From the NCBI RefSeq assembly GCF_029893105.1, contig NZ_JARXWG010000007.1:1-64000 (forward strand): a stretch of 64,000 nucleotides of DNA, read 5' to 3'. Below are positions 1 to 64,000 of the stretch, piece after piece. Below the pieces are notes generated by a model. It was not told the origin of the DNA, ran no database searches, and saw only the letters and a list, made by a program, of their open reading frames with translations. Position numbers and translations under genes: made by a program. This DNA comes from Parabacteroides sp. PF5-9 (GTDB taxonomy: Bacteria > Bacteroidota > Bacteroidia > Bacteroidales > Tannerellaceae). Position 1 is the stretch's first letter, and each line of letters begins with the position of its first letter.

Positions 1-116
1 CTCAAAATGACAACCTTGTTAGGGATGAGTTTTGGTTGTGTCAACTTTTATAGTAAACAGTGACGAAATGTGACAACCAATTTTAGGATAAGTCAAATTT
101 GGTGAAGATAAATTCG

Positions 117-204
117 TTTGACAACTATCGAATGATTGTTTCACAATTGTGTAATGATCGTTTGATAATTATAGAATGATCATTTCACGATTGTCAAACG
201 ATTC
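117..204. repeat. Array of four 22-bp units (16-bp imperfect palindrome + 6-bp spacer)
   Basis: Four head-to-tail 22-bp units start at 117, 139, 161 and 183. Each is a 16-bp imperfect palindrome (TTTGACAACTATCGAA, TTTCACAATTGTGTAA, TTTGATAATTATAGAA, TTTCACGATTGTCAAA) followed by a 6-bp spacer of the form TGATYR (TGATTG, TGATCG, TGATCA, CGATTC). The 22-bp pitch is about two helical turns, so a dimeric protein on each unit would sit on one face of the DNA. The array ends 200 bp before nrfH. Whether it acts on nrfH or on a gene left of the window is unknown. An array with the same geometry but another sequence lies at 44826-44907. The rest of 1-300 holds scattered gacaacc/ggttgtg segments and no gene that I can see. 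Confidence 0.85.
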
Positions 205-307
205 TGTGTTCAGCATGAAATGACTGGAAATCCCACGTAAATCCACAGACTACACCTTATGTTTAGATGATAGCAAATGTATGAAAACAGTGATCGAATT
301 GTAAAAG

Positions 308-352
308 TGTAATTTTAATTACATCCTTCATCAGGGCTATTCATTAATTTTG
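308..352 (+). promoter_or_regulatory. Probable nrfH promoter with CRP/FNR-like palindrome
   Basis: TAATTTTG at 345-352 matches the Bacteroidetes -7 box TAnnTTTG. No clear -33 TTTG precedes it. Instead a 16-bp palindrome, TGTAATTTTAATTACA (308-323, arms TGTAAT/ATTACA), sits where an activator would bind. Nitrite reductase genes are commonly controlled by CRP/FNR-superfamily regulators, and this palindrome has the right size, but the identity of the regulator is inference. Confidence 0.5.
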
Positions 353-403
353 CTTTAAAATTAGACTGAATATCACTATTTATAACAGCAATTCACCGAT
401 ATC

Positions 404-985
404 ATGAAGAAAATCTTAAGCCACATCCCATTGAATATGATTCTACCCTTCTTTATTGCGGGAGGGATACTGGCCGGATTAGGTATTTACGCCATTTATA
501 TGTCGCGGGCGCATTCTTATTTATCCGATGATCCGTCGGCCTGTGTCAACTGCCATATTATGGCTCCGTATTATCAATCGTGGAATCATAGTTCACATGC
601 GCAATGGACCACTTGCAACGACTGCCATGTTCCTCAGGATAATGTGGTTGAAAAATATGCTTTCAAAGCGATCGACGGCTTATACCATGCGGCCGTATTC
701 TCCATCAAAGGCGAACCACAGACGATCCGTCCCAGAGACGCCAGCAATGAAGTGATTATGAACAATTGTATTCGTTGCCATACCCAACTGAATACCGAAT
801 TTGTAAAGACCGGCATGATCAGTTATACCCAGGCTAAACATGGTGAAGGTAAAGCCTGTTGGGATTGTCATACCCAGGTACCCCATACCACTATCAGTAA
901 TCTGGCCTCATCGCCCCATGCGATTGTGCCGCTACCGGCATCTCCTGTTCCCGCATGGCTCAAAAAAATAATGATTAATGATTAA
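404..985 (+). CDS. nrfH: Cytochrome c nitrite reductase small subunit NrfH
   Basis: This is a membrane-anchored tetraheme quinol dehydrogenase of the NapC/NirT family. It takes electrons from menaquinol and passes them to NrfA in the periplasm. The 193-residue protein has one N-terminal membrane helix (about residues 10-33) and four CxxCH heme sites: CVNCH (47-51), CNDCH (71-75), CIRCH (122-126) and CWDCH (152-156). Length and heme number fit the family. The ATG at 404 places the helix correctly. nrfA follows 32 bp downstream and a cytochrome c maturation pair follows that, so this is a self-contained nitrite ammonification operon. Confidence 0.95.
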   Translation: MKKILSHIPLNMILPFFIAGGILAGLGIYAIYMSRAHSYLSDDPSACVNCHIMAPYYQSWNHSSHAQWTTCNDCHVPQDNVVEKYAFKAIDGLYHAAVFSIKGEPQTIRPRDASNEVIMNNCIRCHTQLNTEFVKTGMISYTQAKHGEGKACWDCHTQVPHTTISNLASSPHAIVPLPASPVPAWLKKIMIND

Positions 986-1017
986 TAATTCACAACTCAT
1001 AATTAACAATTAAATAT

Positions 1018-2514
1018 ATGTTTATCAAATTAGCAGAAGCGATTAAACGTAAACCCATCATCGGTTGGGGTATTTTCGGTATAGTCATGGTTGCCGTATT
1101 CGTCTTAGGGATACTGGCTGCTTCGGTCACCGAACGAAGGGCGGAAATAGCCACACTGTTCAACAACAAAAAAGTGGAACTCAAAGAGATCGAGTCCCGA
1201 AATGAGTTATGGGGCGAAAACTATCCCCGGGAATACAGTACCTGGAAAAAAACAGCCGATATGGATTTCCGGAGCAAACACCTCGGCAATATGCCCGAAG
1301 ATGTATTGGAAAGCCGTCCGGAAATGGTGGTTCTGTGGGCCGGTTATGCGTTTGCACAAGATTATTCGGCTCCGCGAGGACATATGTATGCCATAGAAGA
1401 TGTGCGCAAAACCCTACGCACCGGTACGCCACAAACAGAGACCGACGGGCCTCAGCCGGCCACTTGCTGGTCATGCAAAAGTCCGGATGTCCCCCGTATG
1501 ATGCATGAGATGGGTATTGAAAATTTCTACAAAGATAAATGGGGAGCGATGGGCAGTGAGATAGTCAATCCGATCGGTTGTGCCGACTGTCATGATCCGC
1601 ATACGATGAACCTGACCATCACCCGTCCGGCATTAGTCGAAGCATTCGAACGTCAGGGCAAAGAGATCTCCGAGGCTACGCCACAAGAAATGCGTAACTT
1701 GGTATGCGCACAATGCCATGTGGAATACTACTTCAAAGGAGACGGCAAATACCTGACATTCCCTTGGGACGGAGGTATGACCGTTGAAGATATGGAAGCG
1801 TATTATGATGAAGTGGCATTCTCCGACTGGACTCATGCGATCAGTAAAGCGCCTATGCTAAAAGCCCAACATCCGGATTATGAATTGTTCCTGCTCGGCC
1901 CGCATGCCCAACGTGGATTAGGGTGTGCCGATTGCCACATGCCTTATATCTCGGAAGGCGGGATTAAATACTCCAATCATCAGATCGTAAGTCCGTTGAA
2001 AAACATCTCAAACACCTGCCAGACCTGCCATCGCGACAGTGAAGAGAACCTGCGTAAATATGTGTATGAGTATCAGGATAAAGCCCTGGAAATTCGTGAC
2101 CGTATCGAACAGGAGTTATCGAAAGCCCATATCATGGCTAAAACAGCGTGGGACAACGGCGCATCAGACAGCCAGATGACAGCCTCCTTAAAACTACTTC
2201 GTCAGGCACAATGGCGTTGGGATTTTGCTGTTGCTTCACATGGCGGTTCATTCCACGCACCGGTAGAGACACAACGTATTCTGGCACACAGCTTGGATAA
2301 AACCATGCAAGCCCAACTCGAACTGCAAAAAGTGTTGTTCGCACATGGCATTACCGACATCACAATGCCCGATATTTCAACAAAAGCAAAAGCACAGGAA
2401 TATATCGGTCTGGATATGCATAAACTTAAAAACAACAAAGAGAACTGGATAGAGACAGAGATTCCTAAATGGGTTGAGAAAGCACAGAAAGAGGGTAAAT
2501 TAGCCATGCGATAA
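1018..2514 (+). CDS. nrfA: Ammonia-forming cytochrome c nitrite reductase NrfA
   Basis: Periplasmic pentaheme enzyme that reduces nitrite to ammonium with six electrons. The 498-residue protein has an N-terminal signal or anchor segment (about 15-37). It carries the diagnostic catalytic-heme site CWSCK (150-154), where lysine replaces histidine, and four ordinary sites: CADCH (188-192), CAQCH (230-234), CADCH (303-307) and CQTCH (334-338). The CxxCK heme normally requires dedicated maturation factors, which fits the ResB/CcsA-like pair directly downstream. The upstream junction (986-1017) is an AT-rich stretch of taattaacaattaa type that recurs before other genes in this window. The stop is at 2514. 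Confidence 0.97.
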   Translation: MFIKLAEAIKRKPIIGWGIFGIVMVAVFVLGILAASVTERRAEIATLFNNKKVELKEIESRNELWGENYPREYSTWKKTADMDFRSKHLGNMPEDVLESRPEMVVLWAGYAFAQDYSAPRGHMYAIEDVRKTLRTGTPQTETDGPQPATCWSCKSPDVPRMMHEMGIENFYKDKWGAMGSEIVNPIGCADCHDPHTMNLTITRPALVEAFERQGKEISEATPQEMRNLVCAQCHVEYYFKGDGKYLTFPWDGGMTVEDMEAYYDEVAFSDWTHAISKAPMLKAQHPDYELFLLGPHAQRGLGCADCHMPYISEGGIKYSNHQIVSPLKNISNTCQTCHRDSEENLRKYVYEYQDKALEIRDRIEQELSKAHIMAKTAWDNGASDSQMTASLKLLRQAQWRWDFAVASHGGSFHAPVETQRILAHSLDKTMQAQLELQKVLFAHGITDITMPDISTKAKAQEYIGLDMHKLKNNKENWIETEIPKWVEKAQKEGKLAMR

Positions 2515-2626
2515 ACGCGTAAATAAATCTTGAAAATGAAAAATGAGAGACGATAAAACGATGAATTGCAAATTATCACTTACTTTTGAGTGCTTTATAT
2601 TCATTTTTCATTTTTAATTAAACAAC

Positions 2627-3886
2627 GTGAACGATAAACGAAACATGTGGCAATTCCCTTGGCGGTATGCAGAAAGCATTGCTTTTGTATTAGGTATACT
2701 GATCGTCGGTTTTGTCTTACAGGCGATGTTGGGGCCTTTCGATTTTGCACGACTCAGATGGCCGGTGAATGGCCTGTTGGGAGGGAGTATCCTCTTCCTA
2801 TCCATCCTTTTGGCCTTCAAACGAAAAAACCCGGTCGTCCAATGGTTCTCAGGCATTCCATTGTCGGTGACATTGATTTCTGCCCTTTTATTATTGGGTA
2901 TCCTGATGGGATTAACCCCACAGATGACCCATCTTCATCCGGGAGACAGGAGCCCCGCTGCCATTTTCGGACTCAGACAAATGACCACCTCATGGCCTTT
3001 TGTCTTTGTCTACTTCCTACTCCTTTTATCATTGGGTACATTGATTGTGCGTCGCCTTTTTACTTTCCGTCGAGGCGACTACGCTTTTTATCTCAACCAT
3101 CTTGGGTTATGGCTTTTCCTTTTTGCTTCAGGCTGGGGAGCTGCCGATATGAAACGGTATGTGATGCATGTACGCGAAACGGAAACAGAATGGCGTGTAT
3201 ATAATAACCGGAATGAAGTATTGGACCTGCCCGTCGCTATCCGATTGAATGATTTCCGGATGGAAGAATACCCTCCTCAACTGGTGGTGATCGACAGGCA
3301 GACCGGAACGGTTCAACCGGAGAATAATCCCCAATACCTCCAACTGGAAGAACACCCAATCACCGGACAACTGGACGAATGGGAGATCACCGTCAAGGAG
3401 TATATCCATGAAGCGGTACGAAACAGCGACAGTACCTACCAAAAAGCACCAATGCCCGGTGCTTCACCCGCCGTAAAGGTACAGGCTCGAAACCGCATAA
3501 ACGATACGGTCGCAGAAGGGTGGGTCTGTGTCGGCAATAGCGCTCAACTCTATATGGTATTGCCTTTAAACGAACAATACTGTGTGGCAATGACCCAACC
3601 CGAACCCAAACGTTTCGTCTCAGATATCAATGTCTTTACCGAAGACGGCAAACAAACACATACATTACTTGAAGTCAACAAACCGCATAAGGTCGGTCAT
3701 TGGATGATCTACCAATACGGTTATGATCAGGAGGCCGGAAAACTCTCCTCCTACAGTAGTATGGAGTTGGTATACGATCCGTGGATCGTTCCCGTATATA
3801 TCGGGATTATCCTGATGGCTGCCGGTGGTGTTTGTATGTTATGGATAGGAAACAAAAGAAAGGAGGCGACAGATGACGTGGAATGA
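2627..3886 (+). CDS. ResB-like cytochrome c biogenesis protein
   Basis: Membrane protein of 419 residues that resembles the ResB (Ccs1) half of System II cytochrome c maturation, which delivers heme and holds apocytochrome outside the membrane. Hydrophobic segments lie near residues 15-35, 48-65, 72-92, 120-140 and 150-170. A soluble periplasmic region follows (about 175-385), then a last helix near 390-410. The listed start is a GTG; an in-frame ATG (MWQFPW) 18 bp later is the alternative. The gene overlaps ccsA by 14 bp, which indicates translational coupling. In related bacteria the two halves may be fused (CcsBA or NrfI); here they are split. The 112-bp gap before it holds a 14-bp inverted repeat (2533-2546 / 2601-2614). 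Confidence 0.82.
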   Translation: MNDKRNMWQFPWRYAESIAFVLGILIVGFVLQAMLGPFDFARLRWPVNGLLGGSILFLSILLAFKRKNPVVQWFSGIPLSVTLISALLLLGILMGLTPQMTHLHPGDRSPAAIFGLRQMTTSWPFVFVYFLLLLSLGTLIVRRLFTFRRGDYAFYLNHLGLWLFLFASGWGAADMKRYVMHVRETETEWRVYNNRNEVLDLPVAIRLNDFRMEEYPPQLVVIDRQTGTVQPENNPQYLQLEEHPITGQLDEWEITVKEYIHEAVRNSDSTYQKAPMPGASPAVKVQARNRINDTVAEGWVCVGNSAQLYMVLPLNEQYCVAMTQPEPKRFVSDINVFTEDGKQTHTLLEVNKPHKVGHWMIYQYGYDQEAGKLSSYSSMELVYDPWIVPVYIGIILMAAGGVCMLWIGNKRKEATDDVE

Positions 3887-4655
3887 ATTCGGATGGTTTG
3901 CCGTTCCGGCCATGTTGTTATGGATAACAGCAGGCGTATTGGTCTATACACCGATCAACAGAAAAATAATCAACCTGTTGATGGTGGCAGGTATCCTCGT
4001 TTTAGCCACATTTATCGGTGGCTTGTGGATTGGTCTTGAAAGACCTCCGTTGCGCACGATGGGTGAAACCCGTCTCTGGTACTCTTTTTTCCTCTCCACG
4101 ATCGGTTATCTGACTTTCCGCCATTGGAAATATAAATGGCTCCTCTCGTTCAGTGGACTTATGGCCTGTGTGTTTGTATGTATCAACCTATTCAAACCGG
4201 AGATCCATTCCAAAAACCTGATGCCGGCCTTACAAAGTATCTGGTTCGTACCACACGTCACCTCTTATATCCTTTCGTATGCCATGCTCGGAGCAGCTAC
4301 CATCGCCTCTTTTATTCAAATACATAAATTGAATAAAAACATTGCCGATCAACAACTTTATCGGTTTATGGATAATCTGGTGTATGTCGGCTTTGGATTC
4401 CTGATGCTCGGACTATTGATGGGATGCGTCTGGGCCAAAGAAGCGTGGGGACATTACTGGTCGTGGGATCCGAAAGAGACCTGGGCGTTTATCACCTCGG
4501 CCGCTTATCTGGTCTACATCCATATGCGCTTGCAAAAAGCGTATCCCAAACTGACCGTCTGGGTATTGCCCATCGCATTTATCCTGTTGATGATCACCTG
4601 GATCGGTGTCAATTATCTGCCATCGGCACAAGGGAGTATACATACCTATTCGTAA
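3873..4655 (+). CDS. ccsA: CcsA/ResC-type cytochrome c biogenesis protein (heme handling)
   Basis: Integral membrane protein of 260 residues with about eight hydrophobic segments. It carries the tryptophan-rich WWD heme-binding motif, WGHYWSWDPKETW, at 192-204. Conserved histidines flank it, including H128 in the FVPHVTSY segment. The motif identifies the heme-handling protein superfamily (CcsA/CcmC/CcmF). With the preceding ResB-like protein it forms a System II heme lyase. Its place at the end of the nrfHA cluster suggests that it matures NrfA and NrfH, perhaps including the unusual CxxCK heme; that specialisation is inference. A weak hairpin without a T-run follows the stop. Confidence 0.92.
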   Translation: MTWNEFGWFAVPAMLLWITAGVLVYTPINRKIINLLMVAGILVLATFIGGLWIGLERPPLRTMGETRLWYSFFLSTIGYLTFRHWKYKWLLSFSGLMACVFVCINLFKPEIHSKNLMPALQSIWFVPHVTSYILSYAMLGAATIASFIQIHKLNKNIADQQLYRFMDNLVYVGFGFLMLGLLMGCVWAKEAWGHYWSWDPKETWAFITSAAYLVYIHMRLQKAYPKLTVWVLPIAFILLMITWIGVNYLPSAQGSIHTYS

Positions 4656-4695
4656 ATCACCTCTCGCCTAAGAGAGAGAATTCTAAAGAACATCT

Positions 4696-4703
4696 TATCT
4701 TTG
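4696..4703 (+). promoter_or_regulatory. Candidate -7 box in the ccsA-BACON lipoprotein gap
   Basis: TATCTTTG matches TAnnTTTG exactly, but there is no matching -33 TTTG. It would give the next gene a leader of about 245 nt. The rest of the 304-bp gap (4656-4959) is AT-rich, with a small TCACTTTTTGAGTGA hairpin near 4886-4900, and shows no gene. Confidence 0.35.
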
Positions 4704-4959
4704 AATAGGTTACAAGTTGTAAGTACATCAAATCATTTTCTGATTTTTGATCCCCCTCAGAATGTTCGTTTAGTATTAAAATAACCATTTTATTAAATCA
4801 AATGCCTCTTTTGTTAACCTGTAATTGCTCTACTCCAACTATTTTTACAGCGTCTTTCGGGAGAAAGATTCGGATTTATCGATCACTTTTTGAGTGAAAG
4901 ATCAAATCATCAAAAGGAAAAAAAGCAAAAAAATAAACCGTTTTTAACAGGATTGAGCG

Positions 4960-7900
4960 ATGTATGACCAAAACCTATGTGGTAGCCGTCAAGCTATACG
5001 CTTGCGGGTATCATCCATTTTATCAGCTATATGGCTGATCACTTCATGCGCAAGTGAAGATGTACATGTAATTGTGCCCCCTCCCTCCGCCCCCGGCGAA
5101 GAGATCAACACCCGTTTTCATCTGGATGTGCAGCCGATCGCGTCATCAACAACACGTAGTCTGACGTTCCATACGGACGGCACGGTTGAATCGGATACGC
5201 TAACGACAACACCATATACCGAAAACGAAGATTCCCGCGACAGTGTATCGATAGCCACCCGTTCCTCCAAATCGCTTTCCGAAAGGGAAGAGCGGAAGAT
5301 CCAGCAGCTATGGGTCGGCCAATATACGGCACAAGGAGCCAGATTGGCCAGTGTGTACATCCCACAGGTCGCGTTGGAATATGTCGATGTCAAACTCAAA
5401 GCCTCCCTTCAGCCATGTACGGTCTATCTGATCGCCAATGGAGGAGATCTGACCACAACAGCAACCACGGAAGAGTTGTTGTTGAAAATCGTTCATCCGT
5501 ATAATACGTCGGGCGATTTCTCCAGTCAGCTTTACCCTTTCCTGATGCAAGGGAAGTGGCAAGGCGTTCTTGAAGGTACAATAGACGAAATGGCCCCTTT
5601 CGAACAAAAAATCGAAATGACCCGGGCAACAGCCAAACTTCGTTTCACCTACACCGTTGCGGGCAGTAACTTTCAGTTTACCCCCTCCTCCTTGAAAGTA
5701 GGCAATATCCCCCAGGGCGTCAAACTCATTGAGTCTGAGACCAGACCCTCCGGTCTCTCCTTCACCGAACTGACTGAAGCGACCCACTCCTCCGGTTCAC
5801 CCGTTTTCTGGTACCTGCCCGAAAACATAGCCGGAGAAGCCACCGGCGCCAATGTTGTCGACTCCGAAAAGAAGAAAACCGGACAGGGCGTCACCAACGC
5901 CACCTATATCGAACTCACAGGTGATGCCGTACAGAACGGGCATCTGTATCAAAATGTCGTCATCCGGCTCTATCCCGGGCTCAACCGCAACGACTACAAC
6001 ATCCGGCGGAACCATTTCTATACGATCGAGATCCGTCTGCAAGGGATCGACTTCTCCGACCAGCGGATCACTGTCGGACAATCGCCCGAGCCCACCCAGC
6101 CGGGAGAGTTATTGGCCGAAGAAGGATCGGAAACCTCCTTCCTTCTGAAAACACAGCCGGGGAAACCGTGGAGTTTCCAACTACCCGACTGGCTGTCGGC
6201 ATTGGTCAACGGAACATCGTTCCCGGTAAATAGCTTAGTAAGTGGAAAAGGGCTAACAACTGTAGATCTGAAAGCAGCTACGGCCAACCCCAGCGCCACA
6301 GCCCGTCATCTCGTTTTTTCCATCGACGGCAAGGAGGTGACACTCTCGCAACGGGGATCATTACTGAATAAAGGTGGAGACATCCAACTCGGAGCAACAA
6401 AGGGGGCGACAGCCACAGCGACATTTTCCGCCACCAAAGGACTGTCCTGGGCGGCAACACTAAGTAATACCCTCTCCTGGCAAGCCGGTGCGGTGACATC
6501 CGGAAAAGCAACAGGAGTAGGCACGACACAGAACCTGTTGGTACAGGCTGCAAACAGTAATCCGACAGCACAGAACAGGATCGGAACCATTACGCTGAAA
6601 GGTGGAGACGGTATCGGGACGTTGACCCAACAAGTCACCGTCAACCAGGCCGCTTCGACCCTCACAGGATCAACCGTCAATTCCATCCCCGCAGCAGGAG
6701 GAAGTGAATCGATCGGTACCTTTACCGCTATCGCCGAACTGCCCTGGATAGCTTCGGTAGCGACAGGCAGTGACTGGCTGGCATTGATCGACCAGTCGGG
6801 CACAACCACCGGACAGACACAGAGTGTACGTTTCCGAACAACCACCAGCAACCCCTCCTCCTCGCAGCGACAGGCAACCGTTTCGGTAAGAGCCGGAAAT
6901 ACTACTGCGCCATTGGGGCCGGTGGGGAATATTACCGTCAACCAACTAGGTGCAACACTGACGGTCGGCAATAACGCAACGGTCGGCCCTACGGCTTCCA
7001 GTAACAATACCGTTAGTTTTACTTCCACCCAAGGCCTTTCATGGAATGCAAGCAAAAACGTGGACTGGATCACACTGACCGGAACAACAAGCGGTACGGC
7101 CAATACAACAGGAGCGGCACAGACAGTAGGATATACAGTGCCTGTCAACCCGAAAGAGGCCGCACGAAGTGGAAATATCACCATCAAATCGGGGAACGGC
7201 GTGACAGGAACAGATGCCAACCTGACTAAAAATATACAAGTGACACAAAATGCATCTTCTTTAACCGTATCGGGCAATCCGACCACATTAGGACCAACAA
7301 TAAATGCTGCAGGGACATTGACACTGAACGGTACTTCCGGGTTAGGATACAGTTCATCGGTGACAGGAGGATTCCTGACACTCAGCGGAGCCACATCGGG
7401 TACGACCAATGGGGCGAATCAGAGTTTTACCTACCAGACCGCTTCGATCAACCCGAACTCCACCGCACGAACCGGAGCAATTACGGTGCAGACAACAGGA
7501 GGAGATATTTCGAAAACGGTGAATATTACACAAAATGGATCGACACTGACGGTCTCTCCAACTTCAGCCAATGCGGCTCATACGGCTTCATCGGGTAGTT
7601 TTACAGTGAATGGAACGAATGGATTGCCGCTTACCTACTCCTCCAACCAAAGCTGGTTGACATTAGGCACCCAACCGACACCAGCCAATGGAGGAAATCA
7701 GACAGCGACCTATAATGTGGCTGAAAATACGGGAGATGCACGAAGTGGAGTGATTACCGTCCAAGCAACAGGTGGAAATTTATCCAGGACATTGACTGTT
7801 AATCAGGCGGCGATGCCAATTATTACACTTCATGTAAGTCCAACATCTTTAACTTTAAAGAAAAAAGAAGGTCTTCCTTCCACCGAGACAGGTTATGTCA

Positions 7901-8094
7901 CAATTACGACTGATGGTTCCTGGGAAATTCGTGATAACCAAAAATATGTAAGAGTTAGTCCAGATTCTGGTACGGGAAATTCAATACTAACTGTTCGTGT
8001 TAGCAGGGTCCAAGCAACTACTTATTCTTTCAAAGTGGCTTTAACCGAATACCCTTACACAGAAGTGGTGGTAAACATAACAGTAATCCAATAA
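4960..8094 (+). CDS. Lipoprotein with fimbrillin-like N-terminus and about seven BACON-like repeats
   Basis: This 1044-residue protein begins with a signal peptide ending in a lipobox (LITS before C30), so it should be a lipoprotein and probably surface-exposed. Residues of about 45-385 resemble fimbrillin-family or DUF4906-type Bacteroidales surface proteins, with a TRATAKLRF-like core. From about residue 390 to the end there are roughly seven ~85-95-residue beta-sandwich repeats. Each has a GLSW/W core, a middle with N-P-(T/S)-A-R-x-G-x-ITI and a closing ITVNQ/VTQN strand, typical of BACON domains. BACON domains are usually linked to carbohydrate or mucin binding, but no catalytic domain or SusC/D partner is nearby. 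An adhesin or pilus-tip role is possible. A strong terminator follows. Confidence 0.75.
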   Translation: MYDQNLCGSRQAIRLRVSSILSAIWLITSCASEDVHVIVPPPSAPGEEINTRFHLDVQPIASSTTRSLTFHTDGTVESDTLTTTPYTENEDSRDSVSIATRSSKSLSEREERKIQQLWVGQYTAQGARLASVYIPQVALEYVDVKLKASLQPCTVYLIANGGDLTTTATTEELLLKIVHPYNTSGDFSSQLYPFLMQGKWQGVLEGTIDEMAPFEQKIEMTRATAKLRFTYTVAGSNFQFTPSSLKVGNIPQGVKLIESETRPSGLSFTELTEATHSSGSPVFWYLPENIAGEATGANVVDSEKKKTGQGVTNATYIELTGDAVQNGHLYQNVVIRLYPGLNRNDYNIRRNHFYTIEIRLQGIDFSDQRITVGQSPEPTQPGELLAEEGSETSFLLKTQPGKPWSFQLPDWLSALVNGTSFPVNSLVSGKGLTTVDLKAATANPSATARHLVFSIDGKEVTLSQRGSLLNKGGDIQLGATKGATATATFSATKGLSWAATLSNTLSWQAGAVTSGKATGVGTTQNLLVQAANSNPTAQNRIGTITLKGGDGIGTLTQQVTVNQAASTLTGSTVNSIPAAGGSESIGTFTAIAELPWIASVATGSDWLALIDQSGTTTGQTQSVRFRTTTSNPSSSQRQATVSVRAGNTTAPLGPVGNITVNQLGATLTVGNNATVGPTASSNNTVSFTSTQGLSWNASKNVDWITLTGTTSGTANTTGAAQTVGYTVPVNPKEAARSGNITIKSGNGVTGTDANLTKNIQVTQNASSLTVSGNPTTLGPTINAAGTLTLNGTSGLGYSSSVTGGFLTLSGATSGTTNGANQSFTYQTASINPNSTARTGAITVQTTGGDISKTVNITQNGSTLTVSPTSANAAHTASSGSFTVNGTNGLPLTYSSNQSWLTLGTQPTPANGGNQTATYNVAENTGDARSGVITVQATGGNLSRTLTVNQAAMPIITLHVSPTSLTLKKKEGLPSTETGYVTITTDGSWEIRDNQKYVRVSPDSGTGNSILTVRVSRVQATTYSFKVALTEYPYTEVVVNITVIQ

Positions 8095-8169
8095 AGGTTC
8101 AAAAAATGATAATAATCAAATCGTCACAATCACTATATCTCAAGCCTTACACCCTACTTCTCCCTTTGA

Positions 8170-8212
8170 AAACAGACCGGAACACAGCCATAAAGTGTTC
8201 CGGTCTTTTTTG
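8170..8212 (+). terminator. Rho-independent terminator after the BACON lipoprotein
   Basis: A perfect 11-bp stem, GACCGGAACAC (8175-8185) with GTGTTCCGGTC (8195-8205), encloses a 9-nt loop and runs into TTTTTT. The following 130 bp, up to the repeat at 8344, hold no gene. Confidence 0.93.
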
Positions 8213-8343
8213 TTGATATACCTGCACCATTACGATCCAAAGAGAGAGGGTGATACTTCGCAGCAATAAAGCGTTCATTCTCTTTCAAAAAAAGCGACAG
8301 GGGCGTTATGGTTTTAATACAAATAGCCATAAGAGATGAGAAT

Positions 8344-8945
8344 TATCAAAATGTCAATTCACCTCCTTTGTCAGTCCCTTATTTGTGGTCAGGGTAAGGC
8401 GTGTTCATAAATATCGCCTTCTGACGGAGTTTAAGAAAAACAGAACGTCTTTTTTTATCGAAAAACGACTACCTGATGAACCATTCATTGTAAATCATAT
8501 AGATGATTTTCGCAGAGTTGTCACATCATAGCCCGTTAGCGTAACAAATGGTTATTCTGTTTTGTATCAGATTTTTGAAGCAATGAGAAGTGAATAAATG
8601 TAAAAACAGCAGATTTTTTATCCCTTTTTTTCCACTTCCGAAAATCATCAGCATGATTCGAAAGAGTCTTCTGGGGAATTTATAAAATGATCACAATGAT
8701 TGATGAACATCATCACAATAAAATGAAAATGTGATGCAGAAAAAAAGAGAAAAAGTAGCTGTTTGGTTCCGAAAAAGGCAGGAATAATCGTGTTTTTGAC
8801 CTTAGATTTGTGAAAATGAGGATTTGTTTGTTTTCTTAAAGTGTTTAAAGCGTAACAAAGTGTTCTAATATTGTTGGTTTTTATGACTAAATGATATTTT
8901 GATTTAGACCCTTAATATTCCAATGGCTATTAAAATAATGTGAGT
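8344..8945. repeat. Left copy of a ~600-bp dispersed repeat (inverted partner at 24805-25407)
   Basis: Read on the plus strand, this stretch runs from TATCAAAATGTCAATT to ATTAAAATAATGTGAGTT. It matches the reverse complement of 24805-25407 almost throughout. The core (about 8445-8770) differs at only a handful of positions; both edges are more diverged. It contains small palindromes such as AATCAT-cag-ATGATT. An open frame (8340-8531, ending ...NHIDDFRRVVTS) is shared by both copies. It has no ATG and its upstream half differs mostly by amino-acid replacements, so I do not call it a gene. The repeat abuts a MITE-like element at 8940. Confidence 0.9.
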
Positions 8946-9340
8946 TCAATATTAAGAAAAATATTCAATCTGAAGAAAAGGAGAAGATGCAAAATATAGT
9001 GACCAGTGCTATCTTGGCTCCTCTCCTGGCCCTACTCTTTATACACATCTTTGATCATATCAAGTAGACATTCTCTGCTCCTCGCCTGGTCAGGCGAGGG
9101 GGACCGCCGCTTGCGGTGGTGGAGTGGTTGTATAGCGGTAGATAATAAAAATATCCTAATTAACATCTATTGCAAAACAATCTATCTGTCTGATATTCAG
9201 ACTAATCCACACAAGACGACCACTCCACCGCTGCGGGGCAGCGGTCCCCCTCGCCTGACCAGGCGAGGAGCAGAGAATGTCCACTTGCTTATTTTGAAAT
9301 ATTCAATTCTTACCCCCATTGATTATTCATTATAACTCAC
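8940..9340. mobile_element. MITE-like element A with long internal inverted repeat
   Basis: The segment starts GTGAGTTCAATATTAAG and ends ATTATAACTCAC, so the termini are inverted but imperfect. Inside, ~70-bp arms (9061-9130 and 9217-9287) are inverted copies of each other with few mismatches. Each arm contains the near-perfect palindrome CCTCGCCTGGTCAGGCGAGG, so the DNA could form nested hairpins or a cruciform. The GC-rich arms stand out against AT-rich surroundings. No transposase is present. A 109-codon open frame across it is a by-product of the inverted repeat. The terminus resembles that of element B at 44971-45329. Confidence 0.65.
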
Positions 9341-9362
9341 ATCAACTGGTACATTATTCTCT

Positions 9363-10130
9363 TTAAAACCGTCCTCTTTTCAGTTTCACCGACCGGGTAA
9401 ACTCCGACGGATCAATACCGGTAGCAGAGATGGTGAACGAAGAGCCGTCGTATTCCAGTACCGTCGCTTTATCTTTCACGATTTTAAAGACTTTCGAGGT
9501 ATACGATTTTTTGGCCGTATCGGTGATCTTCACTTTATAATTGCCGACAGGGATCTCGTATCCAAACTGATAACCTGCTTCGAGTTCATCGTCGTCGGTA
9601 TCCAATAAATTACCGTCTTCATCGTAAAAAACAAACGAGAGGATACTGCGACTATCACTCAGATTCTGAATAACCAATAAACCGACGCTATCGTCGTCGT
9701 CTCCCGGATCCTCCTCTTCTGCATTGGAACGTGTAAAGGTGAGATTACTCGCCGCTTCGAGACCCAAGATGCCAATAGAGAGTGAATTGACAAAGGTCAG
9801 GGAGAGTTTGTTGTTGATCACTCCGCCCATCGCCAGGATCTCTTCCTGCTCATTGATTAAGATAAGGCGGCCATCGTCGCCCACTTCCCATCTACCGATA
9901 TCATACATCCCCCCTTTGCCCGGTTGAGTGATTCGCAAATCGTAAGCTGATTTTGTGATTTTCAACGTCAGATCATATTTTCCGGAGGAGGCGATCCATG
10001 TTCCGGTAATGTCGTTTTTTCCTTCCACCGGATCCGTCTCTTTATCATTATCCGAACAGCCGGAGAAAAGAAGTCCCATGGTCACACAAAGTAGTGTCAT
10101 TACTGATGTCAATGTTGTCTTGAATTGCAT
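9363..10130 (-). CDS. Surface-type lipoprotein of unknown function
   Basis: This 255-residue protein has a signal peptide with lipobox LFSG before C25, followed by an acidic stretch (SDNDKETD) of the kind that favours surface export in Bacteroidetes. Residues of about 40-135 are beta-rich and look lipocalin-like (GTWIASSGKYDLTLKI...). A DDDD linker near 147 leads to a second beta-rich domain. I do not recognise a named family. It is divergent from the helix-turn-helix gene at 10328, with which it may share control. Confidence 0.7.
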   Translation of the reverse strand: MQFKTTLTSVMTLLCVTMGLLFSGCSDNDKETDPVEGKNDITGTWIASSGKYDLTLKITKSAYDLRITQPGKGGMYDIGRWEVGDDGRLILINEQEEILAMGGVINNKLSLTFVNSLSIGILGLEAASNLTFTRSNAEEEDPGDDDDSVGLLVIQNLSDSRSILSFVFYDEDGNLLDTDDDELEAGYQFGYEIPVGNYKVKITDTAKKSYTSKVFKIVKDKATVLEYDGSSFTISATGIDPSEFTRSVKLKRGRF

Positions 10131-10263
10131 ACGTTATTTTTTTAGGTTAGACATTCAACTGATTCGCTGTGACAAAACTACTTATTGCAAATGGTATCCC
10201 ATACCCCCAGAAGTGGGTGTTTTTACACACAAACCCAAAAGGCGAAAAATGATTGACACTTTA

Positions 10264-10295
10264 TTTCGAAAAACAGATAAAATGCTATACATTTG
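10264..10295 (+). promoter_or_regulatory. Promoter for the gene at 10328
   Basis: TACATTTG (10288-10295) is a perfect -7 box, and TTTC (10264-10267) lies 20 nt upstream in the -33 position. The promoter falls inside the longer possible reading frame, so it supports the ATG at 10328 as the true start. The same TACATTTGCT string recurs at 11391 before the ABC ATPase. Confidence 0.6.
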
Positions 10296-10327
10296 CTTTT
10301 CATATACCTAATCTATTTTACGAAAGA

Positions 10328-11308
10328 ATGTCTCACGACTGGAGAAAGTTACAGGAGAAGTTTATCGCTTTGATGAAGGGTAAGAGTGCCGGGAATTTAG
10401 CCCAGACCATTGCTGAGTTATTACCCTTGGAAAAGGAAGCTATTTACAGACGTCTGCGGGCAGATGTTCCTTTCAGTTTTTCCGAATATGTCACACTCTC
10501 CTCTCAACTGGGGATTTCGTTAGACAGCCTGACCGATTTCACCTCTCCTTATCGCTCGCAATCCTTTCAGTTGCATATCCGCGATTACAGTCAATTTACA
10601 CCGGTAGACTTATACATGAGCGAAAGCTATATCAAAGTCATTCATCGGGCTGCCGACAATCCATACTCCGAATTCGGCATTGCCGCCAATACGCTGCCGT
10701 TGCATATCAGCCTTTTGCATCTGCCCCTTTACCGGGTGTATATACTTAAATGGAGGTATCAGTTTGATATGAATAGCGAGCAACCGTTGCATTATTTAAA
10801 TATCAAAGTCCCACCCGAAGAGGAAGCGACCTATGCCGGTTACCTGGAGGGTATCCAAAGAATTAAATACACTTATTTTATCTGGGATTCCAATTTCCTG
10901 ATGTCGCTGATTAACGACATCAACTATTTTTATGAGATACAGTTGATCGACAAGGAGAGTATGTATCTATTGAAACAAGAGATGGAACGTTTGTTGAATA
11001 CCTTGGAATATTATGCCGACCGTGATATATACAATACGGAGAATAAGGTAGAGATGTATATTTCGCTCTTGAACTTCGACACGACATACAATTACCTCAG
11101 TAGTGGTGATATACATGTCAGTATGAGCACCGTATACGGATTAGGGGCATATACTTCGTTGGAGAAAGAGGCGTGTGACAGCATGAAAAAATGGATACAA
11201 GGGTTGAAAAAAACCTCGACACTGATATCGGGCATCTCGCAGCTCGATCGAATCAGATTCTTCAAACAGCAAAGAGAACTTCTCGAACAACATTTCAAGA
11301 TCGATTAA
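10328..11308 (+). CDS. Predicted helix-turn-helix regulator of unknown specificity
   Basis: A 326-residue protein beginning MSHDWRKLQEKFIALMKG. Residues of about 18-65 look like a helix-turn-helix of the kind seen in Xre/BetR-like proteins (LAQTIAELLPLEKEAIYRRL, then FSEYVTLSSQLGISLDSL). The rest is mostly alpha-helical with many aromatic residues and no membrane segment, so it could sense a ligand or a protein partner. The frame is open 25 codons further upstream, but a promoter lies there, so I use 10328. It precedes the ABC exporter genes in the same direction and is a natural candidate for their regulator. The function is inferred from context only. Confidence 0.65.
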   Translation: MSHDWRKLQEKFIALMKGKSAGNLAQTIAELLPLEKEAIYRRLRADVPFSFSEYVTLSSQLGISLDSLTDFTSPYRSQSFQLHIRDYSQFTPVDLYMSESYIKVIHRAADNPYSEFGIAANTLPLHISLLHLPLYRVYILKWRYQFDMNSEQPLHYLNIKVPPEEEATYAGYLEGIQRIKYTYFIWDSNFLMSLINDINYFYEIQLIDKESMYLLKQEMERLLNTLEYYADRDIYNTENKVEMYISLLNFDTTYNYLSSGDIHVSMSTVYGLGAYTSLEKEACDSMKKWIQGLKKTSTLISGISQLDRIRFFKQQRELLEQHFKID

Positions 11309-11390
11309 TCCGAAGAAAAAATCCAACAGATAACCACCTTTTTCTTTATAAGTTCACTCGCTCACACATGGTTTCCTGCAAAAAAACATC

Positions 11391-11398
11391 TACATTTG
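11391..11398 (+). promoter_or_regulatory. -7 box for the ABC exporter operon
   Basis: TACATTTG matches TAnnTTTG and lies 17 nt before the ATG at 11416. No good -33 is visible. Its context (TACATTTGCT) is the same as at 10288, so the two transcripts may be co-regulated. Confidence 0.5.
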
Positions 11399-11415
11399 CT
11401 GAAAATTTGCAACAC

Positions 11416-12057
11416 ATGGAGAGAAGTTTAGTTATAAGGTCTGTTCAATTCGCTTATAAAAAAGAACGAACATTTAAATTTCCGGATATTACATGTAAAA
11501 AAGGGGAGCATTATCTGATTACCGGCTCTTCGGGGTGCGGAAAAACAACCTTGTTACACCTGATTGCCGGTTTGATAAAACCTGAAACAGGTGAAATAGC
11601 CGTAAGCGGCAAAGATATTACCCAGTTAGGAAACAAAGAGTTGGATCAGTACAGAGGAAAAGAAATAGGTATTGTTTTTCAGAAACCTCATTTTATAAAA
11701 TCCCTGACGGCACAGGAAAATCTTGAAATGGCAGCTTTCCTGAATCATTTGCCCCTGGATCGGCTTCATCTCGAATATCTGTTTGACAGCCTGCATATTG
11801 CCGGTTGCAGAAACAGTAAAACGAATCAAATGAGCCAGGGCGAACTTCAACGTCTGTCCATTGCCAGGGCTGTTGTCAACAAACCTTCGCTCATCCTGGC
11901 CGATGAGCCGACGTCGAGTCTCGACGATAAAAACTGTGAAGAATCACTGAGATTGCTCCAGCAGCAAGCCGAAGCACTCAAGGCCAGTCTGATTATTGTG
12001 ACGCATGATAACCGGCTCATTTCTAAATTTTCCAATATCGTTCGTTTGGAATCTTAA
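11416..12057 (+). CDS. ABC transporter ATP-binding protein (LolD/MacB class)
   Basis: A 213-residue cytoplasmic ATPase with Walker A GSSGCGKT, a Q-loop (VFQKP), a signature motif MSQGE in place of LSGGQ, Walker B LILADEP and an H-loop histidine (VTHD). It belongs to the LolD/MacB/FtsE class that works with FtsX-fold permeases, and the gene 12 bp downstream encodes such a permease. The frame is open upstream to 11191, overlapping the previous gene. I choose ATG 11416 because a -7 box lies just ahead of it and the protein then begins at the usual family position. Confidence 0.9.
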   Translation: MERSLVIRSVQFAYKKERTFKFPDITCKKGEHYLITGSSGCGKTTLLHLIAGLIKPETGEIAVSGKDITQLGNKELDQYRGKEIGIVFQKPHFIKSLTAQENLEMAAFLNHLPLDRLHLEYLFDSLHIAGCRNSKTNQMSQGELQRLSIARAVVNKPSLILADEPTSSLDDKNCEESLRLLQQQAEALKASLIIVTHDNRLISKFSNIVRLES

Positions 12058-12069
12058 AAATTATCTACA

Positions 12070-13428
12070 ATGAATAGTATACGCTTCAATATCCGTCAGA
12101 TTAAATCCCGTCCATTATCTTCTTTACTCAATATCCTTCTTTTTGCTACCGGAGTGACGATTATCTCTTTAATATTTGTACTGAGAGATAGCTTTGAAAA
12201 CCAAATGGAGAAAAATGCAGGCAGTATCGATCTCGTTGTGGGAGCAAAAGGTAGTCCGCTGCAATTAATTCTCTCCGGGGTCTATCAGGTGGATTATCCC
12301 ACAGGGAATATCGATTATCAGGAAGCGATGGCGTTATCCAAAAATCCCCTGATCAAACAAGCCATCCCTTTAGCGCTGGGTGATAACTATGCCGGATTCC
12401 GTATCGTCGGAACAAACGAACATTATCTGGATATTTACCCGGCAGAACTCAAAGAGGGTGTATTGTGGCAGAATGATCTTGAAGTGACTATCGGAGCGAA
12501 AGTGGCTTCACAAACCGGACTGACTATCGGTAGCCAGTTCAGTGGCGAACATGGTTTTCTGGATGGTACGGGACATACCCATGGGGATAATCCGTATACA
12601 GTAAAAGGGATCTTTAAAGCGTCGGGAACAGTGCTCGACCAGTTGATTCTGACCAATATAGGCAGTGTGTGGAAAATCCATGAATCACATGAGGGACATG
12701 ATGATCATGACGACCACGCAGATCACGATCACGACCACGCGGATCACAACCATGGTGAAGCAGAAACCCATGAACACCATGACCATGATCACCATGACCA
12801 TGATCACGACCATGCAGATCACGATCACGCGGATCACGATCATGAAGCCGGTCAGCCATGCAACCACGAGGAGCATCTGGAAACAGAGGGTAAGGAGATC
12901 ACCTCCCTGCTCATTCAATATCAAAACCCAATGGGTGTAATAACACTTCCACGGCTTATTAATCAGTCGACCAATATGCAAGCGGCATCACCGGCTATTG
13001 AAATAAATCGTTTATATTCTTTATTAGGCATTGGCATACAAGCACTCACTTTTATAAGCGGGTTGATCATCCTGATCTCGGCTTTGAGTATTTTTATTTC
13101 GTTGCTCAACTCTTTGAAAGAACGGAAATATGAATTGGCATTGATCAGGGTGATGGGCGGTAGTCGCTTCCGGTTGTTCTCCATTTTATTACTGGAAGGG
13201 ATCAGCTTTGCACTGATCGGTTATCTGATCGGATTTATGATCAGCCGGATCGCTATGATAGCTTTATCTGCCTATACAGAGAATAATTTTCATTATACGT
13301 TACAGGAATGGGTAGCGCCAACCGATCTGTGGCTGCTCCTGCTCTCGCTTGCCATAGGAGCAGTTGCGTCTATTATTCCTGCGATTAAAGCCATGCATAC
13401 AGACATATCAAAAACATTGAGTGAATGA
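12070..13428 (+). CDS. FtsX-fold ABC permease with a His/Asp-rich periplasmic loop
   Basis: A 452-residue permease of the MacB/LolCE type. It has an N-terminal helix (about 15-35), a long periplasmic domain, then three C-terminal helices (about 325-350, 370-400, 420-440). The periplasmic domain contains an unusual stretch, about residues 204-272, made almost only of His, Asp, Ala and Glu (many HDHD and HADHDH repeats), which would bind Zn2+ or another transition metal. FtsX-type exporters do not usually carry this. It overlaps the next gene by ATGA. Permeases of this kind occur in zinc-responsive operons of Gammaproteobacteria (Zrg-like), which suggests a metal-linked role; this is inference. 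Confidence 0.88.
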   Translation: MNSIRFNIRQIKSRPLSSLLNILLFATGVTIISLIFVLRDSFENQMEKNAGSIDLVVGAKGSPLQLILSGVYQVDYPTGNIDYQEAMALSKNPLIKQAIPLALGDNYAGFRIVGTNEHYLDIYPAELKEGVLWQNDLEVTIGAKVASQTGLTIGSQFSGEHGFLDGTGHTHGDNPYTVKGIFKASGTVLDQLILTNIGSVWKIHESHEGHDDHDDHADHDHDHADHNHGEAETHEHHDHDHHDHDHDHADHDHADHDHEAGQPCNHEEHLETEGKEITSLLIQYQNPMGVITLPRLINQSTNMQAASPAIEINRLYSLLGIGIQALTFISGLIILISALSIFISLLNSLKERKYELALIRVMGGSRFRLFSILLLEGISFALIGYLIGFMISRIAMIALSAYTENNFHYTLQEWVAPTDLWLLLLSLAIGAVASIIPAIKAMHTDISKTLSE

Positions 13429-13880
13429 AAAAAATAGTATTTATCTTTTGCCTGATTCTGGGAGGCTTACAAACCATAAATGGTCAAAGACCCATCAACT
13501 GGGAGGCTTTGGCGAATGTGCAGTGGAAAAACGCGTATGTCAAAGTGTTAGACGGTTATTATGCCGTTCCCTCCTTCAGTTCCGGTATCGAATCAATCAA
13601 TGATCATGAGATCTCGATCAGAGGGTATTACGTTCCTATTAATATGGAAACAAATATGTTTGCCTTATCCAAAACACCTTCCAATATGTGTTTCTTTTGC
13701 GGAACAGGTGGCATGGAAACAGTTATGGAAATCGTCGTCAAAGCAGGACACAATGACCTGAAACGCATGCAAACAGATAAATTTTTAGAACTGAAAGGTA
13801 CTTTCGTCATCAACCGGGACGATCCCTATCATCTGATGTATCAGTTGGTCGATGCGGAACTGGTAAAAGTCGTCAGGTAG
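13425..13880 (+). CDS. Small secreted DUF3299-like protein
   Basis: A 151-residue protein with a signal peptide (cleavage near NGQ-RP, residue 20). It has a CFFCG-x-GG-x-E motif (about residues 88-98) and a late-strand pattern (LKGTF...) that resemble DUF3299 proteins. Start and stop of neighbouring genes overlap (ATGA at 13425), so it is translationally coupled to the metal-loop permease. The paired cysteines could bind a metal. DUF3299 proteins accompany MacB-like transporters in zinc-related operons elsewhere, which fits the context. A perfect 8-bp hairpin stem (13871-13878 / 13889-13896) covers the stop codon but has no T-run. Confidence 0.72.
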   Translation: MKKIVFIFCLILGGLQTINGQRPINWEALANVQWKNAYVKVLDGYYAVPSFSSGIESINDHEISIRGYYVPINMETNMFALSKTPSNMCFFCGTGGMETVMEIVVKAGHNDLKRMQTDKFLELKGTFVINRDDPYHLMYQLVDAELVKVVR

Positions 13881-13940
13881 CCATTGCCACCTGACGAAAT
13901 GGAGAGGGGTATCTTCAAAGGGTTTCTTTTATTTAAAGAC

Positions 13941-14045
13941 TTAAATGTAAATCGGATACTCCTTGCCTGTTGCATCTTTTCCCGAACGGCCGATTACCTT
14001 AAATTCAAGCCGTTTCATTAATCGTACAGAAAAACAGTCTGAATC
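13941..14045 (-). pseudogene. Possible remnant of a coding sequence
   Basis: On the minus strand an open stretch of about 34 codons ends ...GKDATGKEYPIYI and includes an ATG at 14018. It reads like a protein (LMKRLEFKVIG) rather than random AT-rich DNA, but it starts after a stop and has no context. I do not recognise the family. The remainder of the 329-bp gap (13881-14209) shows nothing else. Confidence 0.25.
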
Positions 14046-14209
14046 ATGTTTTTATATCCATTGGATGATATAGAAAACAACCTGTGAAGTTTTCAGAAAA
14101 CCCGATAAGAGTATATTGTATGTTATTGAAGAAATAGTTATGCGTATTTAACGCAGATAATTCGTATTTTGGGCACGAAAGTTTTTAGAAAAACAAAAAT
14201 AGATAATCA

Positions 14210-15409
14210 TTGAAAACAATAACATTAAAAAACGCATTTAAGCACCTGTCTTTTATACTATTATCTCCTTTTATATTACTCTTTCAGTCTTGTAGATTGG
14301 GGCCGGTTGTCGATTCGGGAAAATCAAATAACTATTATTATTCAAGAGATAAAAAGTCCGTTATCTGGAGTCCTGATGGAAACTGGTTTGAGTTGGGTTA
14401 TCATAAATTAGAGGGCGTCGATGCGAAATCGTTCTCGGTCTTATCAGCACATTGGAGTAAAGACAAGAACAATGTATACCATCATTATACGGCTTTTCCC
14501 TTAGTGGATATCAATACTTTTCAGGTAATCTCCGAAGATAAGGGATATGATGCAAATCATGTTTATTTAGTCCGTGAGTATCCTTCTCCAAGCACTATTC
14601 AAATAATCGAAGGAGCCGACCCTGAGACGTATGAAATAATGTCATCGTTACAGTTTGCTGATATGCTTTGGGGCGATAGCAACAGGGCGTGGGCAAAAGA
14701 TAAAGACCATGTTTTTCTTCGCGATGTGATTTATACACCGGCCGATGCGGTTACTTTTGAGGTTCTTACCGATGAATTCAGCCGGGATAAAACGAATCTT
14801 TATATTTTGTTGGATACCGAAATGCATCATGATGTGGCTGTTATTCCTGTAAATACTTCCGAATTGAGGCTTTTGCCCGAAAATAAAAGCTATATCCGTA
14901 CCGAAAGCAGTATTTTTATGCGTAAATACTCTTTCTCTGAAAAGAAATACAAAGTTTCGCAAATCTCTATGAATCCTGCTGATACGATTGAATATATAGG
15001 AGGATCGTTTCTGCGAATCAACGATGTCATTTACGAATATGGAGAGCCTATCACTTATTTGGAAAAGCCTATCGATGGACTAACGTTCAGACCTTTAGAT
15101 GGTGACAATGGCAATCTTCTGTTTTTTGCCGATAAGAATCAAGTCTATTTTTACGACAAGCAGCTGGCAGTTTTACCCGGTGCTAATCCGGAAACGATTA
15201 AACAGATCGGCTCACAATATTATACAGACGGCAACCGTGTTTACTGGGGCAGCCAAATTGTTGAAGGTGCCGATCCCCAAACATTTTATTTCGACGAAAA
15301 ACAGTTTAGGGGCGTTGATGGCGATGAACTGTTTGTTAGAGAGAAATCATTGAAAGAGTGGGAATTTGAAGGAGGAGAATGGAAAAGAATTACTAAAAAT
15401 AATCCATGA
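14210..15409 (+). CDS. DKNYY-family-like lipoprotein
   Basis: A 399-residue protein with a lipoprotein signal (LLFQS before C28). It contains repeated units with a W/Y-(S/A)-K-D-K-(N/D)-x-V-(Y/F) core followed by an (A/V)D-x-x-(T/S)F strand, as in HWSKDKNNVYHHY and AWAKDKDHVFLRD. This is the hallmark of DKNYY-type beta-repeat proteins. The start is TTG (14210); no in-frame ATG keeps the signal peptide. Such proteins are often encoded in arrays with ankyrin and other repeat proteins, and here beta-helix and ankyrin genes follow. A defence or immunity role is possible but unproven. Confidence 0.68.
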   Translation: MKTITLKNAFKHLSFILLSPFILLFQSCRLGPVVDSGKSNNYYYSRDKKSVIWSPDGNWFELGYHKLEGVDAKSFSVLSAHWSKDKNNVYHHYTAFPLVDINTFQVISEDKGYDANHVYLVREYPSPSTIQIIEGADPETYEIMSSLQFADMLWGDSNRAWAKDKDHVFLRDVIYTPADAVTFEVLTDEFSRDKTNLYILLDTEMHHDVAVIPVNTSELRLLPENKSYIRTESSIFMRKYSFSEKKYKVSQISMNPADTIEYIGGSFLRINDVIYEYGEPITYLEKPIDGLTFRPLDGDNGNLLFFADKNQVYFYDKQLAVLPGANPETIKQIGSQYYTDGNRVYWGSQIVEGADPQTFYFDEKQFRGVDGDELFVREKSLKEWEFEGGEWKRITKNNP

Positions 15410-15443
15410 GTCGGCGAAGCTACTCATAATTTAATCAATAAAA

Positions 15444-16169
15444 ATGGAAAAAGTATCTTACAATGACGGTAAACCGTCTGCACTTAATGACAACACATAC
15501 AAAACACTGACTGAGGTTATTGCTCCCGAAGTGGCAGATGAAGAGTACAAAATCAGCAGCGTAGTGCATTATCCTTTTGTGGATATGGCAGAAGAGGATG
15601 AAACTCAGGATACGCGTATCGTAAAAGGCAATTTGCATGTATCGGGCATCGAATCGACGAATTTACAAGATTGGAATCTGTACAACCTTATTATCGACGG
15701 CGATTTGATTATCGATGGCGATCTCGATTGGGCTGAATCGGGAAACGGTTCGTTTATCCTTGTCACCGGAAATTTGAAAGCGCGTAATGTGATTATTTGG
15801 GGAAATGCCGAGTTGGTTGTCATGGGCGATGTGGATGTGGAAAACACCATTTTCTGCTTCGAAGGCGACGATGGCGGTTTCTTGACGGTAAAAGGCAATG
15901 TGCGTGCAGGTTTTATCATTTGCACGACTTATTTCAACGTAAATCTCGCAAACCAACCTCAGGGTATTCTTATTGCCGATGATGATGAAGATATTATCGG
16001 TTATGAAGCGGACTACGTTTATCTTGAAGATGAAGACGATGAAGATGACCCGCGGCATTATAACAACATATTTATCGAATATTATTTAGAGGACGGTTTG
16101 ATCAACGAACGGGCATTGCGTGAAGCATTGATTGCCGGTAAACCATTCACAAAAAAGAAGACCGAATAA
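15444..16169 (+). CDS. Beta-helix repeat protein, paralogue 1 of 3
   Basis: A 241-residue cytoplasmic protein without a signal peptide. Its middle (about residues 55-170) is a series of short beta strands of the type V-x-G-(N/D)-L (GNLHVSG, IDGDLIIDGDL, VTGNLKARN, VMGDVDVEN, VKGNVRAG), predicted to form a right-handed beta-helix reminiscent of bactofilin or polymer-forming proteins. A very acidic segment (DDDEDI..., DEDDEDD) follows. The same domain, nearly motif for motif, recurs at 17219-18406 and 18448-19118. It could belong to a polymorphic immunity family; I know no established function. Confidence 0.7.
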   Translation: MEKVSYNDGKPSALNDNTYKTLTEVIAPEVADEEYKISSVVHYPFVDMAEEDETQDTRIVKGNLHVSGIESTNLQDWNLYNLIIDGDLIIDGDLDWAESGNGSFILVTGNLKARNVIIWGNAELVVMGDVDVENTIFCFEGDDGGFLTVKGNVRAGFIICTTYFNVNLANQPQGILIADDDEDIIGYEADYVYLEDEDDEDDPRHYNNIFIEYYLEDGLINERALREALIAGKPFTKKKTE

Positions 16170-16195
16170 AAATTTAAAACCTGAAATCAACAGCG

Positions 16196-17149
16196 ATGGA
16201 GAAACAACCCAAAGAAAAAAACAAAGCGACCATCCTACAGTCATTATGTTATGTAAACGATGATATGTTTGTATTGGCTACTTGTGGTGGGAAATACCAC
16301 CTTATTCATTTCAACCACGATAAGGTGATTGCTGTTTATCCCGCTGCATCGGGAATGTGGCTGGCTACGGCATTTCTGAATCCGGAAGGGAAGCCGACTG
16401 TTGCGCTTGCTGCACAGAGAGGAAATACCCAGATTATCTCGCCCGGAGTTAAACCAAAGAAAATAGTAATAGAAACTGCAGGTACAGGCCCCGGAAAGCT
16501 TGGTTATCTGTCGAATGCTTTTACATACGAAAACGAAGCTTATCTTTCGGGGTCGAACCATCAGTTATATGTTTATCGTGATGGAGTATGGCAAGATGTA
16601 AGACCAAACCTGATTAAAGCTATCGAAGAAAACAGCTATGCTGAGATAAGATTCCGCTCCACACATGATATGACCTTACGTAACGGGAAAGTACTGTTGT
16701 TAGCCAATGAAAATATTTTCGAGGGAGATGGTAATACTTGGACAAAATTCTTTGGGAATAATCATTTCAACGATCGGAAGTATAAAAGCATCGCATATTT
16801 GCCTTCAGAAGAGAGTGTCTATTTATCGGCAGACTACAAATCATTAACCAAAATCAACTCAAAGGGAGAATCTACCGACATTACGATAATAAACCGTGGC
16901 ACAACAGAAATATGGTATATGCAACCCATCGGCGACAAACTATACCTCGAAATGTCGGCACCGGTGGTAGGCGGAGCGAAAGCTATGCTGCTTGAGAATG
17001 ACACCCTTGTCGACGGCTCTCCGATTGGTATTGCTCAAAACCGGCGTATTCACAATGTAAACGGTCAGTTTTACTTTATGGGTGGCAAAACCGGATTGTT
17101 CCATTATGAAAATAATGAATGGATCTCGATCCCGTTGCCGGAATTGTAA
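16196..17149 (+). CDS. Predicted beta-propeller-like protein, function unknown
   Basis: A 317-residue protein without signal peptide or membrane segment. It is rich in beta strands that end in W or Y and alternate with turns (AYLSGSNHQLYVYRDGVWQDV; GKTGLFHYENNEWISIPLP), which resembles Kelch/WD-type propeller blades. It lies 26 bp after the first beta-helix paralogue and 69 bp before the second, so the genes form one transcription unit. No catalytic residues are evident. The fold is inferred from strand pattern only. Confidence 0.6.
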   Translation: MEKQPKEKNKATILQSLCYVNDDMFVLATCGGKYHLIHFNHDKVIAVYPAASGMWLATAFLNPEGKPTVALAAQRGNTQIISPGVKPKKIVIETAGTGPGKLGYLSNAFTYENEAYLSGSNHQLYVYRDGVWQDVRPNLIKAIEENSYAEIRFRSTHDMTLRNGKVLLLANENIFEGDGNTWTKFFGNNHFNDRKYKSIAYLPSEESVYLSADYKSLTKINSKGESTDITIINRGTTEIWYMQPIGDKLYLEMSAPVVGGAKAMLLENDTLVDGSPIGIAQNRRIHNVNGQFYFMGGKTGLFHYENNEWISIPLPEL

Positions 17150-17218
17150 ATCTGCCCGACATGAGATTTACTCATGGAAACGAATAGGTTACGTAAACAA
17201 TAAAAAAACGATACAAAT

Positions 17219-18406
17219 ATGGAGAAAATAATATTGAACGAGCAAACGATGGTTGAACACACCACCCTCATCATTCCCCAAGAGGCTGAAGACTCCTATA
17301 ACCTAACGAAATATATCTCCTACCCTTTTATGGATTTTATTGATGGCTCGGAAAACGAGTATGAGGATGAGACGCAAGAAATTCGCCTACATAGAGGTAA
17401 TCTGCATGTGGCATCGGTTAGTTCGTCAGAGAGCAGAGATTGGAATCCGTACTGTTTAATTGTTGACGGCAACCTAACCGTTGATGGCGATTTTTGTTGG
17501 GGCGAAAGCGGCAACGGTTGCTTTGTTTATATTACAGGAAATCTCACAGCCCGTAATGTTTTGCTAGAGGGTAATCCTGAGATTGTTGTGCTTGGCAACC
17601 TCAATGCGGAGAACTGTATAGTTGGTGCCTACGGCGATGATGGTGGTGTGCTTCACGTACAAAAAGATACAACAGCAAAGCTAGTGTTGGCATACTTCTA
17701 CTTTAATATGTATATCGGCGATCGCCCCAATGCAATTACAATTGGCGATGAAGTTGATATGCCCGAAGCCGATTATGAGTTTAGAAGCACAGCCAAAGAG
17801 ATTCTTCTGCCCGAATTTTGGGACGAAGAAGAGGGCTATGTAAATGGCAGCGCTGTGAGAAAAGCCGCTCGTGAAGGCAGACAAATACTAATCAATGAAA
17901 ACCTGAAAGTAAGCGGTATCAGACCGGCAGCAAAACCCAAAGAAGACGATCGTCTGTTCCATGCCGTTTGCAATAACGATATTGAAGCGGTAAAGAACCT
18001 GATTGCAGAAGGTGTTGATCTCAACCAAATGAATCATAAATGCTTAAATCGTTCACCCCTTATTCAAGCTTGCTTATCTTGCCACGAAGATATAGCCTTG
18101 CTACTTATTGATGCGGGTGCCGACATTTTGTTAAAAGGACATGATAAATACCCAATACAGCTGGCTGCCGAATTCGGCGCTATTGCAATAACGAAACGTT
18201 TGTTGGCTATGGGCAGCCCCGTAAATATTCAACACGATGGAACATCTACGATAGAGCGGGTTGCAATGCATGGGCATTTAGAAATAGTGAAGCTGCTTAT
18301 TGATGCCGGCGCTGACCCTATACTTAACCGGAGAGATCGTGCTTTAGCCTATGCAAAAAAGAATAGAAACGAAGATATGGCAAATCTTTTGGCTGCGTGG
18401 AAATAA
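17219..18406 (+). CDS. Beta-helix protein fused to ankyrin repeats, paralogue 2 of 3
   Basis: A 395-residue protein in two parts. Residues 1 to ~230 repeat the domain of the gene at 15444 (GNLHVAS, VDGNLTVDGDF, ITGNLTARN, LGNLNAEN). Residues of about 243-395 hold four or five ankyrin repeats (LFHAVCNNDIEAVKNLIAEG, PLIQACLSCHEDIALLLIDAG, PIQLAAEFGAIAITKRLLAMG, IERVAMHGHLEIVKLLIDAG). Ankyrins mediate protein binding, so the fusion links the beta-helix module to a target. The tandem paralogues with different tails look like an array built by duplication and domain shuffling. Confidence 0.78.
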   Translation: MEKIILNEQTMVEHTTLIIPQEAEDSYNLTKYISYPFMDFIDGSENEYEDETQEIRLHRGNLHVASVSSSESRDWNPYCLIVDGNLTVDGDFCWGESGNGCFVYITGNLTARNVLLEGNPEIVVLGNLNAENCIVGAYGDDGGVLHVQKDTTAKLVLAYFYFNMYIGDRPNAITIGDEVDMPEADYEFRSTAKEILLPEFWDEEEGYVNGSAVRKAAREGRQILINENLKVSGIRPAAKPKEDDRLFHAVCNNDIEAVKNLIAEGVDLNQMNHKCLNRSPLIQACLSCHEDIALLLIDAGADILLKGHDKYPIQLAAEFGAIAITKRLLAMGSPVNIQHDGTSTIERVAMHGHLEIVKLLIDAGADPILNRRDRALAYAKKNRNEDMANLLAAWK

Positions 18407-18447
18407 ACCATTTCTCTAATAAATAATCACATTAAACTTATATAGTT

Positions 18448-19118
18448 ATGACAAACATTATTACCGTAAATGAGGTATTGAACGAAGATAACATCAGTCA
18501 ATACACCGAAATTATTGATGCTACCATAGCAGATGAAAACTATGCAATCTCCGAAAAAGTGGATTTCCCATTTACCGGCTTTGCCAAAAACAAAATACTC
18601 GTATTGTGAAGGGTAACTTGCATATAAAGGGCATAAGCATAAGTAAACAGGATTGGTGTCCTTTCAACCTAATTGTTGACGGTGATTTAACAGTTGACGG
18701 CGATATTGATTGGAATGAATGGGGAAGAGGTTCTTTCCTTTTCGTAACAGGTAGCCTGACAGTTAAAAATTTGTTTATTGCCGGATGCCCCGAGTTTATT
18801 GTGTTGGGCGATCTTATTGCCGAAAACGGCATTGTGGGATCGCAGGGCGATAATGGCGGCCGCTTGATTGTAGAAGGCGATACTAATGCTGTCATTATTT
18901 ACAGTACAACCTACTTTAATATGGAATTTCCGAGCCGCCCGAAAGGTAAATTGATTGCTGATAGTCGCGATTTTGACTTTGACACCGATTTAGACGAATC
19001 TGATTACAACGCAGTGGCAAAAATCATTAATCCCGTTTGTTTTACCGAAGAAGAAGGCTCTATTGATGTTGATGTATTCAAGGACTTGTTGAGAGAAGGA
19101 AAAAGCGTTTTTGCATAA
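18448..19118 (+). pseudogene. Beta-helix protein, paralogue 3, with a -1 frameshift
   Basis: An ATG at 18448 opens a frame resembling the N-termini of the two paralogues (ITVNEVLNEDNISQYTEII...) but stops at 18609. The conserved continuation (RIVKGNLHIKG, VDGDLTVDGDI, VTGSLTVKN, LGDLIAEN) runs in another frame to 19118. Adding one A to the run in CAAAATACTCG (18591-18601) would give K-N-T-R-I-V-K-G, exactly the paralogue sequence, so a single base is missing. It may be a true pseudogene, a phase-variable tract or a sequencing error. The preceding GCC AAA AAC is a weak slippery site, but programmed shifting is less likely. Confidence 0.75.
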
Positions 19119-19159
19119 AACACCACAGGTTAAGGAGAATCAAACAAACCAGTATAAAA

Positions 19160-19194
19160 CAAAAAATCCCCCTGAACTTAATCAGGAGGATTTT
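19160..19194 (-). terminator. Terminator for tRNA-Leu, possibly bidirectional
   Basis: On the minus strand, AAAATCCTCCTGA pairs with TCAGGGGGATTTT around a short loop with one bulge and is followed by a T-run. It lies just after tRNA-Leu and also faces the end of the plus-strand beta-helix array. Confidence 0.8.
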
Positions 19195-19201
19195 AACCTT
19201 G

Positions 19202-19283
19202 TGCGGCTGAAGGGACTCGAACCCCCACGCCGTGAAGCACCAGATCCTAAGTCTGGCGTGGCTACCAATTACACCACAGCCGC
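19202..19283 (-). tRNA. tRNA-Leu (anticodon TAG)
   Basis: On the minus strand the acceptor 5' strand GCGGCTG pairs with the 3' end CAGCCGC. The anticodon stem CCAGA/TCTGG holds loop CTTAGGA, giving anticodon TAG (reads CUA/CUG leucine codons). A T-arm with GGTTCGAGTCC and an extended variable arm typical of leucine tRNAs are present. CCA is not encoded. The gene is 104 bp downstream of parC on the same strand. Confidence 0.95.
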
Positions 19284-19386
19284 ATGGTTTGCGGGGACAA
19301 AAGTAAGTATTTTTTGTGAAATGACAAGTTTTTGATTGTTTTTTTATCGGATAAGAGTCGTAAAACTGTCTTATCCCTGGCAAATG

Positions 19387-22107
19387 TTATTCGTCAAACA
19401 GTTTCATCTGACCTGTAATTTCATCAATAATATCCGTATTGCTGCTTGGAGAATCTGCCTCCAACTCATCATCTGCTACGACCTGTGGATCTTCCGACTC
19501 TTGTGGAGGCGGCGGAGTACGAGTCGGCTCAAGTTCATTGATTGTTTCCACATCATAGGTCGAGAGACGTTTACCTTTGGCTTTGAAACTTTTCACTCCC
19601 ACAAATTCATCCGCTTCGAGCACCAACGGTTCACGGAAGTTATCATGTCCTCCAAATACGACCTCGATACGTGGATATACCTCATCCGTAAGTAGATGAA
19701 GTCTATTCTTCGGATTTTCCCCGATGAAATTTTGTTTCTTAAGGGTGGCTTCCATTTTAAAGCGTTTCAAATAACGATATTCCTGATCGGCATCATACAG
19801 AGCGACAGTCCATATTTTGTCGGGATCATATTTCTCGATCGTCAGAATATTATCTTCATAATGATTGCTTGGATCGAAGTTAGTGGTATAGAAATCACCG
19901 TTCCGAAGGACAACCAAGATTTGATCCTGGCTCTGGAATTCACCCAATAGATCACCACGTCCATCATAATTCAACCGGAATACATCCCAGTCAAACCAGA
20001 CCTGGCGTCCGCCCAACGTTGAGGAACCTTTCTGTTTAAGTATGATTTTATGTATTTCGGCCTTGGTCAGGATATTACCCATCGAGTTCCGTCCTTTTAT
20101 AGCGATCTCACTAAAGTCTTTTTCAAAGACAAGCAAACGCTGCCTTGGTTTGGGTTTCAGAACCACTTTAATGGTTTCTGCTTCCCCGTTGGGATTCACA
20201 GAGAAATATTGAATACGCGAACCGGCAATTCCTTTGGTCATATCGTATTCCTTATCGCGCGTAATTCCCGTCACCGCAAAACGTTTGATATAACTGTTTC
20301 CTGCTTTTCCGTCCCGGTATACCACATTGTAAATTGTCCGGGTATCATTGCGTTTAAAGACATTGACATATACCACATCTTTTCCGACAAACATTTTGTC
20401 CGGAACTCGAACAATCTTGTATGCTCCCGTGCGATAGATCAGAATAATATCATCCATATCGGAACAGTTACAAACAAACTCGTCCTTCTTCAAACTCATT
20501 CCGATAAATCCTTCCGTTCGATTGATATACAGTTTTTCATTTGCCTCAACCACTTTAGCTGCTTCAATCGTATCGAAATTGCGGATCTCTGTCATTCGCG
20601 GATAATCCTTTCCATACTTCTCTTTCAACATCTTAAACCAGTCGATCGTATAGTCTACGATATGAGCCAAATGATTATCAATCTGCTTGATATGTTCAAG
20701 GATAGCCGCAATATTTTCTTCGTTCTTTTTGGCATTAAAACGCAGGATACGCGCCATCTTTATCTCCATCAGGCGCAAGATATCATCCCGTGTAACTTCC
20801 CGGATCAATTTGGGTTTAAATGGAGTCAGACGTTCATCCACATGTGCAATCGCCTTGTCCATGTTTGCGGCATTTTCAAATGCTGCATCCTTATAGATTC
20901 TTTCTTCGATAAAGATCTGTTCGAGCGAGGCAAAGAAGAGTGTCTCTTCCTGCTCCTGTTTCTCTATCTCGAGTTCTGTCCGTAATAAATGAAGGGTGTT
21001 ATCTGCCGAATTACGCAATACATCGCTGACAGTCAGGAAGTGAGGTTTATTCTCCTGAATAACACAGCAGTTCGGTGAGATACTGATCTCACAATCCGTA
21101 AAGGCGTATAATGCATCGATTGTTTTATCCGAAGAGACTCCCGGAGCCAGATGTACAAGTATCTCCACATTCAGCGCCGTATTATCATCGACCTTCTTTA
21201 TTTTAATCTTGTTCTTTTCATTGGCTTTCAGGATAGAGTCGATCACGGAAGTTGTCGTTCTCCCGTAAGGGATTTCGGAAATCACCAACGTTTTATTATC
21301 CAGTTTGTTGATTTTTGCCCGTACTTTGACCGAGCCACCTCGTTCTCCGTCGTTGTATTTGCCCACATCCACATATCCTCCTGTCTGGAAATCGGGATAT
21401 AATGTAAACTCCTCTTCACGCAGATAAGCGATAGAAGCATCCAATAGTTCATTGAAATTATGGGGCAGAATCTTGGATGAAAGTCCGACAGCAATACCTT
21501 CGACTCCTTGTGCCAACAACAAAGGGAATTTTACAGGCAGAGTGATCGGCTCTTTATTACGACCGTCGTATGAACTTTGCCAGGTTGTCGTTTTCGGATT
21601 AAACACCGTTTCCAAAGCAAATTTAGAAAGTCTGGCCTCGATATAACGTGGCGCAGCCGCCCCGTCACCCGTCAGGATATTTCCCCAGTTCCCTTGACAA
21701 TCGATCAACAGATCTTTTTGTCCCAGTTGCACCAGGGCATCACCGATAGATGCGTCTCCATGGGGATGAAATTGCATGGTATGTCCTACAATATTGGCAA
21801 CCTTATTATAACGCCCGTCATCCAAGCGTTTCATAGAATGTAGGATACGTCGCTGAACCGGTTTCAGTCCGTCACCGATATGCGGAACAGCACGTTCCAG
21901 AATAACGTATGAAGCATAATCAAGAAACCAGTTTTGATACATCCCCGAAAGGTGATGCGTCACCCTTGAAGGTGATTTTTCCGCTATCTTCTGGTCGGCA
22001 GGTATGATTTCTTCCGAAGAAAGTGTTTCTTCCTCCTCTGAATGGTTCTTTCCTGTGTTGTTTTCTTCTTCCTGATTTTTATTCTCCTCTAAATCTTCCG
22101 GTCTCAT
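19387..22107 (-). CDS. parC: DNA topoisomerase IV subunit A (ParC-like)
   Basis: A type IIA topoisomerase subunit that cuts and rejoins DNA to unlink daughter chromosomes. The 906-residue protein starts with an acidic ~48-residue extension, then the breakage-reunion core. Core marks include GDGLKPVQRRIL (78-89), HPHGDASIGDALV (114-126, quinolone region) and the catalytic tyrosine Y155 in AAAPRYIEARLS. A coiled-coil/tower region follows (about 430-520), then a C-terminal beta-pinwheel. The absence of a GyrA-box-like motif and the divergent C-terminal half favour ParC over GyrA in this phylum. The C-terminus is acidic and proline-rich (RTPPPPQESED). No parE neighbours it here. Confidence 0.85.
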   Translation of the reverse strand: MRPEDLEENKNQEEENNTGKNHSEEEETLSSEEIIPADQKIAEKSPSRVTHHLSGMYQNWFLDYASYVILERAVPHIGDGLKPVQRRILHSMKRLDDGRYNKVANIVGHTMQFHPHGDASIGDALVQLGQKDLLIDCQGNWGNILTGDGAAAPRYIEARLSKFALETVFNPKTTTWQSSYDGRNKEPITLPVKFPLLLAQGVEGIAVGLSSKILPHNFNELLDASIAYLREEEFTLYPDFQTGGYVDVGKYNDGERGGSVKVRAKINKLDNKTLVISEIPYGRTTTSVIDSILKANEKNKIKIKKVDDNTALNVEILVHLAPGVSSDKTIDALYAFTDCEISISPNCCVIQENKPHFLTVSDVLRNSADNTLHLLRTELEIEKQEQEETLFFASLEQIFIEERIYKDAAFENAANMDKAIAHVDERLTPFKPKLIREVTRDDILRLMEIKMARILRFNAKKNEENIAAILEHIKQIDNHLAHIVDYTIDWFKMLKEKYGKDYPRMTEIRNFDTIEAAKVVEANEKLYINRTEGFIGMSLKKDEFVCNCSDMDDIILIYRTGAYKIVRVPDKMFVGKDVVYVNVFKRNDTRTIYNVVYRDGKAGNSYIKRFAVTGITRDKEYDMTKGIAGSRIQYFSVNPNGEAETIKVVLKPKPRQRLLVFEKDFSEIAIKGRNSMGNILTKAEIHKIILKQKGSSTLGGRQVWFDWDVFRLNYDGRGDLLGEFQSQDQILVVLRNGDFYTTNFDPSNHYEDNILTIEKYDPDKIWTVALYDADQEYRYLKRFKMEATLKKQNFIGENPKNRLHLLTDEVYPRIEVVFGGHDNFREPLVLEADEFVGVKSFKAKGKRLSTYDVETINELEPTRTPPPPQESEDPQVVADDELEADSPSSNTDIIDEITGQMKLFDE

Positions 22108-22470
22108 ATCTATCCTTTACTTTCTACGATCAATGGATTGTACGGCAAATGCTAATCCGCTGTAAATATAACAAATTCTGATGAAAATCCGGTATGGTCG
22201 GCATCGGGCAAAAAAGAGGTGTTGTTCAAAAGAAGTTAATAGTCAGTAATTTATTTGTATCCGACAAGTGAAATTATATCGTCTAAAATTATGTCGGATA
22301 TAAAAAACTCCTTTATTAATGCACTCCAATTGCAACCACACAAAATACACATTTATAGAATAAATCAAAGTAGACAATATACAGGCAGCAAACAGGCTTA
22401 AAATTATAGATTAACATTTACGATATACCAACTAAGTCTTCACTTTTTTACTCTTTTTCGCTATTATCGC
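22108..22470. other. Gap between parC and the methyltransferase, without a gene
   Basis: AT-rich DNA. The only structure I see is an inverted repeat, TATCCGACA (22258-22266) with TGTCGGATA (22292-22300), separated by 25 bp. It has no T-run, so it is not an obvious terminator; it could be a protein-binding site or the edge of the inserted restriction-modification block. Confidence 0.45.
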
Positions 22471-22530
22471 TTTGCTTAATAAAAAAAATCGCCCTATATT
22501 TGTAACCAATGTATAATGTTATATAATTGG
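22471..22530 (+). promoter_or_regulatory. Methyltransferase promoter with a probable autoregulatory operator
   Basis: TTTG (22471-22474) and TATATTTG (22495-22502) with a 20-nt spacer form a near-ideal Bacteroidetes promoter. Directly downstream lies an imperfect palindrome (22506-22530): CCAAT-g-TATAA-tg-TTATA-ta-ATTGG. It covers the likely transcription start. Because the methyltransferase has an N-terminal DNA-binding domain, this palindrome is a reasonable binding site for it. It also includes the upstream ATG at 22516, which favours 22534 as the start. Confidence 0.65.
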
Positions 22531-22533
22531 GTT

Positions 22534-23778
22534 ATGAGCGAATATTTATCACTCTCAGAGACAGCGAAATTACTTGGAAAAAATAAAGAGACACTCCGCA
22601 GATGGGATCGAGAAGGTAAGTTAACCGCAGTTCGTGAGCCTATAAGCAATTATCGCGTCTATCGCAAATCTGACGTGGAAAATTTATTTGCTAACTTTTT
22701 TCAAAAAGATGGTATAGAAGAAGATACGACTAATTTTGTTGAGCCTCAAAAAGACTATCATGTTTTAGAATTATTTGCCGGAGCCGGAGGATTAGCAGTC
22801 GGATTAGAGAAAGCAGGCTTAAAATGTGTGGCGTTGAATGAGATAGACAAATTTGCCTGCCAAACACTCCGAAAAAACAGACCCCATTGGACTGTTTTAG
22901 AGGGAGATATTAAAGACTTTGACTTCACAACATATCAAAATAAAGTTGACATTGTCACAGGAGGCTTCCCTTGTCAAGCATTTAGCTATGCGGGAAAAAA
23001 ACTTGGACTTTCAGATGCTAGAGGAACACTTTTCTATGAATTTGCGCGAGTAGTAAAAGAGGTTAATCCTCCTATTTGTATTGGGGAAAATGTAAGAGGT
23101 TTACTTAGTCATGATAATGGAAAGACCTTGCAAGGCATGATTTCCATCCTTGATGAAATTGGTTACAACGTCATCCCTGTACAAGTCCTTAGAGCTATTG
23201 ATTACAAAGTACCTCAAAAACGAGAGCGCTTAATTTTGGTTGGTATTCGAAAAGAGATTACAGCAGTTAAATATGAGTATCCAAAACCATACAAGAGAAT
23301 ATACAACTTAAGTGACGCTCTTAAAAAAGGAGATTTATATGATTGCGATGTTCCCAAGTCTGACGGTGCAAAATATCCCAAACATAAAAAAGAGGTTTTA
23401 GATTTAGTACCACCCAAAGGATATTGGCGTGATCTGCCACCGGATATTCAAAAAGCGTTTTTAGGAGGTAGTTACTATCTGGGAGGAGGAAAAACAGGAA
23501 TGGCACGCCGAATAGGCTGGGATGAGCCTTGCCTCACATTGACTTGTAGCCCAGCACAAAAACAGACCGAACGATGTCATCCGGATGAAACTCGTCCATT
23601 TACAGTTCGGGAATACGCCAGAATACAAACGTTTCCTGATGACTGGTTTTTTGCTGGTTCTATGGCTCAACAATATAAACAGATCGGAAATGCTGTTCCC
23701 GTTAATTTAGGAAAGGAACTTGGGTATTCGATTATAAAGTTTTTAAATGAATACTACAATTTTTCAAAATCCCAATAA
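22534..23778 (+). CDS. DNA (cytosine-5) methyltransferase with N-terminal MerR/excisionase-like domain
   Basis: A 414-residue type II methyltransferase. Residues 1 to ~52 form a helix-turn-helix of the MerR/HTH_17 kind (LSLSETAKLLGKNKETLRRW, then NYRVYRKSDVENLF). The catalytic part carries motif I FAGAGG (81-86), motif IV GGFPCQ with catalytic C147, motif VI ENVRGL (185-190), motif VIII QKRERL (228-233) and a C-terminal motif X region (QIGNAVPVNLG). It protects DNA from the convergent endonuclease, whose family suggests a GGNCC/GGWCC-type site. Low GC suggests acquisition. The ATG at 22516 is an alternative start. The 3' end overlaps the endonuclease gene by 25 bp. Confidence 0.9.
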   Translation: MSEYLSLSETAKLLGKNKETLRRWDREGKLTAVREPISNYRVYRKSDVENLFANFFQKDGIEEDTTNFVEPQKDYHVLELFAGAGGLAVGLEKAGLKCVALNEIDKFACQTLRKNRPHWTVLEGDIKDFDFTTYQNKVDIVTGGFPCQAFSYAGKKLGLSDARGTLFYEFARVVKEVNPPICIGENVRGLLSHDNGKTLQGMISILDEIGYNVIPVQVLRAIDYKVPQKRERLILVGIRKEITAVKYEYPKPYKRIYNLSDALKKGDLYDCDVPKSDGAKYPKHKKEVLDLVPPKGYWRDLPPDIQKAFLGGSYYLGGGKTGMARRIGWDEPCLTLTCSPAQKQTERCHPDETRPFTVREYARIQTFPDDWFFAGSMAQQYKQIGNAVPVNLGKELGYSIIKFLNEYYNFSKSQ

Positions 23779-24518
23779 TAGCAATAATTCTCAAACGTAA
23801 TTTGATCAAGTATAGTCCGTTTGGTTTTGTTTGTTTCAGTCGTAATTTCTTCCAAGGCTGAATTTTCTTTTTCAATTTGCTTGGATTTCGTAGATTTCAT
23901 GTAATCTGCAATGGCATTAGGTAATGCTTTGTACAGTTGAAAAAAAGCATTTTCCTGCCCTGACAATAATGAATAAAATTGATCCCCTGATATTTTATAA
24001 ACCCGACTATGGCTATATTCTTTCCCGTTAATTTCACCTCGCCAAAGTTCATTAAAACTCCCTTTTGCTAATATTTGAACCCAATAACATTTTGCTTTTT
24101 TATAGTCATCGGCATATCTTGCCAATTTTTGAAACAAGGCTTCTGCAGAACTGCTATTCATGGTATTGTGCTTATTTTTTATATCCGCAAAAAGCGTATT
24201 ATCGACAGCTTTAATGTCAAAACCGCTTAAATTGCCTATCTCAAATCCGCTTATCCCCCCTAAAACTTGTTCGTGAAACGTACCAATAGAGTTATTGATA
24301 GACTTATCTATCTGTCGCAAAATTTCTGACTGAATCAACGCCTCTTCTGATATTCCATTAAACATGGCATCGAAAGTGAGTTTAATCGTATCAATTTTAT
24401 TTTTATAGAACGTCTTTTTTGAAATATTATTTTTAGCTTTCAAATAAGATGTGTGAAGATTTTCGATACAATTTAATAGATGTTCATCTGTGACGAAATT
24501 TACATATTTATGATCCAT
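23754..24518 (-). CDS. Type II restriction endonuclease, Eco47II-like
   Basis: A 254-residue endonuclease convergent with the methyltransferase. It has a PD-(D/E)xK-type core: D101 in GFDIK, then D112-I-K114 in LFADIKNKHNTMNSSS, followed by a conserved QKLARYADDY helix and CYWVQI strand. This NKHNTMNSSS pattern is typical, as I recall it, of the Eco47II family (sites GGWCC/GGNCC), but the exact site is not proven here. I choose the ATG at 24518 (MDHKYVNFVTDEH). A TTG at 24572 would add 18 residues. It is AT-rich like its partner, consistent with a mobile restriction-modification unit. Confidence 0.8.
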   Translation of the reverse strand: MDHKYVNFVTDEHLLNCIENLHTSYLKAKNNISKKTFYKNKIDTIKLTFDAMFNGISEEALIQSEILRQIDKSINNSIGTFHEQVLGGISGFEIGNLSGFDIKAVDNTLFADIKNKHNTMNSSSAEALFQKLARYADDYKKAKCYWVQILAKGSFNELWRGEINGKEYSHSRVYKISGDQFYSLLSGQENAFFQLYKALPNAIADYMKSTKSKQIEKENSALEEITTETNKTKRTILDQITFENYCYYWDFEKL

Positions 24519-24804
24519 ACCACTTCTGTTTTTTAGCACAATACAAACCGTATTTATTTCATTATCAAACAAATATCATCATTTAAAACAAATAGAATTT
24601 TACGTTTTTAAGATTGTAATGCTTATTCCCTCCAAAAAGATTTTTCTCCAAAAATAGGAAATATTTGCAAACCAGCCACATTCACAGTTCAATACACCTG
24701 TTTTCATCTATTTTATCAGTCTAAATTTCCACATATTCAACACCTTCGGCGTTGAGTCGATAAGATACGTTCTGTATCCCCCTGTGGCTCATTTTTTCTT
24801 AAAA
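24519..24804. other. Gap between the endonuclease and the right ~600-bp repeat
   Basis: No gene is visible. CAAAAATA (24649-24656) is a possible minus-strand -7 box for the endonuclease. From about 24720 the sequence resembles parts of the hairpin elements: TTCAACACCTTCGGCGTTGA (24758-24777) is close to the central hairpin of element B near 45142-45161. It may be the eroded end of a related element. Confidence 0.4.
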
Positions 24805-25426
24805 ACTCACATTATTTTAATAGCCATTGGAATATTAAAGACTCAAGTCAAAATATCATTTAGTCATAAAAATCAACAATAATAGAACATTTTGTCGCAC
24901 TTTAGTCGCTTTAAGAAAACAAACAAATCCTCATTTTCACAAATCTAAGACTAAAAACACGATTATTCCTGCCTTTTTTGGAACCAAACAGCCACTTTTT
25001 CTCTTTTTTTCTGCATCACATTTTCATTTTATTGTGATGATGTTCATCAATCATTGTGATCATTTTATAAATTCCCCAGAAGACTCTTTCGAATCATGCT
25101 GATGATTTTCGGAAGTGGAAAAAAAGGGATAGAAAGTCTGCTGTTTTTACATTTATTCACTTCTCATTGCTTCAAAAATCCGGCACAAAACAGAATAACC
25201 ATTTGTTACGCTAACGGGCTATGATGTGACAACTCTGCGAAAATCATCTATATGATTTACAATGAATGGTTCATCAGGTAATCGTTTTTCGATAAAAAAA
25301 GACGTTCTGTTTTTATTAAACGTCGTCAGAAGGCGATATTTGCGAACACGCCCCACCCCAACCACAAATAAGGCTCTGACAAAGGAGTTTAATTGACATT
25401 TTGATAGTTTACTCAAAATGTCAATT
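24805..25426. repeat. Right copy of the ~600-bp dispersed repeat, with a terminal hairpin
   Basis: 24805-25407 is the inverted partner of 8344-8945. It begins ACTCACATTATTTTAATAG and ends TTGACATTTTGATA. At its outer edge the terminal sequence is itself duplicated in inverse, giving a perfect 14-bp stem AATTGACATTTTGA (25391-25404) / TCAAAATGTCAATT (25413-25426) with an 8-nt loop. The left copy lacks this second arm. The same start-less frame as in the left copy (minus strand, 25219-25416) is open. Confidence 0.9.
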
Positions 25427-25442
25427 CACCCCCTGCACCCCT

Positions 25443-26033
25443 CTATTTAGGCATATAAGTCGCCTTTACATCCGTCAGCATATCCCGGTTATCCATCGCC
25501 TCTGCAAATAACTCTGTTGTAACAGGTATGGACTCTTGTTTTTCTGCACCTACTTTTACTGATCCGCTAAAAACAACCCTGTTGGGGCCAAACAATGTCG
25601 CTTCCACGAAAAATCTGTAGTTCCCATTCGAAACGACCTCGCCATTATTGTTCGTTCCATCCCAGGTGTAAGTTTGCAATCCACTGACAGGGGTTGCTCC
25701 CGTAAAAGCATCCAACTGGCTTTCTGTCAATTGGGCAGGGCTCGCCTTTTTCACCCATGTCGGCACCACCGGACGGGTAGCATGCCCGCCTTTTCCCGTA
25801 AAATTAGTCACATACACATTTTTCACCACATTGCCCTGCGCATCTTCAATCCATATAGCATATTGATTGGAGCCTTTTCCGTCATTCCTCGCATAATTGA
25901 ACGAGATAGATAACGTTCCCGGAGCATTCGCCATATCTGCGCTCCGTTCATTTTCATTCACTTCAGCTGTAACCGATACCATCGGGATACCGGCAAAAAG
26001 GAGAAAAATCACACTAAATAACTTGATATTCAT
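25443..26033 (-). CDS. Secreted DUF2271-like protein
   Basis: A 196-residue protein with a signal peptide (about residues 1-23). The mature part has the pattern of DUF2271 proteins: an N-terminal beta strand followed by QYAIWIEDAQGNVVKNVYVT, a TWDGTNNNGEVVSNGNYRF motif near 120-140 and a closing beta strand. DUF2271 proteins often sit near flavin-transfer (ApbE) or PepSY genes, but none is here. It is divergent from the LytS/LytTR pair, which may control it. Its 3' end is 16 bp from the terminal hairpin of the right repeat. Confidence 0.72.
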   Translation of the reverse strand: MNIKLFSVIFLLFAGIPMVSVTAEVNENERSADMANAPGTLSISFNYARNDGKGSNQYAIWIEDAQGNVVKNVYVTNFTGKGGHATRPVVPTWVKKASPAQLTESQLDAFTGATPVSGLQTYTWDGTNNNGEVVSNGNYRFFVEATLFGPNRVVFSGSVKVGAEKQESIPVTTELFAEAMDNRDMLTDVKATYMPK

Positions 26034-26203
26034 AACCTCATTTTTTAATTAGACTCAATTTTCATTTATTTCAGAAACAAATTTGACTTTTAATCGTTTA
26101 CTTTCGGTCGTTTTTAGCATCAAAGCGAAAAATCCGATCATGATTGTGAAAAACAGCGCCATGAACGCTTTTCCTTTTTTCTAAATAATCAACAGATCTG
26201 AAG

Positions 26204-26211
26204 TATATTTG
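26204..26211 (+). promoter_or_regulatory. -7 box for the LytS/LytTR operon
   Basis: TATATTTG matches TAnnTTTG. The -33 region is only TTTC, at a 22-nt spacing. It lies 15 nt before the ATG at 26227, which supports that start over the upstream TTG at 26209. Confidence 0.5.
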
Positions 26212-26226
26212 CCTAAAAGAAAAAAG

Positions 26227-27243
26227 ATGAAACGATTCGATCAACTGGAGTCCAGTAAAAACCTGATCCTGATGAGTATGATATTGGGGTTGTTTATTGT
26301 CTACCCGAATATCAACAATACGTATCGCAACCTGACTTCTGAAACTCCGAATGCAGCACCTGTCGCTTTCCTGCTTTTTCAACTATTCAGATACCTGTTC
26401 TTCTGTATATTGACTTTTATTTTACTCAAAGTTAATATACAGAAAATTAAAACGACAAAACTGTCCGAACGTTTCCTGTACACATTACTGATCCCCATTA
26501 TTGCATATGGGGTCTATCTGGGAGTATCTTTTGTCTTACAATCGCAAAGCGACTGTTTTACCGGCATCCTCTTGTTTCAGTTTGTGGTCACATGGTTGAT
26601 CTGCTGTTTTATCGGGCATACGGTGGCACTATACTCCGAACGAAGAGCATACGAAAAGAAAATCGAGTCGCTAAAAATGGAAAGCTTACAAAGCCGTTGC
26701 GATGCACTAACCAACCAGATTAACCCCCACTTCTTTTTTAACTCTTTGAGTGGCTTAACTTCACTTATCCGGAAAGATCTAAAAGAAGACTCGTTGCATT
26801 ATATCGACAAATTATCTGAGGTTTTCCGCTATATCCTGTTGAGTGATAAAAAGGGGTTGGTCACCTTAGAAGAAGAACTTCAGTTTCTCCAATCATTCGG
26901 CTACATGCTGGAAGTTCGCTTTGCCGACAAACTACTATTCAACATAGAAATCGAGCAGTCGACCTTGAGTCTGAAATTACCGGTATTATCTTTACTCCCT
27001 ATTATAGAAAATGTGGTGGTTCACAACGCGATCGATAGTGATAGCCAAATGGAAATAACGATTACGACTAACGACAAACAGGAGTTGAAGATCTCAAACC
27101 CTGTTTATCCCAAACTGGATGAACCTGAGACCAACGGCACAGGACTCGCCAATATCAATAAACGATTCCAACTGATGCTCGAAAAAGAGATTCGAATTGA
27201 AAATGATGGTCATTCTTTTACCGTTATTTTGCCGTTAAAATAA
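26227..27243 (+). CDS. LytS-type sensor histidine kinase
   Basis: A 338-residue membrane kinase with about four helices (near 12-28, 45-68, 82-105 and 113-137), a short coiled coil (138-160) and a His_kinase domain. The phospho-acceptor is H168 in NQINPHFFFNSL. A degenerate HATPase follows, with N/G motifs (LPIIENVVVHNAID; GTGLANINKRF). There is no extracellular sensor domain, so sensing is likely within the membrane. The response regulator begins 11 bp downstream. The pair probably controls nearby genes such as the DUF2271 gene; that link is inferred. Confidence 0.92.
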   Translation: MKRFDQLESSKNLILMSMILGLFIVYPNINNTYRNLTSETPNAAPVAFLLFQLFRYLFFCILTFILLKVNIQKIKTTKLSERFLYTLLIPIIAYGVYLGVSFVLQSQSDCFTGILLFQFVVTWLICCFIGHTVALYSERRAYEKKIESLKMESLQSRCDALTNQINPHFFFNSLSGLTSLIRKDLKEDSLHYIDKLSEVFRYILLSDKKGLVTLEEELQFLQSFGYMLEVRFADKLLFNIEIEQSTLSLKLPVLSLLPIIENVVVHNAIDSDSQMEITITTNDKQELKISNPVYPKLDEPETNGTGLANINKRFQLMLEKEIRIENDGHSFTVILPLK

Positions 27244-27254
27244 AACAGAGTAAG

Positions 27255-28004
27255 ATGAAAATACTGATCGTCGAAGATGAAACAGCTACTTATGATGCGA
27301 TTGTTGATATTCTGAAAAATATCGATCGTTCGATTAAAGTCGTAGGAAATACCGAAAGTGTAAAACAGACGGTCAACTGGCTGATGAATAACCCTAATCC
27401 CGACCTTATTCTGATGGATATTCACCTTTCCGACGGGTCGGCATTCAATATCTTTCACGCCATAACCGTTGATACCCCCATCGTTTTTATAACCGCATAC
27501 GATCAATATGCCATCGACGCTTTCAAAGTCAACAGTATCGACTATATATTGAAACCGGTTAACCACGCCAAAATGTTGTTTGCCATAGAGAAATTCCAAA
27601 AACTGAATCAACCCGACCGAACAACTTATATTTCACAAGTATCACAGCTTGTCCCGTCCGGAAAGTATATAGAGAGAGTTCTTTTGCCTATCAACGACAG
27701 ACTAATCCCGATATCACTCGCTGATATATCATTTTTCTATACCACCGGAAGAAACACACAATTGTTTCTGAAAGAGGGCAAACAATATCCTTATAGCAAA
27801 ACATTGGATGCTATTATCCAGACAGTTGATCCTACTAAATTTTTCAGAGCAAACAAACAGTTCGTTATTGCCAAAGAAAGCATTACGAATATTACGATAT
27901 GGTTCGACAACCGCCTGTTAATCACAATGGATATCGATACTCCCGAGCGAATCTATATCAGCAAAAAGAAAGCGGCCGAATTTAAACAGTGGATGGTCTC
28001 CTGA
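27255..28004 (+). CDS. LytTR-family response regulator
   Basis: A 249-residue protein with a receiver domain (1 to ~115; phospho-acceptor D55 in LILMDIHLSDG, conserved T/K in FITAYDQYA and IDYILKPV) and a LytTR DNA-binding domain (about 140-245; FFYTTGRNTQLFL, FFRANKQFVIAKESI). LytTR proteins bind pairs of short direct repeats. It is the partner of the kinase 11 bp upstream. Confidence 0.94.
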   Translation: MKILIVEDETATYDAIVDILKNIDRSIKVVGNTESVKQTVNWLMNNPNPDLILMDIHLSDGSAFNIFHAITVDTPIVFITAYDQYAIDAFKVNSIDYILKPVNHAKMLFAIEKFQKLNQPDRTTYISQVSQLVPSGKYIERVLLPINDRLIPISLADISFFYTTGRNTQLFLKEGKQYPYSKTLDAIIQTVDPTKFFRANKQFVIAKESITNITIWFDNRLLITMDIDTPERIYISKKKAAEFKQWMVS

Positions 28005-28126
28005 AATCAAGCCATTTTGAGGGTTAAGAGTTCCTTTTATTGTAACACAAATAACAAATCATCACATAACGAGCCACTAAAATTACAATTCAAAACAAAC
28101 AGTCTGCAAAAAACATCGTTTTATAT

Positions 28127-28156
28127 TTTGTATATTCAAAAAAGGATGTATCTTTG
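28127..28156 (+). promoter_or_regulatory. leu operon promoter
   Basis: TTTG (28127-28130) and TATCTTTG (28149-28156) with an 18-nt spacer. Transcription would start near 28163, about 15 nt before the leader peptide ATG. The preceding stretch from 28005 shows no gene. Confidence 0.7.
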
Positions 28157-28177
28157 CAACGTCATAAAGATAAAAAG

Positions 28178-28252
28178 ATGAAATTAAATAGCACAAACAG
28201 CATTATTATTCTTATTTCTATTATTCTACTCTGGGAACGGGATAGGAAGTGA
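28178..28252 (+). CDS. Ile/Leu-rich leader peptide of the leu operon
   Basis: A 24-codon reading frame (28178-28252) begins MKLNSTNS, continues IIILISIILL and ends WERDRK. Nine of the ten residues at positions 9-18 are Ile or Leu. Directly after it lie a terminator and a competing antiterminator, as in classical ilv/leu attenuators. Ribosome stalling at Ile/Leu codons during shortage would allow read-through. It is too short for ordinary gene calling, and its interpretation rests on composition and position. Confidence 0.8.
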   Translation: MKLNSTNSIIILISIILLWERDRK

Positions 28253-28325
28253 GAAGACTGTGTGCTTATGAAAGCAAAAAATAAAGTAGAAGCCTCTCTC
28301 ACTTCCGGTGAGAGAGGCTTTTTTC
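28245..28325 (+). terminator. Attenuator of the leu operon (terminator and antiterminator)
   Basis: The terminator is a perfect 13-bp stem, AAGCCTCTCTCAC (28290-28302) with GTGAGAGAGGCTT (28308-28320), followed by TTTTTT. An alternative pairing, GGAAGTGAGA (28245-28254) with TCTCACTTCC (28297-28306), would destroy it. The upstream arm overlaps the leader stop codon (28250-28252). A ribosome finishing the leader therefore masks it (termination), while one stalled on the Ile/Leu codons leaves it free (read-through). The remaining ~110 bp before leuA are AT-rich. Confidence 0.85.
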
Positions 28326-28434
28326 ATTATAGACCTCTCCCCCAGCCCCTCTCCACAAGAGAGGGAGAAAGACAAAAGACAAGGAGAGAGAGATGTAATT
28401 AATAATTAATCACTAATAATTAACCATTAAAAAG

Positions 28435-29931
28435 ATGGACAGATTATTTATTTTCGACACCACATTACGCGATGGTGAACAGGTTCCGGGATGCCAGTTG
28501 AATACAGTGGAAAAAATTCAGGTAGCCAAAGCGTTAGAAATGTTAGGCGTAGATGTGATCGAAGCTGGTTTTCCGGTATCCAGTCCGGGAGACTTTCATA
28601 GTGTAGTTGAAATATCAAAAGCAGTCACATGGCCAACCATTTGTGCCCTCACCCGCGCTGTAGAAAAAGACATTGAAGTGGCGGCCGATGCACTCAAATA
28701 CGCTAAAAAAGGACGTATACATACCGGAATAGGCACTTCGGATTATCATATTCGTCACAAATTCAATTCCAACCAGGATGAAATTCTGGAACGTGCTATT
28801 GCTGCGACGAAATATGCCAAAAAGTATGTGGAAGATGTCGAATTCTATTGCGAGGACGCCGGACGAACCGACAATGCTTACCTGGCACGAGTCGTTGAGT
28901 CTGTGATCAAAGCCGGAGCAACCGTGGTGAATATTCCGGATACGACTGGTTACTGCCTTCCCGACGAATACGGTGCAAAAATAAAATACCTGATGGAACA
29001 TGTCGACGGTATTCACAAAGCAATTATCTCCACACATTGCCATAATGATCTGGGCATGGCAACTGCCAATACTGTACAAGGCGTATTGAACGGAGCGCGC
29101 CAGGTAGAAGTCACCATCAACGGGATCGGCGAACGAGCCGGAAATACGTCGTTGGAAGAGATCGCCATGATCTTTAAGAGCCATAAAGAAAGAAGTATCG
29201 CGACAAATATCAATACAACAAAAATCTATGGAACCAGTCGTCTGGTATCCAGCCTGATGAATATGCCGATACAACCCAATAAAGCCATTGTCGGTCGCAA
29301 TGCTTTTGCACACTCTTCAGGTATTCATCAGGACGGTGTATTGAAAAATCGTGAAAGCTATGAAATCATAGACCCTAAAGATGTCGGAATAGACGAAAGT
29401 GCAATCCTATTGACCGCACGTAGCGGACGGGCTGCATTGAAACATCGCTTATGTGTTTTGGGCGTCGACCTCGATCAGGATAAATTAGACAAAGTTTATC
29501 AGGAATTTCTGAAATTGGCCGACCGTAAAAAAGACATCAACGACGATGATGTATTAATGTTGGTCGGTAAAGATCGGACGGAAACACATCGGATCAAACT
29601 CGAACATCTTCAGGTGACAAGTGGAGTCGGTGTTCAGTCGGTAGCTAGTGTTTGCCTGAATCTTTCCGGAGTTAAACGCTTTGAAGCGGCTGCCGGAAAC
29701 GGTCCGGTTGATGCCGGAATCAAAGCGGTAAAAAAAGCGATCAACAACGACGATATGACTATTCAGGAGTTCTTGATCCAAGCGATAAACAAGGGGAGCG
29801 ATGATACTGGTAAAGTGCATATGCAAGTTGCGTATCAAGGGAATATGTATTACGGTTTCTCGGCCAACACCGATATCATAGCCGCTTCCGTCGAAGCGTT
29901 TATTGATGCGATCAACAAATTCATTATCTAA
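28435..29931 (+). CDS. leuA: 2-isopropylmalate synthase
   Basis: First step of leucine synthesis: acetyl-CoA plus 2-oxoisovalerate gives 2-isopropylmalate, in the cytoplasm. The 498-residue protein starts with the HMGL-like catalytic barrel ([12 protein letters not shown] near 8-19; metal-binding [27 protein letters not shown]). A linker and C-terminal LeuA allosteric domain for leucine feedback follow (about 370-498). It is the first gene of the operon and follows the attenuator. Its best relatives should be bacterial LeuA; a second paralogue lies at 32083. Confidence 0.96.
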
Positions 29932-30022
29932 TGATTAATCATCTCAGTTATCACTGATAATTTAAGCAGAGATAATGACGTTTAATAATTTATAATTAAC
30001 AATCTATAATTCATAATTAAAT

Positions 30023-31417
30023 ATGAAGACTTTATTCGAAAAAATATGGGACAATCATGTTGTAGACACGCTATCAGACGGAACAATACAGTTGTATATC
30101 GACCGTTTGTATTGCCACGAGGTAACGAGTCCACAGGCTTTTGCAGGACTACGTGAACGTGGTTTAACTCCTTTCCGCCCACAGCAGGTAACCTGTATTC
30201 CCGATCATAATATCCCGACCCTCAATCAGGATCAACCTATCGAAGACCCTGTTTCTAAAAATCAGGTAGATACACTGGAAAAAAACGCTAAAGACTTTGG
30301 TCTGGCTTATTATGGGTTACAACATCCGAAAAACGGTATTATCCATGTTGTAGGACCCGAAACCGGACTGACTCAACCGGGAATGACCATTGTTTGTGGT
30401 GACTCGCACACCTCTACGCACGGTGCAATGGGAGCCATCGCTTTCGGTATCGGAACCAGTGAAGTCGAAATGACGCTGGCAACCCAATGCATTATGCAAC
30501 GGAAGCCCAAAACCATGCGCATCACCATAGATGGCCAACTAAAAAAAGGGGTTACCGCTAAAGATGTTGCACTATATATCATCAGCCAGATGACAACCGG
30601 CGGAGCTACGGGTTATTTCGTTGAATATGCCGGTGAAGTTATTCGTAATGCAACAATGGAGGAGCGTCTGACAATCTGCAACCTCTCCATAGAGATGGGA
30701 GCTCGCGGAGGGATGATTGCTCCTGATCAAACCACATTCGATTATCTGAAAGATCGTGAATTTGCACCAAAAGGAGAGCTATGGGAAAAGAAATTAACCG
30801 AATGGCGTACACTTTACTCTGATCCAGGTGCCAAATTCGACAAAGAGATCCGATTTAACGCTGAAAATATTGAACCGATGATCACTTACGGAACAAACCC
30901 CGGCATGGGCATGGGCATCAACGAAGCTATCCCTGCATTGGAACAAATGGATGAAATTGGGCAAATCTCTTATCAGAAGTCATTAGACTACATGGGATTC
31001 ACTGCGGGTGAACCGATTAGAGGAAAACAGATCGATTATGTTTTTCTGGGTAGTTGCACGAATGGTCGAATCGAAGACTTCCGCGCCTTTGCCTCACTTG
31101 TAAAAGGAAAGAAAAAAGCTGCTCATGTCACAGCTTGGTTAGTTCCCGGAAGCTGGTTGGTAGAAAAACAGATTAAAGCCGAAGGTATCGACAAAATACT
31201 CATTGAAGCGGGCTTCGAACTTCGTCAACCTGGTTGTTCTGCCTGCCTGGCGATGAACGAGGACAAAATACCTGCCGGAAAATATGCTGTATCCACTTCG
31301 AACCGCAACTTTGAAGGACGTCAGGGACCTGGAGCTCGTACCATACTGGCTGGTCCATTAGTCGCTGCTGCTGCTGCTGTTACCGGAAAAATAACAGACC
31401 CAAGGGAGTTTATGTAA
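30023..31417 (+). CDS. leuC: 3-isopropylmalate dehydratase large subunit
   Basis: Aconitase-family subunit that isomerises 2- to 3-isopropylmalate with LeuD. The 464-residue protein has the three [4Fe-4S] cysteine contexts expected: [11 protein letters not shown] and the pair in [29 protein letters not shown] is the family signature. The 91-bp gap before it is the same AT-rich taattaacaat type found before nrfA and ends in an almost identical attaaatATG. Confidence 0.97.
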
Positions 31418-31458
31418 ACTCGAATTGAAAATAAAAACAATATAAGACGACATATATA

Positions 31459-32079
31459 ATGAAAGAAAAAATAACAGTCATTACCTCCACATTTGTACCT
31501 ATTCCGTTGGAAAATGTGGATACCGATCAGATCATCCCGGCTCGTTTCCTGAAAGCGACAACAAAAGAAGGTTTCGGAGATAACCTCTTCTACGACTGGC
31601 GTTACGACAAAGAAGGAAAACCTATTCCTGATTTTGTTCTTAACCAGGGAATCTTTAAAGGTACTATCCTGGTTGCCGGAAAAAATTTTGGTAGCGGAAG
31701 TAGTCGTGAACACGCTGCTTGGGCGATCGGTGGATATGGGTTCAGAGTCGTAGTCAGCAGTTTCTTTGCCGATATCTTTAAAAATAATGCCATGAACAAC
31801 GGTATACTCCCGGTTGTGGTCAGTCCTGAATTTCTGGAGGGTATAATCGAGTCATGCATAACTCCTCAGGCATCATTAACTGTCGATCTTCCCAATCAAA
31901 CGATTACCAATAATAGGACAAGACAAAGCGAACATTTCGAGATCAATGCCTATAAAAAAGAGTGTCTGATCAACGGTCTCGATGACATCGACTATCTACT
32001 GGCCAACAAAGCCAAAATCGAAGCCTACGAGCAAAATATAAACTCTACTCGAATGGCCAATTGTCCATTTAAACGATAG
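31459..32079 (+). CDS. leuD: 3-isopropylmalate dehydratase small subunit
   Basis: Swivelling-domain subunit (206 residues) that completes the LeuCD isomerase. Signatures are [13 protein letters not shown] near residue 16-28 and [17 protein letters not shown] near 75-90. The gene is 41 bp after leuC and only 3 bp before the next gene, so translation is probably coupled. Confidence 0.97.
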
Positions 32080-32082
32080 TTT

Positions 32083-33594
32083 ATGATAGAAATAATGGAT
32101 ACCACCCTACGCGACGGGGAACAAACAACAGGAGTAGCCTTTTCTGCCCATGAAAAGCTAAGTATTGTTCAGATGCTCATTGCCGAGTTAAACGTCAACC
32201 GCCTCGAGATCGCATCTGCCCGGGTATCGGATGGTGAGCTGGAAGCTGTCAGAAAAATTGCCGAATGGGCTAAACGTACCGGTAATCTCGACAAACTCGA
32301 AGTACTTGGGTTTGTCGATGGCGAACAGTCACTCAACTGGATCGAATCGACAGGTTGCAGAGTGATTAATTTACTCTGCAAAGGCTCATACAAACATGTG
32401 ACCGAACAATTAAGGCGAACACCCGAACAACATATTGAAGATATTCGCCAAGTGGTTACTATAGCCACTCAAAAAGGGATCGACGTCAACCTCTATCTCG
32501 AAGATTGGTCAAACGGAATGAAAAACTCACCCGAATACGTCTTTCAGTTTATCAACGGCCTGAAAGACCTTCCCGTGAAACGCTTCATGCTACCCGATAC
32601 ACTCGGTATACTCAACCCGGAAAGTACCTACGACTATTGCAGCAAAATGGTCAATCATTATCCCGATCTTTGGTTTGATTTCCATGCACATAACGACTAT
32701 GACCTGGCCGTAGGAAACATTTATGGTGCTGTTCGTGCCGGAGTCAAAGGAATACACACCACCGTGAACGGTTTGGGCGAACGTGCCGGGAATGCACCTC
32801 TAAGTAGTGTGCTGGCCGTTATAAAAGACCAACTCGGCAAAGAAACAACATTAAAAGAAGAGAAGATCAATAAAATAAGCCGGTTGGTGGAAACCTATTC
32901 TGCGATCCATATCGCTCCCAACAGGCCGATTGTGGGAGAATACGTATTCACTCAATGCGCCGGAGTACATGCCGACGGTGATAATAAAAACTGTCTCTAT
33001 TATAACGACCTGCTTCCCGAACGCTTCGGACGTATCCGCGAATATGCTTTAGGCAAACTATCCGGAAAAGCAAATATCCGCAAAAACCTCGAAACACTCG
33101 GAATCGATATGGACGAAAAATCCATGAAGAAAGTCACCGAGCGCATCATCGAACTGGGTGATAAAAAAGAGATGGTCACACAAGAAGATCTTCCGTATAT
33201 CATTAGCGACGTACTTAACCAGTCTACAATAGAAGATGAAAAGATCAGAATCCTCAATTATTCCTTATCTTTGGCTCAAGGTTTAAAACCGGTAGCAACG
33301 TTAAAGATAGAGATCAATGGCCAGGCATACGAACAATCAGCTTCAGGTGATGGTCAATACGATGCTTTTGTACGTGCCGTGCGAAAAATATATACCGACC
33401 TGGGACGCCCGTTCCCTATGTTGACAAACTACTCGGTATCTATTCCTCCGGGCGGACGAACAGATGCCTTTGTACAAACCATCATCAGCTGGAACTATGC
33501 AGGCGTCGATTTTAAAACCCGCGGTCTCGATGTTGACCAGACAGAGTCAGCCATCAAAGCAACACTTAAAATGCTTAACAAAATAGAACAATAA
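32083..33594 (+). CDS. Second isopropylmalate/citramalate synthase-type enzyme
   Basis: A 503-residue HMGL-like synthase with the catalytic barrel ([37 protein letters not shown]) and a C-terminal LeuA allosteric domain (GGRTDAFVQTIISW). It differs clearly from the LeuA at 28435, for example VNRLEIASAR in place of VDVIEAGFP. In Bacteroidales this extra paralogue sits between leuD and leuB, and LeuCD/LeuB can also process citramalate. A role as (R)-citramalate synthase, giving 2-oxobutyrate for isoleucine from pyruvate, is plausible but not proven. If true, the Ile codons in the operon leader make sense. Confidence 0.82.
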   Translation: MIEIMDTTLRDGEQTTGVAFSAHEKLSIVQMLIAELNVNRLEIASARVSDGELEAVRKIAEWAKRTGNLDKLEVLGFVDGEQSLNWIESTGCRVINLLCKGSYKHVTEQLRRTPEQHIEDIRQVVTIATQKGIDVNLYLEDWSNGMKNSPEYVFQFINGLKDLPVKRFMLPDTLGILNPESTYDYCSKMVNHYPDLWFDFHAHNDYDLAVGNIYGAVRAGVKGIHTTVNGLGERAGNAPLSSVLAVIKDQLGKETTLKEEKINKISRLVETYSAIHIAPNRPIVGEYVFTQCAGVHADGDNKNCLYYNDLLPERFGRIREYALGKLSGKANIRKNLETLGIDMDEKSMKKVTERIIELGDKKEMVTQEDLPYIISDVLNQSTIEDEKIRILNYSLSLAQGLKPVATLKIEINGQAYEQSASGDGQYDAFVRAVRKIYTDLGRPFPMLTNYSVSIPPGGRTDAFVQTIISWNYAGVDFKTRGLDVDQTESAIKATLKMLNKIEQ

Positions 33595-33596
33595 GT

Positions 33597-34046
33597 ATGA
33601 AACAATTAAAAATTGCGCTTGTAGCGCACGATAAACGTAAAGTTGATATGGTAGAATGGGCCATACATAATGCCGATTTTCTATCATCACAACACCTGGT
33701 TTGTACCGGAACGACAGGAGGACTGATTTATGATGCATTTATGGAAAAAGGAATTGATGTCGATATGACACGCATGCATTCAGGGCCGTTAGGTGGTGAT
33801 GCCGAAATCGCAGCCATGGTCGTCCGCAAGGAGATCGATCTCGCTATATTCCTGATTGACGACCTCAACCCGCAGCCCCACGAAGCCGACATCCAGATGT
33901 TGCTCCGCCAGTGCCGGGTGCATAACGTCCCTATTGCCTGCAACCGCTACAGTGCCGATCTGATGATCACCAGTTCATTATGGGACGACTCCTCCTATGT
34001 CCCTATGGAACCTAAATACGTCCATTATAATAGAAATAATGATTAA
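33597..34046 (+). CDS. mgsA: Methylglyoxal synthase
   Basis: Converts dihydroxyacetone phosphate to methylglyoxal and phosphate, a bypass of lower glycolysis. The 149-residue protein has the family signatures LVAHDKRK near residues 8-15, TGTTGG (37-42), SGPLGGDAEI with the catalytic-type D68, and PQPHEAD with H95. Length matches the E. coli enzyme (~152). It sits 2 bp after the preceding synthase and 19 bp before leuB, inside the leucine operon, which has no obvious metabolic reason. Confidence 0.95.
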   Translation: MKQLKIALVAHDKRKVDMVEWAIHNADFLSSQHLVCTGTTGGLIYDAFMEKGIDVDMTRMHSGPLGGDAEIAAMVVRKEIDLAIFLIDDLNPQPHEADIQMLLRQCRVHNVPIACNRYSADLMITSSLWDDSSYVPMEPKYVHYNRNND

Positions 34047-34065
34047 TTATTAAACATTCATAAAC

Positions 34066-35136
34066 GTGAAGCTAAATATCGCAGTCCTCGCCGGTGATGG
34101 TATCGGTCCTGAAATAGTCGAACAAGGCATGAAAGCCGTCAAAGCTGTATGCCACAAGTTCGGACATGAGTTAAATTACCAGGAAGCCCTCGTTGGAGCC
34201 ACCGCTATCGACGCCACAGGCAACCCCTATCCGGATGAGACCCACGCCCTCTGCATGCAGAGCGACGCCGTTTACTTCGGAGCGATCGGATCGCCCAAAT
34301 ACGACAACGATCCTTCGGCCAAAGTACGTCCCGAACAAGGCCTCCTCGCCATGCGTAAGAAACTCGGACTATATGCTAATATTCGTCCTGTCACGACCTT
34401 CCCTTCATTGATCCATAAATCGCCCCTCCGAGCCGACCTGGTAGAAGGAGCCGATTTTATGTGTATCCGTGAACTAACAGGCGGAATGTATTTCGGACGC
34501 CCTCAGGGCAGAAGCGAAGACGGAGACACCGCCTATGACACCTGTATCTACACCCGCGAAGAGATCGAACGAATCGTGCGTCTCTCCTATCAATATGCAC
34601 AGAAAAGACGCAAGAAACTCACCGTTGTCGATAAAGCAAATGTATTAGCGACATCTCGTTTATGGCGTCAGGTCACACAAGAAATTGAAAAAGAGTACCC
34701 GGAGGTAGAAACCGAATACATGTTTGTCGACAACGCCGCCATGCGCATCATACAATGGCCTAAAAGTTTCGACGTAATGGTCACCGAAAATATGTTTGGT
34801 GATATCCTTACCGATGAAGCCTCAGTCATCACCGGTTCTTTAGGCATGCTCCCTTCGGCATCTATCGGAATCCATACCTCCGTATTCGAACCCATCCATG
34901 GTTCCTATCCGCAAGCTGCAGGGAAAAATATCGCCAACCCGCTGGCGACCATTCTAAGTGCAGCTTTAATGTTCGAATATGCTTTCAATCTTATGGAAGA
35001 GGGAGCACTTATTCGCAAAGCCGTAGACGCTTCGATGGAAGCACTTATCGTCACCGAAGACATCGCACAAGGAGGAAAAGCCTATAATACCAGTGACGTA
35101 GGCGACTGGATTGCTCAATATATCGAAAGGAATTAA
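34066..35136 (+). CDS. leuB: 3-isopropylmalate dehydrogenase
   Basis: NAD-dependent oxidative decarboxylation of 3-isopropylmalate. The 356-residue protein shows [14 protein letters not shown] near residue 8-21, GAIGSPKYD, the arginine-rich [11 protein letters not shown] substrate segment, and metal-binding aspartates in MLPSAS-adjacent [12 protein letters not shown]. The start is GTG at 34066; no better ATG is near. It is the last gene of the leu operon. The 198 bp after it contain the promoter-like site at 35279 and no clear T-run terminator. Confidence 0.97.
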
Positions 35137-35278
35137 TAATACAATTCGAAGTTAATCGTTCTTTCGATCGAATAAAATTCTGCAAATGGAAGAAAATGGG
35201 GAGATTCCCCTCCCCGCTTTCTGTCAAAAATAAAACGTTTCTTATCATTATTGAAACGCGACCAAAAACTTACCTCTC

Positions 35279-35286
35279 TATTTTTG
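35279..35286 (+). promoter_or_regulatory. -7 box for the GH78 gene
   Basis: TATTTTTG matches TAnnTTTG and lies 48 nt before the ATG at 35335. No -33 TTTG at the usual distance. Confidence 0.45.
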
Positions 35287-35334
35287 TATGGTTAATTCTC
35301 AAGTTGTGCCAATAATTATTAATGCCTCAAAAAC

Positions 35335-38300
35335 ATGAAGAAGCTATCCACATTGCTTATTTCGTCAATGGTCTCTATTATCGCCATCATGACCATTTTT
35401 ACATCTTGTGTTGATTCGCAAAATCAGACAATCAGCAACCTAACAGTTACTGCACTCGGCTCCCCCCTCGCTGTCGATATTCAGAAACCCGACTTCGCCT
35501 GGCAAATGCAGTCTCAGATTATCGGTATTAAACAAACAAGTTATCGGCTACTAGTCGCTACCGATGATAAATTCAATAATATTGTATGGGATAGCGGACA
35601 GCAAAACACCAGCCAATCCGTAGGTATCGTCTACGGCAATACCGGTAATGCCGCTCCGCTCCAAGCAGAAACCGACTACTACTGGAAAGTCGATATCACC
35701 GATAACAAAGGAGGCACCCACTCTGCCGCTTCCACCTTCTCGACAGGACTTATGAACCCCAAACTCGCCGCCTGGAACGGTGCAGAATGGATTGGGAACA
35801 CCCAATGGAGCCTCGATGCCCCATCTGCCCAACTCTTCCATATCAACACCAAATTCCGTATCCTCGAAGGCAACAAAATATCTCTTATCTTCGGAGCCAA
35901 CGACTTCCGCCTAAACGATAAATTCCAGAACGTCGGCAACGTCGAAGGCGAGAACTACATCCGTTGGGAACTCGACATCACCAATGTCGGTAAACGCGAA
36001 GGAGCCGTCATCAACCTTTACCGTGTCGGATATGCACAGGGAGATGATCCAAACGTACCATACAAAACAATCTCTCTCGCTACCAACCCCGAGACCAACA
36101 TCAATAAACTGATCACAGCTGTCAATGCCCGTCAGGAGAACACCTTGGATATCATCGTTCAATCCAGTGAAATCAGTACGCGCATCAACGGCGAACAACT
36201 TATCCTTGCCAGCGGACGCCAAGGAGGAATTGCTGTCGTTTCCCCCTTAAACCGTAGTGGAAACAATTTTAATACTTTCCCCAACCTCAACGCTATCGGA
36301 TTCTATACCGGGCAAGGAGAAAAGGTAGAATTTACCGACTACAATCTTTGTAGTGTCGGACAAAGCGATCCCGCGATCCTCTTTGGTCCTACTCAAGGAT
36401 CTACTTATTCCATCTTTAAAGACATTAAAGGCCTTAAAGTCCTCAACAACAAAATTACTGTTGATAGTGGAGCCTTCGGCTACGCCGACCCCAGCCACTA
36501 CGAATCACTAGCTATGTTTCGCACCGAATTCGACACCGAAGGCAAAAACATTGCCAAAGCCAAAATATATATCACAGCGATGGGAGCCTATGAAATGTTT
36601 ATCAATGGTAAACGTCTCGGCGACGATTGGTTTAACCCGGGCATGAGTCAATATCGTGAAACGCTTACATACCATGCCTACGATGTTACTTCTATGCTCA
36701 ACAAAGGGAAAAATGCGATCGGAACCATACTTGGTCCTGGCTTCTATACCGGATATATGACATTTACTCCCAGCAATTATAACTTCTTTGGCGATCATGA
36801 AGCGCTTCTGGCCAAACTTGTTATTACCTATACCGACGGTTCTCAGAAATGTATCGTAACCGATCGTGAAAATTGGAAAACCTGGAATCAAGGGCCTATC
36901 GAAGCTGCAAGTATGTTCCAGGGACAACGTTATAATGCGAATAAAGAAGAGGCTATTGCCGGGTGGGATAAACCCGGATACAACGACACAACATGGAATA
37001 CACCCGACAATGTTAGTCCACGCGAATGGATACACTTCGATATAACAGCACGTCGTGATAAACCGATCCGTGAAATCGAACGTCTTCAAGCCAACCGTGT
37101 ACTCAAGACACATAGCGAACGTGGCAATACATATACTTACGATATTGGAGTAGCTATGGTTGGCGTTCCGTCTGTAACCATACCTGCCGGTTCACTCAAA
37201 GAAGGGGATACGGTTATCCTTCGTTTTGGAGAAGAGATCTACCCGGGTAATGAAGATTCACCCAACCAGGCAACTCCGGCAGGGGTGACCTACGTCTCAT
37301 TATATGGCCCCAACGGTGCCTACCGCCCCGGAGTAGCCGGACGTGTCCTTCACGACACCTATCGTGCGGCACTGGCAACCGATTTTTACATCGCTTCCAA
37401 AGCCGATGAAAGCCGAGATGTACTCATCGAGCCACATTTTACCTACCGAGGATATCGCTACATACAGATTACTGTTCCAAGTCGCACATCACCATTGCCT
37501 TTGCAAAACGTTAAAAGCATAGTCCTCTCATCTGAACCCGTCACCGGAACCTATGAAGGAGAAACAACCGATATCACAGGCGCGCTGATCAATCAACTTT
37601 ATAAAAACATTCAACGGAGCCAGCTCGGCAATTTCTTCTCCATACCAACCGATTGTCCGCAACGCAATGAACGTATGGGATGGACAGGAGATGCACAAGC
37701 CTACGCACGCACTTCGACTTACAACGGGGATGTACAAGCCTTCTTCCGTCAGTGGATGGTCGCCCTGCGTAACGATCAGGCCGTAGGAGGACGCGACGGA
37801 GCGCCTGCGGGAGGTATCGGAAGCACTGTGCCAACCTACTCGCGTAACCGTGAAGAGACTTTTGCCGACGGGACAACGTGGGCCGCAGCTGTTTGTATGG
37901 TGCCCTGGCAACTCTATCAGCAATACGGCGACCTTGAAGTCGTCCGTGAAAACTTCGCGACAATGAAACTATGGCTCGAAGGGATGAACCATTACACCGT
38001 TCCGGGATATGAAGGGTTGTCATCCCGAACGACCGGACTCGCCGATTGGCTTAGTGTAGACACTCGCACGACAAGTGACATTTGTAACAATGCGATCTAT
38101 CTCCATATGATGGAAATCACCGCTATTATGGCCGAAGCGATTGGTGAAACGAATTATGCTAAGACATTGCAGAATCGGCATACTGTAGCTAAAGAATCAT
38201 TTAATCGAGCATATGTCAATCCCGAGACAGGAATGACACGTTCCATCTCACTGACCGACGGTAAGGTGGTCGACCTGATTGATTCCCAGACATCATATGC

Positions 38301-39168
38301 TACACCACTAAACTTCAACGCGTTCAGTGAAACAATGACAATCACTGCAGGAGAAAACGCAGGGATGACTTACAAGGCGTATGCTGCCAAACGCCTCGCT
38401 GAACTTGCCGCCAATCCATCCAGAAGCGGAAATGAAGGGACAGTCATGTACGTTCGTCGCCCCGGATTCGGCATGATGCCTCCCGGAGGTATTTCTATGG
38501 CAACAAACCCTACTGAGAAATCGCTCGACAACACAATCACTACCGGATTCTCCGGCACACCCAATATCCTGCCTGCACTTACACGCACAGGTAATGTCGA
38601 AGCAGCCTACAAAATGTTTGCCTGCACCGACTACGCCTCATGGTTATATCCTGTTAAACTCGGATCAACCTCCATGTGGGAACGGTGGAACTCCTATGAA
38701 TTGGCCTTCCAGATGAACGGCGAAAGTAGTATGAACTCATTCAACCACTTCGCACTTGGATCGGTCGGATCATGGATACATGAATACCACCTCGGAATCA
38801 CTACCGACGGAACACCCGGCTATCAGAACTTCATCCTGCAGCCATTACCTGGAGGTACATATACCAGTGCATCCGGAAGTTACGCTTCCAACTATGGGGT
38901 GATAAAAAGCAGCTGGACAGCCGATAAAGGCAAACTACTTACATACGACTTTACCATCCCGGCCAACACAACTGCAACCCTCTATCTGCCTATCGACGAA
39001 AGGACAGCAAATAATTTCACTGCGATAGACGGTATACGATATATCGGTATGGAAACCCGTAACGGTATACAAACAGCCAAATTCACAGCTGAAGCAGGAG
39101 GATATCATATGACATTTGGTAATGGTACGACTACTGTTAGCCTCCAAGAAGGGTATAAGGCTAACTAA
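35335..39168 (+). CDS. Alpha-L-rhamnosidase, GH78, lipoprotein
   Basis: A 1277-residue secreted glycosidase that releases terminal alpha-L-rhamnose. It has a lipoprotein signal (IFTS before C25), an N-terminal beta-sandwich region, Bac_rhamnosid_N-like segments and an (alpha/alpha)6 barrel. The catalytic pattern D773-CPQRN-E778-RMGWTG-D785 matches the D/E/D triad of characterised GH78 enzymes, and E1116 in MWERW is the second acid. A C-terminal beta domain follows. It is longer than most GH78 enzymes because of the front half. No SusC/SusD pair is nearby. A bidirectional terminator follows. Confidence 0.93.
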   Translation: MKKLSTLLISSMVSIIAIMTIFTSCVDSQNQTISNLTVTALGSPLAVDIQKPDFAWQMQSQIIGIKQTSYRLLVATDDKFNNIVWDSGQQNTSQSVGIVYGNTGNAAPLQAETDYYWKVDITDNKGGTHSAASTFSTGLMNPKLAAWNGAEWIGNTQWSLDAPSAQLFHINTKFRILEGNKISLIFGANDFRLNDKFQNVGNVEGENYIRWELDITNVGKREGAVINLYRVGYAQGDDPNVPYKTISLATNPETNINKLITAVNARQENTLDIIVQSSEISTRINGEQLILASGRQGGIAVVSPLNRSGNNFNTFPNLNAIGFYTGQGEKVEFTDYNLCSVGQSDPAILFGPTQGSTYSIFKDIKGLKVLNNKITVDSGAFGYADPSHYESLAMFRTEFDTEGKNIAKAKIYITAMGAYEMFINGKRLGDDWFNPGMSQYRETLTYHAYDVTSMLNKGKNAIGTILGPGFYTGYMTFTPSNYNFFGDHEALLAKLVITYTDGSQKCIVTDRENWKTWNQGPIEAASMFQGQRYNANKEEAIAGWDKPGYNDTTWNTPDNVSPREWIHFDITARRDKPIREIERLQANRVLKTHSERGNTYTYDIGVAMVGVPSVTIPAGSLKEGDTVILRFGEEIYPGNEDSPNQATPAGVTYVSLYGPNGAYRPGVAGRVLHDTYRAALATDFYIASKADESRDVLIEPHFTYRGYRYIQITVPSRTSPLPLQNVKSIVLSSEPVTGTYEGETTDITGALINQLYKNIQRSQLGNFFSIPTDCPQRNERMGWTGDAQAYARTSTYNGDVQAFFRQWMVALRNDQAVGGRDGAPAGGIGSTVPTYSRNREETFADGTTWAAAVCMVPWQLYQQYGDLEVVRENFATMKLWLEGMNHYTVPGYEGLSSRTTGLADWLSVDTRTTSDICNNAIYLHMMEITAIMAEAIGETNYAKTLQNRHTVAKESFNRAYVNPETGMTRSISLTDGKVVDLIDSQTSYATPLNFNAFSETMTITAGENAGMTYKAYAAKRLAELAANPSRSGNEGTVMYVRRPGFGMMPPGGISMATNPTEKSLDNTITTGFSGTPNILPALTRTGNVEAAYKMFACTDYASWLYPVKLGSTSMWERWNSYELAFQMNGESSMNSFNHFALGSVGSWIHEYHLGITTDGTPGYQNFILQPLPGGTYTSASGSYASNYGVIKSSWTADKGKLLTYDFTIPANTTATLYLPIDERTANNFTAIDGIRYIGMETRNGIQTAKFTAEAGGYHMTFGNGTTTVSLQEGYKAN

Positions 39169-39201
39169 AAAAATAGGCATTAGTTTTTTCATTAAATATG
39201 T

Positions 39202-39250
39202 TTCCCTTGTGAGTATTCTATTGGAAGATAGATCTCACAAGGGAATTTTC
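39202..39250. terminator. Bidirectional terminator between convergent genes
   Basis: TTCCCTTGTGAG (39202-39213) pairs perfectly with CTCACAAGGGAA (39234-39245) around a 20-nt loop, with TTTT after it on the plus strand. It serves the GH78 gene and probably also the minus-strand gene ending at 39276. Confidence 0.85.
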
Positions 39251-39275
39251 TTATATTAAAGTAACAAGCTCCTCC

Positions 39276-41933
39276 TTACTTATAAATTCCAATTAGTCCT
39301 CCTGAGGTAACCGTTTCTGCATTAATACTAAAATCGCTTTTACTTCGGCTATTGTTATAAAACGTTACCCTTGCAATACCGTTCGTATCCGGAATCACCA
39401 TAGGGTTCCAATAGAGGGTACGGCGGTAGTCAGATTGCAACGGCAACACCAAATAGTCAGGGGTATAAAATTCCTTCACCGCACTATATCCTTCCAGCTG
39501 CGTTTTCCTAATTCCCTTAGCCGGATCAACAGGAATCTCTTCTCCTTCCGGATAAGTCTCAATAAATACAACACAGCTATACGTATTGACTACATTAAAC
39601 AAACTCATCTCAACAGGTGCGTATTGCATCCTCACAGGTAACTCTTCATTAATATAAACAGATTTAATCGCTTGAAGCCTTATCAGTCTATGAGGTTGAA
39701 TATCTTTATCGTTATTACTTTGGCGTTCATGGTTAATGACAAAAAGCGGTTCCTTTCCCTTGTACAACAAATATTCTCCTCCGCTCGTGCTATTCGTATC
39801 ATTATTATCTTCTGCAGGCTCGGTAGCATAAATTGTAAGCGGAGCATTCACACTCTGTGTGATAGTGTTATGCAGATTGATTTCAAACCCTTTATTCATA
39901 TTGATCAACATTTGATTGATATCATTCCCAATAAATAGCCCTCTGTCATAAATATCATCCAGTTCAGAATGTACATCATAATAAGCTACCGATGTCGAAC
40001 GATTGCGGAAAATCTGTCGTTCTCTTACTCGTTTGGCAATAATCGTGACTTCGGGTAAATCATGTATTTCTTCTGTGATACCTATTACTTTATCCAATGG
40101 GTCAGGAGCAGCTGCAATAGCCGGTTCCGAAAGTTCATAGGAATGGTCGAAACTCTTTTCATTATTCAATATCCCGTTATCCGCTTCGCCAACCGTTACC
40201 TGCATATCCGCATACCGATATCTTTGTGGTTCGGGTCTGAAAAGACGATTCAGAAAAATCTGATGATCCTTCGCTTTCCCTTTTTCAGTCACACCCAATA
40301 TCATATCCCACTTACCAGATGTATTCATTGTAAAAGAAAAACCTCCCAAACTATCTGTTGTAAAAAACTCTGTTACAGTAATATCATCCTTATTATCTTC
40401 TCCTTTCTTACGCAATAATAAGGAAATGTCCACGTTTGGTTGAGGTTTCTGTTTAACAAATGAAACCACCTTTCCATTGACTTCTATCCCCTGTTCCGGA
40501 AAATATTTTGGCAGAAAAGAATCGATTCCAGCCATTTGTTGCCACGAATAACGTCTCCAGCCCTGGACCATCAGTAGCAGATCAAGTGCAGCACTCCGTA
40601 TATCATCTTGTCTTTCAAAATACCAGGAAGGATTGCGCACATACCCCTTAATCTCCGACATCAATAAAAGGTCTGTCAAAATAGTATGCCTTCCTTCAAC
40701 TTCATCCATACCATCTCTAACCGACAAAGAAAAGGTCTGGATCCTCGGATTGTTTTCACTATCTGTTATCGTAAACTCCATATCAACCAATTCGTTAGGA
40801 GAGTACATCTCTTTACTTATTTTTGTCCTAATATTCAACTCCTCTTGAGTATTGGCAAATATCAAACGCTCAGCTAAGATCTCTCCGACATTATTAAAAA
40901 GTACGATCTGTGAAACACCCGAAGGCAATCGGGTTTTATCCATTTTGAAACACTCCTCCCCACCATCCTCTATAGAAACCAACAAATAATCCTGCAGTTT
41001 GCCGCCATTTAAAAGAACGACACCCAAAAGTCCTGTAACAGTACTGCTATTTTTCCGCAATATGATTCCAATACTGTCAGGTGAGGAAAGATTGTCTACT
41101 TCCATAACTACCCCCTGTGGTAAATATAAGGGTAGTTCAAACCTGTATTTTCTTCCGGAATAGTCGACCACGACCTCCTGTATCGTGGAATCGGGAATAT
41201 ATGTAAAAATACCTTTCCCTTCATGCTGAGTCACAAATCTGGTCAATACATCTCCTTTTCTGTCGACCACAGCACCGCTGACATCAATCGGATTACCAGC
41301 CTCATCCGATACTTCAAAAGCCACTCGTGACAAGATACCCTCAACAAGATTTCCTCCTTCAGGAAAAAAACGCATATTTACCACCTTCCCTCGCTCAGGC
41401 TTTGCCCTTTTTACAGGATAGCTGCCCTTACCATAGACCAGCATTTCTTTCTCTTTGTAATTGCCCTCCGCTTTCGGTTTATCGAAAACCGGTAACAACC
41501 TCGAAAAGATAATATCTTCACCAAAATTGAGCATATATTTCGTATAAGCCCGAACTTCATAAAAACCCGAATAGAACGGAAGCTGATTAAGCGTAAACTC
41601 ACCATGACATTCCCCATTCTCAATCTCCAATATCCGGGTATTAACGATTTCTCCGCCAGGATTCAATAGTTCCACATAAAGAGTCTTACTCAGTGAACTC
41701 AATTGATGCTGTCCGGAAGTAACATAACATTTAAACCAGATATCATCTCCCTGATAATAACTCGTATTGTCAAAGTGTAAATACACCTTCTCCTGCGGAA
41801 TATATCTCGAATAATTACTAAGAGCCTGAATAAATGACGCCAGTTCCCTTTTTTCAGCACTCAGACTCTGCCCCTGGACCTGTAATCCACATATCAGGAA
41901 AAATAAGACAAACAGATAAGTCGTGGTCTTCAT
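39276..41933 (-). CDS. Large secreted MG2-like protein with a degenerate plug-like domain
   Basis: An 885-residue protein with a signal peptide (cleavage near VQGQ-SLS, residue 22). Residues of about 40-150 form an alpha-2-macroglobulin MG2-like domain (EKVYLHFDNTSYYQGDDIWF). Further beta-sandwich domains follow, including a carboxypeptidase-regulatory-like segment near 480-560. A later region (about 630-770; VTIIAKRVRERQIF, GNDINQMLINM) resembles the plug of TonB-dependent receptors without a barrel. Such proteins are common in Bacteroidetes and their function is not established; protein binding or envelope assembly is possible. Confidence 0.7.
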   Translation of the reverse strand: MKTTTYLFVLFFLICGLQVQGQSLSAEKRELASFIQALSNYSRYIPQEKVYLHFDNTSYYQGDDIWFKCYVTSGQHQLSSLSKTLYVELLNPGGEIVNTRILEIENGECHGEFTLNQLPFYSGFYEVRAYTKYMLNFGEDIIFSRLLPVFDKPKAEGNYKEKEMLVYGKGSYPVKRAKPERGKVVNMRFFPEGGNLVEGILSRVAFEVSDEAGNPIDVSGAVVDRKGDVLTRFVTQHEGKGIFTYIPDSTIQEVVVDYSGRKYRFELPLYLPQGVVMEVDNLSSPDSIGIILRKNSSTVTGLLGVVLLNGGKLQDYLLVSIEDGGEECFKMDKTRLPSGVSQIVLFNNVGEILAERLIFANTQEELNIRTKISKEMYSPNELVDMEFTITDSENNPRIQTFSLSVRDGMDEVEGRHTILTDLLLMSEIKGYVRNPSWYFERQDDIRSAALDLLLMVQGWRRYSWQQMAGIDSFLPKYFPEQGIEVNGKVVSFVKQKPQPNVDISLLLRKKGEDNKDDITVTEFFTTDSLGGFSFTMNTSGKWDMILGVTEKGKAKDHQIFLNRLFRPEPQRYRYADMQVTVGEADNGILNNEKSFDHSYELSEPAIAAAPDPLDKVIGITEEIHDLPEVTIIAKRVRERQIFRNRSTSVAYYDVHSELDDIYDRGLFIGNDINQMLINMNKGFEINLHNTITQSVNAPLTIYATEPAEDNNDTNSTSGGEYLLYKGKEPLFVINHERQSNNDKDIQPHRLIRLQAIKSVYINEELPVRMQYAPVEMSLFNVVNTYSCVVFIETYPEGEEIPVDPAKGIRKTQLEGYSAVKEFYTPDYLVLPLQSDYRRTLYWNPMVIPDTNGIARVTFYNNSRSKSDFSINAETVTSGGLIGIYK

Positions 41934-42073
41934 ACGGCAAACTGCTTTTTATGTTAATGGCTTAGTACAATGGTAAAAATAAAACTATTTATCTTACGCT
42001 TTACATTATTCCGCCAAATAATCAGCATATATTAATCAACCACGCCAAATTTTATTGTTTTTACTAAAAACCC

Positions 42074-43555
42074 TCAACCCAAAACCGCATTCCGCATATC
42101 CCCCGTCTCTAACAACGCCTTATGAAAAGCAAAAGCATTATACAAATTCACTGGGGTCTGTCCTGCTGCCCCGCTTGCCAGATACTGGTATAAAAGAGAA
42201 CGATAATCCGGATGCGCACAATTCTCAATAATACACTCTGCCCGCTCCCGGGGCGATTTACCTCGCAGGTCAGCAACCCCATACTCCGAGACTATCACCT
42301 TCACTGAATGTTCATTATGATCCACGTGCGAAACCATCGGTACAAAAGCACTAATCTGACCACCTTTAGCCGTTGAGGGAGTTAGAAAAATAGAAATAAA
42401 AGCATTACGTGTAAAATCTCCCGATCCCCCAATCCCATTCATAATCTTACTGCCTGTTATATGGGTCGAATTAATATTGCCGAAAATATCCGCCTCAATA
42501 GCCGTATTCATTGAAATAATACCCAAACGGCGGATCACCTCCGGATGATTAGAAATTTCAGACGTACGCAACACAATCCGTTCTTTAAAAAAAGCCAGAT
42601 TCTTATAAATCCGTTCAATATATGGATTACTCACCGTTAATGTCCCTCCACTCGCAAACGAGACACGCCCCTTTTCCAATAAATCCACAACACCATCCTG
42701 AATAACTTCTGTATAAACCTCAAAATCGGGAATAGACTCATGATCACCCATTGCTGCCAAAACAGCATTAGCAATATTGCCAACCCCCGACTGAATCGGT
42801 AGAAACGACTCAGGAATAACCCCTTTTCTCATCTCATCTACAAGAAAATCAGCCGTATGAACCCCAATTCTGGAAGTAATCTCATCCACAGGCGTAAAGC
42901 CACCCCCATCATTCGAAACAAACGTCTCTACCACTACAATCCGTTCTGGATCAACCGCTATATAATCCTTTCCAATACGATCTTTCACCGAATAAACAGG
43001 AATCTCGCGACGATAAGGAGGATCCTGTAAATCCGTCAGATCATGAATTCCCCGTAACTCCTTTGGATGCCATCCGTTCAACTCTACAATAACCACTTTG
43101 GCCAGTTTAGCAATAGTAGGCGTCATACCGACTCCACACGTCGGAACAATTCTGCCATCATCGGTCACGTCTGAAGCTTCAATAATCGCCACATCCAATT
43201 CACCATAAAATCCATACCGTAAATCCTGCGATAAAGTCGACAAATGCAAGTCAAAATAACTCGTCCCTCCCTTATTAATGGCATTCCTTAAATCAGTATT
43301 CGTCTGATAAGGCGTACGAAACTTAATCGCATCAGCCCTTGAAAGTGCTCCGTCAATTGCATCACCTGTTGATGCTCCGGTAAACACCCCTATCTGAAAA
43401 ATATTCCCCTTGGCATGTTCATCCGCTGCACGTTGAGCCAAAGCCAAAGGAACAACCTTTGGACAACCCGCATGTGTAAAACCACTAAACCCCACATGAT
43501 CATTATGCTTGATAAGCAGTGCTGCTTCCTCCGCTGAAATTCTTTTAATACCCAT
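42074..43555 (-). CDS. Acetyl-CoA hydrolase/transferase family (succinate:acetate CoA-transferase)
   Basis: A 493-residue class I CoA-transferase of the Cat1/ScpC type that moves CoA between succinyl-CoA and acetate or propionate, which matters in succinate/propionate fermentation. Family marks are GFTHAGCPKVVP near residue 20-31, the GVGNIANAVLAA segment, and NTAIEADIFGNINSTHITG, where the catalytic glutamate lies, followed by GIGGSGDF. It is divergent from the GlxA-type regulator, which may control it; the control link is inferred. Confidence 0.92.
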   Translation of the reverse strand: MGIKRISAEEAALLIKHNDHVGFSGFTHAGCPKVVPLALAQRAADEHAKGNIFQIGVFTGASTGDAIDGALSRADAIKFRTPYQTNTDLRNAINKGGTSYFDLHLSTLSQDLRYGFYGELDVAIIEASDVTDDGRIVPTCGVGMTPTIAKLAKVVIVELNGWHPKELRGIHDLTDLQDPPYRREIPVYSVKDRIGKDYIAVDPERIVVVETFVSNDGGGFTPVDEITSRIGVHTADFLVDEMRKGVIPESFLPIQSGVGNIANAVLAAMGDHESIPDFEVYTEVIQDGVVDLLEKGRVSFASGGTLTVSNPYIERIYKNLAFFKERIVLRTSEISNHPEVIRRLGIISMNTAIEADIFGNINSTHITGSKIMNGIGGSGDFTRNAFISIFLTPSTAKGGQISAFVPMVSHVDHNEHSVKVIVSEYGVADLRGKSPRERAECIIENCAHPDYRSLLYQYLASGAAGQTPVNLYNAFAFHKALLETGDMRNAVLG

Positions 43556-43580
43556 AACTATTCATCAATTAAATGTGGTA

Positions 43581-43611
43581 CAAAGTTAAGGTCATCCAAT
43601 CATGTCTCAAA
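43581..43611 (-). promoter_or_regulatory. Promoter of the CoA-transferase gene
   Basis: On the minus strand TTTG (43611-43608) and TAACTTTG (43588-43581) are separated by 19 nt, a full Bacteroidetes promoter, 25 nt before the ATG. Confidence 0.75.
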
Positions 43612-43654
43612 TGACAACAACACGTCCAAAACAGCCAAGCGAAAATAAAATCAT

Positions 43655-43662
43655 TACCTTTG
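43655..43662 (+). promoter_or_regulatory. -7 box of the GlxA-type regulator
   Basis: TACCTTTG matches TAnnTTTG, 22 nt before the ATG at 43685. The -33 is not conserved. It lies about 45 bp from the divergent promoter, so one regulator could act on both. Confidence 0.5.
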
Positions 43663-43684
43663 TAAACAAACTCCCCATTCAACG

Positions 43685-44683
43685 ATGAACAATACAATCA
43701 AACACATCGCCTTCCTTGTAATTCCCCAAGCCACCCTTTTAGATATAACAGGCCCCTTCGAAGTCTTCTCGCAAGCCATCGAAAACCTTCAGACACAAAA
43801 GAATACCCCAGCTTTTACCTATCAACTCCATACCCTCTCAATCGATAAAAAGAAAAACGTCCCTACAGCATCCGGACTAACCATCCAATGCTCCGAAAAC
43901 ATCCATACAACCGACTATCCCATTGATACCCTCTTTATCCCGGGAGTTCCCAATACACAAGCCGAACAATATAAACTCCCTCTCTCTGTCCTTAAATGGA
44001 TCAGCCAACAATCCTTCGAAGTGCGTCGCATCTGTTCCGTATGCACAGGCACTTTCTTTCTGGCCGAAGCCGGAGTACTCACTGGAAAAAAAGCAACAAC
44101 ACACTGGGGGAAAAGCGTTCTGTTAAGTCAAAACTACCCAGAAATACAAGTCGATAGTAACTCGATATTCATCAAAGACGGCAACACTTACACCTCCGCA
44201 GGAATATCCAGCGGAATGGACCTCGCACTCGCACTTATAGAAGAAGACCTTGGAAAAACATTCGCATTACACGTGGCACAGCAAATGGTACTCTACCTCA
44301 AACGTCCCGGAAGCCAATCGCAGTACAGTACCATCCTTGCACACCAACATACCGATTATCAACCCATCCAAACCATTACCAGCTGGATAAGCGAACACCT
44401 TCATCAAATCATTACCATCGAAACCCTTGCCGAACAAATCGCCATGAGTCCCCGCAACTTCGCACGTGTCTTCCTTCGTGAAACAGGAATCACCCCTGCC
44501 AAATACATCGACAAACTCCGCATCGAAACCGCCTGTCGATACCTCGTCGACACCCGCCTGACACTCAAAGAAATCGCCACCCTAACCGGCTTAACCTCTC
44601 CCGATAATATGCGGAAAACATTCCTCAAACATCTTAAAACTACCCCTGCGGAATACCGTAAAATGTTTACTTCGACGCTTTGA
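43685..44683 (+). CDS. GlxA-type transcriptional regulator (DJ-1/PfpI domain + AraC HTH)
   Basis: A 332-residue regulator. Residues of about 5-185 form a DJ-1/PfpI-like domain (HIAFLVIPQATLLDITGPFEVF; nucleophile-elbow-like SVCTGTFFLAEAG). Residues of about 225-325 hold an AraC-type double helix-turn-helix (ETLAEQIAMSPRNFARVFLRE; LKEIATLTGLTSPDNMRKTFLK). Regulators of this kind often control catabolic genes, with the PfpI domain as a non-enzymatic sensor. The divergent CoA-transferase gene is the likeliest target. Confidence 0.92.
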   Translation: MNNTIKHIAFLVIPQATLLDITGPFEVFSQAIENLQTQKNTPAFTYQLHTLSIDKKKNVPTASGLTIQCSENIHTTDYPIDTLFIPGVPNTQAEQYKLPLSVLKWISQQSFEVRRICSVCTGTFFLAEAGVLTGKKATTHWGKSVLLSQNYPEIQVDSNSIFIKDGNTYTSAGISSGMDLALALIEEDLGKTFALHVAQQMVLYLKRPGSQSQYSTILAHQHTDYQPIQTITSWISEHLHQIITIETLAEQIAMSPRNFARVFLRETGITPAKYIDKLRIETACRYLVDTRLTLKEIATLTGLTSPDNMRKTFLKHLKTTPAEYRKMFTSTL

Positions 44684-44825
44684 TTAGCGATTTTCTCCTA
44701 TTGCTCCACCTGTTTTCCTCCATTGATTGGTTTTCGGAAAGTCTGCATCCATTTTTCTACCTCATCCCATAGAAATAAAAACATCATTTCGACTGTTTTT
44801 TTGCAACACGTAGGTCTGTTTTCTG

Positions 44826-44907
44826 TTAGAGGTACGTCTAAATGAATTTAGAGGTAGGTGTAAATCAGTTTAGAGGTACGTCTAAAACAATTTAGACGTA
44901 CCTCTAA
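44826..44907. repeat. Second array: four 16-bp near-palindromes at 22-bp pitch
   Basis: Units at 44826-44841, 44848-44863, 44870-44885 and 44892-44907. Units 1 and 3 are TTAGAGGTACGTCTAA, unit 2 is TTAGAGGTAGGTGTAA and unit 4 (TTAGACGTACCTCTAA) is the exact reverse complement of 1 and 3. Spacers are 6 bp (ATGAAT, ATCAGT, AACAAT). The geometry is the same as the array at 117-204, though the sequence differs. It lies 142 bp after the GlxA-type gene and 64 bp before element B. The rest of 44684-44825 shows no gene. Confidence 0.88.
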
Positions 44908-44970
44908 CAAAAAAGTATTATAAAAGGAACAAATAAACTGATGGGAGGTTTCTGTTTTTTGCTTTGATTA

Positions 44971-45329
44971 ACGTGAGTTCGATATAAGTTTCAGATTGAA
45001 GAATATGTGAAGATAGTGAAGGCGAACGCCACAGGCGTTAAATGTGCATAACCCCGGGTGAAGAGGAGTGTAGCGGATCGACCCGGGGTGAATAGATACT
45101 ACTCTCCAATCAACGCCGATAGGTGTTGAACTGCAGATGATTGAACACCTTCGGCGTTCGTTTGTTACACTCATTATATACCCCGGGTCGATCCGCTACG
45201 CTCCTCTTCACCCGGGGTTATTGGCTAAGGCCGATCTTCGATTCACATTAAATCCCTGTGGGATTTGGTCTTCGGAAAACCTTCAAATTTTACAAAATCT
45301 GAAGATAAATCTTTATATCGAACTCACGT
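44971..45329. mobile_element. MITE-like element B with 17-bp terminal inverted repeats
   Basis: Perfect 17-bp termini: ACGTGAGTTCGATATAA (44971-44987) and TTATATCGAACTCACGT (45313-45329). Inside, 40-bp arms at 45050-45089 and 45180-45219 are inverted copies with one mismatch (core CCCCGGGTGAAGAGGAG... ). A central hairpin (AACGCCGATAGGTGTT / GAACACCTTCGGCGTT, about 45113-45160) adds a third level. No transposase and no coding potential. The overall plan matches element A at 8940-9340. It fills most of the gap before the minus-strand permease gene. Confidence 0.75.
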
Positions 45330-45423
45330 TTGATTATTTCAAGGTAAGTACTGAGATCTTATTATTTACCCGATCAAATCGACTTGTTTCAAAAGCTGTA
45401 TATTGGTTTTACCTTTAAATCAT

Positions 45424-47760
45424 TTATTCCGCCTTCAAATAATTCACCGGATTTGACATCGCCACCGGTACCGACCGTGCCACCACACAAAACTGCGTCA
45501 CCATAAAAATCGCCAGTCCACTCAACAAAAACAGTGTAAAATGCAATGGGATCTTCAATACAAAATGCTGCAACCATTCCGACCCTACAGCAAAAGAGAT
45601 CAGTAAGCCGATCACTATCGCCGGCAATACGATAAACGAAATACCTTTGGCAAACAACTGTAAGACATCAAGTACCACAGCTCCGTTCACTTTCCGTATG
45701 GCGATCTCTTTCGTCCGGCGGGTAATCTCATCTTCCACAAAACCAAACAATCCCAGAATAGAAATAATCAACATAATCATCGACGCCACTATCACCGAAT
45801 CGCGGAACAACCGCGCATCCCGGTAATAATTAGTATACTCCTCTTTAAATGAAAGAAACAGACTCTCCTCATTGTTGGAATAACGTTTGAGTTCGGTAGA
45901 GAGCGATGCGATCACTTCCTTTGTCGGTACAGTAGTCAGCCTCACCACAATATCAGGCTCCCAGTCATAGGTATCCAATGGCAATACCACTACAGGAAAT
46001 ATAGCGTTGTAGACCGTACCCGACTGATAATCTTTCATCACCCCACAGATTGTCCAGGTACGATCCAGGTAATCAATTTGTTTCCCCACCGGATCATCCA
46101 AACCGGCCATCCGGACCAATGTTTCATTCACAAAAACCTCTCTCACATTTCCACTTGCCGATTCCCGGAAACTCCTCCCCGCAACAAAAGGGATATTAAA
46201 AGCCTTCGCAAAATCGGCATCGGCAAGCAGATAATGACCGATAAAAAGACTTTCTTTCGTTAGTGTATTCACCACAGGACTTCTACCAAGACGATTCAAC
46301 GGCGTTTGAGTGGTAAGCGTTACCGACTCGACATTCGGAAAGCGCAACAGTTCAGCTTTTGCCCGCTCCTTTTGTTCTATACTCATATCTCCTAAAGAAC
46401 TACTTTTCAGCACCTCTGCCGTATCATAGCCCATATTCTTGTTCAAGATCATATGATACTGCATCATAATAATCACCAGAAGCGAAAGCATAAAAGAGAT
46501 ACCTACAAACTGTACAAACAACAATCCGTTTTTCCATTTCCTTTTACTATCTGCATACGAACGGAAAACCTGAGTCACCGGAATAGAAGAAAATACACGC
46601 GAAGGAAGTACGCCGGTCGTAAAAAACAACAAAAGCAATACAACACCCGATGCCCAAAGGTTAGCCGGAGCAAATACCGCCGACAAATCGGCCTTGATAA
46701 GTACCCCTATATATCCCCGGAAAGCAAAAATAATCAACACAGCCAATAATAGCGAAATAAATACAAGTACTGCCGTTTCAGTCATAAACATACTGAATAT
46801 ACTCTTGTCTGAAGCCCCGTTGCATTTATAAACGCCTATTGATTTCGCCCGTTTAGGAAGACTCGAAACAGACAGTAACACATAATTCATCGCCGAAGCA
46901 AACAAAAGAGCAAAGGCAAGCAGACTAAGGATCAGAGCCGTCCTTCTCACCTCCGGATCCTTGGTATGAATATCCACTACAGGACGGAGAAAAAGCTGAC
47001 GCGAGATCCCCTCCCTAAGTTCCGCGTCTACATCATAATGACGCCGCATCATATCAGGTATCTTGGCCTCAACAACCTTCGGATCAATCCCTTCCCGCAA
47101 CTTTACATACCCATTAAAACTACCCATGCCTCTCCAGTTATCCCGGCTCATCCCCCGCTCATACATCGTATTAAAGCTGATGACCAGATCCAGTTCCAAA
47201 TGAGAATTTTTCGGGATATCCTTAAACACACCCGCTACGGTAGCCACATGCTCACCTTCAACCAACCGTTTCCCCAACGGATTATCGTCACCAAAAGCAC
47301 GTCGCGCGAAAGTCTCCGAAACAAACACATGAAACGGTTTTCCCATATCTGTCACATTGCCGGCGACTATAGGAAGACCAAAAGTCTGAAAAAACAAAGA
47401 ATCGGCAATCAACTGTTTCCCGGCTATTTTCTTTCCATCAAATACATATTCCACATCACCCGCTCCATTCGTCATCACAGTACCTGATTCAACTTCAGGA
47501 AACTCCTGAACCATGGTCGGAGTAAAAGGAGCATTTATGGTACGCGCCTCATCAAGGTCTCGCCCATCGACATTCCATTTAATCGTCACACTATATATCC
47601 GATCTTTATCCGGATAAAAATTATCATACGACATATCAAAAGCCACCTGCGAAAAAAGCACAAGCCCCACCACTAAACCCAGGGTAAGGGAGATCACTTT
47701 TATAAAATTACTTCCTTTATTTTTCCATAAATACCGGATACCATATAACAGCTGTTTCAT
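45424..47760 (-). CDS. MacB/FtsX-type ABC permease, double-domain
   Basis: A 778-residue membrane protein with two copies of the MacB-periplasmic core plus FtsX layout: an N-terminal helix (about 20-42), a periplasmic domain, helices near 280-305, 325-350 and 370-395, then a second helix near 420-442, a second periplasmic domain and helices near 670-690, 715-735 and 748-768. EIAIRKVNGA is the typical cytoplasmic segment that contacts the ATPase. No ATPase gene adjoins it. Bacteroidetes encode many such orphan permeases, commonly linked to antimicrobial peptide or lipoprotein handling. The specific role is unknown. Confidence 0.85.
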   Translation of the reverse strand: MKQLLYGIRYLWKNKGSNFIKVISLTLGLVVGLVLFSQVAFDMSYDNFYPDKDRIYSVTIKWNVDGRDLDEARTINAPFTPTMVQEFPEVESGTVMTNGAGDVEYVFDGKKIAGKQLIADSLFFQTFGLPIVAGNVTDMGKPFHVFVSETFARRAFGDDNPLGKRLVEGEHVATVAGVFKDIPKNSHLELDLVISFNTMYERGMSRDNWRGMGSFNGYVKLREGIDPKVVEAKIPDMMRRHYDVDAELREGISRQLFLRPVVDIHTKDPEVRRTALILSLLAFALLFASAMNYVLLSVSSLPKRAKSIGVYKCNGASDKSIFSMFMTETAVLVFISLLLAVLIIFAFRGYIGVLIKADLSAVFAPANLWASGVVLLLLFFTTGVLPSRVFSSIPVTQVFRSYADSKRKWKNGLLFVQFVGISFMLSLLVIIMMQYHMILNKNMGYDTAEVLKSSSLGDMSIEQKERAKAELLRFPNVESVTLTTQTPLNRLGRSPVVNTLTKESLFIGHYLLADADFAKAFNIPFVAGRSFRESASGNVREVFVNETLVRMAGLDDPVGKQIDYLDRTWTICGVMKDYQSGTVYNAIFPVVVLPLDTYDWEPDIVVRLTTVPTKEVIASLSTELKRYSNNEESLFLSFKEEYTNYYRDARLFRDSVIVASMIMLIISILGLFGFVEDEITRRTKEIAIRKVNGAVVLDVLQLFAKGISFIVLPAIVIGLLISFAVGSEWLQHFVLKIPLHFTLFLLSGLAIFMVTQFCVVARSVPVAMSNPVNYLKAE

Positions 47761-47846
47761 ACGTTATATTATATAAAGATTCGACTTCTATAAAACAAAG
47801 CAAATAACATGCCAGAAACAGTATACGCCTAATATTTAAATAATTA

Positions 47847-47905
47847 CAAAAATAGATCAAACCGGAGAGTGTCTAATAATTTACTTTTTTGTAAAAAAAT
47901 TAGAC
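47847..47905 (-). promoter_or_regulatory. Candidate promoter and palindrome upstream of the FtsX permease
   Basis: TATTTTTG on the minus strand (47854-47847) matches the -7 box. At 47871-47905 an imperfect palindrome (GTCTAAT ... ATTAGAC, with TTTAC/GTAAA inside) covers the -33 region, as an operator would. The rest of 47906-48067 is AT-rich with no gene visible. Confidence 0.4.
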
Positions 47906-48067
47906 AATAGAATAATTATATCTCACTCAATAATGTTGAACGTCCGAACTGATTTTATGTATATCCTAATTTTCAGACGGAATAAGGAGCAAGAGAACAG
48001 AAACACCTTACACAGCTTATGTAAAACTTACTAAAATCGTTGAATAATCATAGAAAAAAGTATAAAC

Positions 48068-48100
48068 AAAAAAACAGCCACTTTGAAAGCAACTGTTTGA
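48068..48100 (-). terminator. Terminator after tRNA-Thr
   Basis: On the minus strand AAACAGTTGCTTT pairs with AAAGTGGCTGTTT (three G-T pairs), followed by a T-run. Confidence 0.7.
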
Positions 48101-48110
48101 TAATGATGAG

Positions 48111-48183
48111 AGCCGAAAGCCGGACTCGAACCGGCGACCTATTCATTACGAATGAATTGCTCTACCAACTGAGCTATTTCGGC
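48111..48183 (-). tRNA. tRNA-Thr (anticodon CGT)
   Basis: On the minus strand the acceptor GCCGAAA pairs with TTTCGGC. The D-arm is AGCTCAGTTGGTAGAGC, the anticodon stem ATTCA/TGAAT with loop TTCGTAA gives CGT (reads ACG), and the T-arm is CCGGTTCGAGTCCGG. CCA is not encoded. It lies downstream of rluF on the same strand. Confidence 0.95.
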
Positions 48184-48363
48184 CTGATGCGGCTTTTGAA
48201 GCCTTTTTGTGTCTAATCTTTCGACTGGTTTTAAGTCTTGGTTTAAACAAATGCACTGAATGAATTTGCGGTGCAAATATACAAATATTTTATCACGTGA
48301 TCATTTCCTACAGGTCATTCTGCAGGGATGGTTTCAAAAAAATGATAAGGATTGAGATTCGGG

Positions 48364-49350
48364 TTATCTCTTCTTTGATTGTGGCTTTGAAGCTGATTTG
48401 GGTCTGTTGACTGCAACCTTTTGTTTACCTATTCGCGGACCACTTGGACTCTTCCCTCTATTCTTTTGAGGTTTAGGTTTCTCTTCCGATACCGGTTTGC
48501 CTTTACTCGGTTTTGATTTAGCCGGTTGACTTTTATCCTGATATTTGGTAGCGATACCACTTTTACGATAGTTGGTTTTAATATCAAACTCTTCCAGAGC
48601 CTTATTAAAAGCCTTATTGCTTTTTGGTTTCTTTTTTACAGCCGTCTTCTCCGAGTTCTCCAGCATATCAAACAAACCTTCCAATTCCGGCACGGTCAGG
48701 TCCCGCCAATTCCCCTGCCCCAACGTACCCAGTTTAATATTCATTATCTGTATACGTTCGAGTTTGAGTACGTCATAGTTGAAATATTCACACATCCGAC
48801 GAATCTGTCTGTTCAGTCCTTGAATAAGAGAAATTTTGAACGTATAGGGATTGATCTGTTCCAGTTCACATCTTCGGGTGACCCGGTCAAGGATAGGTAC
48901 CCCTTGTGCCATTTTAGTAAGAAACTCTTTTGTGATCGGCTTATTAACAGTAACGATATACTCTTTCTTATGATTATTCCCTGCCCTTAAGATTTTATTC
49001 ACGATATCTCCGTCATTCGTCAACAGGATAAGTCCTTGTGAATCCTTATCCAAGCGCCCTATTGGAAAGATACGCTGTTCATGACTAATAAAATTGACAA
49101 TATTATGCTTTTCTGCAGGATCGGTAGTACTTACAATTCCTACCGGTTTATTCAATGCGATATAGACAGGTTCTATTTTATTGACGATCAATTCACCATT
49201 CACCTTCACCTTTTGCCCGGGGTACACACGCATACCAATCGTTGCACGCTTACCGTTGATCGTGACATTTCCGCTTTCAATAAATCGGTCGGCTTCTCTC
49301 CGGGAGCAATAACCAGAATTACTGATATACTTATTTAATCGGTACTCCAT
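48364..49350 (-). CDS. rluF: 23S rRNA pseudouridine synthase, RluF-like
   Basis: Modifies uridine to pseudouridine in 23S rRNA. The 328-residue protein has an N-terminal S4 RNA-binding domain (about 1-55; [21 protein letters not shown]) and an RsuA/RluB/RluF-type catalytic domain with D101 in [11 protein letters not shown] and GLNRQIRRM. After residue ~230 it has a lysine/proline/serine-rich tail of about 95 residues, probably disordered and RNA-binding, which is common in Bacteroidetes homologues. It lies 2 bp after the small acidic gene, within a long minus-strand operon that starts at valS. Confidence 0.88.
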
Positions 49351-49352
49351 CG

Positions 49353-49811
49353 TTACAAATCCGACAGTAAATCATCCAGAAACTTATCCAGATCAGCATC
49401 CAGATCTTTCAGTAACGGATCATCCAACCGTAACATTTCGTCATCCAGGAAAAGTAATTCTTCAATCACCACAAAACTCTCATCAGTCAGGCTGACGGAC
49501 AATGGTTTCATAAAACGGGGAATATCAAACACTTCTTTCGTAGAAAGGATGGTTAAAACAGCTTTTATGGATGCACCGGCCTGTTTGTAGAATGCACCTT
49601 CTTTTTCAGGACTGTTAATCCAGTCATAAATAATTACTTTTTCGATCAACTGCTCTTCTTCATCATAAATCTGCAACTCACCGCTTTCAGCATCAATCTG
49701 TACATAGAGGTCGCTGATCAGGTTGCCCGAATTTTCCCGAGATAATTTCTCGATAGCCGAAACAAATGCCGACTCAATGACGGACTGTACCTTCGCAATA
49801 TTTGCATTCAT
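49353..49811 (-). CDS. Small acidic protein of unknown function
   Basis: A 152-residue cytoplasmic protein, mostly helical with two beta strands in the middle ([21 protein letters not shown]). The C-terminus is strikingly acidic ([21 protein letters not shown]). There is no signal peptide or membrane segment. It is 2 bp upstream of rluF, so they are co-translated and might act together in RNA or ribosome work. I do not recognise a named family. Confidence 0.65.
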
Positions 49812-49869
49812 AATAATCTCCCTTCAGTTTTATTCGTCACCAAAAGTAATAAAAAAATAGAAAAAAACG

Positions 49870-50904
49870 TTATTCTTCACCAAATTGCAGGTCTAACTTT
49901 TTATCATCTCGTTGCCGTTCAAGCAAAACAACAGCATAAGCCTCGACTAACTGCCGTTGCCGATTCTCTTCCGGCACATACTGTCGGTACAGTGCCTTCG
50001 CCTTTTCAACCCATTCATAAGCCTCTTTGAATTGATTCTGCATTTCCAGACAGAGTGCAACATTCGATGCCGATTGAGCTTGACCTTTCCAACCGGAAGA
50101 AACCTCATGTATCATTTTCCAGCGTTCGCCAGCCTCTTCCCATTTCTGCTTAGTCGTATACGCCAACGCTTCTTTCCAGCGTGAATTGGAATGGGTAAAA
50201 TAAAAACGTGTCTCATTCCGCCAATGGGGAACAAAATGTCTATAAAGTTGCTCTCCGATATAGTCTCCAGCTATCCGAAGTGCATCATCCGGCTGAGGCA
50301 GGAAAAGATTCAACACATCCGGGCGACTGGCATATTCTTCCCAAAACAAACTGTCCGACACCATTACCGTGACCATGGGACTCTGCCTACCAGGCAAATA
50401 AGCACGCACAACTCCTTTTATCTCTACCCGTATCTTCCCCACAACTCCTTCGGCTGCCAAATCGATTATCTCCTTTTGAGTATCAAACAACAGACGGTCA
50501 AAAGAGATAATCGCATCAGTAGCATTTTCGTCGCATAACACCTGTACACGTTCAGGTGTCAGCTTTACATCCGAATAAAAACTGTTGTCTATACGAGTGG
50601 GATAATGATAAAGAAGTACGTCTTTGAAATAATTCGCATCAACAATAGCCTTTCCCAAGGCCCGGCACGCATCAAACAAAGCACTGTCGGCCGACGCCTG
50701 GGCAGAATCCTGTACTGCCCCCAGTAATTTATAGACATAACCTGACTCCGGATGTTGAGGCACGGCGTTGTTAACCACCAATAACTCTTCAACCTCCGTA
50801 GGAAATGTAATAACCGCCGGATTATAGGTCTCGATTCCCACATATCGTATCGAATTACAGGAAACAAGTAAACAGACGAATAAGACCAAAAACGTACTTC
50901 TCAC
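49870..50904 (-). CDS. DUF6340-like lipoprotein
   Basis: A 344-residue lipoprotein (signal ends LLVS before C16; GTG start). The N-terminal part matches the DUF6340-type layout (IETYNPAVITFPTEVEELLVVNNAVPQ; a conserved ALGKAIVDANYFKDVLLY segment). The C-terminal third (about 225-325) consists of TPR-like helices with repeated W and A positions (RWKEALAYTTKQKWEEAGERW; KEAYEWVEKAKALYRQYV). The function is unknown; a scaffold in the outer membrane is possible. It is 19 bp downstream of the epimerase gene. Confidence 0.7.
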   Translation of the reverse strand: MRSTFLVLFVCLLVSCNSIRYVGIETYNPAVITFPTEVEELLVVNNAVPQHPESGYVYKLLGAVQDSAQASADSALFDACRALGKAIVDANYFKDVLLYHYPTRIDNSFYSDVKLTPERVQVLCDENATDAIISFDRLLFDTQKEIIDLAAEGVVGKIRVEIKGVVRAYLPGRQSPMVTVMVSDSLFWEEYASRPDVLNLFLPQPDDALRIAGDYIGEQLYRHFVPHWRNETRFYFTHSNSRWKEALAYTTKQKWEEAGERWKMIHEVSSGWKGQAQSASNVALCLEMQNQFKEAYEWVEKAKALYRQYVPEENRQRQLVEAYAVVLLERQRDDKKLDLQFGEE

Positions 50905-50923
50905 CGTATTTTATTTATGTCAA

Positions 50924-51775
50924 TCAAGGCATATCACTCACCGCCTTAAAATAGCCGATCGATTCGGCGATACCCAAGAACGGATCTTTCATGTCCTTTT
51001 CATATTCCAGACTACACATTCCGGTATAATTCACCTCACGAAGCATTCTGACAAAAGCCGGGATATCAATCTTTCCACGTCCCATTTCAATCGCCACACC
51101 TGCTTTCGACGAATCGGTAACATCTTTAATATGAATATCAAATACACGGGTATGATATTTCTTCAGGTCGGCCACCGGATCACACCCATTACGCAGATCA
51201 TGACCGATATCCAGACACATACCGATACGTGGATCCAGGTCTTTCGTGTTTTTCCACACATCCGTAGCGTCGGGATAGAGTTCTATATCCGGTCCATGTA
51301 AGTGGATGGCATAATGAAAATCGTATTCTTTTACTTTTTTGTCTACAAGAGGCAGCAATTCAAGGTTCGGAACTCCAACCACCAATTTAACGCCAACTCT
51401 TTTAGCATATTCAAACGCATTGTTGACTTCCGCTTCACTACGCATATAGATCGGCCCTACGGCATAACCAGTTACCCCATGCGCTGCACATTTTTCATGA
51501 AAAGCTTTGATCTGCTCCGCATTACTGTTTAGCGGTAAATGAAAATCTTTAATGCAAAGATAATGCACATCTAACCGTTGCAACGTTTTCAATGTCGTAT
51601 CCAGGTCGAAGTTAGTAAAAGTCCACCCCGCCATTCCCAGACGGAAAGGGTTGACAGCTTTGGGCGCTTTGGGTTTTACAGGATCGGGCATACCGGCTTT
51701 CAGAACAGAACCTGTTCCTAATAATAAGGCGCCAGCCAATCCTTGTTTAAAAAATCTGCGTCTTGAATGTTTCAT
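50924..51775 (-). CDS. Secreted sugar phosphate isomerase/epimerase-like protein (TIM barrel)
   Basis: A 283-residue xylose-isomerase-like TIM-barrel protein (AP endonuclease 2 superfamily) with a twin-arginine-like signal (SRRRFFKQGLAGALLLGTG). The barrel carries metal-site residues E/D/H in YAIHLHGPD, GMCLDIGHDL, DIHIKD and CSLEYEKD. Tat-exported family members act on sugars or inositols in the periplasm. Substrate unknown. It is part of the valS-to-rluF minus-strand series, with an 18-bp gap from the kinase gene. Confidence 0.82.
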   Translation of the reverse strand: MKHSRRRFFKQGLAGALLLGTGSVLKAGMPDPVKPKAPKAVNPFRLGMAGWTFTNFDLDTTLKTLQRLDVHYLCIKDFHLPLNSNAEQIKAFHEKCAAHGVTGYAVGPIYMRSEAEVNNAFEYAKRVGVKLVVGVPNLELLPLVDKKVKEYDFHYAIHLHGPDIELYPDATDVWKNTKDLDPRIGMCLDIGHDLRNGCDPVADLKKYHTRVFDIHIKDVTDSSKAGVAIEMGRGKIDIPAFVRMLREVNYTGMCSLEYEKDMKDPFLGIAESIGYFKAVSDMP

Positions 51776-51793
51776 GATTAATAGGATTTAAAA

Positions 51794-53791
51794 TTATATA
51801 TTGTTTTCAGGTTTTAACCTGGGGATAGAGACATAAAAGACAGACCCTTTTCCGATAGTGGATGTAGCCCATATCTTCCCTCCCATCTTAGTGACCAAAC
51901 CTTTACTGATAGCCAGTCCCAAACCGACTCCTTTCTTCGTATGTTCCAACTGGACAAACCGATCAAATATTCTTTCCAACCGATCCGCCTGAATACCTTC
52001 TCCGGTATCTTCTACAAAAAACAAAATATCATCATTCTTCACCTCATACCCGAAACGGACATGTCCGTCAGCGGTGTGTTTAATGGCATTGGTCAATAAA
52101 TTCGTCAGAATCTGTACCAACCGGTTCTTATCAGCCTCCAGGATCAACGGTTCGCACGGTTCTAAGATCAATTGGATCGTATCAGGTATTCGCAAATGAA
52201 TAATATTATAAATCTCATGCATCATCATCGGCATATCCTGCCTGGTATAAATCAACGACAATGAATTTGATTCTATTTTGGAAATATCCAATACATCTGA
52301 GATCAACCGCTGTAGAAGTTCATTATTACTTTGAATAATCTCCACAAACTGCTTACGCGATTCACTATCTTGTTCATCGATCAAAACCTCTGAAAATCCG
52401 ACAATCGCGTTTAAGGGTGTTCTGATTTCATGATTCATATTCGCCAGAAATGCCGATTTCATCTGATCGGCCTCTTCAGCTTTCTCCTTTGCTTCTCTCA
52501 ACTCTTTCTGTTTACGGTTAATGATCCGAATCAGATAAGTTAAAATCAGTACGACAACGACCAATAAAATACATCCTATACTCCAGATGGTCAATTGCGT
52601 TTTCGTTTGCTGCGCCTTCTCTTCCATCCGTTCTTTCTCAAGTTCCAGTTTCTCGACATCATGTTGCGTGCGTATATCGGCCAGTTTATTATTAAAGTCT
52701 ATTTGGAAAAGAGAATCTTTCAGACTGACCATCTCTTTATAAACCGGTACAATTTCCGCTGATCTGTGAAGTCCTTCCAATATCGATACTTTTTTGGATA
52801 ACACCGAGTAAAGGTCATGGATCAGATTTCGTTCACGTACATACGACTCAATCACGGTGTTCTGCTCTAACGCCTTATCATAGTTCTTTATGGCCAGATA
52901 ATATTGGCTATATAAACTCGCCAACTCATACTGTGTCCGGGACATACGATATTTCTCTGTCGTAAGCCGTGTTTTTTCCATAAATTCATACGCCTTCTCA
53001 TAATCACCTGAAGCCAGATACTCATACGCAAAATTACGATCCACAATATATTCTATCGAATAGAGCGGAGTTTCTGCATTTAATTCGGTGATCCCATCTT
53101 TCTTACATTGTTCCAGATAATCATGCGTCTGCTGTAAATACTTGAGTCGTTTTTCCGTCTCTGGCAAGTTATTAAAAAGTTGACGTAAAATATTTATCCG
53201 TTTAATCAGAGGGGCTTCTCGCTTTTCCATCTGACCGAGAACATCGAGATATAAGGCTTCGCCTTCCCGGTACAGATCATTCGAAAAATAGAAATCGGCC
53301 TGAGCCTGATCCGCAATTTCCAATCCTTCAGAAAAAGACAATTCATGACACAGTCTGCGTAACTCTTCTATGGCATCCAACACCTCTGTTTTTCGCCCTT
53401 CCCGATTCAACAGATAAATATTCCATGCCTTCATCCGGCAGATATCTTCATACCGTTCCAACCGGATAAAAAGAGGTTCTGCTTCCTGTAACCAATACCG
53501 CATACTGTCGGTATTGGTAGAATAGAAATGTCTGACAAAGGTATAGATCGCATTGGCACGATAGAAATCATTCTGTTGCAGATCGGCTTCTTGCAATAAT
53601 AACCGGGCATAGATAAGACGAGACATATTGACCGTATTCTCATTGATCTGACCCTCCAGGTATGCAAGTCGCTCTTGCGCAGATAGTTTCTGCATCACCT
53701 GCCGTACACTATCGACAGATATACTATCAGTTCCTACAGCTTGATGAACGAACAGGAATAAAGAAAAGATCAGTGTACAACAAATTCTCAT
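51794..53791 (-). CDS. TPR-containing sensor histidine kinase
   Basis: A 665-residue membrane kinase. A signal peptide (about 1-20) is followed by a periplasmic helical region of TPR type (about 30-390), a coiled coil, one transmembrane helix (near 408-428), a second coiled coil, then a HisKA domain with H454 in ANMNHEIRTPLNAIVGF and an HATPase_c domain (NRLVQILTNLLTNAIKHT; DTGEGI; GVGLGLAI). There is no receiver domain and no response-regulator gene beside it. I prefer ATG 53791 over a TTG at 53809. It lies 23 bp after valS. Confidence 0.9.
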   Translation of the reverse strand: MRICCTLIFSLFLFVHQAVGTDSISVDSVRQVMQKLSAQERLAYLEGQINENTVNMSRLIYARLLLQEADLQQNDFYRANAIYTFVRHFYSTNTDSMRYWLQEAEPLFIRLERYEDICRMKAWNIYLLNREGRKTEVLDAIEELRRLCHELSFSEGLEIADQAQADFYFSNDLYREGEALYLDVLGQMEKREAPLIKRINILRQLFNNLPETEKRLKYLQQTHDYLEQCKKDGITELNAETPLYSIEYIVDRNFAYEYLASGDYEKAYEFMEKTRLTTEKYRMSRTQYELASLYSQYYLAIKNYDKALEQNTVIESYVRERNLIHDLYSVLSKKVSILEGLHRSAEIVPVYKEMVSLKDSLFQIDFNNKLADIRTQHDVEKLELEKERMEEKAQQTKTQLTIWSIGCILLVVVVLILTYLIRIINRKQKELREAKEKAEEADQMKSAFLANMNHEIRTPLNAIVGFSEVLIDEQDSESRKQFVEIIQSNNELLQRLISDVLDISKIESNSLSLIYTRQDMPMMMHEIYNIIHLRIPDTIQLILEPCEPLILEADKNRLVQILTNLLTNAIKHTADGHVRFGYEVKNDDILFFVEDTGEGIQADRLERIFDRFVQLEHTKKGVGLGLAISKGLVTKMGGKIWATSTIGKGSVFYVSIPRLKPENNI

Positions 53792-53814
53792 ATCGGTTCT
53801 ATTTAACAAAACTA

Positions 53815-56469
53815 TTATTTTTTTAATGCGGCAATACTCTCTTCCAACGATTTGATTTTGCTCTCCGCATCAGCTTGTTTTTTGCGTTCCATCTCGATGA
53901 CCTTAGCAGGTGCTTTACCAACAAAACTCTCATTACTCAACTTTTTGATCACCGACTGACGGAAACCCTGGTAATAAGCCAGTTCCTCATTCAATTTCGC
54001 CAATTCTTCCTCCACATTAATCAGTGTTCCCAACGGTACACTATATTCTGTTGTACGCACCAAAAACGAAGAAGCACCAGCCACTTTTTCTTGCATCAGA
54101 CTGATTGATGAGAGGTTACACATTTTTAAGATGACCGGATTAAACGACGCATTATGGTCACCTAAAACCTGCAACTCAAGTGTTTCCTTATTGGGGATAT
54201 TCTTTTGTAAACGAATTGTACGAACACCTCCTACAATCTCTTTCGCAATATCAAAATAGTTCAGGTATTCCTGATCAAATCCATTCGACTCCGGCATCCG
54301 GGCGATCGTGATGCTCTCCCCCTCTTTACGTGGAGAAAGCGCCTGCCACAACTCTTCGGTAATAAACGGCATAAACGGATGTAACAAGCGCAGTAAAGAG
54401 TCAAAGAAATTCAGTGTCGCTTCGTAAGTTGCCTTATCGATCGGTTGTTCATATCCCGGTTTAATCATCTCGAGATACCACGATGAGAATTCATCCCAAA
54501 ACAGTTTATAGACCGACATAATGGCTTCATTCAGACGGTATTTACTGAACGACTCTTCCATCTCCGTAATCGTTTTATCCAATTGCATTTTAAACCATTG
54601 AATCGCAATCGTAGAGGCCTCAGGTTGTTCGATCGTATCATCGACCTGCCAGCCTTTCACCAAACGGAAGGCATTCCATATCTTATTATTAAAATTACGC
54701 CCTTGCTCACACAACGCTTCATCAAACGGAATATCATTACCGGCAGGTGCTGCCAACATCAAGCCCATACGAACACCATCAGCCCCATAAGCGTTGATCA
54801 AACCTAGCGGATCAGGCGAATTGCCTAACGATTTCGACATCTTACGCCCTTGTTTATCCCGTACCAATCCGGTAAAATAAACGTTTTTAAACGGCATCTC
54901 CTGCTCATATTCATAACCCGACATAATCATACGAGCCACCCAGAAAAAGATAATATCAGGCCCTGTAACCAGATCGCTGGTCGGGTAATAATAGTTGATC
55001 TCTTCATTGCCCGGATTGTTAATACCGTCAAAAAGAGAAATCGGCCATAACCAGGAAGAGAACCAGGTATCCAGACAATCTTCATCCTGACGAAGATCTT
55101 CTATCCGTAACTGTTCATTTCCGGTATGTATTTTGGCCAATGGCAGAGCCTCTTCTACTGTTGCTGCAACCACAAAACCACCTTCCGGCAGATAATAAAC
55201 AGGGATACGATGTCCCCACCACAACTGGCGACTGATACACCAATCTTTGATATTCTCCATCCAGTGGCGATAGGTATTTTTGAACTTTGTCGGATAAAAT
55301 TTCAATTCATCATCCATAACCGCATCCAAAGCCGGCTTGGCAAGCCGATCCATTTTCAGGAACCATTGCATCGAGAGTTTCGGTTCGATGGGCACATGGG
55401 TACGTTCGGAATAGCCGACCTTGTTCTCGTAGTCTTCCACTTTTTCCATTAAACCGGCCTGTTCCAGATCTGCGGCGATCTTCCGGCGTAACTCAAAGCG
55501 ATCCATACCTACATACGATTTCGCTTCGGCTGTGATCTGATCGTTATCGATATACGAATCGTTGATCGTTCCGTTATCGTTGAAAATATCAATAGTTGGT
55601 AAATTATATTTTTCGCCTAATACGTAGTCGTTCACATCATGAGCCGGAGTCACTTTAAGTCCTCCCGTACCAAACTCCATATCCACATAGTCATCCTGAA
55701 TAACAGGTATGACACGGTTGACTAACGGAACGATCACCTTCTTCCCCTTCAGGAAAGCATAACGCGGATCATTCGGGTTGACACACACGGCGGTATCTCC
55801 CAAAATGGTTTCCGGACGGGTAGTCGCAATAATAATCTCTTTATCTTCTTCTCCTGCAACCTTATAACGTAAATAATAGAGTTTACTATGTTCTTCTTTA
55901 TAAATAACTTCTTCGTCGGATACAGCCGTCAATGCCTGAGGATCCCAATTCACCATCCGAACCCCACGATAGATCAGCCCTTTTTCATACAGATCCACAA
56001 AGACCTTGATGACACTTTTAGAACGAACCTCGTCCATCGTAAAGGCGGTACGATCCCAGTCGCAGGAAGCACCCAGCTGGCGCAACTGCTGAAGGATAAT
56101 TCCCCCATGTTCTTCTTTCCATTCCCAGGCGTATTCAAGAAATTTCTCACGGGTCAGATCACTCTTTTTAATCCCTTGTTTGGCCAGACGATCCACCACC
56201 TTGGCTTCTGTGGCAATAGAGGCATGATCGGTTCCGGGAACCCAACAGGCATTCTTTCCCATCATACGCGCCCGGCGGATCAATATATCTTGAATGGTAT
56301 TGTTAAGCATGTGCCCCATATGCAGTACGCCCGTTACGTTCGGAGGAGGTATGACGATTGTATATGGCTCACGATTATCCGGCACCGATTTAAAAAAGCC
56401 GTTATCCAACCAATACTGATACCATTTACCCTCTACTTCTGCGGGATCAAACTTACTTGCAATTTCCAT
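53815..56469 (-). CDS. valS: Valyl-tRNA synthetase
   Basis: Charges tRNA-Val in the cytoplasm. The 884-residue class I synthetase has the HIGH-type motif HMGH (50-53) in [18 protein letters not shown] (543-547) in [10 protein letters not shown], an editing (CP1) domain with [17 protein letters not shown], an anticodon-binding domain and a C-terminal coiled-coil tRNA-binding arm (about 815-884). Length is usual for bacterial ValRS. It is the first gene of a minus-strand operon that continues to rluF. Confidence 0.98.
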
Positions 56470-56545
56470 AATGAATCTTGTACTTATTTTTTCTTTAATT
56501 GTCTATTTCATAAGGCCGAACCGACCCGTTACGCTACGAAATGGC

Positions 56546-56553
56546 AAAGTTAT
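56546..56553 (-). promoter_or_regulatory. -7 box of valS
   Basis: TAACTTTG on the minus strand matches TAnnTTTG, 76 nt before the valS ATG. The -33 is not conserved. No gene lies in 56470-56659. Confidence 0.4.
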
Positions 56554-56659
56554 AAAAAACTCTTGTTTCGCGGGGGTATGTAGTTGAATTATTTAGGGTC
56601 AGCTGAATTTTAAGTGCTTATTTTTGTTTTCCCAATGATTCTGAAACAAAATCAACGTT

Positions 56660-58186
56660 TTATTGCACTTTTTTTTCGATGAAAAAATCGTCGGTACCTA
56701 TTTGAATAATCATCGCACCTCCTTCGAAAGAGGCATTTTCTTTTTGAGATAAGTCAGATACACTTGGAGGCAACACTCTTTCGCCTTCAGCCTGATTTCC
56801 GTTGGTCAATGCCCCTAACATAGCAACACCTATTTCATTGGTATGCTGTCGAGAAAAAGTGATTGAGTAGTTTCCCATTTCAATCGTTTCTTCCGGTTTT
56901 TTGGAATAGATGTAAACGCCTCTCATTTTGTCGGAATTGAGATGTCCGGCAATAAAATCGGAAATTCTATTTATCAATGAATAGGCATCTCCTAAGAGTT
57001 TCACGCTTTTGCTTTGCATGACAGATTCGCTGTAATCAATCCCAAAAGGTGAAAACCCTATCGCATCCCATTCGCCGATAAGATAAAAAGGTCTGACTGC
57101 CGAAATATTACTTTCCGGGATTAGGATCGGATTATTCTTATACGAAAAGGCTTCACATATCTCATCCAGGTTTTGGGGATACGCATTGGGAGTCAGAATG
57201 TCCAAAGAAGGAGCTACTGCTTTATAGATATCATAAAAATCCGGGATTGAACAACCATTACCCAAACTACGTCCTCTTGAATTTACACTACCTGTCGCAT
57301 TTGTAAATGTGGGCAATGGAAGAATTTTTTTTCCGGCAGTTGACAGTTCTTCCAGATAATTCGCAAAAGCAAACGCGGTGAACAAATGTTCTGTTAAATG
57401 TAAAATGGGCTTCGTTCCATTGTCTTTTGTCAAACTTTTCCCAAATATTGTTTCCCAGTCTCCTTTTGTTTGATATCCATTGTTCTTCCAGGCAGCTTCA
57501 ATATCTGGCTGCATAGTACCCTTATTTTTAACAAGATAGTCTATAACTTTATGAGGAACATCGGAATTCCATGCTTTGTTGGCTGAAGCGGAGCAATCAC
57601 GTGTGGGAGTCTTAAGACCAGGCTCATTACCCACCTGAATCATGATCACCGTACCCGCTTTATCAACGTCTTTAATATGTTTTAATAAAGCCAGATACGC
57701 TTTTTTATCTGCTTCAATGATATTCGAATCATACAACGTAGGCAACTCCAATTCTTTTCCTGAAGGATCTTTAGCACGGGGAAAACGACTCGGATTCTTT
57801 TTAACCCAGTTCGGAGCATAAGTCATAAAAGGGTTTTTAAACGAGCCAAACCAAATTAATGCCACTTTGAGTTTATGCTCCCTCGCTCCTTTAATAATCG
57901 CATCGACATGAGAGAAATCAAAAACCCCTTCTTGGGGTTCTACCAATTCCCATGAAGCTGTAGCAATAACACTATTCAAATTCATTTTTACCAGATTATC
58001 CCATACATTATCCAAATAATCCACATTTGAACAGGTCGAATTATGTAATTCTCCGGATAACATAAAAAAAGGTTTTCCATCCACTTTGAGAATCGTGTTT
58101 TTCCCAGAACGATCCAGTTGTGACATTTGAGCAGAAACACTCATCACTGTCACTAATAACAAAACAAACAGCACATATTTTTTCAT
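56660..58186 (-). CDS. DUF5597-type (GH35-like) beta-galactosidase
   Basis: A 508-residue secreted glycosidase with a signal peptide (about 1-19). It has a clan GH-A TIM barrel: FMLSGELHNSTCS near the start, the acid/base E188 in IQVGNEPG and the probable nucleophile E358 in ILIPESN. The C-terminal DUF5597-like segment (about 420-508) completes the protein. The likely activity is beta-galactosidase, but substrates vary. It is encoded 40 bp after the GH78-like gene, so the two act in sequence on one glycan that contains galactose and rhamnose; the pairing is inference. Confidence 0.85.
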   Translation of the reverse strand: MKKYVLFVLLLVTVMSVSAQMSQLDRSGKNTILKVDGKPFFMLSGELHNSTCSNVDYLDNVWDNLVKMNLNSVIATASWELVEPQEGVFDFSHVDAIIKGAREHKLKVALIWFGSFKNPFMTYAPNWVKKNPSRFPRAKDPSGKELELPTLYDSNIIEADKKAYLALLKHIKDVDKAGTVIMIQVGNEPGLKTPTRDCSASANKAWNSDVPHKVIDYLVKNKGTMQPDIEAAWKNNGYQTKGDWETIFGKSLTKDNGTKPILHLTEHLFTAFAFANYLEELSTAGKKILPLPTFTNATGSVNSRGRSLGNGCSIPDFYDIYKAVAPSLDILTPNAYPQNLDEICEAFSYKNNPILIPESNISAVRPFYLIGEWDAIGFSPFGIDYSESVMQSKSVKLLGDAYSLINRISDFIAGHLNSDKMRGVYIYSKKPEETIEMGNYSITFSRQHTNEIGVAMLGALTNGNQAEGERVLPPSVSDLSQKENASFEGGAMIIQIGTDDFFIEKKVQ

Positions 58187-58226
58187 GAGTAAATCATTGT
58201 TTTTAAAAATTTATTCGTCTAACAGA

Positions 58227-60434
58227 TCAATCCAACGTATAAACGCCGGCTTTCTTAAATGTCTTAAGCGGTTTACGATCTGTTTTCTTTCCGATATGTA
58301 AAATACAACCCTCCGGAATTTCTATCTCATTGGAGCCTGACTTAGAAAAGTGATAACGAATCATCCCCTCTTTTAATGGAATTGTACCCTTCATCCAGTC
58401 GAGATGCAATAAATCAGGGTCAAGGTAATATTCATTGATCTTTTTATCCGATTGATCAAAACCAAGCATACCATTCAATATGGCTACAACAGGGGGTACT
58501 CCATTCGCTCCATGGCAAAGACTTAATCCATAAGGACGACGATAAAAGACTAATTGTTCAGTACGGGATGCTTTGGGAGAAAAGTTTTCTGGGAACCGGG
58601 TATGTCCCTGTTCCAGCCAATCACCCCATACCATATTTAATAGTTGCAACATATCCTTTATTCGCCCGGCTTTGATATAAGCCAAAAATTCGTATCCTTT
58701 TTCATAACTGATATCTTCCTTATAATAAGGAATTTCAGGAATAATGTTATTAAAAAGATGATCATAATCTGTGGCAGGATAAAGGTCTGTCAATACAGCC
58801 CAGTATTGAGCATGGTGTGAAATACGGGTATCCTTCTCTCCTTCGTCAGTATATCCGTTAATAAATGCTTTTCGCTGATCATCCCAGAAATGAGTTAAAA
58901 TACTCTTTTTAAGATTTTCTGCATATTGCCTGTATGTCCGGGCTAACGAACGGTCTTTCCACAAATCAGCAAAATAACTTCCAATTTGAAAATTATGATA
59001 TAACATGATCTGCCCGTAAGTGGCTATACCCTTTCCCGAAGGTCCGTTTTTTGTCGCCCAACCCGGTATAAATCCGGAAGTCGAGTGAGTCGAAGATATA
59101 AACCCGTTCTCATCTTGCATAGTCATATACAATGACAACATCTGTACAATCCGGTCTTTATACATCAACAATGTTTCAAGATTGCCATAACGCAGATAAA
59201 AATGTTTGAAGCCCACTAAAGCATGGAGTGGATAATCGACAATTCCAAGGTCTGAAGTTTGCGGATTTGGAGGCATCAATGCGATAGAAAGACCGTTCCT
59301 GGAAACTTGTTCATCACCGAAAAGATAGTCTCCGGCAAACATACTGGCTATAGCATCCATCGACCAGGGAAGATAATCTCTTTTTACGCCATCCAGATAA
59401 AACTGATGCATACTGGTATGTAGAGATGCTCCCCCGGCTCTGAATAACCGATTCAAGGAGTCATCATTTGACTCAAACTCCATTTGGTAAGTAACCGGCC
59501 ATAAAATAGCATCAAATACAATTGAGGTAATCTGACATCCGGCCTCACTTTCTATGGCAAGATATCTCAATGCTCTTTCCGGCAAAACAAATTCCTGAGT
59601 CTCTCCTGTTAGATGCACATCTGGAATAGGGTACTGCTCATACAATTTTTCATCTGTATTCAGCGCTTCTTCAGGAGTCTCTCCGACCCTGAATGAAAGA
59701 CGACCTTCCCCTGTCACATTCAACCGCACGGTTCCCACCTCCAGGTGCCGGAAATCAAATAAAGCATATCCTCTTCTGTTTATCTTGTAAGAGCCGGCTA
59801 CGGCCATTGAATTCCTGACAGGAATAAACTCATAAGGATTGATGCGAACTGTCATTTCCTGCTTGTCATCAGGGAAGACATCCGGTTTATTATACATCGA
59901 ATAGGTTTCAGGCAAATTCCACGAACGGCCGTCTAAACTAACCTCCCACCCTTTAATATCTGATAATCCTTTTCCATCTACAATCAGGGATGGCAAGCGA
60001 TCCGTTGTATTAATTTCAAACTGTAAAATATACACACCCGGAGATAAAGAAAATTCACGTATATCTTCATTTTGTCTTTCTCCATTTATCGTACAGACAA
60101 TAACCCCTGCTCCATTCCACTTCAATAACGTATGCTCTTTGACATTCACCTTTCGTTTAAAAAATGTCTGATAACTATCTTTATTGAATTTCCCGGGATA
60201 ACCGACATTGACACAACGCTCTTCCGATATTTTTTTTAACTGCTTCTGCATATGGGCAGCCAGCTGTCCCGGATACCACATATATGTACTTTGCCAGACT
60301 TCTTGAGACTGGTTAGAAATAACCTGACAAGTTGAATCTAATAGAGGATCAAATTGGTCTGTTTGCGCCCGCAAAACATTTCCATGGAAAAACAAACTGA
60401 ATAAAAGGATAAAAAAACTGATTATTCTTTTCAT
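58227..60434 (-). CDS. GH78-like alpha-L-rhamnosidase, variant active site
   Basis: A 735-residue secreted protein (signal about 1-23) with a beta-sandwich front (about 90-310) and an (alpha/alpha)6 barrel like GH78. The active-site region reads D348-GVKRDYLPWSM-D360. The first and last acids of the GH78 motif are kept, but the usual glutamate position is tyrosine or aspartate, as in GH78 subgroups with an RDxxxW pattern. The family is likely; rhamnosidase activity is less certain than for the gene at 35335. It is the first gene of a two-gene operon with the DUF5597 enzyme. Confidence 0.8.
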   Translation of the reverse strand: MKRIISFFILLFSLFFHGNVLRAQTDQFDPLLDSTCQVISNQSQEVWQSTYMWYPGQLAAHMQKQLKKISEERCVNVGYPGKFNKDSYQTFFKRKVNVKEHTLLKWNGAGVIVCTINGERQNEDIREFSLSPGVYILQFEINTTDRLPSLIVDGKGLSDIKGWEVSLDGRSWNLPETYSMYNKPDVFPDDKQEMTVRINPYEFIPVRNSMAVAGSYKINRRGYALFDFRHLEVGTVRLNVTGEGRLSFRVGETPEEALNTDEKLYEQYPIPDVHLTGETQEFVLPERALRYLAIESEAGCQITSIVFDAILWPVTYQMEFESNDDSLNRLFRAGGASLHTSMHQFYLDGVKRDYLPWSMDAIASMFAGDYLFGDEQVSRNGLSIALMPPNPQTSDLGIVDYPLHALVGFKHFYLRYGNLETLLMYKDRIVQMLSLYMTMQDENGFISSTHSTSGFIPGWATKNGPSGKGIATYGQIMLYHNFQIGSYFADLWKDRSLARTYRQYAENLKKSILTHFWDDQRKAFINGYTDEGEKDTRISHHAQYWAVLTDLYPATDYDHLFNNIIPEIPYYKEDISYEKGYEFLAYIKAGRIKDMLQLLNMVWGDWLEQGHTRFPENFSPKASRTEQLVFYRRPYGLSLCHGANGVPPVVAILNGMLGFDQSDKKINEYYLDPDLLHLDWMKGTIPLKEGMIRYHFSKSGSNEIEIPEGCILHIGKKTDRKPLKTFKKAGVYTLD

Positions 60435-60633
60435 ACGGCATTATTTATTTTTTATATTTAGGTCGGAACTCACACGAATGTTATTGCCTTTCACTTAAAA
60501 CGGCGCTTTAGCGAAACAGTTTTAATGGCTCGTTGCATAAAACTTGTGCTTCTATTTATTGCTACAAAAGAATATTTTTTTCAGGAATAAAACGTTTTCT
60601 TTTTGATATTTACCTTTTCTTATATGACAGCAC

Positions 60634-60680
60634 AAAAAAAGGGTGTCAAAAGTGCAATTGCACTTTGAACACCCCTTTAT
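60634..60680 (-). terminator. Terminator after ilvC
   Basis: On the minus strand a long stem, GGGTGT-TC-AAAGTGCAAT with its complement, is followed by TTTTTTT. The hairpin (60641-60676) is nearly a perfect palindrome centred on GTGCAATTGCAC. It closes the ilv operon. The remaining 60435-60633 holds the upstream region of the GH78-like gene with no clear promoter box. Confidence 0.92.
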
Positions 60681-60728
60681 TAAACAACACGGAGGCTTTC
60701 ACTCCCTTCCTATTGTCGAATAGTATAT

Positions 60729-61775
60729 TTAATTGTTTTCCGGACGAAGTTTACGTACTACTGCACCAGCTTGCCACATTTCGCTTTCACGCAATGCTTT
60801 CAACTCTTTCTCCAGCCCTTCGCGATAATCCGGTTTACTGTTTGTATCGATCGAGCGTTGTGCTTCGTTTCCACAGGCTACTTCTTTATACAGTTTTTCA
60901 AATACCGGTTTGGAAGCATCATGGAACGGTCCCATCCAATCTAAAGCGCCACGTTGTGCGGTAGTTGAACAGTTGGCGTACATCCAGTCCATACCGTTTT
61001 CTGCAAATAAAGGCATCAGGGATTGAGTTAACTCTTCAACCGTTTCATTGAACGCTTCTGATGGAGTATGTCCATTCGCACGTAAGACTTCATATTGAGC
61101 CAACAACAGGCCTTGTATAGCTCCCATCAATGTACCGCGTTCACCGGTCAGGTCTGAATAAACTTCTCTCTGGAAAGTTGTTTCAAACAGATAACCCGAA
61201 CCAACACCAATACCCAATGCAACCACACGCTCCCAGGCTTTACCTGTCGCATCCTGGAAAATAGCAAAACTGGAATTCAATCCACGTCCTTCAAGGAACA
61301 TACGACGCAGAGAAGTTCCGGAACCTTTCGGTGCTACCAGAATGACATCAATATCTGCCGGTGGAACGATATTTGTACGTTCTTTATAAGTAATCCCGAA
61401 GCCGTGAGAAAAATACAATGCTTTACCCGGAGTCAGGTATTTTTTAATACGTGGCCATACCTCTATCTGAGCGGCATCTGAAAGCAGATACTGGATGATT
61501 GTTGCCCGTTCGCACGCTTCTTCGATATCAAAAAGCGTTTCTCCCGGAACCCATCCGTCAGCGACAGCTTTTTCCCACGTTTGTCCTCCTTTGCGTTGCC
61601 CAACGATCACATTGAATCCATTATCGCGCAAGTTCAGACTTTGTCCAGGTCCTTGTACGCCATAACCGATCACAGCGATTATCTCATCTTTTAATACTTC
61701 TCTAGCTTTCTCTAATGGAAACTCTTCGCGGGTAACAACATTCTCTTCCACTCCGCCAAAATTCATTACTGCCAT
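60729..61775 (-). CDS. ilvC: Ketol-acid reductoisomerase
   Basis: Second step of valine and isoleucine synthesis: rearranges and reduces acetolactate or acetohydroxybutyrate with NAD(P)H. The 348-residue protein has a Rossmann domain with GYGVQGPGQ (38-46), where P and Q replace the more usual A/SQGxA pattern, QRKGGQTW after it, and a C-terminal helical domain with Mg-binding acids (DLTGERGTLMGAIQG; EETV-type NETVEELTQ). It is the last gene of the ilv operon, before a strong terminator. Confidence 0.95.
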   Translation of the reverse strand: MAVMNFGGVEENVVTREEFPLEKAREVLKDEIIAVIGYGVQGPGQSLNLRDNGFNVIVGQRKGGQTWEKAVADGWVPGETLFDIEEACERATIIQYLLSDAAQIEVWPRIKKYLTPGKALYFSHGFGITYKERTNIVPPADIDVILVAPKGSGTSLRRMFLEGRGLNSSFAIFQDATGKAWERVVALGIGVGSGYLFETTFQREVYSDLTGERGTLMGAIQGLLLAQYEVLRANGHTPSEAFNETVEELTQSLMPLFAENGMDWMYANCSTTAQRGALDWMGPFHDASKPVFEKLYKEVACGNEAQRSIDTNSKPDYREGLEKELKALRESEMWQAGAVVRKLRPENN

Positions 61776-61828
61776 TTTTTATCAATTTATTATATTAGTA
61801 ATACTCTTAATAGTCTTATCTCTTTATA

Positions 61829-62566
61829 TCAACCTTTCGCTTCCGTCCAGGTTGCAGCCGCACGACAGATCGCTTTACCGTCATGACAAATCGCCATATT
61901 ATATCTATTTTGCACAGCTTCTTCTTTATGTAACGTCAGCGGCATACCATATTTACCTTCAGACATATAGGCGATCTCGAAACGTTGCACTTCTCTTGCT
62001 TTAAACATCTCCAAATCAAATAGATCTAACAGATGTTCCATATATTTAATGCTGTTCAGATGTCCGTTCACATCCAGATCGCTGTATTTAATCTGATAAG
62101 GAACGCCGGGAGTATTGCTCTCCACAGGGGATATTTTGCCGGGACGTTCGATCGGACAAGAACGATCGGAAAGATAAACACTTAACCCCTCTATATCCAA
62201 CGAAGTAGGCCGACGTGTCTCCATGTCGATCGCCGCCCAGATCGAACGGGCAAAAGCCATACTTTTTCCCGTATCATCGGTCAATTCAAAACAACGACTC
62301 GTAAACAAACGTCCCACCTCATCAATCCAAGTATATACTTTGATCGGTTGAGACATACTCGGATATTCCTGAATTTCGATCGCCAGGCGCGAAAGCACCC
62401 AGGCGGTATGCTTTTCACTCATGTCATTAAACCCAAAACCACGCGTGGATGCATGATTAGAAGCAGCATGCATCAAATAATTCCCGATCATCGGAATCGT
62501 TACCCGCCCTCTGAAATCGAGAAGATACTCTTCCGTTACAAAATGAAATTCACCAACCTTTTCCAC
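61829..62566 (-). CDS. Acyl-ACP thioesterase
   Basis: A 245-residue double hot-dog thioesterase of the FatA/FatB-like family that releases fatty acids from acyl carrier protein. Family features are HASNHASTRGFGF, WVLSRLAIEIQEYP, and the catalytic region SDLDVNGHLNSIKYMEHLLD (N, H) in the second hot-dog. The start is GTG (62566). It sits between ilvN (16-bp gap) and ilvC (53-bp gap), so it is co-transcribed with branched-chain synthesis. It might serve branched acyl chains made from branched-chain precursors; this is inference. Confidence 0.88.
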   Translation of the reverse strand: MEKVGEFHFVTEEYLLDFRGRVTIPMIGNYLMHAASNHASTRGFGFNDMSEKHTAWVLSRLAIEIQEYPSMSQPIKVYTWIDEVGRLFTSRCFELTDDTGKSMAFARSIWAAIDMETRRPTSLDIEGLSVYLSDRSCPIERPGKISPVESNTPGVPYQIKYSDLDVNGHLNSIKYMEHLLDLFDLEMFKAREVQRFEIAYMSEGKYGMPLTLHKEEAVQNRYNMAICHDGKAICRAAATWTEAKG

Positions 62567-62582
62567 GTATCTTAATTATTAA

Positions 62583-63140
62583 TCATTCACCATTATTCTC
62601 CTCTCCTACCTTCTCTTTCATCGAAGCCAGCATATCACTCAACCGCTCTACTTTGCTCTTTGTGATAGCAATACGCCCCGAACGAATAAATTGCAACACA
62701 CCGATTGTCTGACTCAACTCATTGAAAAGCGCTTGTGTTTCGGCATAATGTCCGCTTTTCTCAAGCACCACCATATCTTCATTGATTTCAAGCACATGGG
62801 CATTGTATTTACGAATCAACTCTTCCGCTCCATTCATCTTAATAAACAAGTCCGTACTCAGTTTATACAAGGCGATCTCTTGATGTACAAGATCTTCATC
62901 GGTATTATAATAAGCTTTCAGGATATCCACTCGTTTGTCGATCTGTTTGACCACCTTATCCATCATGTCTTCCGTCGCAAAGGTAGTAATTGTAAATTTA
63001 TGTACCCCTTTTATAGCCGACGGAGAAACCGATAAGGTCTCAATATTCAACTGCCGACGAGTAAATACAATCGTTATCTGGTTTAATAAACCTACTGTAT
63101 TCTCCGAAAATATAATAACCGTATATAATTTCTTTTCCAT
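62583..63140 (-). CDS. ilvN: Acetolactate synthase small (regulatory) subunit
   Basis: A 185-residue regulatory subunit with an N-terminal ACT domain (about 1-75; YTVIIFSENTVGLLNQITIVFTRR) that binds valine, and a C-terminal ALS_ss domain (about 95-175). It stimulates and feedback-controls the catalytic subunit encoded upstream. The frame is open to a TTG at 63188; I use ATG 63140 (MEKKLYTV) because it matches the family start. It is 70 bp after ilvB. Confidence 0.93.
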   Translation of the reverse strand: MEKKLYTVIIFSENTVGLLNQITIVFTRRQLNIETLSVSPSAIKGVHKFTITTFATEDMMDKVVKQIDKRVDILKAYYNTDEDLVHQEIALYKLSTDLFIKMNGAEELIRKYNAHVLEINEDMVVLEKSGHYAETQALFNELSQTIGVLQFIRSGRIAITKSKVERLSDMLASMKEKVGEENNGE

Positions 63141-63210
63141 ATTCTTTAACTGAAGTTTGAAGTTAGAAGTATCCTTTCTAATTGTCAATTATCCATTGTC
63201 TATCCGAATA

Positions 63211-64000
63211 TCATTTTGGGAAAATGATATTTGTCAGGCATGCCCCTGCCGGAATCATCGGATAAACCATTCCATTCGGTTCTACATTGGCAACCAATAG
63301 ATAAGGACCGTCATAATTTAGCATCTCCTCAATCGCTTCGTCCAGTTCCTCCCGTTTTTCCACCAGGCGGCTGCCAATAGCATACGCTTTAGCTATGCCT
63401 ACAAAATCAGGGTTTACCATAATCGTCCCTGAATAACGTTCCTGGAAGAACAACTCCTGCCATTGACGCACCATTCCCAGGAAGTTATTGTTTAATACAA
63501 TCATTTTGAGATGGAGGTTTTCCTGCATAATCGTTCCAAACTCCTGTATGGTCATCTGCAATCCACCATCACCTAAAAAAAGACATACTGTACGATCCGG
63601 TGCTCCGAACTTCGCACCAATAGCTGCCGGTAAACCAAAGCCCATGGTACCCAGCCCGCCTGATGTCACCACACTTCGGGTCTGACTGTATTTAAAATAA
63701 CGAATACCCATCATCTGGTTCTGACCAACATCCGTCACCAATATCGCTTTATTATCTGTAGCCTCCGATACTTTCCGGATGATTTCACCCATTTTCAAAG
63801 ACCCTTCTGTTGGAAAAACCTCTTTTTGAATAACCTTACGGTTTTCTTCCTCTTCATCCGCATCAAAAGAGGTAATCCATGTTGTATGTTTAGCCGGCTT
63901 TATCAATTCTACAACAGCCGACAACGTTTCTTTCGCATCACCGCAAACATCGACATCTACCGGTACGTTTTTGCCAATTTCACTATTATCGATATCAAAA
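63211..64000 (-). CDS. ilvB: Acetolactate synthase large subunit, C-terminal part
   Basis: Catalytic TPP-dependent subunit, cut by the right end of the window; about 263 codons of the 3' part are present. The frame stays open to 64000 (FDIDNSEIGKNVPVDVDV...). The TPP/Mg site is GDGGLQMTIQEFGT through LNNN, with GGLGTMGFGLPAAIGAK before it. The family is clear. The rest, including the FAD-binding domain, lies outside. It is the most upstream ilv gene seen here. Confidence 0.96.
   Translation of the reverse strand, partial: FDIDNSEIGKNVPVDVDVCGDAKETLSAVVELIKPAKHTTWITSFDADEEEENRKVIQKEVFPTEGSLKMGEIIRKVSEATDNKAILVTDVGQNQMMGIRYFKYSQTRSVVTSGGLGTMGFGLPAAIGAKFGAPDRTVCLFLGDGGLQMTIQEFGTIMQENLHLKMIVLNNNFLGMVRQWQELFFQERYSGTIMVNPDFVGIAKAYAIGSRLVEKREELDEAIEEMLNYDGPYLLVANVEPNGMVYPMIPAGACLTNIIFPK

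Follow-up and report, generated by a model that had tools for sequence, protein, structure and literature searches.

The array at positions 44826 to 44907 of the window (the whole 64,000-nucleotide stretch of Parabacteroides sp. PF5-9 DNA that was analyzed) is the core of an intergenic element of ~240 bp, here named family A, of which the genome holds ~90 arrays, a total estimated from pattern matches since most arrays yield two or three overlapping ones. Each array consists of near-palindromic units on a 22-bp lattice, and IS3-type elements have inserted next to these arrays, nearly always in a fixed phase of that lattice. On the balance of the evidence set out below, we put it at about even that the array serves a postulated dimeric DNA-binding protein as a platform for cooperative binding, exploited by IS elements. 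The features of the window are as follows.

1..95, + strand: end of an IS-like element, ..TTTTAGGATAAGTCA, one of nine copies, all abutting family B, the other eight at contig ends; it faces the family B array of the window
117..198, + strand: family B array, four units like TTTGACAATTGTCAAA at 22-bp pitch, with CGATCG/TGATCA-like spacers
44726..44803, + strand: family A leader, more weakly conserved than the array (alignment of 40 copies; outer limit approximate)
44804..44819, + strand: degenerate unit 0, consensus TTACACCTACCTCTGT, in the 22-bp register upstream of unit 1 (alignment of 40 copies, and IS insertions there in other copies)
44826..44907, + strand: family A array, four 16-bp units at 22-bp pitch, half-site order S w S w S w w S
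44826..44841, + strand: family A unit 1, TTAGAGGTACGTCTAA
44848..44863, + strand: family A unit 2, TTAGAGGTAGGTGTAA, two G/C swaps with respect to unit 1
44870..44885, + strand: family A unit 3, TTAGAGGTACGTCTAA, the same as unit 1
44892..44907, + strand: family A unit 4, TTAGACGTACCTCTAA, the reverse complement of unit 1
44908..44970, + strand: family A tail, AACARAAAAGTG... then CAAATAAACCG, terminator-like in many copies (alignment of 40 copies; outer limit approximate)

The relations among the units are those of the original prediction, namely, units 1 and 3 identical, unit 4 their exact reverse complement and unit 2 with two changes. It had also spoken of four palindromes, which is right as to the number of units but not as to their symmetry: the palindromy is imperfect, with a single mismatched pair in each of units 1, 3 and 4 and three such pairs in unit 2, and mismatches are usual across the copies. 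Tandem Repeats Finder reported the array with a period of 22, 3.7 copies and a score of 115. Its 5' neighbor encodes an AraC-type regulator with a DJ-1/PfpI domain (43685-44683, +), and its 3' neighbor encodes a MacB/FtsX-type permease (45424-47760, -). After the array, a long inverted repeat (45041-45221) is formed by CCCCGGGTGAAGAGGAGTGTAGCGGATCGACCCGGGG and its complement; the same motif occurs in L010, L021 and L085 and at the contig ends L253 and L262, which makes it another dispersed repeat.

A first search of the genome with window positions 44700-45050 as the query returned about 40 family A copies at 76-94% identity, and 40 copies could be aligned over a leader of ~100 bp, the degenerate unit 0 in register, the four units and the tail. 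A three-unit pattern gave 276 matches per strand in the same genome and a control gave 0, while the four-unit pattern gave 169 matches; the density on contigs C1-C4, about 24 arrays in 988 kb, also leads to a total of ~90. The four units stand at exactly 22 bp in 40 of 40 loci, and in 42 of 42 in a second pass, with no drift, and none of the 42 arrays lies inside a gene. At least one array of the genome departs from the number of four, since that at C2:10791-10894 has five units, and the copy L032 has its array in the opposite orientation with respect to leader and tail.

A scan for four palindromic units at pitches from 16 to 44 was carried out in 514 kb of the genome and gave 78 clusters at 22, which do not amount to a genome-wide rate because most of this DNA surrounds known arrays. 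Nearly all the other pitches gave 0 to 2 clusters, those at 33 and 44 being harmonics of 22, and shuffled sequence gave no four-unit palindromic cluster. A scan for 22-bp tandem palindromes had been the proposed check of the class, and within the 514 kb it returned many arrays with two cores and no third. The second core is that of the sister array noticed near position 117 (units at 117-132, 139-154, 161-176 and 183-198), which is real and has dispersed copies of its own, family B, at about 40 places in the genome.

Among 120 genomes of the bacterial family, A-type arrays were found in 5, in five genera; the named carriers are Parabacteroides sp. PH5-46, PF5-6 and BH.2_3 and Massilibacteroides STF2_31. 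Most arrays in genomes G019, G008 and G017 lack the leader or any common flank, so that what is kept is the array by itself, and locus L089 of G019 has a leader similar to that of family A. The arrays of Parabacteroides BH.2_3, with 3 to 6 units, share a leader and a tail of their own, different from those of family A, which points to a separate amplification. A B-like unit pattern was found in 28 of the 120 genomes and in 10 of 16 genera, with a reversed control that matched 0 times in all but three genomes and a few times in those three. The B-like cores and spacers are lineage specific (for example, TTCAACAATTGTTGAA with CCC/GGG caps in G019, TTCGACAGCTGTCGAA in G077 and GTTGACAATTGTCAAC in G008), the pitch is the same and the units are usually four; in particular, most of the 16 B-like loci inspected have four consecutive units on the 22-bp lattice. 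Parabacteroides sp. PF5-6 has a third core, AAACTACCGGTAGTTT with GCGCGC, again at 22-bp pitch. The idea of a class defined by its geometry is thus upheld, given that family A, family B, the PF5-6 core and the cores of other genera share the 22-bp pitch and usually the four units. The opposite case, that only two arrays exist and that none is found in relatives, fails, because ~90 and ~40 copies are present in the genome and relatives carry arrays. Two other repeats were seen along the way: in PF5-6 (L098:2670-2760, L198:130-260 and 7484), GAGCTC/GAATTC-like palindromes with a 10-bp period form a different fixed-pitch class, and in G008 (L225, ~1640-1700), 22-bp direct repeats AAACACCGCACTTTTGTCGACA adjoin a GTTGACAATTGTCAAC array.

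Within family A, the eight half-sites of an array follow a positional code. Over 42 arrays, half 1 is GAGG in 41, halves 3 and 5 in all 42 and half 8 in 41; half 2 is GACG in 39 of 42, with variants at halves 4 and 6. The order met most often, S w S w S w S S, is that of 25 of the 42 arrays, and the few four-unit arrays of G019 and G008 show much the same order. Furthermore, of 573 cells at unit positions 10, 11 and 13 in the PF5-9 genome, only 4 hold a base other than G or C. Variants exchange G for C or C for G and hardly ever introduce A or T, contrary to the transition-rich drift that free sequence should show. Taken together, the positional code and the restriction to G and C imply selection on the array. 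In family A, positions 6 and 11 are paired in 40 cases against 88.6 expected, so that the commonest variants break pairs, and in family B, positions 3 and 14 form 28 Watson-Crick cells against 56 expected, following a rule of one strong and one variant partner similar to that of family A, while positions 6 and 11 are symmetric (93 Watson-Crick against 58.7 expected).

These counts bear directly on a reading at the RNA level, by which the transcribed arrays would fold into hairpins that stop transcription or protect the mRNA. The array of the window does fold strongly (-43.9 kcal/mol, z -7.7), and the tail of many copies contains a terminator-like hairpin. However, such folding follows from units that are near-palindromic, the pairing of unit 1 with unit 4 shows no covariation across the 42 arrays (z -0.19), units 1 to 3 fit direct repeats better than inverted ones, and the deficit at positions 6 and 11 shows the commonest variants undoing the stem. 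An Rfam search of the window returned tRNAs only. With a strong fold that covariation does not support, we rejected this explanation and hold it to be highly improbable.

A different kind of evidence comes from IS elements, in whose ends the draft contigs of the genome often terminate. All sampled IS3-type ends abut arrays, 16 of 16 at family A and 9 of 9 at family B, and the ends of a control IS (ISd) lie near arrays in 0 of 5 cases. The right end ..ACAACCTATTTCAGGACAGGACA has 8 occurrences, all at family A elements and all with the array 17 mod 22 bp away (8/8), and this phase is the same for insertions into units, unit 0, unit -1 and the tail. A related left end, ..ACAACCAATTTTAGGACGGGACA, has about 10 occurrences, and the 8 flanks that were read all have unit position 8 of a family A element as their first base, over the same range of locations (unit, unit 0, unit -1 or tail), the positions in leader and tail having been assigned by reading the 40-copy alignment. 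The inserted elements end in TG...CA, and the left and right flanks, with a pairing of individual ends that we infer, jointly imply a 3-bp duplication. A duplication of 3 bp is usual for IS3 elements. At family B arrays, the end of a second IS type, ..TTTTAGGATAAGTCA, was found in 9 of 9 cases, with a phase of 20-22 in 8 of 9.

The same behavior extends beyond this genome. In genus g15, related IS ends stand at phase 17 mod 22 in 7 of 7 cases despite other array cores, although several of these, two of them beside apparent rRNA genes, are probably one ancestral insertion and hence not independent. The OrfB of a related element in another genome (L291) matches PF00665 and PF13683, and the related elements of G082 and G015 carry genes for IS3-type proteins, among them a G082 OrfB with an rve integrase domain. 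The IS end was absent from the viral contigs and plasmids searched. Some junctions deserve a separate mention. At the start of contig C38 (L119:1-120), an additional 22-nt copy of the IS end stands between that end and the array, in lattice register, and is possibly the remnant of an earlier insertion. In G109, loci L272 and L284 have an IS-end remnant and a four-unit array, identical at both and apparently beside rRNA genes, and in G022 (L267 and L279), a GTTGATAATTATCAAC array directly adjoins an IS3-type end in a MITE-like manner.

The fixed pitch, the fixed count, the half-site code and the variation restricted to one base class are what selection for a cooperative, polar assembly of dimers would be expected to produce. 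In the platform that we propose, four dimers would sit one on each near-palindrome, about two helical turns apart, with the strong outer half-sites and the preferred inner order giving the assembly a polarity. The protein would itself make the lattice, which may reach about one or two 22-bp steps past the array, because IS insertions keep their phase there. This persistence of the phase where no unit is recognizable suggests that the target is the assembled lattice and not the unit sequence alone, and it is possible to hypothesize that the platforms are safe landing sites which IS elements have evolved to exploit. Each lineage would have its own protein or proteins matched to its cores. The likeliest role of such platforms is the organization of the nucleoid or of loci at many intergenic points, rather than the control of one regulon.

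Several observations weigh against the platform. Family A is patchy (5/120 genomes), a pattern that resembles a mobile system, or one spread horizontally, more than it does a core function of the nucleoid, and the similarity over leader, array and tail within the genome indicates spread as an element. Moreover, a transposase that reads weak features of the DNA directly could give the phasing of the insertions, and unit 0, perhaps with other flanking positions, may retain cryptic unit features. Lastly, 22 bp corresponds to 2.1 turns, so that adjacent dimers would be rotated by ~35 degrees and not be exactly in phase.

The main rival is a selfish REP/BIME- or MITE-like repeat without host function, a possible reading of which we are doubtful. 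The array would then be the recognition core of a transposase or copying process, the element would have spread intergenically, and IS3-type transposases would recognize the copies directly. The ~90 copies with a common leader and tail, the separate amplification in BH.2_3, the patchy and strictly intergenic distribution and the precedent of REP sequences in other bacteria, which IS elements are known to target (PMC1525189), agree with this. However, a RAYT/REP mechanism was rejected, since no Y1 transposase was found: Pfam PF01797 (RAYT, Y1/IS200-like tyrosine transposase) had 0 matches in the near-complete draft of the genome, and it is present in 15 of 25 genomes searched. The array ends bear inverted CTGTTAGAGG...CCTCTAACAG, but neither a sharp boundary nor target duplications were seen in the 40-copy alignment. 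Arrays without a common flank in G019, G008 and G017, as well as the selection implied by the half-site code and the G/C-only variation, also argue against a repeat without function. Phage or plasmid origin was rejected as well: IMG/VR gave no match to the A pattern, and plasmid searches gave no meaningful match.

Comparison with known repeats leads to both likenesses and differences. REP/BIME sequences are short palindromic intergenic repeats, present in many copies and specifically targeted by IS elements (PMC1525189; PMC3733652), and the arrays resemble them, the GTAG- and CGTC-tagged ones included, in being short, palindromic, intergenic, multicopy (many dispersed extragenic copies) and IS targeted. 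However, REPs are single or paired foldback hairpins, whereas the arrays have four units at a fixed 22-bp pitch, a half-site code and retained mismatches, and no RAYT was found in the genome. In particular, conserved stem pairing with a GTAG/CGTC end tag is not seen in family A, where mismatches are usual, covariation is lacking and GTAG or CGTC strings occur within units only in some variants. The BrickBuilt MITE of Porphyromonas gingivalis consists of a leader, tandem ~23-nt repeats and a tail, in 19 copies in ATCC 33277; its direct repeats of 23 nt number 1 to 22.8, its termini are IS5-type terminal repeats, it has no inserted IS, and full elements are reported only in P. gingivalis and P. 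gulae (PMC4596501). Both belong to Bacteroidales, are intergenic and share the leader/repeat/tail layout, but instead of a variable number of 23-nt repeats with IS5-type termini, the arrays have four units at a pitch of 22, no IS5-type terminal repeats were seen, and IS insertions are phased.

As to the inserting elements, IS1397 and ISKpn1 belong to the IS3 family, and like other REP-inserting IS, they strongly prefer a dispersed palindromic repeat. Different from these, the insertions described here follow the phase of a 22-bp lattice, also outside recognizable units, and are of different IS types for classes A and B. Several other IS elements prefer dispersed palindromic repeats (PMC1525189). 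Among the targets, dRS3 corresponds to CGTC-1 REPs (PMC3733652), with ISNm1106 as an example of an element that uses it (PMC1525189). The neisserial dRS3/NIME repeats are likewise short dispersed inverted repeats that serve as an IS target. The dRS3 units flank other repeats and are not known to form four-unit arrays of fixed pitch. No description of the present arrays was found in the literature searched; thus, even if selfish, they would be a dispersed repeat class undescribed there, with unusually precise IS targeting.

The original prediction had offered two functions for the class, operators of paralogous regulators or DNA structural elements. In the former case, each class would represent the sites of one transcription factor and its members a regulon, as the palindromic cores, the intergenic position, the two classes in one genome and the 16 of 41 family A arrays between divergent genes would allow. 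However, one class alone has ~90 copies, 6 of 41 family A arrays lie between convergent genes, and the distances to gene starts are broad. The neighbors are not orthologous between genera, and the 77 flanking proteins fall into 177 Pfam families with a flat distribution and no common pathway. Comparison across genera of the genes nearest the arrays, and of all those within 4 kb, showed no recurrent genes other than those of large paralogous families (ECF sigma, FecR, ABC). The operator idea in its usual sense is not supported by these results, and we consider it quite improbable that each class marks a regulon; regulation of a shared pathway by ordinary operators is unlikely. The structural element, on the other hand, may persist in the form of a protein-bound lattice.

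Returning to the platform, we tentatively suggest, as a broader possibility in Bacteroidales of this family, a chromosomal system defined by geometry, in which a DNA-binding family of fast-changing specificity places four dimers, 22 bp apart, at each of tens of intergenic points and forms a polar, extendable lattice that directs IS3-type transposition to a fixed phase. If the lattice is real, an unknown family of DNA-organizing proteins in gut Bacteroidales has left in the sequence a footprint that includes its spacing, polarity and recognition code, and the phase of the lattice is mapped by natural transposon insertions. Lineage-specific cores within a conserved geometry would then be a clear case of protein-DNA coevolution.
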